Assembly (NCBI GenBank): GCA_027488975.1
Contig: JAIYAQ010000029.1
Coordinates: 79,007-143,006 of the forward strand
Reading direction: 5' to 3'
Source of the DNA: Cyanobium sp. E1_MAG_00006
GTDB taxonomy: Bacteria; Cyanobacteriota; Cyanobacteriia; PCC-6307; Cyanobiaceae
DNA: 64,000 nucleotides
In this document: one piece after another, positions 1 to 64,000 of the stretch
How the letters are laid out: the number at the start of each line of letters is the position of its first letter
Position numbering within the stretch: the first letter of the stretch is position 1
Notes under the pieces: model-generated
Database searches by the model: none
What the model saw: only the letters and a program-made list of their open reading frames with translations
Told to the model about the DNA's origin: nothing
Program-made: the position numbers and the translations under genes

Positions 1-769
1 GCAGCCGAGCATCCAGGGTCAGCTGTAGGCGCAGGTCGTCGCCATAGAGCACACCGGCCTTCAGGCCATCGGGCAGCGGTGTGCCATCGGCACCGCGGCG
101 CATTCTGCGTGAGGCTTCATGACGGCGCAGGTCGGTGTCACGGCTCTGCTCCAGGCCCGCCTGAGCAACGCGTTCCAGATTGAGGAAGCCCACCACGTTG
201 GCGAACAGGCTGCCCTGGGGATAGATGCGCTGGGGGTAGGCCTCCAGATCGAGCCCGCTGATGCCCAAGTTGCGCACCCGCAGGGCGGTTTCGGGATCCA
301 GCTCGCTGGTGAGCTTCACCCCTGATTTGCGCCCGTCCATGGCACGGACAAGATCGGCCATCGGCAGCGCCAGAACGGTCGACAGTCGGCGCGCCACATC
401 CAGCGGACTGCGCAGCTGGCCGCTGTCGTCGCCGGGGAAGGCGAAGTAGCGGGGGTGGGCCCAGAGGGTGAAACGCTCCTCATCCAGGGCCACCAGCCTG
501 CCCTGGCGATCCACGATCGTGCGGCGTTTGCCGATCGGTGCCACGGTCTGGGTCTGTACGGCCCGGGCCCGCTCCAGCAACTCCCGCCCCTGGATCACCT
601 GCACCCAGGCCAGACGGATCGCAAGCCCGGCAAGTCCTGCCGCCAGCAGGCCGTACACCAGCCAGAGGCGCTTGGCGGGGACCGGAGAGAAAGCAACCAC
701 AGGGCGATGACGGCCCTGTCCGCGATGGGCCAGAGGCTGGGGCCGCTTGCCCTGGACGCCGTTCACCAT
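1..769 (-). CDS. ftsI: Penicillin-binding protein / peptidoglycan transpeptidase FtsI (partial, C-terminus outside window)
   Basis: Minus-strand reading from ATG at 769 gives MVNGVQGKRPQ..LAIRLAWVQVIQGRELLERARAVQTQTV..RRTIVDRQGRLVALDEERFTLWAHPRYF..., typical class B PBP N-terminus; ORF runs off the window edge. Confidence 0.85.
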   Translation of the reverse strand, partial: MVNGVQGKRPQPLAHRGQGRHRPVVAFSPVPAKRLWLVYGLLAAGLAGLAIRLAWVQVIQGRELLERARAVQTQTVAPIGKRRTIVDRQGRLVALDEERFTLWAHPRYFAFPGDDSGQLRSPLDVARRLSTVLALPMADLVRAMDGRKSGVKLTSELDPETALRVRNLGISGLDLEAYPQRIYPQGSLFANVVGFLNLERVAQAGLEQSRDTDLRRHEASRRMRRGADGTPLPDGLKAGVLYGDDLRLQLTLDARL

Positions 770-1248
770 CAGTACCCCGCCAGGATGCGGCGGGGATTGA
801 TCTGGGCCAGCAGGCCTGTGAAGCTGGCCGCTGCTTCAACGCGGCGCGGCGGCGCTACGTAGAGGAGCTTCTCGCTGCTGGTCGGCTGCAGCAACGCCGA
901 CTTGCGCGTCATTGCGAGGTGGTGCTGTTCCAGCACGGCAGCGGATTCCTGCAGGCGATGCTCCAGGCGCTGGGCGGCTTCCAGCTGCTGGAAGTCATGG
1001 GTCCACTGGCCTTGCCAGTGCAATGTCAGGGCGCTGAGGCCGACAACGGCCACACCCAGTCCGGCCAGGGTTCCGTCGCTGATGCGATGCAGGCCGGCCA
1101 GCCAGGGGGCCTGCCGATCCATCTGCCGGGCCGACAGGGATCCCTGAATCAGTCGCAGGCGGCGGCTGATCGCGTTGTGTCTGAGTTCCTTCGTCTGGAG
1201 CGGGCTCTGCTGCCGTGGGGTGGGTTGTGGAACCGGTACGGCGACCAC
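769..1248 (-). CDS. Hypothetical protein upstream of ftsI, one TM segment (FtsL-like position)
   Basis: 159-aa ORF; TM segment GLGVAVVGLSALTLHW; stop overlaps ftsI start (TGATG). Confidence 0.6.
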   Translation of the reverse strand: MVAVPVPQPTPRQQSPLQTKELRHNAISRRLRLIQGSLSARQMDRQAPWLAGLHRISDGTLAGLGVAVVGLSALTLHWQGQWTHDFQQLEAAQRLEHRLQESAAVLEQHHLAMTRKSALLQPTSSEKLLYVAPPRRVEAAASFTGLLAQINPRRILAGY

Positions 1249-1306
1249 GGCATTGGACGAGGACTGCGCAAGTGAACCACGTCACAGCGGGGCCAGCAAG
1301 GTTGTT

Positions 1307-2782
1307 TCAGCTGCCCAGGATCACCAGGTTGATGAAGGTCAGCCCGTTCCAGAGGGCATGCATCAGCACACAGCTCCCCAGCCGGCCGCTGCTCCAGCGC
1401 AGCCAGCCCAGCCCGAGGCCGAGCATGAACAGCGGTGGAAGTTCCCCGAGGCTCAGATGCGCCACCGCGAAGATCGCCGCACTCAGCACCACACCCCAGG
1501 CTGCACCGAGTTCCCGTCCTGCTACAGGCAGCAGCACGCCGCGGAAGATCGTCTCCTCGAACAGGGGGGCAAGCACGACCGCCGTGAAGGCGAAGCAGGC
1601 CAGGGTCGCAGGATCCTGGCTGCGCAGCACGAGATCCAGCAGTGGATTGCTGCCGCCTGGATCAGCCCAGATCTGCCCCTGAAGCCAGCCCACCAGACTC
1701 ACCAGTGGCACCACCATCAGCACGCTGCGCAGGGCGCGCTGAATGCCTGATCCAAGCGGCCGCCAGCGCAGCAGCAGCCAGCCCCCCTCCGGTGCCGGCC
1801 CGAGGCTGCGCAGCATCAGGCTGAGGATCAGCAGTGGGCCGGCCATCAGTGCCAGGTAGAGCACCACAACAGAGAGCCCTTCCCGCAGCGGGCTGGCGAT
1901 CCTCAGCGCCTTGAGCAGGCTCGTCAGCAGAGGCCCAACCAGCAGCGGCGTCAGCAGTTCGCCGATCACCACGAAACCCCCGGCGATCAGCAGGACGGCA
2001 TCCAGTCCGCTCAGGGGAGGTCCCTGCAGGGGCGGCAGCGGCGCGCCGCGCCCCCGCCAGCGCAGCCAGGCCTCACGCAGCAGCAGGGCGACTCCCAGCA
2101 GCAGCAGCAGGCCAGGCAGCACCGTGATGGCCAGCAGCTGCGCGAGGGCGCGCCGACCGGCGGCGGCGCTGCCGCAGCGGCTGCCCCCTCCCAGGGCCTC
2201 GCAGCTCCACAGGCGCAGCAGCGGCCGCTGACCGGCCCAGCCTTTCAGCATGTCTGAGTCATCCGCCTGGTCCAGCCCGGCCGGAGGGGCGCTCCGCAGC
2301 AGTTGCGTGGCCAGACGGCTTTCCGGCCTGGTTCCGCCTGTTGCATTCCCCTCCGTGGCCAGCTCCTTCAGCAGGGCCTCCGCCTGTGCGTTATCGCCGA
2401 GGCGGCGTAGAAGCAGTGCCCGCTCCAGGCGCAGGTCCGCCGCCACGGGCGTGCCAGCTTCGGCCGCTGCGTTGATCTGCTCCGCCAGTGCCCGGCTCAG
2501 GGCTTCAGCTGGATTTGCGCCGGCGAGCAGCGGTCGCAGGGACGGTGGCAGCTGGTGTTCCGCCAGCAGCGCCAGCTCCAGCTGGCGCAGGTTGAGATCT
2601 CCGCCCACCGAGGGGCGGCTGAGGCTGTCCACCAGGCCGTTGAGCCAGAGGAGCAGGCTCAGAGCCAGGCTCACCAGCGCCAGCGCCAGCTTCCAGCTCG
2701 GCGGTTTGCCACCGGCCGGGATTCCGGGCCCGTTGCCTGCTGTCACCGCGCCGCTGGCCCCCGGGCCGATCGTTTGTCGCAT
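1307..2782 (-). CDS. CPBP-family intramembrane glutamic endopeptidase
   Basis: 491 aa, multi-TM; motifs EETIFRGVLLP and FAVAHLSLG near C-terminus. Confidence 0.85.
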   Translation of the reverse strand: MRQTIGPGASGAVTAGNGPGIPAGGKPPSWKLALALVSLALSLLLWLNGLVDSLSRPSVGGDLNLRQLELALLAEHQLPPSLRPLLAGANPAEALSRALAEQINAAAEAGTPVAADLRLERALLLRRLGDNAQAEALLKELATEGNATGGTRPESRLATQLLRSAPPAGLDQADDSDMLKGWAGQRPLLRLWSCEALGGGSRCGSAAAGRRALAQLLAITVLPGLLLLLGVALLLREAWLRWRGRGAPLPPLQGPPLSGLDAVLLIAGGFVVIGELLTPLLVGPLLTSLLKALRIASPLREGLSVVVLYLALMAGPLLILSLMLRSLGPAPEGGWLLLRWRPLGSGIQRALRSVLMVVPLVSLVGWLQGQIWADPGGSNPLLDLVLRSQDPATLACFAFTAVVLAPLFEETIFRGVLLPVAGRELGAAWGVVLSAAIFAVAHLSLGELPPLFMLGLGLGWLRWSSGRLGSCVLMHALWNGLTFINLVILGS

Positions 2783-2889
2783 TCTGACCAGCGGGTGGGC
2801 ATGGCCGACTCCAGGGGCGCGGCCCGGTGCGCCGCAGCAGGCCCTTTCGGGCCCTTTCCATAGGATGAACTTTCGTGTGAAGTGCGCCC

Positions 2890-4242
2890 GTGTCTCTGCG
2901 GATCCTGCTCGTTCGCCACGGCCTGAGCAGCTTCAACCTGGAGCACCGCATCCAGGGTCGCGACGACCTCTCCAGCCTGACGGACGCCGGCGTCAAGCAG
3001 GCCCTGGCCACCGGTGAAGCCCTGCGCGATCTGCCGCTGGCCGCCGCCTACAGCTCACCGCTGCGCCGTGCCCACGACACCGCCATCGCCCTGCTGGCCG
3101 CCCATGGCGGCGGGCTGGAACCTCAGCTTGATGCGGATCTGCTGGAGGTGGATCTGGCCCCCTGGTCGGGGCTGCTGGGGACGGAGGTGCGTGAGCTCTT
3201 CCCCCAGGAGCACCGGCTCTGGCATCACCATCCCGAGCAGCTGCAGCTGCAGCGGCCTGACGGCAGCAGCTACGCCCCGATCCCGGAGCTGCTGGAGCAG
3301 GCTGGCCGCTTCGCCTCCCGCTTGCTGGCGGCCCACGATCCGGCGGCGGCCGGCCACCAGAACGTGCTGGTGGTGGGTCACAACGCCATCCTGCGCTGTC
3401 TGCTGCTCAGCCTGCTGGGCCTGCCCGCTTCCGGCTTCCGTCGCCTGCGGCTCGATAACGCCTCGATCTCCGTTCTGAATCTCAGCCCGGGCGAGGCTGG
3501 CGGTGTGGCGGTCCAGATCGAGTCGCTGAACGGCACCGGCCATCTGCATCCGCAGGTGTGCGCCAGCACCTTGCCGGCCAAAGGGCCCGGCCAGCGCCTG
3601 CTGCTGGTGCGCCATGGCGAGACCGACTGGAACCGCCAGGGTCGCTTTCAGGGACAGATCGACATCCCGCTCAATGCCAACGGCCGCGCTCAGGCCGCAG
3701 CTGCCGGCGAGTTTCTCAAGCGCCTCAGCTTCGACCGGGCCTACACCAGCTCGATGGCTCGGCCCCGCCAGACCGCCGAAGGCATCCTGCAGCACCATCC
3801 CGGTGTTCCCCTCACGAGTGTTCCCCACCTGGTGGAGATCGGCCACGGCGAGTGGGAAGGGCGGCTCGAGGAGGAGATCGCCGATCAGTGGGCCGAGCTG
3901 CTGGCGGACTGGAAGCGGTCGCCCGAAACCGTGCAGATGCCCGGTGGCGAAACCATCCACGATGTGTGGGAACGCTCCCTTGAGGGCTGGAACCGCATCG
4001 CCGCCAGCCTCGATCCAGAGGAAACCGCCCTGGTGGTGGCCCACGATGCTGTCAACAAGACGATTCTCTGCGCCCTGCTCGGCCTCAGCCCCGCCGACAT
4101 CTGGGCGGTGAAGCAGGGCAACGGCGGCGTCACCGTGATCGATTACCCCCATGGCCCGGATCAGCCGCCGGTGGTGGTCTGCCTGAACCAGACGGCCCAT
4201 CTTGGGGGCGTGCTGGATCGCACCGCCGCTGGAGCCCTCTGA
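2890..4242 (+). CDS. Tandem-domain histidine phosphatase (phosphoglycerate-mutase-like)
   Basis: Two RHG motifs: LLVRHGLSSFN and LLVRHGETDWN, each with a later VxxHxxxx motif. Confidence 0.9.
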   Translation: MSLRILLVRHGLSSFNLEHRIQGRDDLSSLTDAGVKQALATGEALRDLPLAAAYSSPLRRAHDTAIALLAAHGGGLEPQLDADLLEVDLAPWSGLLGTEVRELFPQEHRLWHHHPEQLQLQRPDGSSYAPIPELLEQAGRFASRLLAAHDPAAAGHQNVLVVGHNAILRCLLLSLLGLPASGFRRLRLDNASISVLNLSPGEAGGVAVQIESLNGTGHLHPQVCASTLPAKGPGQRLLLVRHGETDWNRQGRFQGQIDIPLNANGRAQAAAAGEFLKRLSFDRAYTSSMARPRQTAEGILQHHPGVPLTSVPHLVEIGHGEWEGRLEEEIADQWAELLADWKRSPETVQMPGGETIHDVWERSLEGWNRIAASLDPEETALVVAHDAVNKTILCALLGLSPADIWAVKQGNGGVTVIDYPHGPDQPPVVVCLNQTAHLGGVLDRTAAGAL

Positions 4243-4283
4243 ACCACCCCGTCGCATGAACTGCTCCGCATGACACGCGCCGC

Positions 4284-5570
4284 ATGAACAGCCGCTTTCT
4301 GCAGCAGGTGTTGCTTCTGGCGGGGCCCGGGCAGGATCCCGCGCCGGCCGATGTGCTCCTCGAGCAAGGCGCCATCGCCGCCATCGGTGCTGAGGCTGCT
4401 GCCATGGCGGCGCAGCGAGGGCTGGAGCCGCTGCAGGCTGCGGGTTGGCTGCTGGCACCGGCGCTGGTGGATCCCCATTCACTGCTGGAGGACCCCTGCA
4501 ACGGCGTGGCTGAAACCCAGGACTCCCTGGAGCGTTCCGCTGTGGCTGCTGGCTATGGAACGCTGGCGCTGCTGCCCCAGGCACGCCGCTGGCGCGATTC
4601 CCCCGAGGCCCTGCAGCTGCGGCAAAGCGGCAGCGGGCTTCAGGTCCTGCTCTGGGGCAGCCTCAGCCGCGGCGGCGAGGGGCAGGTGCTGGCTCCCCAT
4701 GCGGATCAGCTGGCAGCCGGGGCGATCGGTCTGGCGGAGGGGGCATCCACGCCGCCGCTGCCGCTGCTGGAGCGGGCCCTGGCCTTGGGCGAGATGGCTG
4801 ATGCACCCCTATTGCTGGCGGCCCGCGATCCGGCGCTGAGTCAGCAAGGCTTCGTGCGTGAGGGGGTGGAGGCCCTGCGGGCGGGCTGGCCCATCGATCC
4901 TGTCCTGAGCGAGACGCTGCCGCTGCAGGCTCTTCTGGCCCTGCGGCAGTTGCACCCCGGGCGGCGGCTGCGGCTGATGAACCTGTCCACAGCCGCTGCT
5001 GTGGCCCAGCTCGCGGCCCTCGCGCCGGAGCATCGTCCGCCGGCAACAGTCAGCTGGTGGCATCTGCTGGCCGACAGCGGCAGCCTCGATCCCAGCGCGG
5101 AGGGTTGGCGTGTGATGCCGCCGCTGGGCGGGCCCGCGGATCGCCAGGCCCTGTGCGAGGCCCTGGCGGCTGGGGTTTTGTCAGCGGTGGCGGTGCACCA
5201 TCTGGCCCTGGATCCGGAGGAGCAGCTGCTGCCGCTGGACCAGCGCAAACCTGGGGTGGCAGGCCACCGCTTCGTGCTGCCCTGTCTCTGGCAGGAGCTG
5301 GTGCGCGGCCGCGGCTGGTCGGTGCCGCAGCTCTGGCAGGCCCTTTGTTTCGGTCCGGCTGCTCTGCTCGGCTTGGAGGCCCCCAGCCTCACAGTCGGCA
5401 GCCGCCTCTGGCTGCTGTTCGACCCGCAGCGCCCCTGGCGGGCTGGCCTGGATGCCCTGGCCCCGCTGGCGGCCAATCAGCCCCTGGCCGGCGCGACGCT
5501 CACGGGCCAGGTGCTGGCTGCGGGTCTCGCCCCGGAGCTGTGGCGGGGGGCAGAGGGTCCGGTGTCCTGA
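4284..5570 (+). CDS. Dihydroorotase-like amidohydrolase family protein
   Basis: 428-aa ORF; LAPALVDPHSLLEDP and overall dihydroorotase-like layout. Confidence 0.7.
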   Translation: MNSRFLQQVLLLAGPGQDPAPADVLLEQGAIAAIGAEAAAMAAQRGLEPLQAAGWLLAPALVDPHSLLEDPCNGVAETQDSLERSAVAAGYGTLALLPQARRWRDSPEALQLRQSGSGLQVLLWGSLSRGGEGQVLAPHADQLAAGAIGLAEGASTPPLPLLERALALGEMADAPLLLAARDPALSQQGFVREGVEALRAGWPIDPVLSETLPLQALLALRQLHPGRRLRLMNLSTAAAVAQLAALAPEHRPPATVSWWHLLADSGSLDPSAEGWRVMPPLGGPADRQALCEALAAGVLSAVAVHHLALDPEEQLLPLDQRKPGVAGHRFVLPCLWQELVRGRGWSVPQLWQALCFGPAALLGLEAPSLTVGSRLWLLFDPQRPWRAGLDALAPLAANQPLAGATLTGQVLAAGLAPELWRGAEGPVS

Positions 5571-6285
5571 GCTCACCGGCTGTTCCGGGAGGCCAGAAGC
5601 GCCAGAAGGCTCGGCCGATGATCTCACTCTGGGGCAGGAACGCACCACCCGGCCAGAAGCGTCCATCCCAGCTGTTGGCCCGGTTGTCGCCAAGGGTGAG
5701 CACGTGCTTCGGCGGCACCACCGCGTTCAACGTGCGGCATGGACCCATGCCCATCGCATCCACCGGGCAGTACTGACGCACGTAAGGCTCGGTCAGCCGA
5801 CGGCCGTTCACGCTGACCTCGCCACGGGGCGTGACCACCACCCTGTCGCCAGGAACGGCCACCACTCGCTTGATGTAGGCATCGCAGGCGGGGGTCTGCA
5901 GCCCGGGCAGGGCATTCACCAGCGGCAGATTCACCAGCAGGCAGCGCAGCGGGCCCGCCTGATGCTCGACCCGGAGCACCGGATCGAAGTGATGCGGCGC
6001 GTGGAACACCACGATCTCGCCGCGCCGCGGCGGGCGCTGGCGGTAGCTGAGCTTCTCCACCAGCAGCCGGTCCTGCAGCTGAAGCCCCGGCAGCATCGAG
6101 CCGGATGGGATGTAACGGGCCTCGAGAATGAACTGGCGCACCCCCAGGGCCACTGCCAGGGTGATCAGCACGCCGCGCCAGAAGGCCCAGGGGCTCTCGC
6201 CTTCAGGGTCAGGGCTTGCGGCGTCGGCCCGATCGGCGGCTGCCGCGTCGTCTGGGGCCTCGGATGACGGATCGTGCTGCGGCAA
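5500..6285 (-). CDS. lepB: Signal peptidase I
   Basis: YIPSGSMLPGLQLQDRLLVEKLSYR, KRVVAVPGDRV, LGDNRANSWDGRFWP; 3' end overlaps the convergent dihydroorotase-like ORF. Confidence 0.92.
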   Translation of the reverse strand: MPQHDPSSEAPDDAAAADRADAASPDPEGESPWAFWRGVLITLAVALGVRQFILEARYIPSGSMLPGLQLQDRLLVEKLSYRQRPPRRGEIVVFHAPHHFDPVLRVEHQAGPLRCLLVNLPLVNALPGLQTPACDAYIKRVVAVPGDRVVVTPRGEVSVNGRRLTEPYVRQYCPVDAMGMGPCRTLNAVVPPKHVLTLGDNRANSWDGRFWPGGAFLPQSEIIGRAFWRFWPPGTAGELRTPDPLPPATAPGRDPQPAPGP

Positions 6286-6349
6286 CGGGTTGCCCTGTCA
6301 AAGGCGTCAGAAGTAGGGAAGATTAGGCCTCAGCCGCCGGCCCCCAAGC

Positions 6350-7852
6350 ATGGTTCGTCCCCGCTGGTTGGCGGCGCGGAGGCTCACGGGAGGTGGGGTC
6401 GCATCACCGCGGTTCTGGCACCACTGGGATCGGGCTGTGGCCCTCTGGGCCGCGCTCAATCTGCTCTGGGTGGCGTTCGACATCACCTACGTGCCGCTGC
6501 GCACCTTCTGGCTGCAGCGCAACCTCACGCCGCTGCCGCAGGTGCCCCTGGTGGTGCCCCTCACGATCCTGCCGGACATCACCCCCCTCTACGACCCTGT
6601 GAAGGGCATCGAGCCGCACCGGGAAACACAGGCCTGGCTCGATAGCTTCCAGCGGTTGGATCAGGCGCTGCTGGCGGGCGCTCCCACCGCCATCACCGCT
6701 CCACTGCGGGACCGTCAGCTGGAGCTGACGGTGCAGATGATCAACGAGAACCCGTTTGCGGCCTCGGGCAACAGCGGCACCCTCGAGAAGCTGAAGAACC
6801 GCCTGCGTCAGCGAGCGTCCCGCGATTCCGCCAAGCAGGCGGCGGCGCTGCTGCTGGCGGATCCCTGGCTGGCGCAGCGGGGCTGGGGGCAGGAGCGGCG
6901 CTTCTGGCAGCAGCAGATCCTGCCGCTGGTGGCCACCAGCTACTGGCGTTCGATCGATGAGAACGGTCGCCCCAGCGATCATTTCTGGCGTTTCGATCTG
7001 TTGCTCTTCCAGAGCGTCTTCGCCCTGGACATCCTGTTGCGGGTGCTGCGGCTGCGGCGACGCTTCCCGTCCCTCAGCTGGCGCGATGCCCTGTTGCGCC
7101 GCTGGATCGATCTGCCCCTGCTTCTCCCCTTCTGGCGCTGGTTGCGCCTTGCGCCGGTGGTGGAGCGGCTGAGCAGCGCTGGCCTGATCAACGTGGAGCC
7201 GCTGCGCGCCGCCATCAGCCGGGTGGTGGTGGCCCTGCTTGCTCTGGAGCTGTTCGAGGTGCTGGCCCTGCAGCTGGTTGATGGCACCCAGTCGCTGATT
7301 CGCTCGCCTCAGTGGCCGCGCTGGATCCGCAGTCTGCGCAGCCATCAGACCGTGGCGCTCGGCCAGCAGCAGGAGCTGGTGGAGCTGGTGCAGTTGTGGG
7401 GGCCACTGCTGCTGGGTCAGGTGGCGCCGCGGCTGTCGCCGGAGCTGCAGGGGCTGCTCGGTCATGCCCTGCAGCAGAGCCTGCGGGACCTGCCCGGTGG
7501 TGCCGTGGTTCCGCCCGCCCTCACCCGTCAGCTGGCGGCCGGCATGGTGGACAGCCTGGTGGAGTTGTCGCGCGGCACGGCCGATCGGCTTGCCCAGAGC
7601 GATGGCCGCCAGGTGGAGTTGCTGCAGGGCATCATCGATCGTTTCTGGGAGGAGCTGGCCTGCTCCCTGGAGCGAGGCAGCACGTTGGAGCGCAGTCAGA
7701 TGCTGCTGTTCACCCTGCTGCAGCAGCTCAAGCGCAACTATCTGGCCCAGGTGAACCGCGCCGGCATCGATGCGCTGATGGATGAGCTCGATGAGCTGGC
7801 TGCACCAGCCCATGGGGCCGTCGATGGCGCCTCCGGTCCTACGTCCGGCTGA
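6350..7852 (+). CDS. Conserved hypothetical membrane protein with ion-channel-like TM/arginine segments
   Basis: 500-aa ORF; FDLLLFQSVFALDILLRVLRLRRRFPSLSWRDALLRRWIDLPLLLPFWRWLRLAPVVERL. Confidence 0.75.
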   Translation: MVRPRWLAARRLTGGGVASPRFWHHWDRAVALWAALNLLWVAFDITYVPLRTFWLQRNLTPLPQVPLVVPLTILPDITPLYDPVKGIEPHRETQAWLDSFQRLDQALLAGAPTAITAPLRDRQLELTVQMINENPFAASGNSGTLEKLKNRLRQRASRDSAKQAAALLLADPWLAQRGWGQERRFWQQQILPLVATSYWRSIDENGRPSDHFWRFDLLLFQSVFALDILLRVLRLRRRFPSLSWRDALLRRWIDLPLLLPFWRWLRLAPVVERLSSAGLINVEPLRAAISRVVVALLALELFEVLALQLVDGTQSLIRSPQWPRWIRSLRSHQTVALGQQQELVELVQLWGPLLLGQVAPRLSPELQGLLGHALQQSLRDLPGGAVVPPALTRQLAAGMVDSLVELSRGTADRLAQSDGRQVELLQGIIDRFWEELACSLERGSTLERSQMLLFTLLQQLKRNYLAQVNRAGIDALMDELDELAAPAHGAVDGASGPTSG

Positions 7853-7865
7853 GGCAGCGGTGGCG

Positions 7866-8243
7866 TCAGTCGGCCAGCGCGGCCGACCATTCCTCCACCT
7901 TGAAGCCCACCAGAGCTTTGCCGGAGGCGGTGATGGCGAAAGGGCGCTTGATCAGCCTGCCGTCGGCAGCGAGCGCCGCCAGGGCCTGCTCGTCGTCCAT
8001 GGCTGCCACGGCCGCGGCGCCGAGGGCGCGATAACTCTGGCCGCTGGTGTTGAACAGCCGCTTGCGGCCCAGAGCAGCAAAGGCCTGGCGCAGCTCTGCC
8101 GTGCTCGGTGGCGCGGTGGTGATGTCAACCAGGTCCAGGCTGCCCAGTGACACGGAAAAGCCCTGCTGGGCAAGCCATTGCAGGGCTTTGCGGCAGGTGC
8201 CGCAGGCGGGATAGCTGTAGACGCGCAACGGCGCCGGGCTCAC
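7866..8243 (-). CDS. ArsC/Spx/MgsR family protein
   Basis: LRVYSYPACGTCRKALQWLAQQGF; 125 aa, ArsC-like fold signature CxxC. Confidence 0.85.
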   Translation of the reverse strand: MSPAPLRVYSYPACGTCRKALQWLAQQGFSVSLGSLDLVDITTAPPSTAELRQAFAALGRKRLFNTSGQSYRALGAAAVAAMDDEQALAALAADGRLIKRPFAITASGKALVGFKVEEWSAALAD

Positions 8244-8659
8244 TTGCCGATCAGAGACTTGAGTGCACCCACCAGGCTGTTGGAGCCCTTGCCGACACCA
8301 CCCTGCGGACGGGTGCGGACCGTCACGTCGCCGTTGACGCTGGTGCGGCAGCTCAGGCGGTAGTTGGCGGGGCGATCGGCCAGGTACACCTGCTCCACAT
8401 CACTGCGTGGGGAGAGGTTCTGCATGCCCTCCACCACTTCCACCACGCAGGTGCCGCACTGGCCGACGCCGCCGCAGTTGTTGAGGTTGTTCAGACCCTT
8501 GTAGGGGTTGATGCCGGCATCCAGGGCCGCCTTGCGCAGGTTGGCCCCCTCGATGCAACCGACCTGCTGGCCTTCCTGTTCAAAACGGATGGTGGGCACG
8601 GTCGGACAGGGGATCTTCGGCGCCGACAAACTTACCTGCCCGGCGTCACTTTCTGACAT
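8240..8659 (-). CDS. 2Fe-2S ferredoxin (chloroplast-type-like)
   Basis: LNNCGGVGQCGTCVVEVVEGMQNLSPR...YRLSCRTSVNGDVTVRTRP. Confidence 0.85.
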   Translation of the reverse strand: MSESDAGQVSLSAPKIPCPTVPTIRFEQEGQQVGCIEGANLRKAALDAGINPYKGLNNLNNCGGVGQCGTCVVEVVEGMQNLSPRSDVEQVYLADRPANYRLSCRTSVNGDVTVRTRPQGGVGKGSNSLVGALKSLIGK

Positions 8660-8743
8660 CGCTCTCCCCGCCCGATATGGATCGCAGCCTGATCCGGAAG
8701 CCCGGTCGGCCCTGCTTAGCATCGGGGGAGCGGGAACGATCGC

Positions 8744-9418
8744 GTGCATCCAGCGGGTTATGACCGGATCCAGAGCCAGGTGATTCCCGGCTACGGCAGC
8801 CTGGCCCGGCTGGCGGTAGCGCTGCTGGCCACCTCGCCGCTGGCGTCCACCGACGGCGCCGAGGTGCTTGTCGCCGGCTGCGGTACCGGCTCGGAGCTGC
8901 TGGAGGCAGTCGCTCAGCGGCCCGACTGGCGGCTCACAGCTCTCGATCCCAGCCTCGAGATGCTCAGCGAGGCGCGCCAGAAGCTCGCGGAGAACCCCCA
9001 CATCAGCTGGCACCACAGCACGGTGGAAGCCCTAGTGGACCAGCCCGGTTCAACCGGTCGCCATGCCGGCGCCCTGGCGGTGCTGGTGCTCCAGTCGCTG
9101 CCGGATGACGGCAGCAAGCTCAACTTCCTCACCGCCCTCGCCCGCTGCCTCCAGCCTGGTGCCCAGCTGGTGCTGGTGGATCTGATGCAGACCTCCCTGC
9201 CCTCGCTGGAAGCTCAGATCGATGCGGCCTGGCAAGGCTTCCAGCGGGCCAGTGGATTCGAGGCGGACGGTGGCGGCCTGGATCATCTCAGCGAGGCTCT
9301 GCACCCGATCGGCCTGGCGCGGCTCACCAGCCTGGTGAATGCCGCCGGCTTCGGCGATCCGGCCCGGGTGTTTCAGGCTCTGGGTTTCGAGGGGTTCCTG
9401 CTGCAGCGCCGGGGCTGA
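8744..9418 (+). CDS. Class I SAM-dependent methyltransferase
   Basis: VLVAGCGTGSELLEAVAQRPDWRLTALDPSLEML. Confidence 0.85.
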   Translation: MHPAGYDRIQSQVIPGYGSLARLAVALLATSPLASTDGAEVLVAGCGTGSELLEAVAQRPDWRLTALDPSLEMLSEARQKLAENPHISWHHSTVEALVDQPGSTGRHAGALAVLVLQSLPDDGSKLNFLTALARCLQPGAQLVLVDLMQTSLPSLEAQIDAAWQGFQRASGFEADGGGLDHLSEALHPIGLARLTSLVNAAGFGDPARVFQALGFEGFLLQRRG

Positions 9419-9937
9419 TCAGCGCGTCCTGCGGGCCGCCTCGATGCAGCGCTCCAGCAGTTCCGGAACGGCATCGGCATCCAGCCAGCCACCAATGTCC
9501 ACCACACGGCCTTCCATGTTCTTGTAGGTGCGGAAGAACTCCGCCACCTCCTCCAGCTGATTGGGGGCGATCTGGCGGATGCTGTGAATGCCGCGCTGGC
9601 GTGGGTCGGCCGCCGGAACGCAGAGCAGCTTGCCGTCGTGGGCACCGCAATCGACCATGTCGAGGATGCCGATTGGACGGGCGGCGATCAGGCAGCCGGC
9701 AAAGGTGGGCTCCTGCATGATCACCATCGCGTCGAGGGGGGCACCGTCCTCGGCCATGGTGTTGGGCACGAAGCCGTAATCAAATGGGTACCGCACGGAA
9801 GAGTGCAGCACCCGATCCAGGGCCATCAGCCCGGCTTCAGCGTTGTACTCGTATTTGTTGCTGCTGCCGGCCGGGATCTCCACGACCAGATTCACCAGTC
9901 CTGGCGCCGGCGAGGCCTGCAGGCTGCGCAAGTCCAT
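9419..9937 (-). CDS. ppa: Inorganic pyrophosphatase, class I (copy 1)
   Basis: VEIPAGSSNKYEYNAEAGLMALDRVLHSSVRYPFDYGFVPNT; start chosen at MDLRSL. Confidence 0.9.
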   Translation of the reverse strand: MDLRSLQASPAPGLVNLVVEIPAGSSNKYEYNAEAGLMALDRVLHSSVRYPFDYGFVPNTMAEDGAPLDAMVIMQEPTFAGCLIAARPIGILDMVDCGAHDGKLLCVPAADPRQRGIHSIRQIAPNQLEEVAEFFRTYKNMEGRVVDIGGWLDADAVPELLERCIEAARRTR

Positions 9938-10172
9938 CGGGTCGTGCGAGGGGGAGGGCTGGTGGGCGGCCGCCAACGATGCTGGCCAGCGGGATGACCA
10001 GAGTCAGCAGGGCGATCACAGCCCCCAGCAGAGGAGCTGTGGTGTGGAACAGGCTGACCGGACTGTAGGGATCCTCGCCGGATTCCGGACTCGGTTCAGT
10101 GGATCGGCCGCTGGCCACCGGAGCTGGGGCGAGGGTCGATCCGCTGGTTCGGGGAGGGGGGTCGGAGTCCAA
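9837..10172 (-). CDS. Small single-TM hypothetical protein overlapping the ppa 5' end in another frame
   Basis: TM LLGAVIALLTLVIPLASIV; C-terminal part is out-of-frame ppa, so the true end is uncertain. Confidence 0.3.
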   Translation of the reverse strand: MDSDPPPRTSGSTLAPAPVASGRSTEPSPESGEDPYSPVSLFHTTAPLLGAVIALLTLVIPLASIVGGRPPALPLARPDGLAQPAGLAGARTGESGRGDPGRQQQQIRVQR

Positions 10173-10327
10173 TGTTGTGAGGGATGTTGGAGAAGGATTC
10201 GGTGAGGGTCCGGAACCCTGGCGGTTCTAGTGGTGCCCGGATCATGCACCAGTCTGGCCTGTGGCCCGAACGTTGACTGGTTCTTCTGGACGAGATCAGC
10301 GCTTGCGACTGATCCTGTCTGCGTTCG

Positions 10328-10852
10328 TCAGGCGGCGGGGCGGGCCTGGTCGTGTTGCTCGCGGCGGGCGTCGAGGTGGGTGGGGCGCACGTCGGCCGCT
10401 CCAAGCAGCTCGCGGATCGTGCGCAGCTCCTCAAGGATCGAACCCAGCAACTGCTGTGTGGCAGTGGAGGGGGAGTTCAGCACCTCCACCGTGACCTCCT
10501 TGATCCGCAGCACGTCCCGAGCGAAGCGGGCGACTTCGTTGGGGTGGAACATCAGCGGTTCCTTCTGATCGCTGCGGTATTCAGGGTTGAGCTTGCGCGG
10601 ATTGAAGGGGGGATTGAGATTGCGTGGATCGGTGTTGGTGTAGCGGTAAACCGACGCGCGTGAGCGATTCAGCGATCGCTGCACCTCATCGATACCGATC
10701 AGATGTTCTGCGGTTTCTGATGTGTTGGCGGCTGTCTCAGCGGCGGTTCCTGCCGAGCTGGTGATGCCGCCGTGGCCGAGATTCACGGAGCTCAAAGGCG
10801 CTGCAGGTCCGCTCGGGTTGCCCATTCCAGCTGAGAACGCATGGGCAGCCAT
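10328..10852 (-). CDS. Conserved hypothetical, putative HTH DNA-binding protein
   Basis: LIGIDEVQRSLNRSRASVYRYTNTDPRNLNPPFNPRKLNPEYRSDQKEPLMFHPNEVARFARDVL reads like an HTH/excisionase-type module. Confidence 0.6.
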   Translation of the reverse strand: MAAHAFSAGMGNPSGPAAPLSSVNLGHGGITSSAGTAAETAANTSETAEHLIGIDEVQRSLNRSRASVYRYTNTDPRNLNPPFNPRKLNPEYRSDQKEPLMFHPNEVARFARDVLRIKEVTVEVLNSPSTATQQLLGSILEELRTIRELLGAADVRPTHLDARREQHDQARPAA

Positions 10853-11058
10853 TGAGACGGGGGTGCGACAAACGGGACTTGGAGGAGAAATTAGCAGGGT
10901 TTCCGCTGCAGAACTGGAAATCTTTCCTGTTTCACCCGGCTCGTGTGGCGCTTCTTGAAGCGGTTGGCCCTGCTTCGCTGCGCTGTTGTCTCGCCCGTCG
11001 GCGGCAGCCTGGCGAAAGGTGGGTGATAGCTTCCGGCCTGCCCTCGCCCCAGGTTCCC

Positions 11059-12888
11059 ATGCGCGTCTCCCGCCTGATGCTGGTGACGCTGCGCGACGAT
11101 CCGGCTGAGGCCGAGATCCCCTCCCACAAGCTGCTGTTGCGGGCGGGCTACATCCGTCGCATCGGCAGTGGCATCTACGCCTATCTGCCCCTTCTCTGGC
11201 GCGTGCTGCAGAAGATCTCGGCGATCGTGCGCGAGGAGCTCAACGGTGCCGGTGCACTGGAGACCCTGCTGCCGCAGCTGCAGCCGGCGGAGCTCTGGCA
11301 GCGCAGCGGCCGCTGGGCCGGCTACACCGCTGGCGAGGGGATCATGTTCCACCTGGAGGATCGCCAGGGTCGTGCGCTGGGGCTTGGTCCCACCCACGAG
11401 GAGGTGATCACGGCGCTGGCGGCCGACCTGCTGCGTTCCTACCGGCAGCTGCCGGTGAATCTGTACCAGATCCAGACCAAGTTCCGCGACGAGATCCGCC
11501 CCCGTTTCGGGCTGATGCGCGGCCGTGAATTCATCATGAAGGATGGCTATTCCTTCCATGCCGATGAGGCCTGCCTGAAGCAGAGCTATGCGGCCATGGA
11601 CGGGGCCTACCGCCGCATCTTCAGCCGCTGTGGTCTGCGGGCCGTGGCTGTCGAGGCCGACAGCGGCGCCATCGGCGGCTCCGCCAGCCAGGAGTTCATG
11701 GTCACCGCCGAGGCGGGCGAGGACCTGATTCTGGCCAGTGCTGATGGCAGCTATGCCGCCAACCAGGAACGGGCCGTCTCCGTGCCCGCTGAGGTGGCGC
11801 CACTGGTGGCCGGTCCGCGGGCCGGCGGTGCCGGTGACCCCCTGGTCACCCCGGGTCAGAGCAGCATCGAGGATCTCTGCGCCGCCCACGGTTTCGAACC
11901 CGGTCAGATCGTCAAGGTTCTGCTGCTGCTGGCCCGCTTCGAGGATGGGGTTCAACAGCCCCTGTTGATCAGCCTGCGGGGCGATCAGCAGCTCAACGAG
12001 GTGAAGCTGGTCAACGCCGTTTCGGCCCGCTGCTCCGCTGCCCACGGCACCGTGCTGGAGATTGGGCCGCTCACGGCCGAGGCCGCCGATAAGGAAGGCC
12101 TGGGTCCCATCCACTTCGGCTTTCTGGGTCCCCATCTGGCCGATGCCGTGCTCACAGGCGCCCGCAGCTGGCAACCCCGGTTCCTGCGCCTGGCCGACAG
12201 CACCGCCGCTGGGCTCGCCAGCTTCGTGTGCGGTGCCAACAGCCTGGACACTCACCAGCTGGGGGCCACCTGGGGGGGGCTCTGCCCCTGCCCTGAGAGC
12301 CTCGATCTGCGGGCTGCTCAGCCCGGTGATCGCTGCCTGCATGATCCCAGCCAGGTGCTGCAGGCCAGTCGCGGCATCGAGGTGGGCCACATCTTCCAGC
12401 TGGGTCGCAAGTACTCCGCTGCCCTGGATGCCACCTTCACCAACGAGGCCGGCGTCGATGAGCCGCTGTGGATGGGCTGCTACGGCATCGGTGTCTCCCG
12501 CCTCGCCCAGGCGGCGGTGGAGCAGCACCACGATGCCAACGGCATTTGCTGGCCCACCGCCATCGCCCCCTATGAAGTGATCGTGGTGATCGCCAATGCG
12601 GCCGATCCTGTCCAGGTGGCCCTTGCGGAGCAGCTCTACACCGACCTTCTGGGCGCCGGTGTCGATGCCCTGCTGGACGATCGGGGTGAGCGTGCCGGGG
12701 TGAAGTTCAAGGACGCGGATCTGCTCGGCATCCCCTGGCGGGTGGTGGTTGGTCGTGGCGCTGCCGACGGTGAGGTGGAGCTGGTGCAGCGGGCCGGATC
12801 ACGCCGGCAGGACCTGACGGCCGCGCAGTTGCTGCCGCAGTTGCTGCCCCAACTCGAGGCGGAGTGCCGTGGTCTGGTGCCGGCCTGA
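11059..12888 (+). CDS. proS: Prolyl-tRNA synthetase
   Basis: LRDDPAEAEIPSHKLLLRAGYIRRIGSGIYAYLPL; GPTHEEVIT; RDEIRPRFGLMRGREFIMKDGYSFH. Confidence 0.96.
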   Translation: MRVSRLMLVTLRDDPAEAEIPSHKLLLRAGYIRRIGSGIYAYLPLLWRVLQKISAIVREELNGAGALETLLPQLQPAELWQRSGRWAGYTAGEGIMFHLEDRQGRALGLGPTHEEVITALAADLLRSYRQLPVNLYQIQTKFRDEIRPRFGLMRGREFIMKDGYSFHADEACLKQSYAAMDGAYRRIFSRCGLRAVAVEADSGAIGGSASQEFMVTAEAGEDLILASADGSYAANQERAVSVPAEVAPLVAGPRAGGAGDPLVTPGQSSIEDLCAAHGFEPGQIVKVLLLLARFEDGVQQPLLISLRGDQQLNEVKLVNAVSARCSAAHGTVLEIGPLTAEAADKEGLGPIHFGFLGPHLADAVLTGARSWQPRFLRLADSTAAGLASFVCGANSLDTHQLGATWGGLCPCPESLDLRAAQPGDRCLHDPSQVLQASRGIEVGHIFQLGRKYSAALDATFTNEAGVDEPLWMGCYGIGVSRLAQAAVEQHHDANGICWPTAIAPYEVIVVIANAADPVQVALAEQLYTDLLGAGVDALLDDRGERAGVKFKDADLLGIPWRVVVGRGAADGEVELVQRAGSRRQDLTAAQLLPQLLPQLEAECRGLVPA

Positions 12889-12977
12889 GGCCCCCGGGCA
12901 CCCAGGGCGATTTGGCTCTTGTCCGTCGTCCCCGAAGCCTGCAACTAGGATCCAGCCAGACCCTTGAATGTTCCCCG

Positions 12978-13388
12978 ATGGCTGCTGGATGGCGTCGTCT
13001 GCAGGCTGCTGTCGTGGCGATCTGCCTGAGCCTGTCGCTGCTGCTGACCGCCTGCTCCGGCAGCAGCGGACCAATCAGTGGCAATTACGTGGAAGACACA
13101 ATCGCCACGGCGGACAGCCTTCTGGCCACGATCGCTCTGAGCTCCGATGATCCCGGACGGTCGGAGGCCGAGACCCAGGCCCGCACCCTGATCAACGACT
13201 ACATGGCCCGCTACAGGCCGCAACGTCAGGTGAACGGCCTCGCGTCCTTCACCACCATGCAGACCGCCCTCAACTCCCTGGCCGGTCATTACGCCAACTA
13301 CCCGAACCGCCCGGTTCCCGATGCCCTGCGCGAGCGCGTCAGCAAGGAGCTGAGGAAAGCTGAAACCGGGGTCAGCCGCGGCGCCTGA
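12978..13388 (+). CDS. psb27: Photosystem II assembly lipoprotein Psb27
   Basis: Lipobox LLLTACSGSS then GNYVEDTIATADSLLATIALSSDDPGRSEAETQARTLINDYMARYRP. Confidence 0.92.
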   Translation: MAAGWRRLQAAVVAICLSLSLLLTACSGSSGPISGNYVEDTIATADSLLATIALSSDDPGRSEAETQARTLINDYMARYRPQRQVNGLASFTTMQTALNSLAGHYANYPNRPVPDALRERVSKELRKAETGVSRGA

Positions 13389-13395
13389 GCCCCCG

Positions 13396-13432
13396 CAGAC
13401 ACAGAGCGGCAGGGATTGTCGCTCTGTGTCTG
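13396..13432 (+). terminator. Perfect 13-bp inverted repeat between psb27 and purA
   Basis: cagacacagagcg - 11 nt - cgctctgtgtctg, 8 nt after the psb27 stop; no clear U-tract. Confidence 0.55.
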
Positions 13433-13465
13433 TCCGGCTCGAATCTTTGACGGGGGGTCACCTGA

Positions 13466-14830
<1,365 letters not shown>

Positions 14831-14852
14831 GTTCACCATCTCCGAAGCCCCC

Positions 14853-15857
14853 ATGACCGCCAAGACCCTCGACGTTGTCGGCATTGGCAACGCCATCGTT
14901 GATGTACTGGTTCAGGCCGATGACGACCTGATCGACAACTTCGACCTGACCAAGGGCACGATGGCCCTGGTCGATGAGCAGCAGGCCGAGCGGCTCTATG
15001 CCCATGTGGGGCCTGGCCTGGAAACCTCCGGCGGCTCTGCCGCCAACACGCTGGCCGGCATCGCCCAGCTGGGCGGGAGAGCCGGGTTCATCGGCCGGGT
15101 GCGGGATGACCAGCTCGGCGGGATCTTCGCCCACGACATCCGCAGCGTCGGCGCCCGCTACGAGACGCCCGCCGCCACGGCCGGTCCCTCGACGGCCCGC
15201 TGCCTGATCCTGGTCACCCCCGATGCCCAGCGCACGATGTGCACCTACCTGGGCGCTTCGGTGGGCCTCGACCCAGCCGATCTCGACCTGGCGATGGTGG
15301 CCCAGGCCAAGGTGCTCTACCTCGAGGGCTATCTGTGGGACAGCGACGAGGCCAAGAGCGCCTTCATCGCCGCCGCCGAAGTGGCCCGTGCCAACGGTGG
15401 TGAGGTGGCACTCAGCCTCTCCGATGCCTTCTGCGTGGAGCGCCACCGCGACAGCTTCCAGGAGCTGGTGGACGGCCACGTGGACATTCTGTTCGCCAAT
15501 GAAATGGAGATCACCTCCCTCTACAAGGCGAACAGCTTCGAGGAGGCGGCCGAGCAGGTGCGCGGCCGTTGCCGCATCGCCGCCCTCACCCGCAGCGAGC
15601 AGGGGTCGTTGATCCTCAACGGCGCTGGCAGCCACAGCATCGAGCCGTTCACCCTTGGCCCGCTCGTGGACACCACCGGCGCCGGCGATCTCTATGCCGC
15701 CGGTTTCCTGCACGCCTACACCCAGGGGCGCAGCGTTGAGGCCTGCGGGCGGCTCGGCTCCCTCTGCGCCGGCCAGGTGGTGACTCAGCTGGGACCGCGC
15801 CCGCAGGGCGATCTTCGCGAGCTGGTCAGCACGCACCTCGGAGCGGCGGCCCTCTGA
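14853..15857 (+). CDS. PfkB-family sugar/adenosine kinase
   Basis: GGSAANTLAGIAQLGGRAGFIGRV; DTTGAGDLYAAGFL. Confidence 0.9.
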   Translation: MTAKTLDVVGIGNAIVDVLVQADDDLIDNFDLTKGTMALVDEQQAERLYAHVGPGLETSGGSAANTLAGIAQLGGRAGFIGRVRDDQLGGIFAHDIRSVGARYETPAATAGPSTARCLILVTPDAQRTMCTYLGASVGLDPADLDLAMVAQAKVLYLEGYLWDSDEAKSAFIAAAEVARANGGEVALSLSDAFCVERHRDSFQELVDGHVDILFANEMEITSLYKANSFEEAAEQVRGRCRIAALTRSEQGSLILNGAGSHSIEPFTLGPLVDTTGAGDLYAAGFLHAYTQGRSVEACGRLGSLCAGQVVTQLGPRPQGDLRELVSTHLGAAAL

Positions 15858-15858
15858 C

Positions 15859-16194
15859 TCAAGCCGTGGGCTTGGCGTCGCTGCAGTTCTGCATCAGCCA
15901 CTGGCCGTAGGCCGCGCCGGCGCTGGCTGGCCAGTGGAGCCATTCGGGGGTGGCGTAGCTGTGCAGTCCGTGCACCGCCGCCTCCAACTCGGCCAGCTGG
16001 TCGGCCCGGCTCTTGATCAGCAGCTGCACCTCGCTGCTGCGCTCGATCGCTCCCTGCCAGCGGTAGAGGGAGGTGAGTGGCGTCAGCGCCACGCAGGCCG
16101 CCAGGCGCCGCTCCAGAAGCTGCTGGGCCAGGGCCTCGGCCCGTTCGGCATCGGCCTCGGTGGTGAGGGCCAGGATCACGGCGGTCGTAGCCAT
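15859..16194 (-). CDS. cutA: Divalent-cation tolerance protein CutA
   Basis: ERRLAACVALTPLTSLYRWQGAIERSSEVQLLIKS. Confidence 0.88.
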   Translation of the reverse strand: MATTAVILALTTEADAERAEALAQQLLERRLAACVALTPLTSLYRWQGAIERSSEVQLLIKSRADQLAELEAAVHGLHSYATPEWLHWPASAGAAYGQWLMQNCSDAKPTA

Positions 16195-16203
16195 CAGCGC
16201 AGC

Positions 16204-17010
16204 TCAGGGCCGGCCCAGCTTCTCCAGCAGGGCCGCCAGGGGCAAGGCCTCAGCCCCGTTCGGCTGCTGCGGCTGCAGCAGCAGCACCAGTCGCAGTCCC
16301 AGGTCGCCGCACAGCTGCTGCCAGAGGCTCTCCCCGCTCCCTCCCGACTGGCGGCACAGCACGGCGCTGATGCGCCAGCGACGGCAGAGCGCCCGCTCCA
16401 CCGCCCCTGGCCCGCTGGTGTCCGGGCGGAGGCAGGCCAGGTGGTGATCCGGCAGTCCGGCCGCCAGCGCCAGCTGCAGGCTGGCTGGCCGATCCAGCAG
16501 GCGGGCGTAGTGGCTGCTGGCGTTGCTGGCGGCCAGCGCAGCGGGCAGATGGCGTGAGCCGATGGCCAGCAGCAGCCGCTCACCCGTGAGATCGACCGAG
16601 GCCAGGGCGCTCAGTGCCCGGATCGGTTCCAGTTTCAGGGCCGTGTTCGTGCTCACAGCGTCGCGCGCCAAGGCCAGCAGGGGCTGGTGCCACTGCCTGC
16701 ACACCTGCTGCAGCAGCGTGCTGATCTGAACGGCGAACGGATGGGTGGCATCCACCACCCACTGCGGGTGCAGCTGCATCAGTGTCGCTTCGATGGCAGC
16801 GGCGTCCGCCAGGGCGCCCACCTGAAGGTTCAGCCGCGGATGGGGGCTGTAGGCGCGGGCCGCCTCCGGGCTGACCACGCTCACCAGCAGGCGCCAGCCC
16901 TGCTCCAGCAGGGCCTGCGCCAGCACTGGGCCCTCGCCGGTGCCGGCCAGCAACCAGACGGCTGATGTGGCGTCGCCCTCCTCCCACTGGTGCAATCGGG
17001 CCCCGTGCAT
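16204..17010 (-). CDS. cobK: Precorrin-6A/cobalt-precorrin-6A reductase
   Basis: WLLAGTGEGPVLAQALL; WVVDATHPFAVQIS. Confidence 0.85.
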   Translation of the reverse strand: MHGARLHQWEEGDATSAVWLLAGTGEGPVLAQALLEQGWRLLVSVVSPEAARAYSPHPRLNLQVGALADAAAIEATLMQLHPQWVVDATHPFAVQISTLLQQVCRQWHQPLLALARDAVSTNTALKLEPIRALSALASVDLTGERLLLAIGSRHLPAALAASNASSHYARLLDRPASLQLALAAGLPDHHLACLRPDTSGPGAVERALCRRWRISAVLCRQSGGSGESLWQQLCGDLGLRLVLLLQPQQPNGAEALPLAALLEKLGRP

Positions 17011-17042
17011 CAGGATGTGGCCCCTTGCCGCCGACCAGGTCT

Positions 17043-17597
17043 GTGAACCATTGCTTGCTGGAGGTGGAGGTGCTGGAGGCGCCCCAGCTGCGCTACACCC
17101 AGGACAACCAGACCCCCGTGGCGGAGATGGCCGTGCAGATGGATGGTCTGCGCCCCGATGATCCGCCGGGCCAGCTGAAGGTGGTGGGCTGGGGCAGCCT
17201 GGCTCAGGATCTTCAGAACCGCGTGCAGGTGGGGCAGCGACTCGTGCTGGAGGGTCGACTGCGCATGAATACGGTCACCCGCCAGGACGGGGTGAAGGAG
17301 AAGCGCGCCGAGCTGACCCTGGCCCGCCTGCATCCGCTCGGCTCGGCTTCGGGAGCTGGCGCTGCAGGGATGGACATCGCCGCACCTGCGGCGGTGAACC
17401 CGCTGGCGTCTCCGGCTGGTGCTCAGCCCCGCCCCGCCACAGCCTCCGGATCCGCTGGTCGCGCGCCCGCGGCCCCACCGGCACGCCGTGCACCAGCGCC
17501 CGCAGCCCCAGCTCCCGTAGCCGCCGAGCCTCCCACCTGGAATACGTCGCCCCTGGTGCCGGATCTGCAGGACGGCGAGGACGAGATCCCGTTCTGA
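17043..17597 (+). CDS. ssb: Single-stranded DNA-binding protein
   Basis: VNHCLLEVEVLEAPQLRYTQDNQTPVAEMAVQMDGL; Pro/Ala-rich linker; acidic tail DLQDGEDEIPF; GTG start. Confidence 0.88.
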   Translation: MNHCLLEVEVLEAPQLRYTQDNQTPVAEMAVQMDGLRPDDPPGQLKVVGWGSLAQDLQNRVQVGQRLVLEGRLRMNTVTRQDGVKEKRAELTLARLHPLGSASGAGAAGMDIAAPAAVNPLASPAGAQPRPATASGSAGRAPAAPPARRAPAPAAPAPVAAEPPTWNTSPLVPDLQDGEDEIPF

Positions 17598-17631
17598 GGT
17601 CTGCAGCTGCGGCGCCTCACCTGGAGAGGGT

Positions 17632-17901
17632 TCAGCCCTCGCCGAGCCGGCGCTGGGCCTGCTCCAGCAGTTGACCCAGCTCACGCTCCAGGGCCGCCAG
17701 GTCGAGCCGCAGGTCGGGCCAGCGTCCGCTGTCGATCTGTTGAAGCAGCCAGGCCCGGTCGACCTGCAGCTGCTCCAGCAGAGCTGCCGTGCTCGGGGCC
17801 GTGCCTGCCGCTGCGTCGGTCGCAGTGTCTGCAACGGGAGTCCTGGCGCTGCCGGGGTCGCCATCGCGGTCGTGCGCCTCGTTGACCGAAGATGGGGCCA
17901 T
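17632..17901 (-). CDS. Small hypothetical coiled-coil-like protein
   Basis: ORF from [52 protein letters not shown]. Confidence 0.55.
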   Translation of the reverse strand: MAPSSVNEAHDRDGDPGSARTPVADTATDAAAGTAPSTAALLEQLQVDRAWLLQQIDSGRWPDLRLDLAALERELGQLLEQAQRRLGEG

Positions 17902-18496
17902 GCTTTCGATCGCTTCCCCAGGCAGCCTAGTCACCATCGCCGGGGCCTCCCTGTCGGTGATCGGCTGGCTCGGCTACGCCACCGGCAATCCCAACCTCAG
18001 CTTGCCCACGATCTTCTACGGGATCCCGATCCTGCTGGGAGGTCTGGCCTTGAAATCCTCCGAGCTGCCGCCGGCCGACCTGGTGCCCGCTGATGCGGCG
18101 GCGGTTGCCCTACGGCAGGATCCCGCCAGCCAGACCCTGCGCAAGCTGGTGAAGGATGTGACCCGCTGGCGCTATGGCCAGAAGGCCCATCTGGAAACCT
18201 CGCTCGAGGCCCTCAAGCTCTGGGACGACGACGCTCCCCCCCAGCTCCTGAGCGTGGCCGAGCGAGCCCACGACGGTCGGTATGGCCTCGCGCTTCGGTT
18301 CCGCGCTGAGGGGGTGCCCTTCAGTCGCTGGCAGGAGAAGCAGGATCGCCTCGGCCGCTTCTTCGCCAAGGGGCTTGATGCACGCCTCAGTCAGCCCGCC
18401 GCCGGCGAGGTCCTGCTGGAACTGCTGCCCGCCGATGCCCTGTCCGCGGGTCCTGCAGCCGAGCCTGACCCTGACCCGTCCCCAGCCCAGCCGTGA
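17900..18496 (+). CDS. DUF2854 family membrane protein
   Basis: [53 protein letters not shown]. Confidence 0.8.
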
Positions 18497-19392
18497 GCCA
18501 AGCCCAAGACCCCGTTTCCCCCGACCGCAGCGACACCCTGAGGGTGTCTGTGCTCAGCGAGGCCCTTCCCTATATCCAGAGGTTCTCCGGTCGCCGTGTC
18601 GTCGTGAAGTACGGCGGAGCGGCCATGGTGCGGGAGGACCTGCGTGATGCCGTCTACCGCGACCTGGTGCTGCTGGCATCGGTCGGGGTCAAGCCGGTGG
18701 TGGTGCACGGAGGCGGCCCTGAGATCAACGACTGGCTTGGCCGGCTGAACATCGAGCCCCAGTTCCGCAACGGCCTGCGCGTCACCACCCCGGAAACGAT
18801 GGATGTGGTCGAGATGGTGTTGGTCGGGCGGGTCAACAAGCAGATCGTGAACGGCTTGAACCGTCTCGGCGCCCGGGCGGTGGGCCTGTGCGGCAGCGAT
18901 GGGTCCCTGGTGCGGGCACGCACCTACGGAGACGGCGCCAATGGTCTGGTTGGTGATGTGGCTGCGGTGGATCCGGCGGTTCTGCTGCCGCTGCTGGATG
19001 CCGGCTACATCCCCGTGATCTCCTCGGTGGCGGCGGACCAGGAGGGGCAGGCCCACAACATCAACGCTGACACCGTGGCCGGTGAACTGGCTGCCGCCCT
19101 CCAGGCCGAGAAACTGATCCTGCTCACCGACACCCCCGGCATCCTGCGGGACCGGCAGGACCCGGAGTCGTTGATCCGCTCGCTGAGCCTGGCTGCTGCC
19201 CGTGAGCTGATCGCCTCCGGCGTGGTGGCCGGTGGCATGACGCCAAAAACCGAGTGCTGCATCCGCGCCCTGGCCCAAGGGGTCTCCGCCGCCCACATCG
19301 TTGATGGCCGCACGCCCCATGCCCTGCTGCTTGAAGTGTTCACCGACGCCGGCATCGGCACGATGGTGGTAGGCAGCAGCCGATCCCGATGA
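18493..19392 (+). CDS. argB: Acetylglutamate kinase
   Basis: [39 protein letters not shown]. Confidence 0.96.
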
Positions 19393-20513
19393 CCGCTGAG
19401 CCGGTGGGCGACGCCCTGCTCGATCCCGCTCGTGCTGCACTCGAGCGGGGCGATTACGGCCGCTGCCTCACCTTGCTGCAGCCCCTGGCCGAGCTTCATC
19501 CCGCCGCCACTCCCTTCGGGGGCAGCGTGCGCCTGCTGATGGCGACTGCTCAGATGGGACAGGGAGATAGCTCTGCCGCCGCTGCCAGCTGCCGCAGCCT
19601 GCGGGCCTGCCGGGATGCCACCATGCGCGCCATGGCCCGCGACCTCCAGGAGGTGCTCGAGGCGCCGGCCCTGCAGCGGCCTCGCGAGTGGTCGATGACC
19701 CTGCCGACCCTCGGGGAGATGCAACCCCTGGAGGGTGAGTTCAAGGCCATGGCCCGCTCACGCCGCCGGCGCCGCCAGAGCGATGAACCACCGCCGCCCC
19801 CCACCGGTCCCACCCAGGCCCCCCTTGGGTTCGCCCTGGTGGCGATCGCGTTGCTGCTGATCACTGTGCTCCTGGGGGGCTGTGTTCAGCTGGAGACCAC
19901 CATCCAGCTGCCCTCCCCCGGACGGCTGCAGATCAGTCAGACCAGCCTCTCCGCCACCGGCCAACCGTTGCCCTGGCAGCAGCAGTTGGCCGCGGCCCTG
20001 CGGCAGACGCCCCTGCGGATCACGGCGGACCATGGCCGTCAGACCCTCACCGCTCCGGTGCTGCCCGCCGCTGACGCCCTGGCGCTGCTGGGCTCCAGCC
20101 TGCTGGACGCTGCCCGGCTTGCTGGGGTGTCGCTGCCGGAGCCGCAGCTGAGCCTGCAGGAGCGCAACTGGCTGCTGGGGGTGCGGCAGCAGCTCGTGAT
20201 TGAGCTGGATCTGCGCCAGCTGCAACCCCTGCCCGGCCTGAGCCTGGCGGTGCAGCTCGAACCGATGCGGCCACGGGCCGTGCGCCTGGCCGAGCCCCTG
20301 CCGGCCGTCGCCAGTGTCAGCGGTCGTGCTCAGCCTCCCCGCCTGCGCTGGAGCCTGCAGCCCGGCGCTCTCAACCGGCTGCAGCTTTCCTGTTGGCGCT
20401 GGAGTCGCCTCGGCCTCGGCGGCCTGGCGATCGCTCTGTTGCTCGTGATGGTGTCTGTGCTGCAACGGCTGCGGCTGGCGGCCGGCTTCGGGCTGCCGCA
20501 GCTGCCTGCCTGA
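19389..20513 (+). CDS. DUF3153 family protein with extra N-terminal domain
   Basis: C-terminal lipobox-like [37 protein letters not shown] plus C-terminal TM; ~150-aa N-terminal extension. Confidence 0.75.
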
Positions 20514-20517
20514 TCGC

Positions 20518-22815
20518 TCAGAGCTCCAGTGGATCGGGATCGATCGCCAGGTTCACGTCGCGTGGCAGGGCGCGCCGCAGCTCCGCCTCTTGGGGGAGCG
20601 GCAGCGCCGTGGCCGCCGGTCCGTGCAGCAGCAGCTGCCAGCGGCTCTGGCCCGCGACCCGTGCCACCGGCGCCGGCGCTGGCCCGATGATCACCCAGCC
20701 GCTGGCCTGCACCAGCGGCCGGATCTGCTCCGCCAGAGCCGCGGCTGCCGTGGCCGTTGCGCTGGCGGAGGGACCGGCCAACCGCAGCAGACAGGCCCGA
20801 CTGAACGGCACCAGCCCGGCGGAACGCCGCAGGGCCAGCTCCTCCGCCACGAAGGCGCCGTAGCGGCCGTCCACCAGATGGCGGATCACCGGGTGCTCCG
20901 GGCTGTAGGTCTGCACCAGCACCTCACCCGGCCGATCGCCCCGGCCGGCCCGGCCCGCCAGCTGCAGCAGCAGCTGCAGGCATTCCTCGCCAGCCCGCAG
21001 GTCCGGCCGGTGAAGCAGCCCGTCAGCCGCCAGCACCGCCGCCAGGGTGACCCGGGGCAGGTCCATCCCCTTGGCCAGCATCTGCGTGCCCACCAACACA
21101 TCGGCCTCGCCGGCGGCGAAGCGCTCCAGCAGCAACCGGTGTCCGTCGCGGCCACGGGTCGTGTCGCGGTCGAAGCGCAGCAGGCGCAGCCCCTCCAGCT
21201 CCTGTTCCAGGTGCTCCAGCACCCGCTGCGTGCCGGCGCCGAAGGGCTTGAATGCGGTGGAGCCGCACTGGCCGCAGCGGTCGCTCAGCTCGGCTCGGTT
21301 GTCGCACCAGTGGCAGCGCAGCCAGGAGCGCTCCTTCTGGCGGTGCACGGTCATCGCCACATCGCAGTGGGGGCACTGCACCACCTCGCCGCAGCTGCGG
21401 CAGCTCAGGAAACTGCTGTATCCGCGACGCGGCACCAGCACCACCGCCTGTCCGCCGTTCTCCTTCAGAGCCTCCAGCCGCTCCATCAGCGGCCGGCTGA
21501 TCAGCCGGCGATGGCCCTCCGCCAGTTCCTGGCGCATGTCGACCAGATGCACCGGCGGCAGAGGACGCGCACCGATGCGTTGCGGCAGTTGCAGCAGTTG
21601 GCAGCTCGGGTCCTGCCCCTGGCAGGCCAGCCAGCTTTCAAGACTGGGCGTCGCACTGCCCAACACAAGGCGGGCACCGCTCTGCTGCGCTCGCAGGCGG
21701 GCCACATCGCGGGCGTGGTAACAGGGCATCGGACTCTCCTGCTTGTAGGAGCGGTCGTGCTCCTCATCGAGCACCACCAGGCCGAGCCTTGGTAGCGGCA
21801 GGAACACCGCTGAGCGGGTGCCCACCACCAGCAGCGGGGCCGCCTCCGGCTCGGAGGCGGCCAGCGCCCGCCGCCAGGTGGCGATGCGCTGGCTGTCGCT
21901 GCATCCGGAGTGGTACTCGGCCACCTGGCCACCAAAGCGGGCGCGGCAGCGATCCAGCAGCTGCGGGATCAGCCCGATCTCTGGCGTCAGCAGCAGAGCC
22001 GAACGCCGCTGCTGCAGGCAGGCGGCCGCCGCTTGCAGGTACACCTCGGTCTTGCCGGCGCCGGTGACACCCCAGAGCAGCAGCTCGGAACCCGGCGCCG
22101 CACGCTCAATCGCCGCCAGCGCCGCAGCCTGATCGGCTGTGAGCTGGCGGGGTGTCTCCAGTGGCCCATCGCCGACTGCGCCGGTCCGATCAATGCCCCG
22201 GTCGCGCTGCTCGAGGCGCATCTCCCGTTCCAGAAGCCCACGCCGCTCGAGAGCGTCCGCCACGGCCCGGCTCACTCCGGCGGCCTGCAGCAGATCGCTC
22301 TGCCAGGCCTGTCCGCCGCGCTGCGCCAGCATGGCCAGCAGAACCCTCTGACGTTCGCTCAGATCCGCCGGCTGGATGGTTTCCGGGTTCACCGGCAGGC
22401 GCAGCCAGAGCCTCTGGCGTGGGCTCGCAGCAATGCGACCGGGGTTCTGGCCCAGCCAGCCCGGCGGCAGGGCGGCCTTGAGGGTGCGGAAGCGGCTGGT
22501 GTGACAACCATCGGCCACCCTGGCGATCAGCTCCTGCCAGTGGGGATCCACCGCGGCGCTCTGATGCACCGCCTCGATCGGCTGCAGGGTGCGGCCTTCC
22601 AGCTCTGCTGGCAGGGTCTGCAGCAGCTCCACCACCAGTCCCACGTGGCGGCGACCCCGAAGTCGCAGTTGGACCAGATCCCCGCAGCCCAGTGGCAGCT
22701 GCTCGGGATTGGCGTAGGTGAACACCTGCCCTTCGCGGCCGGCCTCCAGCCACACCTGCAGCCAGCGGTTGGGGGTGCCGCCGAATTGTTCCGGCTCCAG
22801 TCTTGCAAAGCTCAC
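20518..22815 (-). CDS. priA: Primosomal protein N' (replication restart helicase)
   Basis: LLWGVTGAGKTEVYLQAA; LDEEHDRSYKQE; zinc-binding SCRSCGEVVQCPHCDVAMTVH..RCHWC. Confidence 0.95.
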   Translation of the reverse strand: MSFARLEPEQFGGTPNRWLQVWLEAGREGQVFTYANPEQLPLGCGDLVQLRLRGRRHVGLVVELLQTLPAELEGRTLQPIEAVHQSAAVDPHWQELIARVADGCHTSRFRTLKAALPPGWLGQNPGRIAASPRQRLWLRLPVNPETIQPADLSERQRVLLAMLAQRGGQAWQSDLLQAAGVSRAVADALERRGLLEREMRLEQRDRGIDRTGAVGDGPLETPRQLTADQAAALAAIERAAPGSELLLWGVTGAGKTEVYLQAAAACLQQRRSALLLTPEIGLIPQLLDRCRARFGGQVAEYHSGCSDSQRIATWRRALAASEPEAAPLLVVGTRSAVFLPLPRLGLVVLDEEHDRSYKQESPMPCYHARDVARLRAQQSGARLVLGSATPSLESWLACQGQDPSCQLLQLPQRIGARPLPPVHLVDMRQELAEGHRRLISRPLMERLEALKENGGQAVVLVPRRGYSSFLSCRSCGEVVQCPHCDVAMTVHRQKERSWLRCHWCDNRAELSDRCGQCGSTAFKPFGAGTQRVLEHLEQELEGLRLLRFDRDTTRGRDGHRLLLERFAAGEADVLVGTQMLAKGMDLPRVTLAAVLAADGLLHRPDLRAGEECLQLLLQLAGRAGRGDRPGEVLVQTYSPEHPVIRHLVDGRYGAFVAEELALRRSAGLVPFSRACLLRLAGPSASATATAAAALAEQIRPLVQASGWVIIGPAPAPVARVAGQSRWQLLLHGPAATALPLPQEAELRRALPRDVNLAIDPDPLEL

Positions 22816-23409
22816 AGGGGTTTCTTAAGATGAGCCTGTTGAGCAGTCCACAGGGCTGTAGTCGGAACCCGGCAAGGTTTCGTCCAGAGGGAAGATCCCG
22901 AGGAAGGCCAGGTCCACCTGAGCCCCCGATCTGCGACCACCCCTGACAGCGTTGCCCGGGCCTTCGCCCAATCCGGTTCCTGTTTGTTCTGCTTCACCGT
23001 CCTGTCCCATCGCCTCCGGCTTGGCTGAGCCGGCGACGGATGCCACCCTCGTGGAGAGAGCGTTGCGTCGCTCGCTCCTGTTCATCCTCCCCGCCGCCAG
23101 CCAGTTGATCACAGGCTCCACAGCGAACGCTGATTTTTCAGCTTTGCTGCAGCCTCTGCCATTTGGTCCCTCGGGCGTTCCGATTCTCTGTCCATTGCTC
23201 CGGAGGAGTCACGGTCCTGCGGATCGCGCATCTGTGGCTGGTTCCATCCACCAAGGCAAGCCGTTCCCGCCCTCCGACTCCCTCCCTCCGCCAGAGCCCG
23301 CAGCCACCCAGCACCAATTCAGCTGCCAGCGAACACCCGACACCCGAGACTCCGACACCCCGTCGTCCCGTTCCCGCCCACTGCACTCTTCACCTCCATC
23401 CCTTTCCCG

Positions 23410-24831
<1,422 letters not shown>

Positions 24832-24895
24832 TCAGCCGCCGCTGAACCGGCGCCTGAACCCATCCGCAGGGCCGGCCGGTCCTACGGTTCCCTCG

Positions 24896-24926
24896 TCCGG
24901 CGGGTTGTACCCGCCGGATTTTGTTT
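24896..24926 (+). terminator. Intrinsic terminator after rpoD
   Basis: tccggcggg-ttgta-cccgccgga perfect 9-bp stem followed by ttttgttt. Confidence 0.85.
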
Positions 24927-24941
24927 GTGCCTGCTCCGCCG

Positions 24942-26033
24942 ATGCGGCTCTCGATCGTTCTGCCCACCTACAACGAGCGGGCCAACATCGAGCCGCTGCT
25001 GGCTCAACTGCTGCCGCTGCAGCAGCACGTCAGCCTCGAAATCCTGGTGGTGGACGACGACTCCGCCGATGGCACTGCCGAGCTGGTGCGCCAGCTGGCG
25101 CAGCACCACTCCTGCCTGCGGCTGATTCGACGTGTGGGGCGCTCCGGACTGGCCAGCGCCATCAAGGAGGGGCTGCTCGATGCCACCGGTGATCTGGCCC
25201 TCGTGATGGACAGCGATGGCCAGCATGAACCTGCTGCCGTGCTGCGGGCCGTCCAGACCCTGCAGCAGGGGGAGCTGGATCTGGTGGTGGGCAGCCGCTT
25301 CCACGCCGATGCTGAGATCCATGGATTGAGCGGCCGCAGGGAGCAGGGCTCCACCTGGGCCAATGCGGCCTCCCGCTTCAGCCTGCCGCGCACCTACGGC
25401 CAGCTCACCGATCTGATGAGCGGCTTCTTTGCCCTGCGCCTCGAGCCGTTGCTGCCGCTGATACGGGCGGTGGATGTGAACGGGTTCAAGTTCCTCTATG
25501 AGCTGCTGGCGGTCAGCCGTGGCCGGTTGCGGGTGGCGGAGGTGCCGCTCACCTTCCAGCCCCGAACCAGTGGCAGCTCCAAGCTGGATCTGGCTGTGTT
25601 CTGGGACTTTCTGATCTCCCTGCTGCATAGCCTCAGCTTCCGCCTGTTGCCGCGGCGGGCCATCAGCTTCGCCCTGGTGGGCACCAGCGGTGTCGCCGTG
25701 CAGCTGCTGGCCACGCAGTTGCTGATGGCCAGCGGCTATCTCGGCTTCGAGCAGGCCCTGCCGCTGGCGGTGGTGGCGGCCGCCAGCTCCAACTATCTGA
25801 TCAACAACGCCCTGACCTTCCGCTTTCAACGCCTGCGCGGCCTAGGGCTGCTGCGCGGCCTGCTGAAGTTTCTTCTGGTGGCTTCCCTGCCGGTCCTGGC
25901 CAACGTGGGTCTGGCATCGGCGTACTACAGCTTCGTGGCTCGCGACACCTTCTGGGCTCAGCTGGCCGGAATCTTCGTGGTGTTCGTCTGGAACTATGCC
26001 GCCAGCAGCCGCTTCGTCTGGAACACGCCATAG
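24942..26033 (+). CDS. Polyprenyl-phosphate glycosyltransferase (GT2, DPM1-like) fused to GtrA-like membrane domain
   Basis: MRLSIVLPTYNERANIEPLL; VVDDDSADGTAELV; C-terminal FALVGTSGVAVQLLATQLLM..NYLINNALTFRF. Confidence 0.9.
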   Translation: MRLSIVLPTYNERANIEPLLAQLLPLQQHVSLEILVVDDDSADGTAELVRQLAQHHSCLRLIRRVGRSGLASAIKEGLLDATGDLALVMDSDGQHEPAAVLRAVQTLQQGELDLVVGSRFHADAEIHGLSGRREQGSTWANAASRFSLPRTYGQLTDLMSGFFALRLEPLLPLIRAVDVNGFKFLYELLAVSRGRLRVAEVPLTFQPRTSGSSKLDLAVFWDFLISLLHSLSFRLLPRRAISFALVGTSGVAVQLLATQLLMASGYLGFEQALPLAVVAAASSNYLINNALTFRFQRLRGLGLLRGLLKFLLVASLPVLANVGLASAYYSFVARDTFWAQLAGIFVVFVWNYAASSRFVWNTP

Positions 26034-26043
26034 GTTCGGGCCC

Positions 26044-27849
26044 ATGCAACATGCACTTGCCCGTCTTGAATCCTGGCTGGATCATGACCCTCTGCGGCGC
26101 CCCCTGCTGGCCCTGCTGGCCCTGATCGGTCTGTGCGTTCTGGCCTTCTTCAATCAGTTGGCTGGTCTCGGACTGATGGACAAGACCGAGGGGCTGTTCG
26201 TGGAGGTGCCCCGTCAGATGCTGCTCAGCGGCGATTGGGTCACCCCCCGCTGGAACGGTGTGCCGTTCTTCGACTATCCCGTGTGGGGCTACTGGATGGT
26301 GGGGCTCAGCTTCCGCCTCTTCGGGATCAGTGAGGGGGCCGCACGCCTGCCGGCAGCCATGGCCGCCACGGCCACGGTGCTCGCTCTGTTCGGACTGCTG
26401 TTGGTGCTTGCCCCCCGTGATGAGCCGCAGCAGCGGCGCGTGGGCCGGGCCAGCCTCTGCGCCGCCGTTCTCACCCTGAACCCCGCCTGGGTGGGCTGGG
26501 GGCGCTCCTCGGTGACCGACATGTTCCTGGCCAGCAGTATCAGCCTGGCGTTGCTGGGTTTTGCCCTGGCCTGGGGTGCTGCTGATCGGCCTGCCCTGCG
26601 GCGGCTCGGTCATACCGCGCTCGCTCTGTTCTGCGGTGTGGCGGTTCTGGCCAAGGGGCCGGTGGGGCTGCTGCTGCCTGGGCTGGTGATCCTGCTGTTC
26701 CTGCTGCTCCGGGGGCAGCTGCTGCAGGAGGTGCGTCGCACCCCCTGGCTGCCGATGCTGGCGCTGTTTCTGGGGGTGACCATCCCCTGGTACGCGGCAG
26801 CGACCGCGGCCAATGGCATGGCCTTCCTGAGCCACTTCATCGGCTTCAGCAACCTGGATCGCTTCACCTCGGTGCTGTACAGCCACCCAGGGCCGCCCTG
26901 GTTCTATCTCCCCTGGCTGGTGTTGCTGTTGCTCCCCTGGTCGATCTTCCTGCCGGTGGCTGTGGCCCGTCTGCGTTTCGGGCGCCCGCAGATCTGGCGT
27001 GGCCCTGCCGGACCCGGCGATCTGCCACTGCTGGCACTGATCTGGCTGCTGTTGATCGTGGCGTTCTTCTCCGCCGCCGCCACCAAGCTGCCCGGTTACA
27101 TCCTGCCGGCACTGCCCGGTGGCGCCCTGCTGGTTGGCCTGCTGTTCGCTCCCTTCCCAGTTGCCGCCGGCCAGTCAGAGCTGGTGCCGGGGCCGGGACT
27201 GCGCTGGAGCGGCGCGATCAATGCCCTGTTGCTGGCCGCCGCGGCACTGGCTGCCGCCCTGGCCCCCGGCTGGATCGGCGGCGATCCCTCCTTCCCCGGG
27301 TTCGCCGAGGTGATCCGGGCCTCGCCCCTGCCGCTGCTGCTGGCTCTGCCACTGGCGTTGGCTGTTGTCGCCCTCACGGTTGCGCTGCTGCGCTCGAAGA
27401 GGCAGCCCGGCGCCCTTGCCTGGCTGTGGCTCCCAAATGCCGCTGCCTTTGCGGCCGTTCTCGCTCTGGTGGTTCCCGCCCTCACACCGTTGCTGGATCA
27501 GGAGCGGTTGCTGCCGATCCGCACCCTGGCGCGGCTGGCGGGGCGCGAGGCCAAGCAGGGGGAGCCCCTGCTGGTGGTGGGCTACAAGCGCTATAGCGTC
27601 GTGTACTACAGCGGTCGGCCGGTGCTGTTCGTGAGTTCGCCCGACGAGGCGCTGAAGGCCCTTTCAGACAGGGAAGCCGGACGGGGCTCCTATGCCGGCA
27701 GCGGCTCCACCCTTCTATTGCTGGGTAGTGATCCGGAGCTGCTGGACTTCGGCGTCGGACCCGGTGATTCCGCCCTGCTCGCGCGACGTGACGCGCACCG
27801 GCTGGTGCGGTTGCCTATGGACCGACTGCATCAGCTCGTTGGACCGTGA
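26044..27849 (+). CDS. GT39/ArnT-like membrane glycosyltransferase
   Basis: NQLAGLGLMDKTEGLFVEVPRQMLLSGDWVTPRWNGVPFFDYPVWGYW; many TM segments. Confidence 0.9.
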   Translation: MQHALARLESWLDHDPLRRPLLALLALIGLCVLAFFNQLAGLGLMDKTEGLFVEVPRQMLLSGDWVTPRWNGVPFFDYPVWGYWMVGLSFRLFGISEGAARLPAAMAATATVLALFGLLLVLAPRDEPQQRRVGRASLCAAVLTLNPAWVGWGRSSVTDMFLASSISLALLGFALAWGAADRPALRRLGHTALALFCGVAVLAKGPVGLLLPGLVILLFLLLRGQLLQEVRRTPWLPMLALFLGVTIPWYAAATAANGMAFLSHFIGFSNLDRFTSVLYSHPGPPWFYLPWLVLLLLPWSIFLPVAVARLRFGRPQIWRGPAGPGDLPLLALIWLLLIVAFFSAAATKLPGYILPALPGGALLVGLLFAPFPVAAGQSELVPGPGLRWSGAINALLLAAAALAAALAPGWIGGDPSFPGFAEVIRASPLPLLLALPLALAVVALTVALLRSKRQPGALAWLWLPNAAAFAAVLALVVPALTPLLDQERLLPIRTLARLAGREAKQGEPLLVVGYKRYSVVYYSGRPVLFVSSPDEALKALSDREAGRGSYAGSGSTLLLLGSDPELLDFGVGPGDSALLARRDAHRLVRLPMDRLHQLVGP

Positions 27850-28550
27850 TGGCAAGGTTGCGTTCCCTGCTGCTGGACTGGCTTCTGGCGCTGGGTCGCT
27901 GGCGCCTGTTCGCAACGCTTGCCACGGCCGCGGCCTTTGGCCTGAGCCATTCAGCCCTGCTGGTCACGCCCGTACCGCCCTTTGATCTGGCCATTCTCAA
28001 CTGCGTGCATGGCGCCATTCCGGATGCGCTGGGGCCCCTGGTGATGCGCGTCTACCAGTTCAGTGGCGTGCACGTCAGTGCGGTTCTGGTTCTGGCCGTG
28101 TTGATCTTCCTGGCCCTGCGCCGCTTCTGGGCTGATGTTGTCTGTCTGATGGTGGGCACCGGTGGCATCCTGTTGATCGTGGATCGCTGCCTCAAGCCTG
28201 CGTTCGATCGGCCCCGTCCGGAGGGAAGCCTGCTGCAAGACATCTCCGGCCGCAGTTTCCCCAGCGGCCACGCGGCTGGCTCGGTGGTGTTCTATTTCCT
28301 CACCTGCTGTCTGCTTTCGGCCCACTACCCGCGCCTGCGACGGCCCCTGTTCCTGATGTCCAGCATCTGGGTGGGCCTGGTGTGGCTCAGCACCCTTTAT
28401 GTCAGGGCCCACTGGCTCACCGACATCGCCGCAGGCGCGGCACTCGGCTATGTGTGGCTCAGCTTCTGCCTGGCGGGGTTCACCGTCTGGGAGCGGCACC
28501 ACGCCCGCCGGTCTTCTCCGACCGCTTCATCCCCTGCTGCGAATGGCTGA
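27846..28550 (+). CDS. PAP2-family phosphatase
   Basis: KPAFDRPRPEGSLL; SFPSGHAAGSVVFY; RAHWLTDIAAGAALGY. Confidence 0.92.
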   Translation: MMARLRSLLLDWLLALGRWRLFATLATAAAFGLSHSALLVTPVPPFDLAILNCVHGAIPDALGPLVMRVYQFSGVHVSAVLVLAVLIFLALRRFWADVVCLMVGTGGILLIVDRCLKPAFDRPRPEGSLLQDISGRSFPSGHAAGSVVFYFLTCCLLSAHYPRLRRPLFLMSSIWVGLVWLSTLYVRAHWLTDIAAGAALGYVWLSFCLAGFTVWERHHARRSSPTASSPAANG

Positions 28551-28947
28551 CGGCCTTGCCTCCCTGCGCGCTCTCTGCGGCCTGCGCTCCGCCCCGCTCC
28601 TCTCGGCAGCAGACCATGAGGCCCTGCGCGCGGAACTTCTGCCCCTGCTGCAGCGCTGCGACTGGTTCACGATCGGTGTGATGGCGCCCTCCGCCGAGGC
28701 CGCCGTGGCGGCCCTGCGCGGCGCCGAACGGTCCAACGGCTGGCCTGCCCTGGAGCTTGATCCCGCTGGCGAGGCGCTGGCGGCGATCGAGGGGCCGGTG
28801 TTTCTCAAGGCCAATCAGAACAGTGGCCGCTTTCTGGTGCGCCGGGAGACGGGCCTCGGCGAGGGCCTCCTCATCACCGGCCACAGCCCCGCCGATCCCG
28901 ACGCTGAAGACACCTGGGGGCCGCTGCCGCTGGACTTCTTCGCCTGA
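28543..28947 (+). CDS. DUF1824 family protein
   Basis: CDWFTIGVMAPSAEAAVAALRGAE..GPVFLKANQNSGRFLVRRETGLGEGLLITGH. Confidence 0.8.
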   Translation: MADGLASLRALCGLRSAPLLSAADHEALRAELLPLLQRCDWFTIGVMAPSAEAAVAALRGAERSNGWPALELDPAGEALAAIEGPVFLKANQNSGRFLVRRETGLGEGLLITGHSPADPDAEDTWGPLPLDFFA

Positions 28948-29110
28948 GCTTCTTCCCCGGGGCTTCGGCCAGCTGACCTGGGCCATCTGATCACGACTGG
29001 AGACCACGACTGCTGATCACGACATCGAGCCAGCGAGCTGAGCCGGACCCTCAGGTGCCTAGGCTGGGCGGCTGTGATTCGGCGGCTGCCGCTGCCTCCC
29101 CAGCTTTCTG

Positions 29111-30076
29111 ATGGCCGCTTCCCAACTGCGCATCGCCTCCCGCCGCAGCCAGCTGGCCATGGTGCAGACCCACTGGGTGCGCGATGAGCTGGTCAAGGCG
29201 CACCCAGGCCTGGAGATCAGCATCGAGGCCATGGCCACCCAGGGCGACAAGATCCTCGATGTGGCGCTGGCCAAGATCGGCGACAAGGGCCTGTTCACCA
29301 AGGAACTGGAGGCTCAGATGCTGGTGGATCGGGCCGATATCGCCGTCCACAGCCTCAAGGACCTGCCTACCAACCTGCCCGAGGGGCTGATGCTCGGCTG
29401 CGTCACCGAGCGGGAAGACCCGGCCGATGCCCTGGTGGTGCATGCGAAGCACAAGGACAAGACCCTCGCCACCTTGCCGGAGGGCGCCGTGGTGGGCACC
29501 AGCTCCCTGCGCCGCCTGGCCCAGCTGCGCCACCACTACCCGCACCTCACCTTCAAGGATGTGCGCGGCAACGTGATCACCCGCCTGGAGAAGCTGGATT
29601 CCGGCGAGTTCGACTGTCTGATCCTGGCGGCCGCTGGCCTGGGCCGCCTCGGCCTGGGCGAGCGCATCCACGAGCTGATCGATCCCTCCATCTCCCTGCA
29701 CGCCGTGGGCCAGGGCGCCCTGGGCATCGAGTGCCGTGAGGGCGATGCCACCGTGCTGGAGCAGATCAAGGTGTTGGAGCACCTGCCCACCGCCCGCCGC
29801 TGCCTGGCGGAGCGGGCGTTCCTGCGGGAGCTGGAGGGCGGTTGCCAGGTGCCGATCGGCGTGAACACCCGCTTCGAGGGCGAGGGTGATGCGGCCGAAC
29901 TGGTGCTCACCGGCATGGTGGCCAGCCTCGACGGCCAGCGTTTGATCCGCGATGAGGCGCGCGGCCCGCAACACGACCCCGAGCCGATCGGCATCGCTCT
30001 AGCCCACATGCTCAAGCAGCAGGGTGCAGGGGAGATCCTGGAGGAGATCTTTGCAAGCGTCCGGCCCGAGGCCTGA
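29111..30076 (+). CDS. hemC: Porphobilinogen deaminase (hydroxymethylbilane synthase)
   Basis: [41 protein letters not shown]. Confidence 0.96.
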
Positions 30077-32093
30077 TCTCACTCCGCGCGGTTCCGCGGC
30101 GGCGCCAGCAACCGGCCCGACCGAGACGGGCGCGTCCAGTGAAGCCGGCGAAGCCAGGCCCCTGCCGTTTCAGTGGAGCCTGCTGGCCTGGGCTGCCCTG
30201 GTGGGGGTGCTCACCGGCCTGGCCGTGGTGGGCTTTCACGAGCTGCTCGGTTTCATCAACAACGTGCTTTTCGGGCCGGTGGTGGCCGGCCTGCTCGACC
30301 TGGTGGGTCAGGCGCAGCCCGAGCCACCGCCGCTGGAGCTGCCGCCCCCCGCAGCGGACACCGGCACGCCGTTGAAGGCACTGCTGCAGCTTGGTCTGGG
30401 CGGGCTTGGTTTTCTGCCCTCACCGCCGGCTCCACCGGAACCGCTGCCCCTGCCCGAGCCGGGCCTACCGCTCTGGCTCGAATCCTGGCCGGTCGTGCTG
30501 GTGCCGCTGCTCGGCGGTCTGGCGGTGGGTGCACTGCGCAGCCTGGCCCGCGATCTCGGGCCGAGCCTGCCCAGCCTGATGGCCATGGCCGAGGGGGCCA
30601 TGGCGGCGGCACCACGCCTGCCGCTGGTGCGTCTTGTGGCGGCTTCCCTGAGCCTTGGCAGTGGTGCCTCGCTCGGGCCGGAGGGCCCGAGCGTGGAGAG
30701 CGGCGGCAATATCGGCCTCTGGGTGGGCACCCGCGGTGGCTTGTCGCCCCAGTCGCAGAAGGCGCTGGTGGCGGCAGGTGTGGCGGCGGGCCTGGCGGCC
30801 GGCTTCAAGGCGCCGATCGCCGGCGTCTTCTTCGCCTTTGAGGGCAGCTACAGCACGATCCCCGGCCGTCCCAGCGTGCGGGCGGTGCTGGTGGCGGCGG
30901 TCGCTTCCGAGCTGGTCACCCAGCTGTTTCTCGGTGATGAGCCGATCTTCCGTCTGCCGGCCTACGAGGTGCGCTCCCTCTGGGAGCTGCCGCTCTATCT
31001 GGGCTTGGGTCTGCTGGCCAGTCTGCTGTCTCTGGCTCTGGTCACGCTCCTGTCGGCCGGCCGCAGCGGGCCGGTGCAGCGTGCCCTCAGCCGTGTGCCG
31101 ACCTGGCTGCTCACCGGACTCGGTGGCCTGGCGGTGGGGCTGATGGCTCTCGGCTTTCCGGAGGTGCTGGGGGTCGGTTACGACACCATCGAAGCCCTGC
31201 TGGGGAGCGACGGCGGCATCGCCCTGGTCACCCTGCTGGGCCTGCTGGTCGTGAAGCTGCTGGCAACCGGCATCAGCAGCGCGACCGGCTTTGTGGGTGG
31301 CGGCTTCGCGCCCTCGCTGTTCCTCGGGGCGGTGCTGGGCAGCGTCTACGGCCAGGTGCTGGGGGATGGCGGCCTGCACCTGCCGGTGGCTGAACCTCCC
31401 GCCTACGCGATGGTCGGCATGGCGGCGGTGCTGGCGGGCAGTGCCCGGGCGCCGCTGACGGCCCTGCTGCTGCTGTTCGAACTTACCCACGACATCCGCA
31501 TCGTGCTGCCGCTGATGGCGGCGGCCGGCCTGAGCGCCGCCCTTGTGGAGCGCTGGCAGGGCCTGGCTGATCCCGGCCTGCTGGGGCCGGATCTGATCGA
31601 GGAGCAGCGTCGTAACCGCCTGGCTTCGGTTCCGGTGCTGGAGGCGCTTGAACAGGAATCGCCCCTGGTGCTGCCGGCCTCCACGCCCGCCGCCACGGCC
31701 CTCAAGCTGCTGCTGGCGGCCCATGGCCACTGCCTGATGGTGGAGGAGGACAACTGGGTGCTGGGTCTGGTGAGCCTGGAAGACCTGCAGCGGCCGATCT
31801 CGGCCGGATCACCGCAGCGCCCCCTGCGGGAGTGTCGCCGTTCCGATCTGCTCTGGCTCACCACCGAGGCCAATCTTTCCCAGCTGGAGGATCAGCTGCG
31901 GCCGAACGGCCTGCGTCAGGTGCCGGTGTTCCGCCTGGAGGATCCCGCCCTGCCGAAGCTGCCGGTGGGGCCGCCCAGTGGCGGGCTGCCGGTGGCGGCC
32001 CTGCAGGGTCTGGCCAGCCGCGATGGCATGGCACGGGCCCTGGCCCGGCTGGCCACCTCGAGCCTTCTCTCTCCGGCTGGATCTACGGCTTGA
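30024..32093 (+). CDS. ClC-family chloride channel/antiporter with C-terminal CBS domains
   Basis: [44 protein letters not shown]-terminal CBS-like region; 5' end overlaps hemC, exact start uncertain. Confidence 0.88.
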
Positions 32094-32628
32094 TGACCAC
32101 CGGCGTGCCGATCTCGACGGCCGCGAACAGCTTGTCGATGTGTTCGTCGCGCATGCGCACGCAGCCCTGGCTGACGGCGGCGCGGGCATCCACCCACCAG
32201 GGCCAGGGGGTGCCATGGATACCGAACACGTCGGGCCCCTTGCTGTGGAAGCCGATCCAGCGGTAGCCGAGTGGGCCGACACCCTTCACCTTGCCGGTTG
32301 AGGTGCTCTGGTACACGGGGTTGAGCACCTTGGTCTGCACCTTGAAGCGCCCCACCGGCGTGGGGGTTGCCGGCGCACCGATCACCACCGGCCAGCGGTT
32401 CACCGTTTTGCCGTCGCGCACCAGGGCGATCTCCCGTTGGCTGAGATCCAGCAGGATCTCGGTGTTCAGGCTGACGGGGCTGACCGCCGCAGTTGCAGGG
32501 GCCGTCGCCGCCGGGCTCAGGGTCGGGGCCGTGGCCTGCGGCTGGGCCCGGGTGGCATCCGCGGCGATCAGGGCCTGGAACAGCAAACCAGCGGCCAGCA
32601 GAGCGGTTGTGCGGCGGCAACGCGGCAT
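32083..32628 (-). CDS. L,D-transpeptidase (YkuD family)
   Basis: Signal peptide; GVGPLGYRWIGFHSKGPDVFGIHGTPWP...VSQGCVRMRDEHI. Confidence 0.9.
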   Translation of the reverse strand: MPRCRRTTALLAAGLLFQALIAADATRAQPQATAPTLSPAATAPATAAVSPVSLNTEILLDLSQREIALVRDGKTVNRWPVVIGAPATPTPVGRFKVQTKVLNPVYQSTSTGKVKGVGPLGYRWIGFHSKGPDVFGIHGTPWPWWVDARAAVSQGCVRMRDEHIDKLFAAVEIGTPVVIKP

Positions 32629-32654
32629 GAGAGAGGCAGGCAACTGGCACACAC

Positions 32655-32684
32655 TAAAAAACCGGGCTGCCTCTGACAGCCCGG
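32655..32684 (-). terminator. Intrinsic terminator downstream of the second ppa
   Basis: Minus strand CCGGGCTG-TCAGAGG-CAGCCCGG followed by TTTTTT. Confidence 0.88.
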
Positions 32685-32735
32685 CGGGTGGGATCGCGTG
32701 GTGAGATCCCGCTGTGGACTCTGCTGCCGCCGCCC

Positions 32736-33323
32736 TCAGTTCACCAGCTTGGGATCGATGGTTTCGAGGTAGCGCTGCTCGCACTCCTTGATGATCGTCA
32801 CGGCTTCGGCGGTGTCGAAGAAGCCGTTGACGCGGCAGGTGCCGGGCTTCTTGAGGTCCTTGTAGTGCTCCCAGTAGTACTGGGTTTCCTTGAGCCAGTG
32901 CTCACCCAGCTGGGTGTAGCTGGTGATGTGATCCATACGCTTGTCGTCGGCCAGCACAGCGATCACCTTGTCGTCCACCTCGCCGCCGTCGTCGAATTTC
33001 ATGATGCCGATGATGCGCGCCTCCACCAGCGAGCCCGGCACCAGCGGTTCAGTCACGCCGACGATCTCGATGTCGAGCGGGTCGCCGTCTTCGTCCCATG
33101 TGCGGGGGATGCAGCCGTAGGCGAAGGGATAGGCCAGCGAGGAGTAGCCGACCCGATCCAGCTTGAGTTGGCCGGTCTCGGTGATCAGCTCGTATTTGTT
33201 GATCGTGTTGCTGTTGAGCTCCACGATCGCGTTGAGCCGCAGCTCGGCCTCATCGGCGAAGGCGGGCAGCACGTGCAGCAGGTTGAGCATCGTGCGGCTC
33301 GGGGCGTGGTCGATGTTCGCCAT
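32736..33323 (-). CDS. ppa: Inorganic pyrophosphatase, class I (copy 2)
   Basis: NTINKYELITETGQLKLDRVGYSSLAYPFAYGCIPRTWDEDGDPLDIEIV. Confidence 0.92.
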   Translation of the reverse strand: MANIDHAPSRTMLNLLHVLPAFADEAELRLNAIVELNSNTINKYELITETGQLKLDRVGYSSLAYPFAYGCIPRTWDEDGDPLDIEIVGVTEPLVPGSLVEARIIGIMKFDDGGEVDDKVIAVLADDKRMDHITSYTQLGEHWLKETQYYWEHYKDLKKPGTCRVNGFFDTAEAVTIIKECEQRYLETIDPKLVN

Positions 33324-33416
33324 GGGCGCGGGCGGAGCAAAAGCTGGGCGGCATCCTACGGAGCGTCTGGAGCAGTTCCTTCCGGTGGCGAGGCGCTCCA
33401 GCCGGGCAGACTTGGT

Positions 33417-34979
33417 TCAGCTCCTGGCGGAGAGCTCATCCACCTTCGTCCGCAGGTAGGAGAGGAAGGGCTGGGCGCTGAGGGGGCGGCCCGAGACTGT
33501 CTTGACGAGCTCTTCGGCGTTGACCGATCGGCCGAGGGGCCACACGGTCTTGCCGAGCCAGGCCTGGAGCTTGAGCTCGTCTCCGGAGTTGATCAGCGCC
33601 TCGATGGAGCCATTGGTTTGCTCAAACGTTTCTGAGATCTGAGCGCTGATCAGGTGTCCAAGGGCGTAAGAGGGGAAATACCCCAGGAGTCCTTCTGCCC
33701 AATGGATGTCCTGCAGGCACCCCTCCGAGTCAGTCTGCGGCTGGATTCCTAGCAGCTCCCCCATCCGCTGGTTCCACTGCAGGGGTAGGTCGTCCACCGG
33801 CATGTCCTGCTCCAGCAGGGCCAGCTCCAACTCGAAGCGCAGCACGATGTGCAGGCAGTAGCTGAGCTCGTCGGCCTCCACCCGGATCAGGCCGGGCCGC
33901 AGGGGATTGAGGGCGCGCCAGAACCCGAAGGCACCGCCCCATGGATCGCCGCTGGTCCGCCCGCTCGTCGGCCCGCTGATCGGCCCGCTGCCCAGATCGG
34001 CGCAGAAGCGGGCATGCCAGCGCTCGGCGAAGGCGCGGCTGCGGGCCACGCGGCACTCCCAGAACAACGACTGCGACTCGTGCACCCCCATTGAGGTGGC
34101 CTCACCCAGGGGCCAGGGGAAGTAGTGGTCGTCGGTGCGGGGCAGGCCCTGTTCGTAGAGGGAATGGCCCCACTCATGGGCCGTGGCCAGGAAGGCCGAG
34201 AGCGGCTGGCCCGGCACCACCCGGGTGGTGATGCGGAAGTCCTGAGGGCCAACGGTGCAGGAGAAAGGATGGGCGGATCGGGAGCGCTGGCAGCGGCTGG
34301 CGTCGTAGCCCCAGCTGTCCAGGAGGTCGCTGCAGAGTTGCTCCTGCAGGGCCTCGGGCAGATCGATGGCAGGGGGCTTGGGGGTGGGCGTGGCAGCAAC
34401 CCGCTCCAGCAGCGCCGGCAGCTCTTCCTTGAGCGGCACGAACAGCTCCTCGAGCCGGGCCTTGCTCACGTCGGGCTCGAACGGCTGGGCCAGGATTTCC
34501 CAGGGGCTGCGCGACACCGGTTCGGCAGCGGCGAGCTGGCTGGCCTGCTGGCGGCGCAGGGCGATCAGCTCCTTGAGTGCGGGGGCGAAGGCGGCGAAAT
34601 CGTTGCGCGAGCGGGCGTCCTGCCAGACGGCATTGCCGCGCGACTGGGCCTTCGCCAGGGCGCTCACCAGGGCCGGATCGAGGCAGCGCTGGCGCTCCAG
34701 GTCCAGCCGCAGCAGCTGGAGGTTGCGACGCCGCTCAGGTGGTGCATCAGGCCCGAGCTCATCCTCGGCCGCTGCCACCAGCTCGCCGTAGTTCGCACTG
34801 CTCTGGCGCTCGTGCAACTGGCCTGCCAGCAGAGCCAGCTGCTCACCCCGCCAGGCCGCACCGGCGGCCGGCATCACCGTGTTCTGGTCGTAGTAGAGGG
34901 TGCTGCTGATCGAGCCCAGCAGGCGGGTGTGGTGCAGGTGCTGGTGCAGCCGATCGAGGGCGGATCCCGAAACTGCCAT
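33417..34979 (-). CDS. Thermostable carboxypeptidase Taq, M32 family
   Basis: TAHEWGHSLYEQGLPR (HEXXH); HESQSLFWECRVARS. Confidence 0.93.
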   Translation of the reverse strand: MAVSGSALDRLHQHLHHTRLLGSISSTLYYDQNTVMPAAGAAWRGEQLALLAGQLHERQSSANYGELVAAAEDELGPDAPPERRRNLQLLRLDLERQRCLDPALVSALAKAQSRGNAVWQDARSRNDFAAFAPALKELIALRRQQASQLAAAEPVSRSPWEILAQPFEPDVSKARLEELFVPLKEELPALLERVAATPTPKPPAIDLPEALQEQLCSDLLDSWGYDASRCQRSRSAHPFSCTVGPQDFRITTRVVPGQPLSAFLATAHEWGHSLYEQGLPRTDDHYFPWPLGEATSMGVHESQSLFWECRVARSRAFAERWHARFCADLGSGPISGPTSGRTSGDPWGGAFGFWRALNPLRPGLIRVEADELSYCLHIVLRFELELALLEQDMPVDDLPLQWNQRMGELLGIQPQTDSEGCLQDIHWAEGLLGYFPSYALGHLISAQISETFEQTNGSIEALINSGDELKLQAWLGKTVWPLGRSVNAEELVKTVSGRPLSAQPFLSYLRTKVDELSARS

Positions 34980-35024
34980 GGGGCCGGAGCAGCGATGGGG
35001 TCAGCATGCCGCCCCAGCCCTGGA

Positions 35025-35237
35025 TCAGGCGCTCAGCCTGGCGGCGTTGCGGCCTGAGTTCTTCACGGCATAGAGCGCGGCATCGGCGCGATCAAACCAC
35101 TCCTCCAGGCTCTCGTGGGCACGAAGCTCTGGTAGACCATCCCGGGGTGAGGGGTTGGGCAGGCGCTGCAGGCTCATGCCACGGTCGCCGCCGCGGTGAC
35201 GCTGGGGCCGGAACGTTTCCAAATCAGGTCGTTCCAT
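35025..35237 (-). pseudogene. C-terminal remnant of a GGDEF-domain protein
   Basis: SLEEWFDRADAALYAVKNSGRNAARLSA matches the GGDEF C-terminal helix; no GGDEF motif or upstream domain in frame. Confidence 0.65.
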
Positions 35238-35618
35238 CCGGGAGGCCTCCCTTCGTCAGCCTCCACAGCGTGGTCGAGCAACAGCGCCCGCATCAGACAG
35301 ATGCGGGAGGAGGACGTTGTCTCGCAGCCGCTGGCCGCTACCCCGCCTTTGATGCGGTGCTTCTGGCGCGGTTCATCGGCGTCTCTCTCCCTTCCTTGCG
35401 GCCCTGGCGGCGTGGCCGCACGGTCTGCCAGACCCGCCACTGGTTCCGCCACCAGGCCGGGGTGATCAGCAACGGTTGCCAGGTGCTGCACTACTGAGTG
35501 GCCGAGTCATCCATCGCCAATGGAGCCCGATGGGGACGTTGTCTATGTCATTTGGCAGTTGCGCCCGCAGAGGCAATGCGCCGAGGCTGAGCTGGTTGGA
35601 ACCGTTTCGTACGCCCGC

Positions 35619-37289
35619 ATGCTCCCTTGGCTCCTGGCCGCCGTCGCCCTGGCGGCGGTCGTGCTCATGGCTCCTTTGCTGGGGCGACATCTGTTTGAAG
35701 TGTTTGATGGGAGGCCCCAACCCGCCTGGGATCGCTGGCTGAATCCCATCGAGGACGCTCTGCTGCGCTGGATCGGGGATGCCGGCCGCAGTGCTGAATC
35801 CGCCGCCGGTTACCTGGCGCCGCTGCTGATCAGTAATGCGTTGTTTGCCCTGCCGCCCCTGGGGCTGCTGCTGCTGCAGCCGGGCTGGCTCAACCCCCAG
35901 GGATTTGGGGGGCTGCGCTGGGATCTGGCGCTGCACACCACCATCTCCTTCCTTACCAACGCCGATCAGCAGCATCTGATCCCCGAGCAGAGCCTGGGGA
36001 ACCTGGCCCAGCTGGGGGCCATGCAGTTCCTGATGTTCGTCTCGGCGGGCACTGGGCTGGCGGTGGGCTTTGCCGTGATCCGCGGGCTCAGTGGCCGGCA
36101 GATCGGCAACTTCCACTGCGACCTGCTGCGCTCACTGACCCGGGTGCTGATCCCTGGCTCGCTGCTGCTCGCGCTGTTCCTGCTGGTTTGCGGCGTGCCG
36201 ATGACCCTGGCTCCGCCCTTGGAGATCTCCACCCTCGATGGGGGCAGGCAGCTGCTTCCCCGCGGACCGATCGCCCTGTTCGAGGCGATCAAGCAGCTGG
36301 GTGAGAACGGCGGCGGCTTCGTGGGCGCCAACTCAGCGCACCCCTACGAGAACCCCACCCTGCTCACCAACCTGGTGAGCACCTGGGCGATGCTGATCAT
36401 CCCGGCGGCCACGATCGATGCCTTCGGGCGGTTCGTGGGCAACCGGCGTCAGAGCAATCTGCTGCTGGCCCTGGTGTTCGGCTTGCTGCTGATCGGCGCC
36501 GTGGTGGCCATGGCAGCGGAGCAGGCCGGTAACCCTGTGCTCTCGAGCTGGCTCAGTGGGCCCAACCTGCAGGGCAAGGAGGTGCGTTTCGGAGCCCCAC
36601 TTACCGGGCTGTGGTCGGTGGTGACCACCGGCACCATGACCGGCGCGGTGAACGGGATGATCGATGCAACTATGCCGCCGACGATCCTCATCACCCTGTT
36701 TAATCTGTTTCTGCAGGTTGTATTCGGCGGCCAGGGCACTGGTGTTGCCTACCTGCTGGTGTTCGTTCTGCTGGCGGTGTTTCTCACCGGGCTGATGGTG
36801 GGGCGCACACCGGAATTCCTGGGCCGCAAGGTGGAGAAGGCCCAGGTGGTGTGGGCCAGCCTGATCCTGCTGATCCACCCGGTCTTCGTGCTGATTCCCG
36901 CCGCCCTCACCCTGGCCGGTGGTGACACGCTTGCAGGTATCAGCAATCCCGGCCCCCACGGCATCAGCCAGGTGGTGTACGAGTACGCCTCGGCGGCCGC
37001 CAACAATGGCAGCGGTCTGGAGGGCCTCGGCGACAACACACCCTGGTGGAACCTCACCACCAGCCTCAGTCTTCTGGGCGGCCGTTACCTGCCGATCGCG
37101 GCCCTGCTGGCCCTCGCCGATGGCATTCGCCGCAAGCCGGCCCTCGAGCCCAGCCCTGGCACCCTGCGCACCGACACCGCCCTGTTCACCGGAGTGACCG
37201 CTGTGGTGCTGGTGATTCTCGGTGCCCTCACCTTCTTCCCGGTGCTGGCCCTCGGGCCTATCGCGGAAGCCCTCACCCTTGTGGCCTGA
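35619..37289 (+). CDS. kdpA: Potassium-transporting ATPase subunit A
   Basis: [40 protein letters not shown]; start uncertain (35520 also possible). Confidence 0.95.
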
Positions 37290-37290
37290 C

Positions 37291-39387
<2,097 letters not shown>

Positions 39388-39413
39388 CCCGCTCCTCCCT
39401 CCCAGAGAACTCC

Positions 39414-39602
39414 ATGCTCCGCGTTCTGAACGTCCGTTTCTGGCTGCCTCTGCTGCTCGTGGCCGGCACCCTGCTCATCGCCCCGCTGTTTCGCAGCAGC
39501 CAGCCGCCCCTTCAGAGCCACACCCTGGCCCTGCTGCTATGCGGCACCGCTGCCCTCTCGGCCTATCTGTTCGCCGTCATCGCCCAACCGGAGAAGTTCT
39601 GA
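39414..39602 (+). CDS. Small Kdp membrane subunit (KdpF/KdpG-like)
   Basis: 62 aa, two TM segments, C-terminus AYLFAVIAQPEKF, located between kdpB and kdpC. Confidence 0.75.
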   Translation: MLRVLNVRFWLPLLLVAGTLLIAPLFRSSQPPLQSHTLALLLCGTAALSAYLFAVIAQPEKF

Positions 39603-40141
39603 TGTCGTTCACTGCCCAACTGCTCAGGGGGGTGCGCGTCACTCTCGTGCTCTGGCTGCTCACCGTGGTGGTGGTCACCCTGCCCATGCTCGGCCTGGCT
39701 CGGGTGGTCGCCCCCGATGCCGCCAGCGGCAGCGTGCTCCGCATCGGCGATCAGGTTGTGGGTTCCCGCCTCATCGGCCAACCCTTCAGCTCCGCGCGCT
39801 ACATGCAGGGCCGGCCGGCCGGCGGCGCCAACCTGGCACCCAGTAATCCTGAGCTGGCCAAGCGCGTGGCTGAGGCCGCCAGCCGCTGGGAGCTTGCCGG
39901 CGTGAGCCAACCCGCCTCGGATTTGCTGATGGATTCAGCCTCCGGCGTGGACCCTCACATCAGCCTGGCGGCGGCCCGTCAGCAGCTGCCGCGCCTGGCC
40001 CGCGAACGCCAGGTGCCCATTGCCGAACTCGAGCGGCTGCTGCGGCAGCACCAGGAAGGGCCTCTGCGCCTGCAGGCCATTGAGCCGGTGGTGAACGTGC
40101 TCACCTTCAACATGGCCCTCGACCGTCTGCGGCCCCGATGA
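39602..40141 (+). CDS. kdpC: Potassium-transporting ATPase subunit C
   Basis: GSRLIGQPFSSARYMQGRPAG; SASGVDPHISLAAARQQLPRLARER. Confidence 0.95.
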   Translation: MSFTAQLLRGVRVTLVLWLLTVVVVTLPMLGLARVVAPDAASGSVLRIGDQVVGSRLIGQPFSSARYMQGRPAGGANLAPSNPELAKRVAEAASRWELAGVSQPASDLLMDSASGVDPHISLAAARQQLPRLARERQVPIAELERLLRQHQEGPLRLQAIEPVVNVLTFNMALDRLRPR

Positions 40142-41241
40142 TCCGCTCCACCCATCGGCGCGGCCGCCACAAGGTGTTCATCGGCATGGCACCCGGTGTG
40201 GGCAAAACCTGCCGCATGCTCCAGGAAGGTAGGGAGGCGTTGCGGGAGGGCACCGATGTGGTGGTGGGCCTGCTTGAAACCCATGGCCGCCAGGAAACCG
40301 CCAAGCAGGCCGAGGGACTGGAGCAGATCCCTCGCAAACGGGTGAGCTACCAGGATGTTGATCTGGAAGAGATGGATGTGGCGGCGGTGCTCGCCCGCCG
40401 GCCCCAATTGGTGCTGGTGGATGAGCTGGCCCACACCAACGTGCCGGGCAGCGAACGGGAGAAGCGCTGGCAGGACGTCGAGATGCTGCTGCTCGCTGGC
40501 CTGGATGTGTACTCCACGCTGAACATTCAGCACCTGGAGAACCTCAACGACCTGGTGGCCGAACTCACCGGCGTTGTGGTGCGCGAGCGCATCCCCAACC
40601 GTGTGCTGGAACTGGCCGATGAGGTGGTGCTGGTCGATGTGACCCCCGAAACGCTGCAGGAGCGGCTCAGGGAAGGGAAGGTCTACGCCCCCGAAAAGGT
40701 GGGCCAGGCCCTGGCCAATTTTTTCCAGCGACGTCACCTGGTGGCCCTGCGGGAGCTGTCGCTGCGGGAGGTGGCCGATCGGGTCGAGAACGACATCCTT
40801 CCTGCCCTGACGCCCCTGCGGGAGCGGGTGATGGTCTGCCTGGCCAACTACCACACCAGCAAGCGCCTGCTGCGCCGCGCCGCCCGCCTGGCGGCCGCCA
40901 TGGATGCTCCCCTGCTGGCGCTGACGGTGCAGGATCCCAACCGCTTCCTCAGCCGCGAGGAATCGCTGATCCAGGACGAATGCCGCCAGCTTTGCGACGA
41001 CGTGGGCGGCACGTTTCTGCGCGAGGAGAGCGCCGAGATCCTGCCGACGATCGCCCGGGTGGCCCAGGAGCGGCGCATCACCCAGATCGTGCTGGGTCAA
41101 ACGATGCGCTCACGCCTCAAGGCCCTGTTCCGCCGGCCTCTGTCGGAGCGACTGCAGCACCAGCTGCGCGGCCTCAGTATCGATCTGCACCTGATCTCCG
41201 AGGGGTTGCCGGCGCAGGCCCAGGAGGACATCGGCGCGTGA
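40138..41241 (+). CDS. kdpD: Stand-alone KdpD N-terminal sensor domain (KdpD + USP), no kinase domain
   Basis: RRGRHKVFIGMAPGVGKTCRMLQEGREAL; LVDELAHTNVPGSEREKRWQDVEMLL; ends before any H-box. Confidence 0.9.
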   Translation: MIRSTHRRGRHKVFIGMAPGVGKTCRMLQEGREALREGTDVVVGLLETHGRQETAKQAEGLEQIPRKRVSYQDVDLEEMDVAAVLARRPQLVLVDELAHTNVPGSEREKRWQDVEMLLLAGLDVYSTLNIQHLENLNDLVAELTGVVVRERIPNRVLELADEVVLVDVTPETLQERLREGKVYAPEKVGQALANFFQRRHLVALRELSLREVADRVENDILPALTPLRERVMVCLANYHTSKRLLRRAARLAAAMDAPLLALTVQDPNRFLSREESLIQDECRQLCDDVGGTFLREESAEILPTIARVAQERRITQIVLGQTMRSRLKALFRRPLSERLQHQLRGLSIDLHLISEGLPAQAQEDIGA

Positions 41242-42239
41242 GGCTGTTCAAGCCAGCGATCGTCCTGGTGTGGGCGATCTGGCTGCTGATCCTGCTGCTG
41301 GAGCTGGCCACACCTCCGGCTGTCGTGCTCGGCATTCTCTATGTCGTGCCGCTGCTGCTCGGGGCCTCGCAGCGCACGCCCGCCCGGGCCTGGCGCTTTC
41401 TGCTGATCAGCTGTCTGGCCACCCTGATGAACCTGCTCCTGCCACGGCCGATCGATCACAACCTGGTTGTGGTGCTCACCAATCGTCTGCTGGTCTGCCT
41501 CGTTCTGGGCGTGACCACCGCGCTTGTCGTGCGGAACCAGACCCTGCAAAGACAACGCACAGCTCTGGACGTGGAGCTGGCGCAGGCGCAGCTGCGCGGC
41601 GATGTGATCGCCACCCTCGCCCATGACATCAAGACTCCGGTGCTGGGGACCCTGGCCTCCCTGTCCCTGCTGGAGAGTGATGGCGTGGTCGAGGCCATCC
41701 GCAGCAGCCAGCAGCGCTGTCTGCGCCTGATCGACGACCTGCTGCAGGTGTTCCGAGCTGAACAGGAAGGCCTGCGGTTGCAGCTGCAGCCCTGCAATCT
41801 CTTGGCCATTGCCCAGGAGGCCCTGGGCACCGTCGAGCCGATCGCTGCCGCTCGGCAGATCACGCTGGTGCTGCGCCAGCAGGGCTCAGGCGGGATGGAT
41901 CTGCAGGCCGACCCCTCGCTGCTGCAGCGCCTGATCGAGAACCTGCTGCTCAATGCCGTGCACCACAGCCTGCGCGGCCAGCGGGTCTGGCTGCAACTCA
42001 GCCAGCGGGAGGGCGACTGCTGGATCGACGTGCGCGATGGCGGCCAGGGATTCCCGCCGGAGCAGCTGCCGCAGCTGTTTCAACGGTTTGGCCCGCGGGG
42101 CCATGGGGCGCCTGGAGCAGGGCTGGGCCTCTATCTCTGCCGCCTGATCACGGAGGCCCACGGCGGCCGCATCCACGCCAGCAACATCAGCGGCGGTGGT
42201 GCCAGGGTCGAGGTGTGCTTGCCGCAGCCAGTGAGCTAG
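41238..42239 (+). CDS. Membrane histidine kinase, translationally coupled to kdpD
   Basis: GTG start overlaps kdpD stop (GTGA); TM segments; TLAHDIKTPVLGTLASL H-box; LIENLLLNAVHHS N-box; GAGLGLYLCRLITEAHGG G-box. Confidence 0.9.
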   Translation: MRLFKPAIVLVWAIWLLILLLELATPPAVVLGILYVVPLLLGASQRTPARAWRFLLISCLATLMNLLLPRPIDHNLVVVLTNRLLVCLVLGVTTALVVRNQTLQRQRTALDVELAQAQLRGDVIATLAHDIKTPVLGTLASLSLLESDGVVEAIRSSQQRCLRLIDDLLQVFRAEQEGLRLQLQPCNLLAIAQEALGTVEPIAAARQITLVLRQQGSGGMDLQADPSLLQRLIENLLLNAVHHSLRGQRVWLQLSQREGDCWIDVRDGGQGFPPEQLPQLFQRFGPRGHGAPGAGLGLYLCRLITEAHGGRIHASNISGGGARVEVCLPQPVS

Positions 42240-42245
42240 CCAGTC

Positions 42246-42929
42246 GTGGATCTGCTGCTGATCGAGGATGACCAGGCGTACCAGCTGGCGATGGCCAGCC
42301 ACCTGCGCCAACTGGCAGCCGTACGGGAGGTGTGGGTCGCCGACGACGGCGAGCAGGGTCTGGAGCTGCTGGCGAGCCGGCCGGTGGATCTGGTGCTGCT
42401 CGATCTGGTGCTTCCCGGCCTGGGCGGGCTCGCCACCTGTCGCCGCATCACGACCACCACAACCCTGCCGGTGCTGATCCTCACCAGCCAGGAGGATCCG
42501 CTCTGGGTGCAGCGGATCTGGGATGCAGGAGCCCGTGGCTATCTGCACAAGGAGCGAGCACTGGCGCAGGTGGCGCTGGCGCTGGCCTCGCTGCAGGCGG
42601 GGGCCAGCTGGTGGGATCAGAAAGCCACGGCGGCGCTGCAGCGCTCGGATCCTCCTCAGGCCATCGCCACGACAGACCAGAGCGAGCGGCTCAACGGCCT
42701 CACCCAACGCGAACGGCAGGTGCTGGCCTGCCTGGCGGCTGGCGACAACAATCGCGCCATCGCCCAGAAGCTGGGGATCGGCGAGGGAACTGTGCGCAGC
42801 CATGTGCATGTGCTCCTGCAGAAACTGCAGGTGAGCAACCGCACCCAGGCCGCACTGATCTGGCTGGCGGGCAAGCGCCTGAACGAGGCCACCATCAGCT
42901 GCAGGCCCTCGATTGATGGACAGCCATAA
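42246..42929 (+). CDS. NarL/LuxR-type response regulator
   Basis: DLLLIEDDQAY; VDLVLLDLVLPGLGG receiver; LTQRERQVLACLAAGDNNRAIAQKLGIGEGTVRSHVHVLLQKL HTH. Confidence 0.92.
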   Translation: MDLLLIEDDQAYQLAMASHLRQLAAVREVWVADDGEQGLELLASRPVDLVLLDLVLPGLGGLATCRRITTTTTLPVLILTSQEDPLWVQRIWDAGARGYLHKERALAQVALALASLQAGASWWDQKATAALQRSDPPQAIATTDQSERLNGLTQRERQVLACLAAGDNNRAIAQKLGIGEGTVRSHVHVLLQKLQVSNRTQAALIWLAGKRLNEATISCRPSIDGQP

Positions 42930-43459
42930 ACGCGTCAGGTGCTGAGCCCCAACTGTGAGATCTGCTGCCGATCACCACCCGCAGCAACAGGGCTTCAACG
43001 GGGGCAGGGCCGTCCGCTCCTTCATGCCAGGGGTACGGGAACAGGACCTCCTGCAGCCCTCCGCCGGCTGAAAAGGGGGGTACTTTGAAGTTGAGGGGAG
43101 GCCCGGGAGCCAGCCCGACCCTCACCCTCCCAAAGAGTCCGGCCAGGGATCACCTGAGCCGATGCGCCCAGCGGAGGTGCGCCAACGATGCGACACACAA
43201 CAGGTGACCGTGATGGCGTGGCGCGAACGCCATCCCGCAACCGCAGAGAGCGATAGGCAACTTCTGATTTCCGCGTATTGAAACTCGGGCTGCAGTTCCC
43301 GAGCCGGGATCACGACCGAGGAGGTCAAGCCCCGAGCATCTCTTCTCCCAGACGTGATCTGCATTCCTTCCCTGCCAGGCCCCAGACAGGTCATGCGTGA
43401 ATCACAGACACCCGACCGGCAGTTCTTGGTGTGAGGAGGTAACCGCCGCAACCGGTGCT

Positions 43460-43483
43460 AAGGCGCCCCCCACGGGGCGCCTT
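43460..43483. terminator. Perfect 10-bp hairpin, likely terminator for merR-like gene and/or readthrough block
   Basis: aaggcgcccc-ccac-ggggcgcctt; no clear U-tract. Confidence 0.55.
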
Positions 43484-43534
43484 CCAGTTGGGCATGAGCT
43501 CCAAACACGTCCGATGGCAGCGCAAGTTCCATGT

Positions 43535-43945
43535 TCAGCGTTGCAACTTCGACCCTCCGCAGTCCTGCCAGCTGCTGAGCAGACGCGCCAGCTCGTCTTT
43601 CATGGTGGCGAGCTCAGCGATCCGCAGGGTGATCGATTCCATCTTTGCCGCAATGCTGTGTTTCAGAACAGAGCAGTTGCAGACCCCCTCGCGCCGCACC
43701 TCCAGGATCCTCGCCAACTCGGGGATCGACACATCCATCGCCCGCAGGGCGCGAATGATCGTCAGCTCAGCGAGATTCTCCTCATCAAACAAGCGATATC
43801 CACCTGCGGAGCGATCCTTGGGCTGGAGCAGGCCCTCATCGCAGTAATAACGGATCGTCTTCACCGGCAGGCCGGTGCGCCTGGCTACCTCGCCGATGCG
43901 CAGGCTGGGAGCGGGGTTATCTGATCGCGATCCTTGGCGGGCCAA
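43535..43945 (-). CDS. MerR-family transcriptional regulator, likely metal/redox responsive
   Basis: LRIGEVARRTGLPVKTIRYYCDEGLLQPKDRSAGGYRLFDEENLAEL; cysteines VCNCSVLK and WQDCGG. Confidence 0.9.
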   Translation of the reverse strand: MARQGSRSDNPAPSLRIGEVARRTGLPVKTIRYYCDEGLLQPKDRSAGGYRLFDEENLAELTIIRALRAMDVSIPELARILEVRREGVCNCSVLKHSIAAKMESITLRIAELATMKDELARLLSSWQDCGGSKLQR

Positions 43946-44018
43946 GGCAACAACCCTCTACCGAGTGGACACTCATCAAGCCTAGGCAGCACCGGAACGC
44001 CCGGCAGCCCGGTCAAGA

Positions 44019-44047
44019 GTCTCCAGCAGTGATGCGTCACTAGAGAG
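44019..44047. promoter_or_regulatory. Imperfect dyad, candidate MerR-type operator for the DUF3721 cluster
   Basis: gtctccagcAGTGAtgcgTCACTagagagat dyad between divergent merR-like gene and DUF3721 genes. Confidence 0.4.
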
Positions 44048-44097
44048 ATTCGCTAGGGTGAGAGTCCAGCAGGCCAGCCTGCGCCAGCATCCCTCCT

Positions 44098-44349
44098 GTG
44101 TCGATCCTTTCAACTCCGTGGCCAGCCCGGGCGGCAGCCGCGATCGGAGCCAATCTTCTGTTGTCCGCCGCCGGCCTCGCCGCTCCAGCCGCAGGTTCGG
44201 GCGGCGTTCCGGCGATGTACGCCACTCAGGCCGAGGCGGAGAAGGCCGCCAAGCTGCATTTCAACTGCAGCGGCGCCCACAGGATGGGAAATCAGTGGAT
44301 GCCCTGTGCCCAGCACGGTGGCGGCCAGGGCTCCTCGCACTCCCACTGA
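44098..44349 (+). CDS. Small exported DUF3721 protein with His-rich tail
   Basis: GTG start; hydrophobic leader; MYATQAEAEKAAKLHFNCSGAHRMGNQWMPCAQH..SSHSH. Confidence 0.75.
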   Translation: MSILSTPWPARAAAAIGANLLLSAAGLAAPAAGSGGVPAMYATQAEAEKAAKLHFNCSGAHRMGNQWMPCAQHGGGQGSSHSH

Positions 44350-44363
44350 GGCCCGTCACGTTC

Positions 44364-44771
44364 ATGGCTCAGTGCGGCGACAAGCCCAAGCGGATCGCTT
44401 TCGGGGTGGCTCCCCTGGGCATCGTCTCCATCGGCATCGTGCCGATGGGGGTTGTGAGCATCGGCGTGGTGCCGATGGGGGTGATCAGCCTCGGTGTGGT
44501 GGGCATGGGCGTGCTGAACGCCGCCGTGGTGGGGATGGGGGTGGTGGTGGCCGGAGTCCATGCCATGGGGATCTGGTCGCTCACCCCCGGCGCCGGCCAT
44601 CATCACCACCGCAGCGCAACTGAGCCGTCCCACCAGCTGCTGGCCTACCCAAGCCGGCAGGTGGCCCTTCAGAAAGCGCGTGAGCTCGGTTGCGATGGCG
44701 TTCACGCCATGGGCAGTCTCTGGATGCCCTGCTCGGAGCATCCAACGCATCAGTCCTCTCACCACCACTGA
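44364..44771 (+). CDS. Glycine-repeat (beta-solenoid-like) protein fused to DUF3721, His-rich
   Basis: Repeats IVPMGVVSIG/VVPMGVISLG/VVGMGVLNAA/VVGMGVVVAG; then GHHHHRS and ARELGCDGVHAMGSLWMPCSEHPTHQSSHHH. Confidence 0.75.
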   Translation: MAQCGDKPKRIAFGVAPLGIVSIGIVPMGVVSIGVVPMGVISLGVVGMGVLNAAVVGMGVVVAGVHAMGIWSLTPGAGHHHHRSATEPSHQLLAYPSRQVALQKARELGCDGVHAMGSLWMPCSEHPTHQSSHHH

Positions 44772-44774
44772 ATC

Positions 44775-44972
44775 ATGCGATCGATCCGTCATCTCAGCTT
44801 GGCGCTGATTGTTGCTCTGCTGGCCTCCACACCTGAAGCCATGGCGTGCGGTGGAGGTGGTTCCGGCAGTTACCGCAAACCCGCTCGTCCGGGCCAGCAC
44901 CAGCATCAACAACGTTCGGTGGCGCCATCCTCTGAAAAGGAATCCACAACTCCCGTTGTTGCGCCCCGATAG
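44775..44972 (+). CDS. Small secreted hypothetical protein
   Basis: Signal peptide MRSIRHLSLALIVALLASTPEAMA then CGGGGSGSYRKPARPGQHQHQQ. Confidence 0.6.
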   Translation: MRSIRHLSLALIVALLASTPEAMACGGGGSGSYRKPARPGQHQHQQRSVAPSSEKESTTPVVAPR

Positions 44973-44994
44973 GAGCGCGTCGGGAGTTGTGGAT
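44942..44994. repeat. Perfect 14-bp inverted repeat with nested inner stem (possible terminator)
   Basis: atccacaactcccg ... cgggagttgtggat; inner gcgcccc-gata-ggagcgc. Confidence 0.7.
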
Positions 44995-45020
44995 GTTGAT
45001 CTCCGCAGGCGCGGCTGGGA

Positions 45021-46649
45021 TTAGAACCTGAAGGTCGTCTTCACCAGCCCGCCGAACTGGCTGAAGCTGTCGCCGGCAGGCGTCTGCTGGCCGAAGGGAC
45101 GGCTCAGATAAATCAGGGCTGGTGTGACCGTGACATTGTCGGTCACCTGGAACTTATACCACCACTCCCAGACATAGTTGCCGTCGTTGGGAGTCACGCC
45201 ACCAGTGAGTGCGGTGGCGAAGACGGGTTGGGCCACAGCAAAGCCGAAGTCATTGCCCTTCTGGAACACATCCGTCCACTGCAGACCCACCATCCAGGAC
45301 TGACTGGTGCTGAGGCTGCCGCGGGGCTGCGGCGTGCTGTATGTCGTGCTGTTGATTCCCCATCCCAGGCTGAGGGAGGGAAGCCAGCCGCTGCGCAGTG
45401 GTTGCCAGAAGGCGCTCAGGCCCAGGGCATTGGTGGCGGCGTTGATGTTGTGATCGATGGCGCTGTGGGTGAACGGCGTGGTGCCTGGAACGAACTGGGT
45501 TTCAGGTTGCACGTAAGACCAGATGGCAGCCAGGCCCCATTGCTCCTGTTGATAGCCGAGCTGAACACTGCCGGTCGAGCCGGAATTCTTGTTGCCAAGT
45601 CCGCCGCCACCGTTCTCTGCCGAAACACTTGGGTTGCCGCTATCGCCATTGGCTGCCACGTAATTGGCACTCAGACTGAAGCCGTTGCTCTGCCACCAGA
45701 GGCCCGCGCCAGCGCCAAGATTCTTGCTGTAGGCCGCCGGTGCGCCATTCACCGTCATCACGTTGAGGATGGTGTCAGACGGGTACACGCTGGGCCACAG
45801 CGCCAGCATGTCTTCCTGCCCCACGCGAGCACCCAGGGTGGCTGTGAAGCCGCCACCGATGGGCCATTGGTAGAAGAGCTTGTCGATGGATACAACATCA
45901 CCGCAGTCTGTCCCAGTGCCGCAATCTTCTTCAAAGGCAACCTCAAGTTCAGCAAGTCCGAGGGAATGCGGTTCCCCGCCAAACACACTGTTGCCAAAGT
46001 TGCCAGCTCGCAGGTTGGTGCGCAGCAGATCCTTGCCGTTGAAGCTGGTGTCCAACGTCAGTTGCAGGTCGTAGTTGAACGTGGTGGCATTGGGCAGCGG
46101 TACGGGGGCCCGCCGCCGCCCTGTGAACTCATTCGGTGCTCGGTTGACCGTGTTGGCCGCTGTGTTGATCGCCGATCCCGAGAAGGTATTGGCCCCCACC
46201 ACGAAGGTGGCCTGACCTCTGAGCTTGGTGGTGGTGGAGAAACGGGTGGCTTCCAGCTCGCCCACCTTGGCCTCAAGACCATCCACGCGGCCCTTGAGCA
46301 CGGCGAGTTCCTTCTCGAACTCCTTCATCAGGCGCTTGAGCTCGTCGGTCACCTCGGTGATCCGATCCAGACAGGCGTTCAGCAGGGCGGCCGCCTCATA
46401 GCGGGTCATCGCCTGGCCGCCCTTGAAGGTGCCGTTGGGGTAGCCGGCCACGCAGCCGTAGCGCTCGATCAGGTTGCTGAGCGCCTGATAGGCCCAGTCG
46501 GTGGGCTTGACGTCGGAGAACTGGGAGATGCTGGTGACCTGCTCCTGGCTGGCGTACTGGCTCACATCCGCCAGGTTGAGACTGGCGGCGTTTGAGGCCA
46601 TCGGCGCCGCAAGGCCAAGAACGATGAGCGAGGAACGCAGAGGAAGCAT
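45021..46649 (-). CDS. OprB-family carbohydrate-selective porin with SLH domain (Som-like)
   Basis: Signal peptide; DVKPTDWAYQALSNLIERYGCVAGYPNGTFKGGQAMTRYEAAALLNACLDRI; C-terminal beta-barrel ending GLVKTTFRF. Confidence 0.92.
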   Translation of the reverse strand: MLPLRSSLIVLGLAAPMASNAASLNLADVSQYASQEQVTSISQFSDVKPTDWAYQALSNLIERYGCVAGYPNGTFKGGQAMTRYEAAALLNACLDRITEVTDELKRLMKEFEKELAVLKGRVDGLEAKVGELEATRFSTTTKLRGQATFVVGANTFSGSAINTAANTVNRAPNEFTGRRRAPVPLPNATTFNYDLQLTLDTSFNGKDLLRTNLRAGNFGNSVFGGEPHSLGLAELEVAFEEDCGTGTDCGDVVSIDKLFYQWPIGGGFTATLGARVGQEDMLALWPSVYPSDTILNVMTVNGAPAAYSKNLGAGAGLWWQSNGFSLSANYVAANGDSGNPSVSAENGGGGLGNKNSGSTGSVQLGYQQEQWGLAAIWSYVQPETQFVPGTTPFTHSAIDHNINAATNALGLSAFWQPLRSGWLPSLSLGWGINSTTYSTPQPRGSLSTSQSWMVGLQWTDVFQKGNDFGFAVAQPVFATALTGGVTPNDGNYVWEWWYKFQVTDNVTVTPALIYLSRPFGQQTPAGDSFSQFGGLVKTTFRF

Positions 46650-46842
46650 GGACCGAATCTCCAGAGCACCACCGTGGTGCCTTGGGCGGAATTGTGCTCT
46701 TTCTCTCCAGTTCGTCACTGGTACTGGAGACTACTGTCAGGGTTTGGGCATCGCAGCCGGGTCAGCGCCATGGTTGTCTGTGTCGCCCTGCGCTGAGCAG
46801 CTTCCATGGGGTCCTGCCGAGGGTCCGGGCAGAGGATGGAGG

Positions 46843-47279
46843 ATGAAAGGCAATGTCCTGCGGCAGATGACGCGGATCTCCTGGCGAGAAACCGTTCTGG
46901 CCACAGCGGCCCTGCCCCTGGCGCCGGCGGCTGCCTGGGCCCAGGCTGATGCCTATCTCGGTAGCGGCTTCCTGGCCGGCTTCCTGCACTCGATCAGCGG
47001 TGTCGATCACCTGTTGCTGCTGGTCGGCATCGGGGCCGCGGCCTCCTGCATTTCTGCGCAGCTGCTGCTCTGGGCTCTGGCTGGGGCTATCGGCGGTGGT
47101 GTGTTCTGAGCGATGGGCGGCACCCTGCCGGCCCAGGAGTTCCTCGCAGCCCTGGCGATTACGGCGGCAGCTTCCAGGCGCTGCGGCGTCTGCCCTTGGC
47201 CTGGCCCGTGGCGTGTGTGCTGCTGGCTCTCTGCGGCGGCGTGTCAGCCCTGGGGCCGATCGGCTTGCTGATGCGCTGA
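46843..47279 (+). pseudogene. Decayed HupE/UreJ-family membrane protein
   Basis: LGSGFLAGFLHSISGVDHLLLLVGIGAAA, then stop; LPAQEFLAALAI and ALRRLPLAWPVACVLLALCGGVSALGPIGLLMR continue in other frames. Confidence 0.65.
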
Positions 47280-47292
47280 TCTGAACGCAGGG

Positions 47293-47871
47293 TTGGTTCA
47301 CCAGCTGGAGGGGGACGAGAATCACAATCCCCTGGATCCATCTTCCCTGCCTGCGCTCTCCTCGCCCTTGCAGATCCGCCCCTATGGGGCGGCCGACTGG
47401 CCGGCGGTGTGGGCGCTGCTGGAGCCGGTGTTCCGCGCCGGCGAAACGTTCCCTCACGATCCGTCGATCACAGAGACCGAGGCCCAGGTGGCGTGGGTGG
47501 CGCAGAGCCAGGCGGTGATGGTGGCTGTGGATGCCGCCGGTGCGCTGGTGGGCTCCTATTACCTGAGGCCCAACTCCCTGGCTCTCGGTGCCCACGTGGC
47601 CAACGCTGGCTATGTGGTGGCGAAGCACGTCCGGCGCCAGGGTGTCGGCAGCCGGCTCTGCCAGCACTCCTTGCAGGCGGCGCGGGGGCTGGGGTTTCGG
47701 CTGATGCAGTTCAACCTGGTGGTGAGCACCAACACCGCCGGCATCCGCTGTTGGCAGCGCAACGGCTTTCAGATCGTCGGCACCCTGCCGGGGGCGTTTC
47801 GCCACAGGCAGTTGGGTTATGTGGATGCCCTGGTGATGGTGCAGGCGCTGGTGGAAGGGGCGGGGCCATGA
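47293..47871 (+). CDS. GNAT-family N-acetyltransferase
   Basis: GYVVAKHVRRQGVGSRLCQHSLQAARGLGFRLMQFNLVVSTNTAGIRCWQRNGF. Confidence 0.88.
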   Translation: MVHQLEGDENHNPLDPSSLPALSSPLQIRPYGAADWPAVWALLEPVFRAGETFPHDPSITETEAQVAWVAQSQAVMVAVDAAGALVGSYYLRPNSLALGAHVANAGYVVAKHVRRQGVGSRLCQHSLQAARGLGFRLMQFNLVVSTNTAGIRCWQRNGFQIVGTLPGAFRHRQLGYVDALVMVQALVEGAGP

Positions 47872-48084
47872 AGGTGGTGCCGCTGCGCCTCAGCCCCGGC
47901 GAGGATCTGCGCCTGTTCCTGGAAGCCTGGATGGGCGAGCAGTGGCCATCTCTGAGCGGGTGCACTGGTGCGCACCACCGCGGAGCTGGTGATTGGTCTG
48001 CTGCCCGACTGGCGGTTCCACCGGGAACTGGATTCAGCCACCGGCTGCTCCGAGCTTCAGGTCAGTCCTCGGACTCCTGGCTGA
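47868..48084 (+). pseudogene. Internally deleted PPC/DUF296-domain protein
   Basis: N-terminus MKVVPLRLSPGEDLRLFLEAWMGEQ and C-terminus ALVRTTAELVIGLLPDWRFHRELDSATGCSELQV in a shifted frame; core missing. Confidence 0.65.
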
Positions 48085-48259
48085 GGGGCGTCAGCCGCCG
48101 CTCCACCTGCAGGAACACCAGCCAGGCCACGCCGGCACTGATGCCGCCTGTCCAGTTGTTGCGCAGCAGCTCCACCACCGCCACCGTGCTGGCGCCGATG
48201 CGCAGACCGCGCAGCAGAAAGCCGCCGAGCTTCTCCAGGGTCTCCCGGTTCATCGCCAT
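48062..48259 (-). CDS. Small hypothetical membrane-associated protein
   Basis: MNRETLEKLGGFLLRGLRIGASTVAVVELLRNNWTGGISAGVAWLVFLQVERRL. Confidence 0.55.
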   Translation of the reverse strand: MAMNRETLEKLGGFLLRGLRIGASTVAVVELLRNNWTGGISAGVAWLVFLQVERRLTPLSQESED

Positions 48260-48468
48260 GGCTGGCGCCAGCGCAGAGCGGCCTCAGGTTGGCGGAAGGG
48301 AGAGGGCTTGGCAGCGCTGGGAGGGGGCTATCCCGTACCCGATCCCCCATGCCCGCGTGAAACCGCGTCGTCAGGCCGATTGCGTCTTGAGGGTTTGCGC
48401 GTTCGCAACAGCCGGAGGGATGTGGCTGTTCATCGAGTCCGATGACGACTCGGCCAATGAATTGCCGC

Positions 48469-48972
48469 TCAGCTGGCTGGTTCTGAGAGCTGCAGCATCA
48501 ACGTCCGCGTGTTGAGCGGCGAGGGGCGGAACCCCAGCGAGCAGTAGAACGCCGCCGCCGCTTCATCGAGCGCATGCACCAGCAAAACCCTTGCACCGAT
48601 CAATCGCCTGGCGGCCAGGCTGCGCCGGAGAGCATCGGCCACCAGAGCGCGGCCTAACCCTTGGCCCTGATGGCGCTGATCCACCGCCAGCCTTCCAAGC
48701 ACCACAACCGGCAAGGGATCCGGCATGTTGCGCCGCAAGCCTCCGGGCACCTCGGCCAGCACGATCGCTCCGGCCGACAGACAGGCATAGGCAATCACTC
48801 TGTTGCTCTCAGCCGGCCAAACCCCCTCACCAGAACAGATCACAACGGTGCGTGACACGCCCTGGCGTTCATTGGCCAGGGCACGCTGCTGCAACCAGTG
48901 GTTCAACCCGTCGTTGCCGCAGTCAAAGCCCTCCAGTCGGTGCTGGGCACCGAGGGGTTCAGGCGGGCGCAT
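48469..48972 (-). CDS. TacT-like GNAT toxin
   Basis: FDCGNDGLNHWLQQRALANERQGVSRT; YACLSAGAIVLAEVPGGLRRNMPDPLPVVVLGRLAVDQRHQGQGLGRALVADAL. Confidence 0.88.
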   Translation of the reverse strand: MRPPEPLGAQHRLEGFDCGNDGLNHWLQQRALANERQGVSRTVVICSGEGVWPAESNRVIAYACLSAGAIVLAEVPGGLRRNMPDPLPVVVLGRLAVDQRHQGQGLGRALVADALRRSLAARRLIGARVLLVHALDEAAAAFYCSLGFRPSPLNTRTLMLQLSEPAS

Positions 48973-49252
48973 GCCAAGGCTCAGGCGGGGCGAGCAGCCG
49001 CTCGATGCTCGCCTGATCCTGCGCGGTAGCGGCCGGATCCTCCAGATCGGCCAGCAGGGCCGTGGTCTGCTCCGGAGTCAGCGAGAAGAGCGTGCGATCC
49101 AGCAACACATCCCGCGCCCGCTCCTGGCAGCTGCGCAGGATGAACTCGGTGCGGCTGATGCCTTCCGCCGCGGCGGCCTGATCGATCAGCTGGCGCTGCT
49201 CGGCCGTGGCACGGAGCTGCAGAACCTGGTCGCGCGCCATCACCCACCACAC
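48959..49252 (-). CDS. DUF1778 (TacA-like) antitoxin
   Basis: LQLRATAEQRQLIDQAAAAEGISRTEFILRSCQERARDVLLDRTLFSLTPEQ; overlaps toxin start by 14 nt. Confidence 0.88.
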   Translation of the reverse strand: MWWVMARDQVLQLRATAEQRQLIDQAAAAEGISRTEFILRSCQERARDVLLDRTLFSLTPEQTTALLADLEDPAATAQDQASIERLLAPPEPWHAPA

Positions 49253-49306
49253 AAGCTGTCATGACATTGTATTGCTGCCTGATGCTTCGTGGAGGGGCGG
49301 CGTCTA

Positions 49307-49708
49307 TCAGCTCCAGTGCAGCTGCATCGGGATCGCGCCCTCGAGGCTCACCTTCACCGGGCAGGTTTCGGCGGCCCGCTGCAGCAGGGCGCGCTGCTGG
49401 GGCTCAAGGCCGGCCGCCAGGGTCACCCACACGGTGAGCTGGGCGATGCGCCGCGGCGTGTCGCTGCTCATCGTCTTCTCGACGCGGGCGCTGCAGCCCT
49501 CCAGGTCCCAGCCATGCCGCTCGGCCACGATGCCCATGATTGTGAGCATGCAGGTGCTCAGGGCCGTGGCCACCAGATCGGTGGGGGAGAAGCGCTCGCC
49601 CTTGCCCTGGTTGTCGGTGGGAGCGTCGGTTTCCAGCAGCGTGCCTGATGGGCCATGGCTGGACTGGCAGCGCAGCTGCCCCAGGTAGGCGCTGTCGATC
49701 AGGGTCAT
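49307..49708 (-). CDS. OsmC-family protein
   Basis: FSPTDLVATALSTCMLTIMGIVAERHGWDLEG. Confidence 0.9.
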   Translation of the reverse strand: MTLIDSAYLGQLRCQSSHGPSGTLLETDAPTDNQGKGERFSPTDLVATALSTCMLTIMGIVAERHGWDLEGCSARVEKTMSSDTPRRIAQLTVWVTLAAGLEPQQRALLQRAAETCPVKVSLEGAIPMQLHWS

Positions 49709-50133
49709 GTCGGCTCCTGGAGTGGCTGGGGGCGGCAGCTGCAGAGCTGATCGAGGTTGGGACGGCCGGTGAGCGGCAGGCGCCAGCGGGCCCAAAGGCC
49801 GTAGACGCCATCGGCCAGCTGCCGCAGACCCGGCCAGGCGCTGGGGGCGTACAGCCAGCCCAGGCCGATCAGCCGGTAGGCGGCGCGGAACACGGCCACA
49901 TCGCGCAGCACCATGCCGTCGGCCGTCAGGGCATGGATGCGGCCCATCGCCTGGCGGTAGCTGATGGAACCCCAGTCGGCGGGAGCGTAGTCGGCGGCGT
50001 TGATGTCCACGAACGCCAGCCGCGGCGCCTGGGGATGCAGCCGCTGGTCACGGCGCCGCAGGAACGCCACCTCGCGCAGGCAGAGCGGACAGGCGCCGTC
50101 GTACAGCAGCGTCAGCTGCGCGGGAGCCGTCAT
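49705..50133 (-). CDS. DCC-family (DUF393) thiol oxidoreductase-like protein
   Basis: LLYDGACPLCLREVAFLRRRDQRLHPQAPRLAFVDINA. Confidence 0.88.
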   Translation of the reverse strand: MTAPAQLTLLYDGACPLCLREVAFLRRRDQRLHPQAPRLAFVDINAADYAPADWGSISYRQAMGRIHALTADGMVLRDVAVFRAAYRLIGLGWLYAPSAWPGLRQLADGVYGLWARWRLPLTGRPNLDQLCSCRPQPLQEPT

Positions 50134-50396
50134 TTCTTGCGGCAGTAGCCGCCACCCACGTTCATCCAACCTTCCAGGCAGGCTTCGCCCTTGGTGGGCT
50201 GCACGGTGTAGGTCATCAGCCCGAGGGTGGAGCACTTGCCGTTGAGCATGTCCACGTAGCCCATGGGGCAGATGTTGCCGATCTTGGGCACCACCCGCTG
50301 GGCCTGGGCCGGGGTGGCGAAGCTCACCGTGGCGGCCAGGCTCAGCAGGCCGGCCGCCAGCGGCAGCAGAACGTTGGAGGAAGGCATGCGGGCCAT
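50130..50396 (-). CDS. Small secreted Cys-containing hypothetical protein
   Basis: Signal peptide ending AQAQ; NICPMGYVDMLNGKCSTLGLMTYTVQPTKGEACLEGWMNVGGGYCRKK. Confidence 0.65.
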   Translation of the reverse strand: MARMPSSNVLLPLAAGLLSLAATVSFATPAQAQRVVPKIGNICPMGYVDMLNGKCSTLGLMTYTVQPTKGEACLEGWMNVGGGYCRKK

Positions 50397-50531
50397 CGAT
50401 GTGCGGATGGACAGGTCGACAAGCTAGGCGGCGTTGATCGCCCGTGTCAGGGGCGGATGAAGATCACCCTGTCCCCCGCCGCGGATCGACGGCAGGCTGG
50501 TGCCACGCGATCGTCTGGGGCCTCGAAGCTG

Positions 50532-50981
50532 ATGCGGCAGAGCCTGTCCGAGCTGTCTGTGCAGACCCGCGGTGAGGGCTTCACCAACATCACCGCCGCG
50601 ATCAATGCGGAGATCGCCCGCAGCGGTCTGCGCACCGGGCTGGCCACGTGCCATGCAAAACACACCAGCTGCTCGCTGACGGTGAATGAGAACGCCGATC
50701 CGCGGGTGCTGCAGGACCTCGCTACCTACCTGCGGGCCCTGGTGCCTGAGGAGGGGGTGCGGCCGATCAGTGGTCAGGGTGGCCTGCAGCGCTACGCCCA
50801 CGACGACGAGGGCCCCGACGACATGCCGGCCCACATCCGCACCGCGCTCACCACCATCAGTCTCAGCCTGGCCTTCGATCACGGCCGCCTGCTGCTCGGC
50901 ACCTGGCAGGCGATCTATCTGTGGGAGCACCGCGCCCAATCACACCCGCGCCGGCTCGTGCTGCATCTGCTGGGGGAATGA
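50532..50981 (+). CDS. UPF0047 / YjbQ-family protein
   Basis: GLATCHAKHTSCSLTVNENADPRVLQDL..HDDEGPDDMPAHIRTALT..GTWQAIYLWEHR. Confidence 0.92.
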   Translation: MRQSLSELSVQTRGEGFTNITAAINAEIARSGLRTGLATCHAKHTSCSLTVNENADPRVLQDLATYLRALVPEEGVRPISGQGGLQRYAHDDEGPDDMPAHIRTALTTISLSLAFDHGRLLLGTWQAIYLWEHRAQSHPRRLVLHLLGE

Positions 50982-51043
50982 GCGACAACGCATCGCCATC
51001 GACCCGGGCCTTCGCTACCAAGAGGTGAGCAATCCCGCTGCCA

Positions 51044-51327
51044 TGGCTCCCCGCCACCACCTCTGCACTCCCCTCCACCGGCGCATGGATGCCGCCGCGG
51101 CCTTTGCCACCGCCGCTGGGCTCACTGCCCTGGCGGTGCTGCCGCTGCAGGCCCGGGCGGATGGGGGCAGCGCCTCTTCGCTGCTGAGCCGCCAGGATGC
51201 GATTCAGCAGGCCACCCTCTGGATGCCCCGTGGTGCACAGATCACCAGCTCCAACTGCACGGAGATGATCATCGACAGCTCCATCCGCTACTTCTGCAGT
51301 GTGCAGTGGGGCCCGGCGGCCCAATGA
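51044..51327 (+). CDS. Small exported hypothetical protein
   Basis: Leader MDAAAAFATAAGLTALAVLPLQARADG; ITSSNCTEMIIDSSIRYFCSVQW. Confidence 0.6.
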
Positions 51328-51349
51328 TGGGGGCTGCACCCGTTGCTCC

Positions 51350-51637
51350 ATGCTTGCCACGCCCCTGACCCCCGAACAGATCCAGGGGCTCGCCAGCACC
51401 CTGCCCGCCTGGGCCCTGGTGGACGGCAAGCTGCAGCGGGAGCTCCGCTTCGCCGACTTCGTGGAGGCGTTCGCCTTCATGACCAAGGTGGCCCTGATCG
51501 CCGAAGCGATGGGCCACCATCCGGAATGGAGCAACGTCTGGAACCGGGTGACGATCGCCCTCACCACCCACGACACCGGTGGGCTGTCCGACCTTGATCT
51601 GGAGCAGGCCCGCCGGATCGATCGTCTGCTGGTCTGA
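51350..51637 (+). CDS. Pterin-4a-carbinolamine dehydratase
   Basis: LQRELRFADFVEAFAFMTKVALIAEAMGHHPEWSNVWNRVTIALTTHDTGGLS. Confidence 0.93.
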   Translation: MLATPLTPEQIQGLASTLPAWALVDGKLQRELRFADFVEAFAFMTKVALIAEAMGHHPEWSNVWNRVTIALTTHDTGGLSDLDLEQARRIDRLLV

Positions 51638-51670
51638 GGCCTGCCGGCCTGATCAGCACCGCCGCGTCGC

Positions 51671-54328
51671 TCAGACCAGCACCGGCAGTTTGGCCGGATC
51701 GGTCTGCTGAAAGCGCAGCCGGCGCTCGTTGGTGGCTGCACCATTGCCACTGCCGGGCTCCACTGTTTCCACATCCACGGCGATGGTGTGGCCGGCTGTG
51801 AAGTGGCCCGCCAGGATTCCCTTGGCGATGGGCGTCTCCAGCTCGCGCTGGATGGCCCGCTTGAGCGGGCGGGCGCCGTACACCGGGTCGTAGCCGACCG
51901 CGGCCAGCCAGTCGAGGGCGTCAGCGTTGAGCTGCAGCTCCAGCTTCCTCTCCTCAAGCCGTTTGGCCAGCCGCTGCACCTGCAGCTCCACGATCTCGCG
52001 CAGCTCCTCGGCCCGCAGGCTGTGGAAGATGATCGATTCATCGAGGCGATTGAGGAACTCGGGGCGGAAGTGGCCCCGCAGGGCTTCATTCACCCGGGCT
52101 TCCATCTCGCTGTGGCGGGCTGGATCGCCGGCCAGGTCGAGGATCGACTGGCTGCCGATGTTGCTGGTGAGGATCAGCACGGTGTTGGTGAAATCCACCG
52201 TGCGGCCCTGACCATCGGTGACGCGGCCGTCATCGAGGATCTGCAGCATCACGTTGAACACATCGGGGTGGGCTTTTTCCACCTCGTCGAACAGGATCAC
52301 GGCATAGGGCCGGCGCCGCACCGCTTCGGTGAGCTGGCCGCCCTCCTCGTAGCCCACGTAGCCCGGAGGCGCGCCGATCAGACGGCTGACGGCGTGCTTC
52401 TCCATGTATTCGCTCATGTCGATGCGCACCATCGCCTCATCGCTGTCGAACAGCTGCGAAGCCAGGGCCTTGGAGAGCTCGGTTTTGCCCACGCCGGTGG
52501 GGCCGAGGAACAGGAAGCTTGCGATCGGGCGGTTGGGATCGCTCAGGCCGGCGCGGGAGCGCTGGATTGCATCGGCCACGGCCGTCACGGCCTGCTGCTG
52601 ACCGATCACCCGCGTGTGTAGCTCCTCCTCCAGGTGGAGCAGCTTCTCCATCTCGCTCTGCACCAGCTTGGCCACCGGGATGCCGGTCCATTTGGCGATC
52701 ACCTCAGCGATGTCGTCCTCGGTGACCTCCTCGCGCAGCAGTGTCTTGTCGCTGCCGCCGGCGGTGAGCTCCTCCTCCTTGGCCGCCAGCTTCTTATGCA
52801 GTCCGGCCAGGGTGCCGTACTCCAGTTCGGCGGCCTTGTTGAGGTCGTAGCTGCGCTTGGCCTGCTCGATCTGCAGCTGCACCTGCTCGATCTCCTCCTT
52901 GATGGCGCTGAGCTCATCGATCGAGCCCTTCTCCTGTTGCCACTGGGCGTTGAGGGCGCTCTGCTGTTCGCTCAGATCGGCCAGCTCCTTCTCGAGGCGC
53001 TCCAGCCGGTCGCGACTGGCGGCATCGGATTCACGGCCGAGCGAGAGCTTCTCCATCTCCAGCTGCAGGATGCGGCGATCGAGTTCATCGATCTGCTCCG
53101 GCTTGGAGGTGATCTCCATCTTCAGGCGGGCGGCCGATTCATCCACCAGATCGATCGCCTTGTCTGGCAGGAAGCGATCGGCGATGTAGCGGCTGCTCAG
53201 CACGGCCGCTGCCACCAGGGCGTTGTCGGCGATGCGCACACCGTGGTGCACCTCATAGCGCTCCTTGAGTCCGCGCAGGATCGAGATGGTGTCCTCCACC
53301 GTTGGCTGATCCACGAACACCTGCTGGAAGCGGCGTTCCAGGGCCGGGTCCTTCTCGATGTGCTGGCGGTGTTCATCGAGGGTGGTGGCGCCGATGCAGC
53401 GCAGTTCGCCGCGGGCCAGCATCGGCTTGAGCAGGTTGCTGGCATCCATGGCGCCGCCGCTGGCGCCGGCCCCCACCACCGTGTGGATCTCGTCGATGAA
53501 CAGCACGATCTGGCCTTCGGAGGCGGTCACCTCCTTGAGCACGGCCTTGAGCCGCTCCTCGAATTCACCGCGGTATTTCGCCCCGGCGATCAGGGCGCCC
53601 ATGTCGAGCGACACGAGCTGACGGTTCTGCAACGCCTGCGGCACATCGCCGTTGACGATCCGCTGGGCCAGGCCCTCCACGATCGCCGTCTTGCCGACGC
53701 CGGGCTCGCCGATCAGCACCGGGTTGTTCTTGGTGCGGCGGCTCAGGATCTGGATCGTGCGGCGGATCTCCTCATCCCGGCCGATCACCGGATCGAGCTT
53801 GCCCTCACGGGCCGCCTTGGTGAGGTCGCGGCCGTACTTCTCCAGAGACTCGTAGGTGCCTTCGGGGTTCTGGTCGGTCACCGTCTGGGAGCCCCGGATT
53901 GCCTGCACTGCATCTTTCAGTTTTTTGGCATCGGTGCCGGCCTGGCTGAGCAGCTGCTTGCCGCAGCGGTCGTCGATGGCGAGGGCCAGCAGCAGGTGCT
54001 CGATGGCGATGTAACTGTCGCCATAGGTGCTCTTCAGTTCGTTGGCCTGATCGAGCACAGCATTGAGGCCCTTGCCCAGATACACGTTGTCGGGCGCGGC
54101 GCTCAGGCTCGGCTGGCCGGCGACATACGCCTCAACCTTCTGCACCAAGGTCCCGACGTCGACACCAGCCTTCTCAAGGATGCGGCCGGCGAGCCCCTGC
54201 TGGCTCAGCAGGGCCGCGAGCAGGTGCTCGCTCTCCATCTGCTGCTGGCGGCGTTGCTGCGCCAGCTGCTGGGCTGCCACGACGGCGCCCCAGGCCTTCT
54301 CGGTGAACAGCTCAGCGGTGGGATGCAT
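51671..54328 (-). CDS. clpB: ATP-dependent disaggregase ClpB
   Basis: Clp N-domain; [18 protein letters not shown]; middle coiled coil; [17 protein letters not shown]. Confidence 0.97.
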
Positions 54329-54537
54329 GGACGACCTCCTCTTCGGGGTGCTCTGAGAGAACCGTATGGCCGTGATCCGGAGCGGGCGACGGGGAGAACC
54401 GAACGCTTGGATTCGGTGCTCTCACCCGTGGGAGGGAGGACCGAATCGCCCGTACGGAGAACCGTCAGTCCGTTTGCCTCCTCAGTCTGACGCTGCTCTG
54501 CGGGCTTGGATGCCGCGCCGAGCGAACGCCAGGTTGC

Positions 54538-54918
54538 CTACTGCGCCGGGAGTTGAGGCGAGGCGGGGCTGATATCCGCCGGCAGTGGGATCACGCCCTT
54601 GCCGGCGCCGCAGAGCTTGGTGGGGCAGCCATCCGGGCCGTAGATCGCATCGGCGGAGGACAGGCATCCGAGCTTGTTCTTGGCGGCCACCTGATCCGGT
54701 GGAATGCGCAGGGGCTGCAAGGCCGCATCCGACGGCTTCACCAGCAGCGGGCAGCTGTTGATGACGTTGTCCAGTCCTTGAATGGCGGCCGGAGTGCTGC
54801 CCCCCTTGATCAGGTCCAGGCCGGCCCCCTGCTGCGCCCTCGCCTGGGAGGCCAGGCTGATGTTCAGCACCAGAGCGGCCAGGCCGAGAGGCATCCAGAG
54901 GCGACGCGCGCTGGTCAT
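54538..54918 (-). CDS. Exported hypothetical protein
   Basis: Signal peptide MTSARRLWMPLGLAALVLNISLASQARAQ; 126 aa. Confidence 0.55.
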   Translation of the reverse strand: MTSARRLWMPLGLAALVLNISLASQARAQQGAGLDLIKGGSTPAAIQGLDNVINSCPLLVKPSDAALQPLRIPPDQVAAKNKLGCLSSADAIYGPDGCPTKLCGAGKGVIPLPADISPASPQLPAQ

Positions 54919-54950
54919 GATGGGCCGGTGATCTGCGCTCAGTGTGGCGG

Positions 54951-55178
54951 ATGTCTGAGGGAACGCACGCGGATTCAGCCCCGATCGAAGGGCTTGTGAC
55001 GCAGTTGGCGCAGGAGTCGTTCGCTTTCGACGCCACCAGCCGTGATGCGGAGCGCAACTGCTGGATGGCCGTGCATCGCCATGTTCACGGCGTCCTGCCC
55101 AGCGAGTACGACATCCGAGAGGTGCCCGAGGAGCTCTATCTGGCTGTGCTGGCCGAACGCCGCCAACTCAGCGTCTGA
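54951..55178 (+). CDS. Small hypothetical protein
   Basis: MSEGTHADSAPIEGLVTQLAQESFAFDATSRDAERNCWMAVHRHVHGVLPSEYDIREVPEELYLAVLAERRQLSV; start inferred. Confidence 0.5.
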   Translation: MSEGTHADSAPIEGLVTQLAQESFAFDATSRDAERNCWMAVHRHVHGVLPSEYDIREVPEELYLAVLAERRQLSV

Positions 55179-55475
55179 TGGGCCCGGCCCCCGGCAGCGG
55201 CCGGATCTGCGCGAGTGTTGCGCTTCTGAGAAACGCCGCTGCCTTGGCGGCGCGGGTCGCCTGCTCCTGCTGGGCCTGAAGCTGCTGGACAGGGATGGCG
55301 ACGCAGCCTTCCACAGCCGGACGCATCCCTCTGCGGCCCAGGCTTGGGCTCAGCCTCTCGCCAAGGGGTGCGTCCCACCGCTCCGCCAGACCCATGACTG
55401 TCTCGCTGCTGCCTCCACCATGGCGCTGCCTGGCCCGGGCGACCAGTGATGCAACAGCCGGAACCACGCAGCCAC

Positions 55476-55501
55476 AAAAAAGCCGCCCCGGAGGGGCGGC
55501 T
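55476..55501 (-). terminator. Intrinsic terminator downstream of petJ
   Basis: Minus strand AGCCGCCCC-TCC-GGGGCGGCT followed by a T-run. Confidence 0.85.
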
Positions 55502-55568
55502 GATGATCGGACCATGGCGCCGTGGTGCAACTGCACGTTGGAACGCAGCTCTGGATCGCAGCGTCGGA

Positions 55569-55910
55569 TCAGGCCCAGCCCTTCTGGGACATGGACTCCA
55601 CGTAGGCCGCCACGTCGGCGATGTCGCCGGCGCTGAGCTTGCCGCCGAAGGCGGGCATGGCGTTCTTGCCGTTGGTGACTTGGTACTGGATGGCCTCTTC
55701 GTGGCCAGCGCTGTAGTTGGCGAGGTAGGACTCGAGAGCCTCTTTCTTGAGGGTGCGCTCAGCGTTCACCACGTTGCCGCCGCCCATGTGGCAGGCAGCG
55801 CAGTTGGCGGAGAAGATCTGAGCGCCGTGGTCGGCATCAGCGGCGAAGCTGGGGGCAGCACCCAGCACCAGCGCCAGGCAAAGGGCAATGAAGGACAGAA
55901 GACGGCGCAT
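55569..55910 (-). CDS. petJ: Cytochrome c6
   Basis: Signal peptide; [61 protein letters not shown]. Confidence 0.95.
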
Positions 55911-55995
55911 CGGGGCTCGTGCAACCCGAACAAGGTAAGGGGCGAGGCGGGCCCACGTCGCCGCTGCTGCAGAGGTTTGCAACATTTGGCAGCTC

Positions 55996-57024
55996 TCAGT
56001 CGATCCGGCCCCGCCGCGGCAGGCCGGCATCCTCAAACACAGCCTCCAGGGTGGGGGCGTGGCTCACCAGGCCGAAGCGCTCGGGAGGGCTCACCGGCTC
56101 GTGCACGAAGTGGCGCTGGCGGATCGAGAAGCGGTCCCAGGCGTTCACCTCGATGCGCAGCAGCTTGATCAGCCCCTCGATCAGCCAGCCCTGCAGATCC
56201 ACCCCGAAGGGCGGCAGCCCGCTATGGCGCCAGCGGGCCAGGCGGCGCACCGTGTCGTTCACCGTCACCACCGGTTGGCCGAGCACCAGCCGGCGCACGG
56301 CTCCCTGGCCCGGCTCCGGGTTGGGCTGGTGAGGTGTGGTGGCCAGGTGGGCGCACACCCGGGCGATGTCGGCCGCATGGATGTAGTGGAAGGAGGCATC
56401 GGCCCGCAGCCATTTCGCCAGCCACAGCCAGCGGGCGCCCTCCTTGAGGCCGGCCGTGAGGTAGCTGGTGGGGAAGGGGCCGCTGCCATCGACGCGGCCG
56501 CCGAACACCAGCGTGGGGAACACGGCCACGATCCGCTCCGCCAGCGGGTGCTGTTCCAGCTGCTGCAGGCACTGGGCCTTGGTCTGGATGTATTCGGTGC
56601 CGTAGGCCATCGCCTCCGGCAGCAGCTGCAGATCGCGGTTGAGGATGCTGGCGGTGGAGAAATACACCACCTGCTCCAGCACCGCCGGATCGGTGGCGGC
56701 CAGCATCGCCTTGACGGCCAGCACATTCACCTGGCGTGCCCGCTCCGGGTCGCCCCAGGCCGTGGCGGTGTGGATGATGCGTGTCGCCGAGGCGATGGCG
56801 GCCCGGTGGGGATCCACTTCACGCAGGTCGCCCACCAGCAGGGTGATGCGGGGATCATCGGCGGGTACTGCCGTGAGCTTGGCCGGATCGCGCAGCCACA
56901 GCAGCAGCTGTGCATCGGTTTCGCGATAGAGCAGCTCCGCCAGGTGCTGGCCGACGCAGCCGGAGGCGCCGGTGATCAGGATGCGTGCCCCGCTGGCGCC
57001 AGCGGTGGCCGACGGGGTGCTCAA
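55996..57024 (-). CDS. NAD-dependent epimerase/dehydratase (extended SDR)
   Basis: [37 protein letters not shown]. Confidence 0.88.
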
Positions 57025-58079
57025 GCCAGCGCTCCGAGGCGGTCCATCACGCTCTTGCCGGCCTCGAAGAAGGCGGCGCCGTTCTCCTCAGGGGTGCCTG
57101 GCAGGATGCCGTGGCCGAGGTTGAGGATGTGCTTGCGGCCGCGGGCCTTGCGCACCGTGTCGTCGATGCGGGCGCGGATCGCCTCCGGGGTGCCGAACAG
57201 CAGGCCGGGGTCCACGTTGCCCTGCACGCCCACGTGTTCCGGCAGGCGGGCCAGGCCCTCGGCCATGTCCACGGTCCAGTCGAGCGACACGATGTCGACA
57301 CCGGTGCGGGCCATGCGCTCGAGCACGCCGGCGCTGCCGGAGATGTAGAGGATGAAGGGGGTGTCGGGGTGGGTCTGCTTGACCAGATCCACAACTTTCT
57401 TCTGATAAGGCGCCGCGAAGGTGTCGTAATCGATCGGGCTGAGTTGGCCGGCCCAGGAATCGAACATCTGCACCACTTGGGCGCCGGAATCGATCTGGTA
57501 ACGCAGGTAGGCGGCGATCGACTCGGCGAAGTGATCGAGCAGCTTGTGCAGCAGCTGGGGCTCCTGGAACGCCATCGCCTTGATCACGGCATAGTTCTTG
57601 GAGCTCTTGCCCTCCACCACATAGGCGGCCAGGGTCCAGGGGGCCCCCACGAAGCCCAGCACCGCCGCTTCGTTGCCGACGGACTGACGCAGGCGCGTCA
57701 GCACCTCGCCCACAAACGGCATGCTTTCAGCCGGCTGCAGGGGACGCAGCGCGTCCACCTGGGCCATGCTGCGGATGGGGTCCTGGATCAGGGGCCCTTG
57801 GCTCTCGACGATGTCGAAGTCGATGCCCATGCCGGGCAGCGGCGTGAGGATGTCGGAGAACAGGATCACGCCATCTGGCTTGAAGGCGTGGAACGGCTGC
57901 ATCGAGATCTCATAGGAGAGATCCGGGTTTTCCGAGCGTTCACGGAAACCGGGGTGGCGGTCGCGCAGGTCGCGGTAGACCTTCATGTACCGGCCGGCCT
58001 GGCGCATCATCCACACCGGCGGCCGCTCCACCTGCTCACCTCGGGCGGCGCGCAGCAGCAGGGGGGCGGATTCGGTCAT
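57021..58079 (-). CDS. hemE: Uroporphyrinogen decarboxylase
   Basis: [36 protein letters not shown]. Confidence 0.96.
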
Positions 58080-58139
58080 GGAGCCGGGATCTGGTGGCCA
58101 GCCAACCTAAATGATGACCCCTGGTTTGCTGACAATCGG

Positions 58140-58204
58140 CCTGGCGAGCCTGGCGAGCCGAGCCTGGCGGGCCGAGCCTGGCGGGCCGAGCCTGGCGGGC
58201 CGAG
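58140..58204. repeat. 14-bp tandem repeat upstream of hemE
   Basis: cctggcg(a/g)gccgag x4 (58149-58204) preceded by partial unit cctggcgag. Confidence 0.85.
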
Positions 58205-58539
58205 TCAATTTAGGCGCTGACATGGGCCGCACAGAAGCACGCAGGGAAGCCAGGTGACCCTGCGGCCGCTCAAGCGCCCCTGAGGCCCGCTCCGCGATGC
58301 CGCCACCGGGGCCCGGACTGCACCGCGGGTTGATTTAGAGGGCTGCGGGGACCTGGGATGTGGTGTGCGGTCGACACCTGAACCGACTGGCCTGCGTTGG
58401 GATGGCAGTGTCCGAAGCCACGAATCTCCAAAGCTCTGCAGGCACCCTGAAATCACGCTTAAATTGATGATCAATATTCCCATTACCACCCCTGGACGCC
58501 CTTCAAACGTTTCTGGCGCACGCGGCATCCAATCGGGAG

Positions 58540-59235
58540 TTGGATCAGCTGCTGAGTGAGGAGCGGATCTTGTTCTGCTGCCAGAGCCGACTTCTGGCGG
58601 CCGTGTGGGTGCGCTCTGAGTTGCTGCGGCAGCAGCCAGAGGGGGCGCAGGACAGAATGATTCAGGATCGCTTGGTGGGGTCGTGTACAACGTATCAAGA
58701 AGCGATCGCATTGTGTGATGGGGGGGCGCCCAGCCTGTTAATCACCACCCAATTGCTGGAACAGGGAACCGGGCTGGATCTGGTGGTTGCCGCAAAGCAG
58801 AAGCTCCCTAAGTTACGCACGCTTCTGTTTCTCCAACACGACCACCGCATGCTGCTCGAGCATGCGTTAAGTACCCACAGCGATGGGATTGTGCTGGAAG
58901 GAGAGATGGGTTCAGGCCATGTGATTGAGGCAATGCGAACGGTGAGCAAGGGTGGCTTCTACCTGGAGCCGCGCATCGCCCATGAACTGCATGGCAGCCT
59001 CAAAGGTCATGATCCTGGGCTCACCGACCGTGAACTGGAGGTGATGCAGCATGTGGCCTACGGCATGAATGATCGTGAGATTGCTGATCACTTGCATGTG
59101 GCGACCACAACGGTGAAATATCACCTCCAGCGCGTTTACACGAAGTTGGCGGTCCGGAGTCGAACCCGAGCTGCCATCAGCCTGGTTGTGATGGGTCTGG
59201 TGGAGCCGCCGAGGCCACTTTTGCCTAGTGATTAA
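58540..59235 (+). CDS. LuxR/NarL-type transcriptional regulator with degenerate receiver domain
   Basis: LTDRELEVMQHVAYGMNDREIADHLHVATTTVKYHLQRVYTKLAVRSRTRAAI; coding may extend upstream to about 58495. Confidence 0.88.
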   Translation: MDQLLSEERILFCCQSRLLAAVWVRSELLRQQPEGAQDRMIQDRLVGSCTTYQEAIALCDGGAPSLLITTQLLEQGTGLDLVVAAKQKLPKLRTLLFLQHDHRMLLEHALSTHSDGIVLEGEMGSGHVIEAMRTVSKGGFYLEPRIAHELHGSLKGHDPGLTDRELEVMQHVAYGMNDREIADHLHVATTTVKYHLQRVYTKLAVRSRTRAAISLVVMGLVEPPRPLLPSD

Positions 59236-59266
59236 TCGCAAGGCGATCCAGCGGAACGCGTCGCTT

Positions 59267-60535
59267 TCAGTGGGGTGAGCCCATTGACTTGACCCCGATC
59301 TGGCCTTGACCGATTTGGGCGACTCGGTCGACAAGGGCGAGCTGCTGGGGCAGACAGACCGTGGTCAGGTCGTAGTGGGCCACCATGTCCTGGCGGGCGG
59401 CCTCCCCGAGCGGTCGGTGGGCGGCGGGATCGGCCAGCACAGCGGTGATCCGCTCCGCCAAACCATCGCCATCGAAAAAATCAACGAGCAGCCCGTTCTC
59501 GCCATCCCGAATCACCTCCCGTACCGGTGCTGTGGCGGAGCCGATCACCACGGCCCCACAGGCCATGGCCTCCAGCAGGCTCCAGCTGAGCACAAAGGGA
59601 ACCGTGAGATAGACGTGGCAGGCTGTCACTCGGAACAGCTCGTGGAGCACGGCGAGGGGCACATTGCCAACGAAGTGAATCCGATTCAGATCCAGCTGAC
59701 CCTCGAGCTCGTCCAGCAGAACCGACTTCCAACTCCCACCGGCCGCGGGTGCACTGCCGTAGCTGACCCCCTCGCCGCCCACAATCACCACCTGGGCCTT
59801 GGGGCGCAGGGCCTGGAGCTGGGGCAGCATCCGCATGAAGCGATGGAAGCCGCGGTAGGGCTCGAGGTTGCGGGCCACAAAACTCACCACTTCGGCTCCC
59901 GGCTCTAGGGTCAATCCGGCCCGGTGGAGCTTGACAAAGGCCCCAGCCCGCGGCCTGATGTGGCGGGTGTCGATGCCCTCATGGATCACGCTGATCCGGT
60001 TCTGGAACTCCGCCGGTGCGGTGGCCGCCTGCCAATGGGTGGGGGCGAGGCCCCAGTCGAGATCGTGCAGCGCCAGGAGCTGGCTGGCGCGCTTGAGGCG
60101 CACCCGGCTGCTGGCCCGCCAGGCCTCGCTGGCAAATTCCGGATCAAAGCCCACATCGGCTCCCGCGAGCTGATAGACAAATTCCACGTGGTGCAACACC
60201 GGCACCGCGGGCAGCAGGTCTTTGATGGCCAGCAGTTCGCCCCAGCCCGGGTGCCCGACCACCAGATCGGGTGCCAGGCCCTGACCGATTAGCCGCTCCA
60301 GCAGCCGGGCCACGGCCTCGGCGCGCAGACACTTGATCTGAAAATCCTCGGCCCAAGGATGGCAGGCGGGCACACCGCCCGCCGGCATCGGGTTGTAGCG
60401 GTGCAGGGGGATGCCAGGAAGCTCCTTGGCTGAGGGGCCACCGATGGCCACGGGCTGATCGCCCCTGGCCAGCAAAGCTGCAGCTAAGTGGGGGTACTGG
60501 CCGGGGAAGTTCTGATGGATGAACAGGACTTGCAT
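59267..60535 (-). CDS. Glycosyltransferase family 4-type protein
   Basis: MQVLFIHQNFPGQYPHLAAALLARG; VSFVARNLEPYRGFHRFMRMLPQL; SLLEAMACGAVVIGSATAPVREVIRDGENGLLVDF. Confidence 0.92.
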   Translation of the reverse strand: MQVLFIHQNFPGQYPHLAAALLARGDQPVAIGGPSAKELPGIPLHRYNPMPAGGVPACHPWAEDFQIKCLRAEAVARLLERLIGQGLAPDLVVGHPGWGELLAIKDLLPAVPVLHHVEFVYQLAGADVGFDPEFASEAWRASSRVRLKRASQLLALHDLDWGLAPTHWQAATAPAEFQNRISVIHEGIDTRHIRPRAGAFVKLHRAGLTLEPGAEVVSFVARNLEPYRGFHRFMRMLPQLQALRPKAQVVIVGGEGVSYGSAPAAGGSWKSVLLDELEGQLDLNRIHFVGNVPLAVLHELFRVTACHVYLTVPFVLSWSLLEAMACGAVVIGSATAPVREVIRDGENGLLVDFFDGDGLAERITAVLADPAAHRPLGEAARQDMVAHYDLTTVCLPQQLALVDRVAQIGQGQIGVKSMGSPH

Positions 60536-60818
60536 CGGCGGGGATAGGACTCAGGCCCGAGATCGCCGGCCCCGATGAGGTGTTGATGAATGGCCCTACG
60601 GTTCACCCTGCTTTGATCGGGAGCAATGGCAGAGCGTCCAAGACCATCGGGCCCATCCGAGGACAGGGATCTGCGTCTATCAAGGTGCCAACATTTGAGT
60701 TTAACCGCCAGGAGCCTAGAAATCAGATCGGGTACTCCTTCCCTTGGGCGAGTGGGTTGTTAGCACTTGCTAGATCAAGATGCCCGAGCATGGCAGATGA
60801 GTTTATCACGATTCGGTG

Positions 60819-61019
60819 GACAGGTCAATAGGAGACACGCCATGACGCTCAGACTGTCTATCGATGACCAATCCAACCAACACCAGGCGCCAGTTCACGG
60901 CGCTGCAGAAGCAGGAGGCTACGTCAGGAAACCGCGAGCTTAGGAGGGAAAAGGATTGTTTCAAGCTGGCGGCAGCGCCCTTTGCCAGGGAGCAGCTGCC
61001 GGCGAAAGGGTTCGATTGA
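60819..61019 (+). mobile_element. IS3-type orfA remnant, copy 1, internally deleted in frame
   Basis: ORF 60864-61019 MTNPTNTRRQFTALQKQEATSGNRELRREKDCFKLAAAPFAREQLPAKGFD; leader matches copy 2. Confidence 0.75.
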
Positions 61020-61108
61020 TCAGCCCACTCCGTGATCGCGTTCCCATTGACCTGCCCATGGAGAGCGAGATTGGTGAAGGGGAGGAGGTTGACGTCGCTA
61101 TAGCTTGC

Positions 61109-61171
61109 GATGAACGAAATCAGGATCAAGCGGGTGACGCTGATCAGGGCTATTCAGGCCTGGCCATCGAA
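61109..61171. repeat. 63-bp diverged direct repeat, copy A
   Basis: gatgaacgaaatcaggatcaagcgggtgacgctgatcagggctattcaggcctggccatcgaa; 54/63 identical to copy B. Confidence 0.8.
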
Positions 61172-61459
61172 ACCGGGGCGGGATTTAGGCACGCCTATGG
61201 CTGATTGACCGACAAGCTATCCACCCCAAGCAGACCCATTATCTGTAAAATATCAATACGATGGGAGTTAGGTCTGCTGGTTTGGCGCTAGCTGGCCCCA
61301 ACGGGTGATGCATGGTCTGCAGCCATGGTGGATTTGACACCCCCTTCCCATCTCGTCGAATGCGTCATCGGCGGAGAGATTGGCCCACTTCTGCCAGATA
61401 ATGCCTCAATCTGAAGGTGGTGAACAGCAGCAGATCCCGATGCTCAATCCCTGATTTCA

Positions 61460-61803
61460 CTAGGGCTTTCGAAGTGTTATCAGGGCCGTGATTGGCTCTG
61501 CGATGAAGGTGTCAATAGCACTAGCATTGGCCAACAGGATTTGCAGGATTTCTGCTGTGCTGGTATTACCAACCACCAGCCAGATCACTTTCGGTGGAGC
61601 CCCTAGCAGCAAACTCAAGCTTCGGAAGTCGTCGTCCTTAGTGGTGACGATGAATCCATTATTAGCTGCAAAAGACCAAATCTTTTCATCGCTTTGTCCC
61701 TTTAGTCCAGCCTCACGCACATGAATGCTTCCGGGAAACTGCATGGAGAGGCAGTTGACAAGCCCTGACTCAAATTCTCATCCAGAAGCAAAGGAGCTGG
61801 CAT
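61460..61803 (-). pseudogene. DUF5615 PIN-like toxin with apparent frameshift near the N-terminus
   Basis: ORF 61460-61744 FPGSIHVREAGLKGQSDEKIWSFAANNGFIVTTKDDDF; upstream frame MPAPLLLDENLSQG from ATG at 61803 supplies the missing N-terminus. Confidence 0.7.
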
Positions 61804-61811
61804 TGCTTGGA

Positions 61812-62045
61812 TCAAGCAATGGTTAGTTCGCTAAGACGCTTTTCGCGTTCAGCGGCATAACGCAATACCGCTTGAATATGCGCAGCCTGTATATCAGGAA
61901 AATCTGCGAGGATGTCCTGCTGACCCATGCCGCTGGCGAGATACTCGAGCACATCAGACACCGTAATCCGCGTGCCAACCAGACACGGCTTGCCGCTGCG
62001 CACACCTGGTGTGCAGCTGATCAGAGGGGCAGTTGGGGCGGACAT
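61812..62045 (-). CDS. DUF433 antitoxin
   Basis: ISCTPGVRSGKPCLVGTRITVSDVLEYLASGMGQQDILADFPDIQAAHIQAVLRYAAERE. Confidence 0.9.
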   Translation of the reverse strand: MSAPTAPLISCTPGVRSGKPCLVGTRITVSDVLEYLASGMGQQDILADFPDIQAAHIQAVLRYAAEREKRLSELTIA

Positions 62046-62062
62046 GGGCTGGAATAGTTCGT

Positions 62063-62125
62063 GATGAACGAAATCAAAATCAGGAGGATGCCGCCGATCA
62101 GGGCTGTTCTGGCCTGGCCATCGAA
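62063..62125. repeat. 63-bp diverged direct repeat, copy B (immediately upstream of DUF433)
   Basis: gatgaacgaaatcaaaatcaggaggatgccgccgatcagggctgttctggcctggccatcgaa. Confidence 0.8.
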
Positions 62126-62237
62126 GCATGAGAGCTGGCTTTGCGCCCGGTCAGGACTGAGGAATTTTCAAGTTAGCCACTCTATGGAGACCCTTTGTCC
62201 ATGGTACGCCAGTACTCCTGCCTGGGCTTGCGCTGCA

Positions 62238-62504
62238 TCAGCTCGGCTCGCTTCGGCGCTTTTGGAGGTGCTGGCTAAGAAGCCGGCGCCGTTGCAGGCG
62301 TTCGGCGCTGCCTGCAGACAGGGTGTCGAGGAAGATCTCGGGATGGCCGCCCAGTTGCTGGGTAATCGAGGGGCGTGGCTGCCCCTGCTGCCAACGCTCA
62401 TGGATGAGCTGGCGGATCAGGGAGCTTTTGTCCTGGCTGGTTTCGTCCAGCAGGTCATTGGGACAGTGCTCGGTGTCGGCATCGAGCCTGACGGTAAGCG
62501 GCAT
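62238..62504 (-). CDS. RHH-type antitoxin, apparently without partner toxin
   Basis: MPLTVRLDADTEHCPNDLLDETSQDKSSLIRQLIHERWQQ. Confidence 0.7.
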   Translation of the reverse strand: MPLTVRLDADTEHCPNDLLDETSQDKSSLIRQLIHERWQQGQPRPSITQQLGGHPEIFLDTLSAGSAERLQRRRLLSQHLQKRRSEPS

Positions 62505-62582
62505 GGCCCGCAGGGCTTAGCCCAGTACGACGAATGAGCTAACTGTCGTACGGGTTTTTGCATGGTTCCATCCGCATGCCGC

Positions 62583-63233
62583 TCACCCGTGCCAGATCTC
62601 CAGCAGATCGATCTGCAGCCCGGGAAACAGGGAGCCGGCATCGAGGCTGGTGGCGGCCTCAATGCGCTGGGGATCGCCACTGCCGCTGGCGGGCCACACT
62701 TCCACCGCCTGTTGTTCGGGAATCAGCAGCCAGCCCAGTTGGGCGCCGTTGGCTCGGTAGGCGTCCATCTTGCGGCGCAGGGCAGTGAGGCCACGAGGCC
62801 CCAGGTTGCTGGGGCTGGCCAGCTCCACCACCAGATCGGGGCAAAGGGGGGCAAAGCCGCGGCGCTCTTCTGGTGTGAGGGCCTCCCAGCGCTGTTGCCT
62901 CACCAAGGAGGCATCAGGGCTGAGCACCGAGCCATCGGGCAGGCGAAAGCCGCTGGAGCTGTCGAACACCTTCAGCGGTAGCCCTGCTGCGCGAACGGAC
63001 AGGCCCAGCAGGATCAGCAAGGTGCTGTTGCGAGCGCCGGTTTCACTGCCTGTAGGGGTCATATGGATCACGTGGCCGCTGGCATCGAGCTCCAGCACGG
63101 CGTCGGGGTTGGCCTGGCAGACGGTCTCAAACTGTTCGGCTGTGAGCTGCAACGCATCCGGCAGCAGCAACGGGGCCAGGGCATGCCCGTGTGGGTCGAC
63201 TGGCCTCGACGGCGTGGCAAGCGTCATTGTCAC
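62583..63233 (-). CDS. Uma2/DUF820-family putative restriction endonuclease-like protein
   Basis: LTAEQFETVCQANPDAVLELDASGHVIHMTPTGSETGARN..FRLPDGSVLSPDASLV..PDLVVELASPSN. Confidence 0.9.
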   Translation of the reverse strand: MTMTLATPSRPVDPHGHALAPLLLPDALQLTAEQFETVCQANPDAVLELDASGHVIHMTPTGSETGARNSTLLILLGLSVRAAGLPLKVFDSSSGFRLPDGSVLSPDASLVRQQRWEALTPEERRGFAPLCPDLVVELASPSNLGPRGLTALRRKMDAYRANGAQLGWLLIPEQQAVEVWPASGSGDPQRIEAATSLDAGSLFPGLQIDLLEIWHG

Positions 63234-63387
63234 TGGGCGGCGACATGATCAGGCTAGCCGGCGCCGTTTTCCTGATCCACGTTGGTGTGGCTGCACTACT
63301 CGAAGGTCGCCACTCATGGCCAAGCCTCTCACGGGGATCCAGGGTTGAGTTCTTCGATCAGCAGCGCATGGGCTTTGGGGTTGCCCT

Positions 63388-63822
63388 GGTTTCGCGGACA
63401 GGTCGATAGGAGTCACGCCATGACCCTCAGACTGTCCATCGATGACCAACCCGACCAAGACCTGGCGCCGGTTCACCGCGCTGCAAAGGCAGGAGGCCGT
63501 AGAGCTCTGCCTCAGTGAGTGGCTCAGCTGCACCGCTGTGGCCCAGCGGCTGGGACTGCCCAACAGCAGCCTGGCCAAGTGGGTAAGGCAGGCCCGTATC
63601 TATCGCGGCGAATTTGGCCCCCTGAACAGGATCAGTTCACCAGAGAGGAAAGGTCTGAACTGGCCCGGCTGCGCTAGGAAAACCGCGAGCTCAGGAGGGA
63701 GAAGGACTTTTTCAGGCTGGCGCCAGCGCACTTTGGCTTCCGGCACACTCGGCTGCGCCTCGTAGATGCAACGAGCAGCTGCCGGCGAGAGGTTTCGGCT
63801 GACTAGCTGTTCTGTCTCAGCA
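63388..63822 (+). mobile_element. IS3-type orfA remnant, copy 2, frameshifted
   Basis: ORF 63442-63765 MTNPTKTWRRFTALQRQEAVELCLSEWLSCTAVAQRLGLPNSSLAKWVRQARIYRGEFGPLN; ENRELRREKDFFRLAPAHF in another frame. Confidence 0.8.
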
Positions 63823-63899
63823 GGTTGTTCAGCTGACAAGGGGGTGTGAGGCCGCTACGGGTTGAGGTGCGACCCAGCAACCCCCGACCTCACGCCTCC

Positions 63900-64000
63900 A
63901 TGCATAGCCACCCCAATGCCCGCCTGACACAGCGCGGGCGCCTCCGGCTGGTGATCCAGTATCTGGAGGAAGGCCGCAGCCTCTCTGAGCTGGCCGCCGA
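63900..64000 (+). CDS. IS481-type transposase N-terminus (truncated by window end)
   Basis: MHSHPNARLTQRGRLRLVIQYLEEGRSLSELAA, typical IS481 N-terminal HTH. Confidence 0.75.
   Translation, partial: MHSHPNARLTQRGRLRLVIQYLEEGRSLSELAA

Follow-up and report, generated by a model that had tools for sequence, protein, structure and literature searches.

What does a MerR-family regulator control when the genes beside it belong to families without a described function? This question is raised by a locus of Cyanobium sp. E1_MAG_00006, a 2.7 Mb genome of the Cyanobium group. The locus lies within a stretch of 64,000 nucleotides that was analysed as a whole and is called the window here; all positions are those of the window. 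The MerR gene is divergent from genes for two DUF3721 proteins, one of them a fusion with a GLTT repeat, and for a peptide with a CGGGG core. The DUF3721 and GLTT families are without described function, and the fusion, its control by MerR and its CGGGG partner are not described in the literature searched, in which no paper naming DUF3721 was found.

Is this arrangement a dedicated system, or has chance placed these genes together? If it is a system, does it handle a metal, and which one? The family of Prochlorococcus, marine Synechococcus and Cyanobium includes the ocean's most abundant photosynthesisers, and the DUF3721 system is a strong candidate for an undescribed way of handling copper or another metal in picocyanobacteria. 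Should the fusion act as an envelope buffer for copper or zinc, it would fill a gap in what is understood of how very abundant phototrophs manage metals. The MerR-linked Cyanobium version offers a regulated entry point in culturable strains.

Genes and products of the locus

The MerR gene (43535..43945, minus strand) is divergent from three small, tightly packed genes on the plus strand, the arrangement given in the original prediction, and all four ORFs were recovered at the expected positions. ORF1 (44098..44349, 83 aa, GTG start) encodes a short DUF3721 protein with a signal-like N-terminus and a His tail. ORF2 (44364..44771, 135 aa) encodes a GLTT repeat, a His-rich linker and a C-terminal DUF3721. 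The DUF3721 module noted earlier in both is borne out by their scores of 53.8 and 58.9 bits, respectively, against PF12518, for which the Pfam gathering cut-off is 27 bits. ORF2 is also a GLTT member (PF01744, 42.5 bits against a cut-off of 21, in three stretches). It had been read as DUF3721 joined to a repeat domain, which holds, but the nature of the repeat has to be corrected: it is the hydrophobic GLTT decapeptide, VVSIGVVPMG, of which about five copies of this type are present. The fusion protein is 84% identical to that of Cyanobium sp. FGCU6 and 82% identical to that of Synechococcus sp. GreenBA-s, the two closest relatives that have a name.

ORF3 (44775..44972, plus strand) encodes a 65 aa peptide without any Pfam, NCBIfam or PADLOC family match. 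Its hydrophobic leader agrees with the small exported-type peptide first proposed. It is not the His/Gln tail that defines it, as had been thought, but its core, ACGGGGSGSYRKP, which is invariant in the family alignment as ACGGGGSGxYRKP. All matches of this family in the genus adjoin MerR or DUF3721, so ORF3 is a real and dedicated member of the locus. At two loci, L069 and L083, the CGGGG gene is the first after the MerR promoter.

The signature CxGxHxMGxxWMPC is invariant in an alignment of 58 GLTT-DUF3721 fusions from Cyanobium, Synechococcus and Prochlorococcus, its ligand-type Cys, His and Met included, with one extra residue before WMPC in the fusions of some marine Synechococcus. The GLTT part is the most invariant portion of the fusion, and the residues of DUF3721 itself are invariant too, in fusions and short forms alike. 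In the AF2 model the DUF3721 core (pLDDT about 90) consists of a short helix plus a hairpin whose ends carry the two cysteines; the GLTT part is modelled with low confidence, all as short strands. No sequence relatives of DUF3721 or GLTT were found in the PDB, and fold searches gave no significant match. Since no solved relative was found, metal co-ordination by DUF3721 is suggested by its residues only, and the two conserved cysteines could alternatively form a disulfide. From the hydrophobic leader at its N-terminus we infer that the short DUF3721 protein is exported; some Prochlorococcus short forms carry a lipobox-like GCSS.

An SLH-OprB porin gene (45021..46718, minus strand; PF04966 and PF00395) is convergent with the three small genes. 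It adjoins the DUF3721 pair in many relatives and is probably a recurrent neighbour outside the operon. Beyond it lies a decayed remnant of a HupE/UreJ cassette (46843..47276, plus strand) with an in-frame stop and a large internal gap, located by tblastn with the intact copies of a paralogous locus on contig C4 (L008). Searches for RNA elements found none in the window, cobalamin riboswitches included. On the other side, upstream of the MerR locus, a Kdp potassium-uptake cluster (35520-42929) has KdpA, a KdpB-like ATPase and the KdpD sensor domain as a separate protein, followed by a histidine kinase and a response regulator of LuxR type, not OmpR type. At four Cyanobium loci (L050, L057, L064 and L084) a 240-aa protein with a His-rich stretch (cluster c30) is called upstream of the pair.

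The regulator and its two putative operators

The regulator is 136 aa long, and its TTG start aligns with the ATG of relatives. It matches Pfam MerR_1 at 70.8 bits, and PF13411, PF00376 and PF09278 are all above cut-off, giving an HTH followed by a dimerisation helix. The CxC and distal Cys that had drawn attention to it are C89-x-C91 and C129 (in C129-G-G), all invariant in 13 relatives. C129 is the single, conserved Cys after the dimerisation helix in a chain that ends at residue 136. Its PDB relatives are PbrR (5gpe), with which it aligns over 112 residues, CueR and CadR. It is nevertheless below every NCBIfam equivalog cut-off: the best, CadR-PbrR, gives 76.8 bits against 151, and the ZntR, CueR and MerR profiles also fall far short. 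The two-Cys loop after the dimerisation helix, a feature of metal-sensing MerR proteins, is absent, and there is an extra CxC before the helix instead. The iron-sulfur motif of SoxR, CX2CXCX5C, is likewise absent from a C-terminal region that has C129 only; the SoxR profile scores 40.4 bits (cut-off 116.9). As judged by sequence, the regulator is a MerR-family protein of predicted metal-sensing type that we file under none of CadR-PbrR, ZntR, CueR or MerR proper, because equivalog score, distal two-Cys loop and standard target promoter all failed to place it there. A role in anti-phage defence was considered and rejected, as the sole match in a PADLOC search was the generic MerR HTH.

Most intergenic regions at loci of the window's type, type B, contain two dyads, with the same half-sites as the copper-type operator described below. 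In the window the first of these, O1, is CCCTCT-N7-GGACAC (43954..43972). The MerR start lies to one side of it and, to the other, a leftward -10-like TAGGCT (43979-43984 on the minus strand). The type-B consensus is CTCC-N7-GGA, placed likewise, with TAGGNT as the leftward -10-like element; the same half-sites with N7 occur in 11 of 17 type-B MerR loci, where 0.76 would be expected. O1 is a probable site of MerR autorepression.

The second, O2, is CTCC-N17-AGAG (44021..44045, plus strand), recognised from enrichment of the N17 spacing in upstream regions and from alignment. In type-B loci its consensus is CTCC-N17-GGAGA, followed by the conserved -10 of the DUF3721 operon, TAnnnT. In the window this -10-like element reads TAGGGT (44054..44059, plus strand) and stands at the distance conserved in type-B loci. 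Among 45 independent upstream regions, under 80% identical to each other, the N17 spacing is found in 16; in shuffled sequences the mean at N17 is 0.6, and the count is never above 5 whatever the spacing. As a definition of the regulon across the genus, the strict pattern N17-ACTGGAGA proved too narrow.

With N17 in place of N7, the O2 half-sites stand ten bases, or one helical turn, further apart than those of the classic operator. The type-B alignment shows no conserved -35 at 17-19 nt from the -10. A target promoter with the operator inside a spacer of standard length (19-20 bp) is seen at the paralogous copper-type loci but neither in the window nor at the other type-B loci. O2 misfits the classic geometry of MerR activation. 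From the shared half-sites we infer that MerR binds O2. It may act there as two dimers, by looping, or by activation without spacer untwisting. The fullest proposal, that MerR activates an N17 promoter without a -35 by some means other than untwisting a 19-20 bp spacer, and thereby controls an undescribed, family-wide, extracytoplasmic metal-binding DUF3721 system, is put forward tentatively and with considerable doubt. We found no paper on MerR operators with expanded half-sites in the literature search, and the type-B operators offer a way to probe the limits within which MerR activation tolerates non-standard geometry.

Linkage, distribution and metal-gene neighbours

Conserved linkage of MerR and DUF3721 in relatives had been set beforehand as one test of the prediction, and it proved very strong. 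A search with the MerR alignment gave 28 strong matches in the genus, 23 of which lie within 3 kb of DUF3721 (binomial P about 1e-39, a value inflated by relatedness). Among the five unlinked matches, one (G007 C133) adjoins a CGGGG gene and another (G019 C23) is beside a copper-type operator before a CopM-like gene. DUF3721 is present in 22 of 25 genomes of the genus, mostly as pairs about 420-490 bp apart, and the pair occurs three times in the genome of the window: in the window itself and on contigs C13 and C4. These three copies, the linkage to MerR, and an ORF3 that is conserved and always linked exclude chance.

In a wider sample of 388 cyanobacteria, 57 have DUF3721. All 57 belong to the family of the window, in which at most very few sampled members lack it; it is absent from all of the approximately 330 other cyanobacteria sampled. 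The GLTT-DUF3721 fusion is present in 170 of 199 good genomes of the Prochlorococcus/Synechococcus/Cyanobium family, and is retained in streamlined genomes of about 1.6 Mb, including open-ocean ones. Most Prochlorococcus and marine Synechococcus relatives have no adjacent MerR, and neither MerR nor the operators were seen at the loci of these groups that were examined. MerR control therefore looks like an overlay of the Cyanobium group on a family-wide gene. Many Prochlorococcus (approximately 32% GC; L130-L156) have the fusion without an adjacent short gene, at a fixed site away from Znu. As for mobile carriage, no phage match with the fusion and no plasmid match with the copper-type DUF3721 was found.

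A second type of DUF3721 locus is present in some genomes of the genus. Here MerR is divergent from a DUF305 gene, followed by DUF3721, which in these operons is without GLTT, and a PepSY-TM-like fragment. The DUF305 gene scores above cut-off as a CopM metallochaperone, and the loci are near genes for DUF411, multicopper oxidase, glutaredoxin-MauE, two-component and RND proteins. The MerR of these copper-type loci has the same three invariant cysteines as the window MerR, C89, C91 and C129. Their promoter is classic, with a TTGACT -35, the operator TTGACTCTCC-N7-GGAGAG and a 19-nt spacer to a -10-like NATCNT. The strict operator TTGACTCTCC-N7-GGAGA has 15 distinct sites in 25 genomes (a palindromic one, listed twice, was counted once), all just before CopM-like or DUF411 genes, and a reversed-pattern control gave 0 matches in the same genomes. 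Its targets are DUF411 at L185, L191, L192 and L196, and DUF305 at L189, L194 and the type-A loci. The window's own genome has no match to this strict operator. No DUF305/CopM gene is among the ORFs around the window locus, and no copper gene adjoins it, the nearest metal gene being the dead HupE. A literature search found no paper joining DUF305, copper, cyanobacteria and MerR.

Other metal genes accompany the type-B pair. In Prochlorococcus and Cyanobium its neighbours are ZnuABC and cobW, the Znu genes being convergent with it and forming separate units. In marine Synechococcus the fusion without MerR adjoins a Fur-family gene (L106, L109, L111, L144, L148 and L141). In these maps the names ZnuB/C/A, Fur, cobW, RND, HisI and PTPS come from clustering and reading, with representatives confirmed by Pfam for ABC-3, ZnuA, FUR, cobW, ACR_tran and HupE. 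HupE genes are further neighbours of the pair, and a cobalamin riboswitch precedes one of them; riboswitches of this kind, before a HupE next to the pair, are at L007 (6541-6688), L008 (3402-3569), L079 (9651-9814) and L095 (2878-3041). A cobalt role for such HupE has been proposed (PMC4284471). We rejected HupE as part of the window's MerR unit, since its copy here is a decayed remnant and, among relatives, one HupE stands behind a cobalamin riboswitch that is its own.

The pair, HupE and a GNAT gene are common to the window locus and the C4 locus (L008). The C4 copy keeps intact HupE genes, but an in-frame TGA interrupts its MerR; the reverse holds in the window, with an intact MerR and a decayed HupE. 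By their gene content the two appear as a duplication with reciprocal loss. Because O1- and O2-type sites are kept in both, the window MerR may control the C4 operon in trans.

A probable metal-handling operon, its rivals and known systems

We think it fairly probable that the locus is a MerR-regulated metal-handling operon, in which metal-loaded MerR activates genes for small exported metal-binding proteins. In a MerR dimer one subunit would contribute C89 and C91, and its partner C129, to the binding of a thiophilic metal. The dimer would repress the MerR gene from O1 and, when loaded, activate the divergent promoter through O2. Three products would follow: the CGGGG peptide and two DUF3721 proteins, one small and exported and the other with the GLTT repeat. 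The CxGxHxMGxxWMPC modules and His-rich tails would bind metal, extracytoplasmically in the short protein at least, and at the cell envelope the DUF3721 proteins would buffer the metal or pass it on.

The metal reading of the original prediction is favoured by the paralogous locus amid copper genes and by the zinc, cobalt and Fur neighbours; against it, the MerR reaches no metal-specific equivalog cut-off. It is the number of separate contexts (copper loci, Znu/cobW, Fur and HupE) that argues for a metal; these contexts do not tell which metal it is. Copper seems most likely, with zinc or cadmium next and cobalt or nickel third. The window MerR, like PbrR, has a Cys aligned with PbrR C78. In characterised MerR sensors a Cys at this position goes with divalent metals and not Cu(I), which is in tension with copper as the metal.

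Could the locus serve scarcity instead? DUF3721 would then trap zinc or cobalt at the envelope when these are in short supply, Znu or HupE would import them, and MerR would tune supply. The pair does adjoin ZnuABC-cobW in Prochlorococcus and Cyanobium and has OprB porin and HupE neighbours, one HupE behind its riboswitch, and the fusion is retained in streamlined open-ocean genomes. However, the Znu genes are separate, convergent units, the riboswitch puts one HupE under its own control, and the paralogous regulon is of copper-resistance type. MerR sensors normally switch on detoxification when metal is high. We consider a supply role unlikely. It is more improbable that the locus answers redox or oxidant stress at the envelope, with MerR cysteines sensing oxidants or electrophiles and DUF3721 cysteines forming a disulfide or thiol switch. 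The SoxR-type CX2CXCX5C cluster is missing, a disulfide has no need of invariant His and Met or of His-rich tails, and the neighbours are metal genes, not redox genes, although two invariant cysteines stand at the ends of the predicted hairpin, a glutaredoxin-MauE gene is near the paralogous loci, and MerR proteins can sense oxidants, as does SoxR, whose profile matches the window MerR weakly.

That Prochlorococcus and marine Synechococcus have the pair without adjacent MerR or operators, and that GLTT is the most invariant part of the fusion, would also suit a loosely metal-associated envelope protein whose family-wide function is structural and GLTT-driven, the MerR link being a local accident of the Cyanobium group. 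Yet MerR/CopM operons have DUF3721 with no GLTT part, the residues of DUF3721 itself do not vary, and several lineages beyond the Cyanobium group also have it next to Znu or Fur-family genes; of the readings weighed here we give this one the least credence.

How does the proposed metal-handling operon compare with known systems? With CadR/PbrR, ZntR and CueR the window MerR shares the HTH, the dimerisation helix, the divergent gene order and the dyad half-sites. It differs from them in an extra Cys two residues earlier, forming the CxC, in one distal Cys (C129-G-G) in place of the two-Cys loop, in scoring about half of each equivalog cut-off, and in a target-promoter operator of N17 and not N7. 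The ORF1 and ORF2 proteins belong by score to DUF3721 (PF12518) and, for ORF2, the GLTT repeat (PF01744). In Synechocystis, copMRS provides copper resistance by CopM under the two-component system CopRS (PMC4284471, PMC4182526). The likeness lies in an exported envelope protein of small size that bears metal-ligand residues, and the paralogous MerR loci also hold a CopM-family protein; the regulator is MerR here and CopRS there, the window locus is without DUF305/CopM, and DUF3721 is unrelated by sequence to the DUF305 of CopM. Marine Synechococcus have Zur-regulated znu clusters and the BmtA metallothionein (PMC9337993). Zinc-uptake genes likewise adjoin the DUF3721 pair in several relatives, but the regulator families differ, and no transcription unit shared by the two was seen. 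BmtA, like the candidate role of DUF3721, is a case of small metal-binding proteins serving in buffering, but the DUF3721 proteins are unrelated to it and have two cysteines only.
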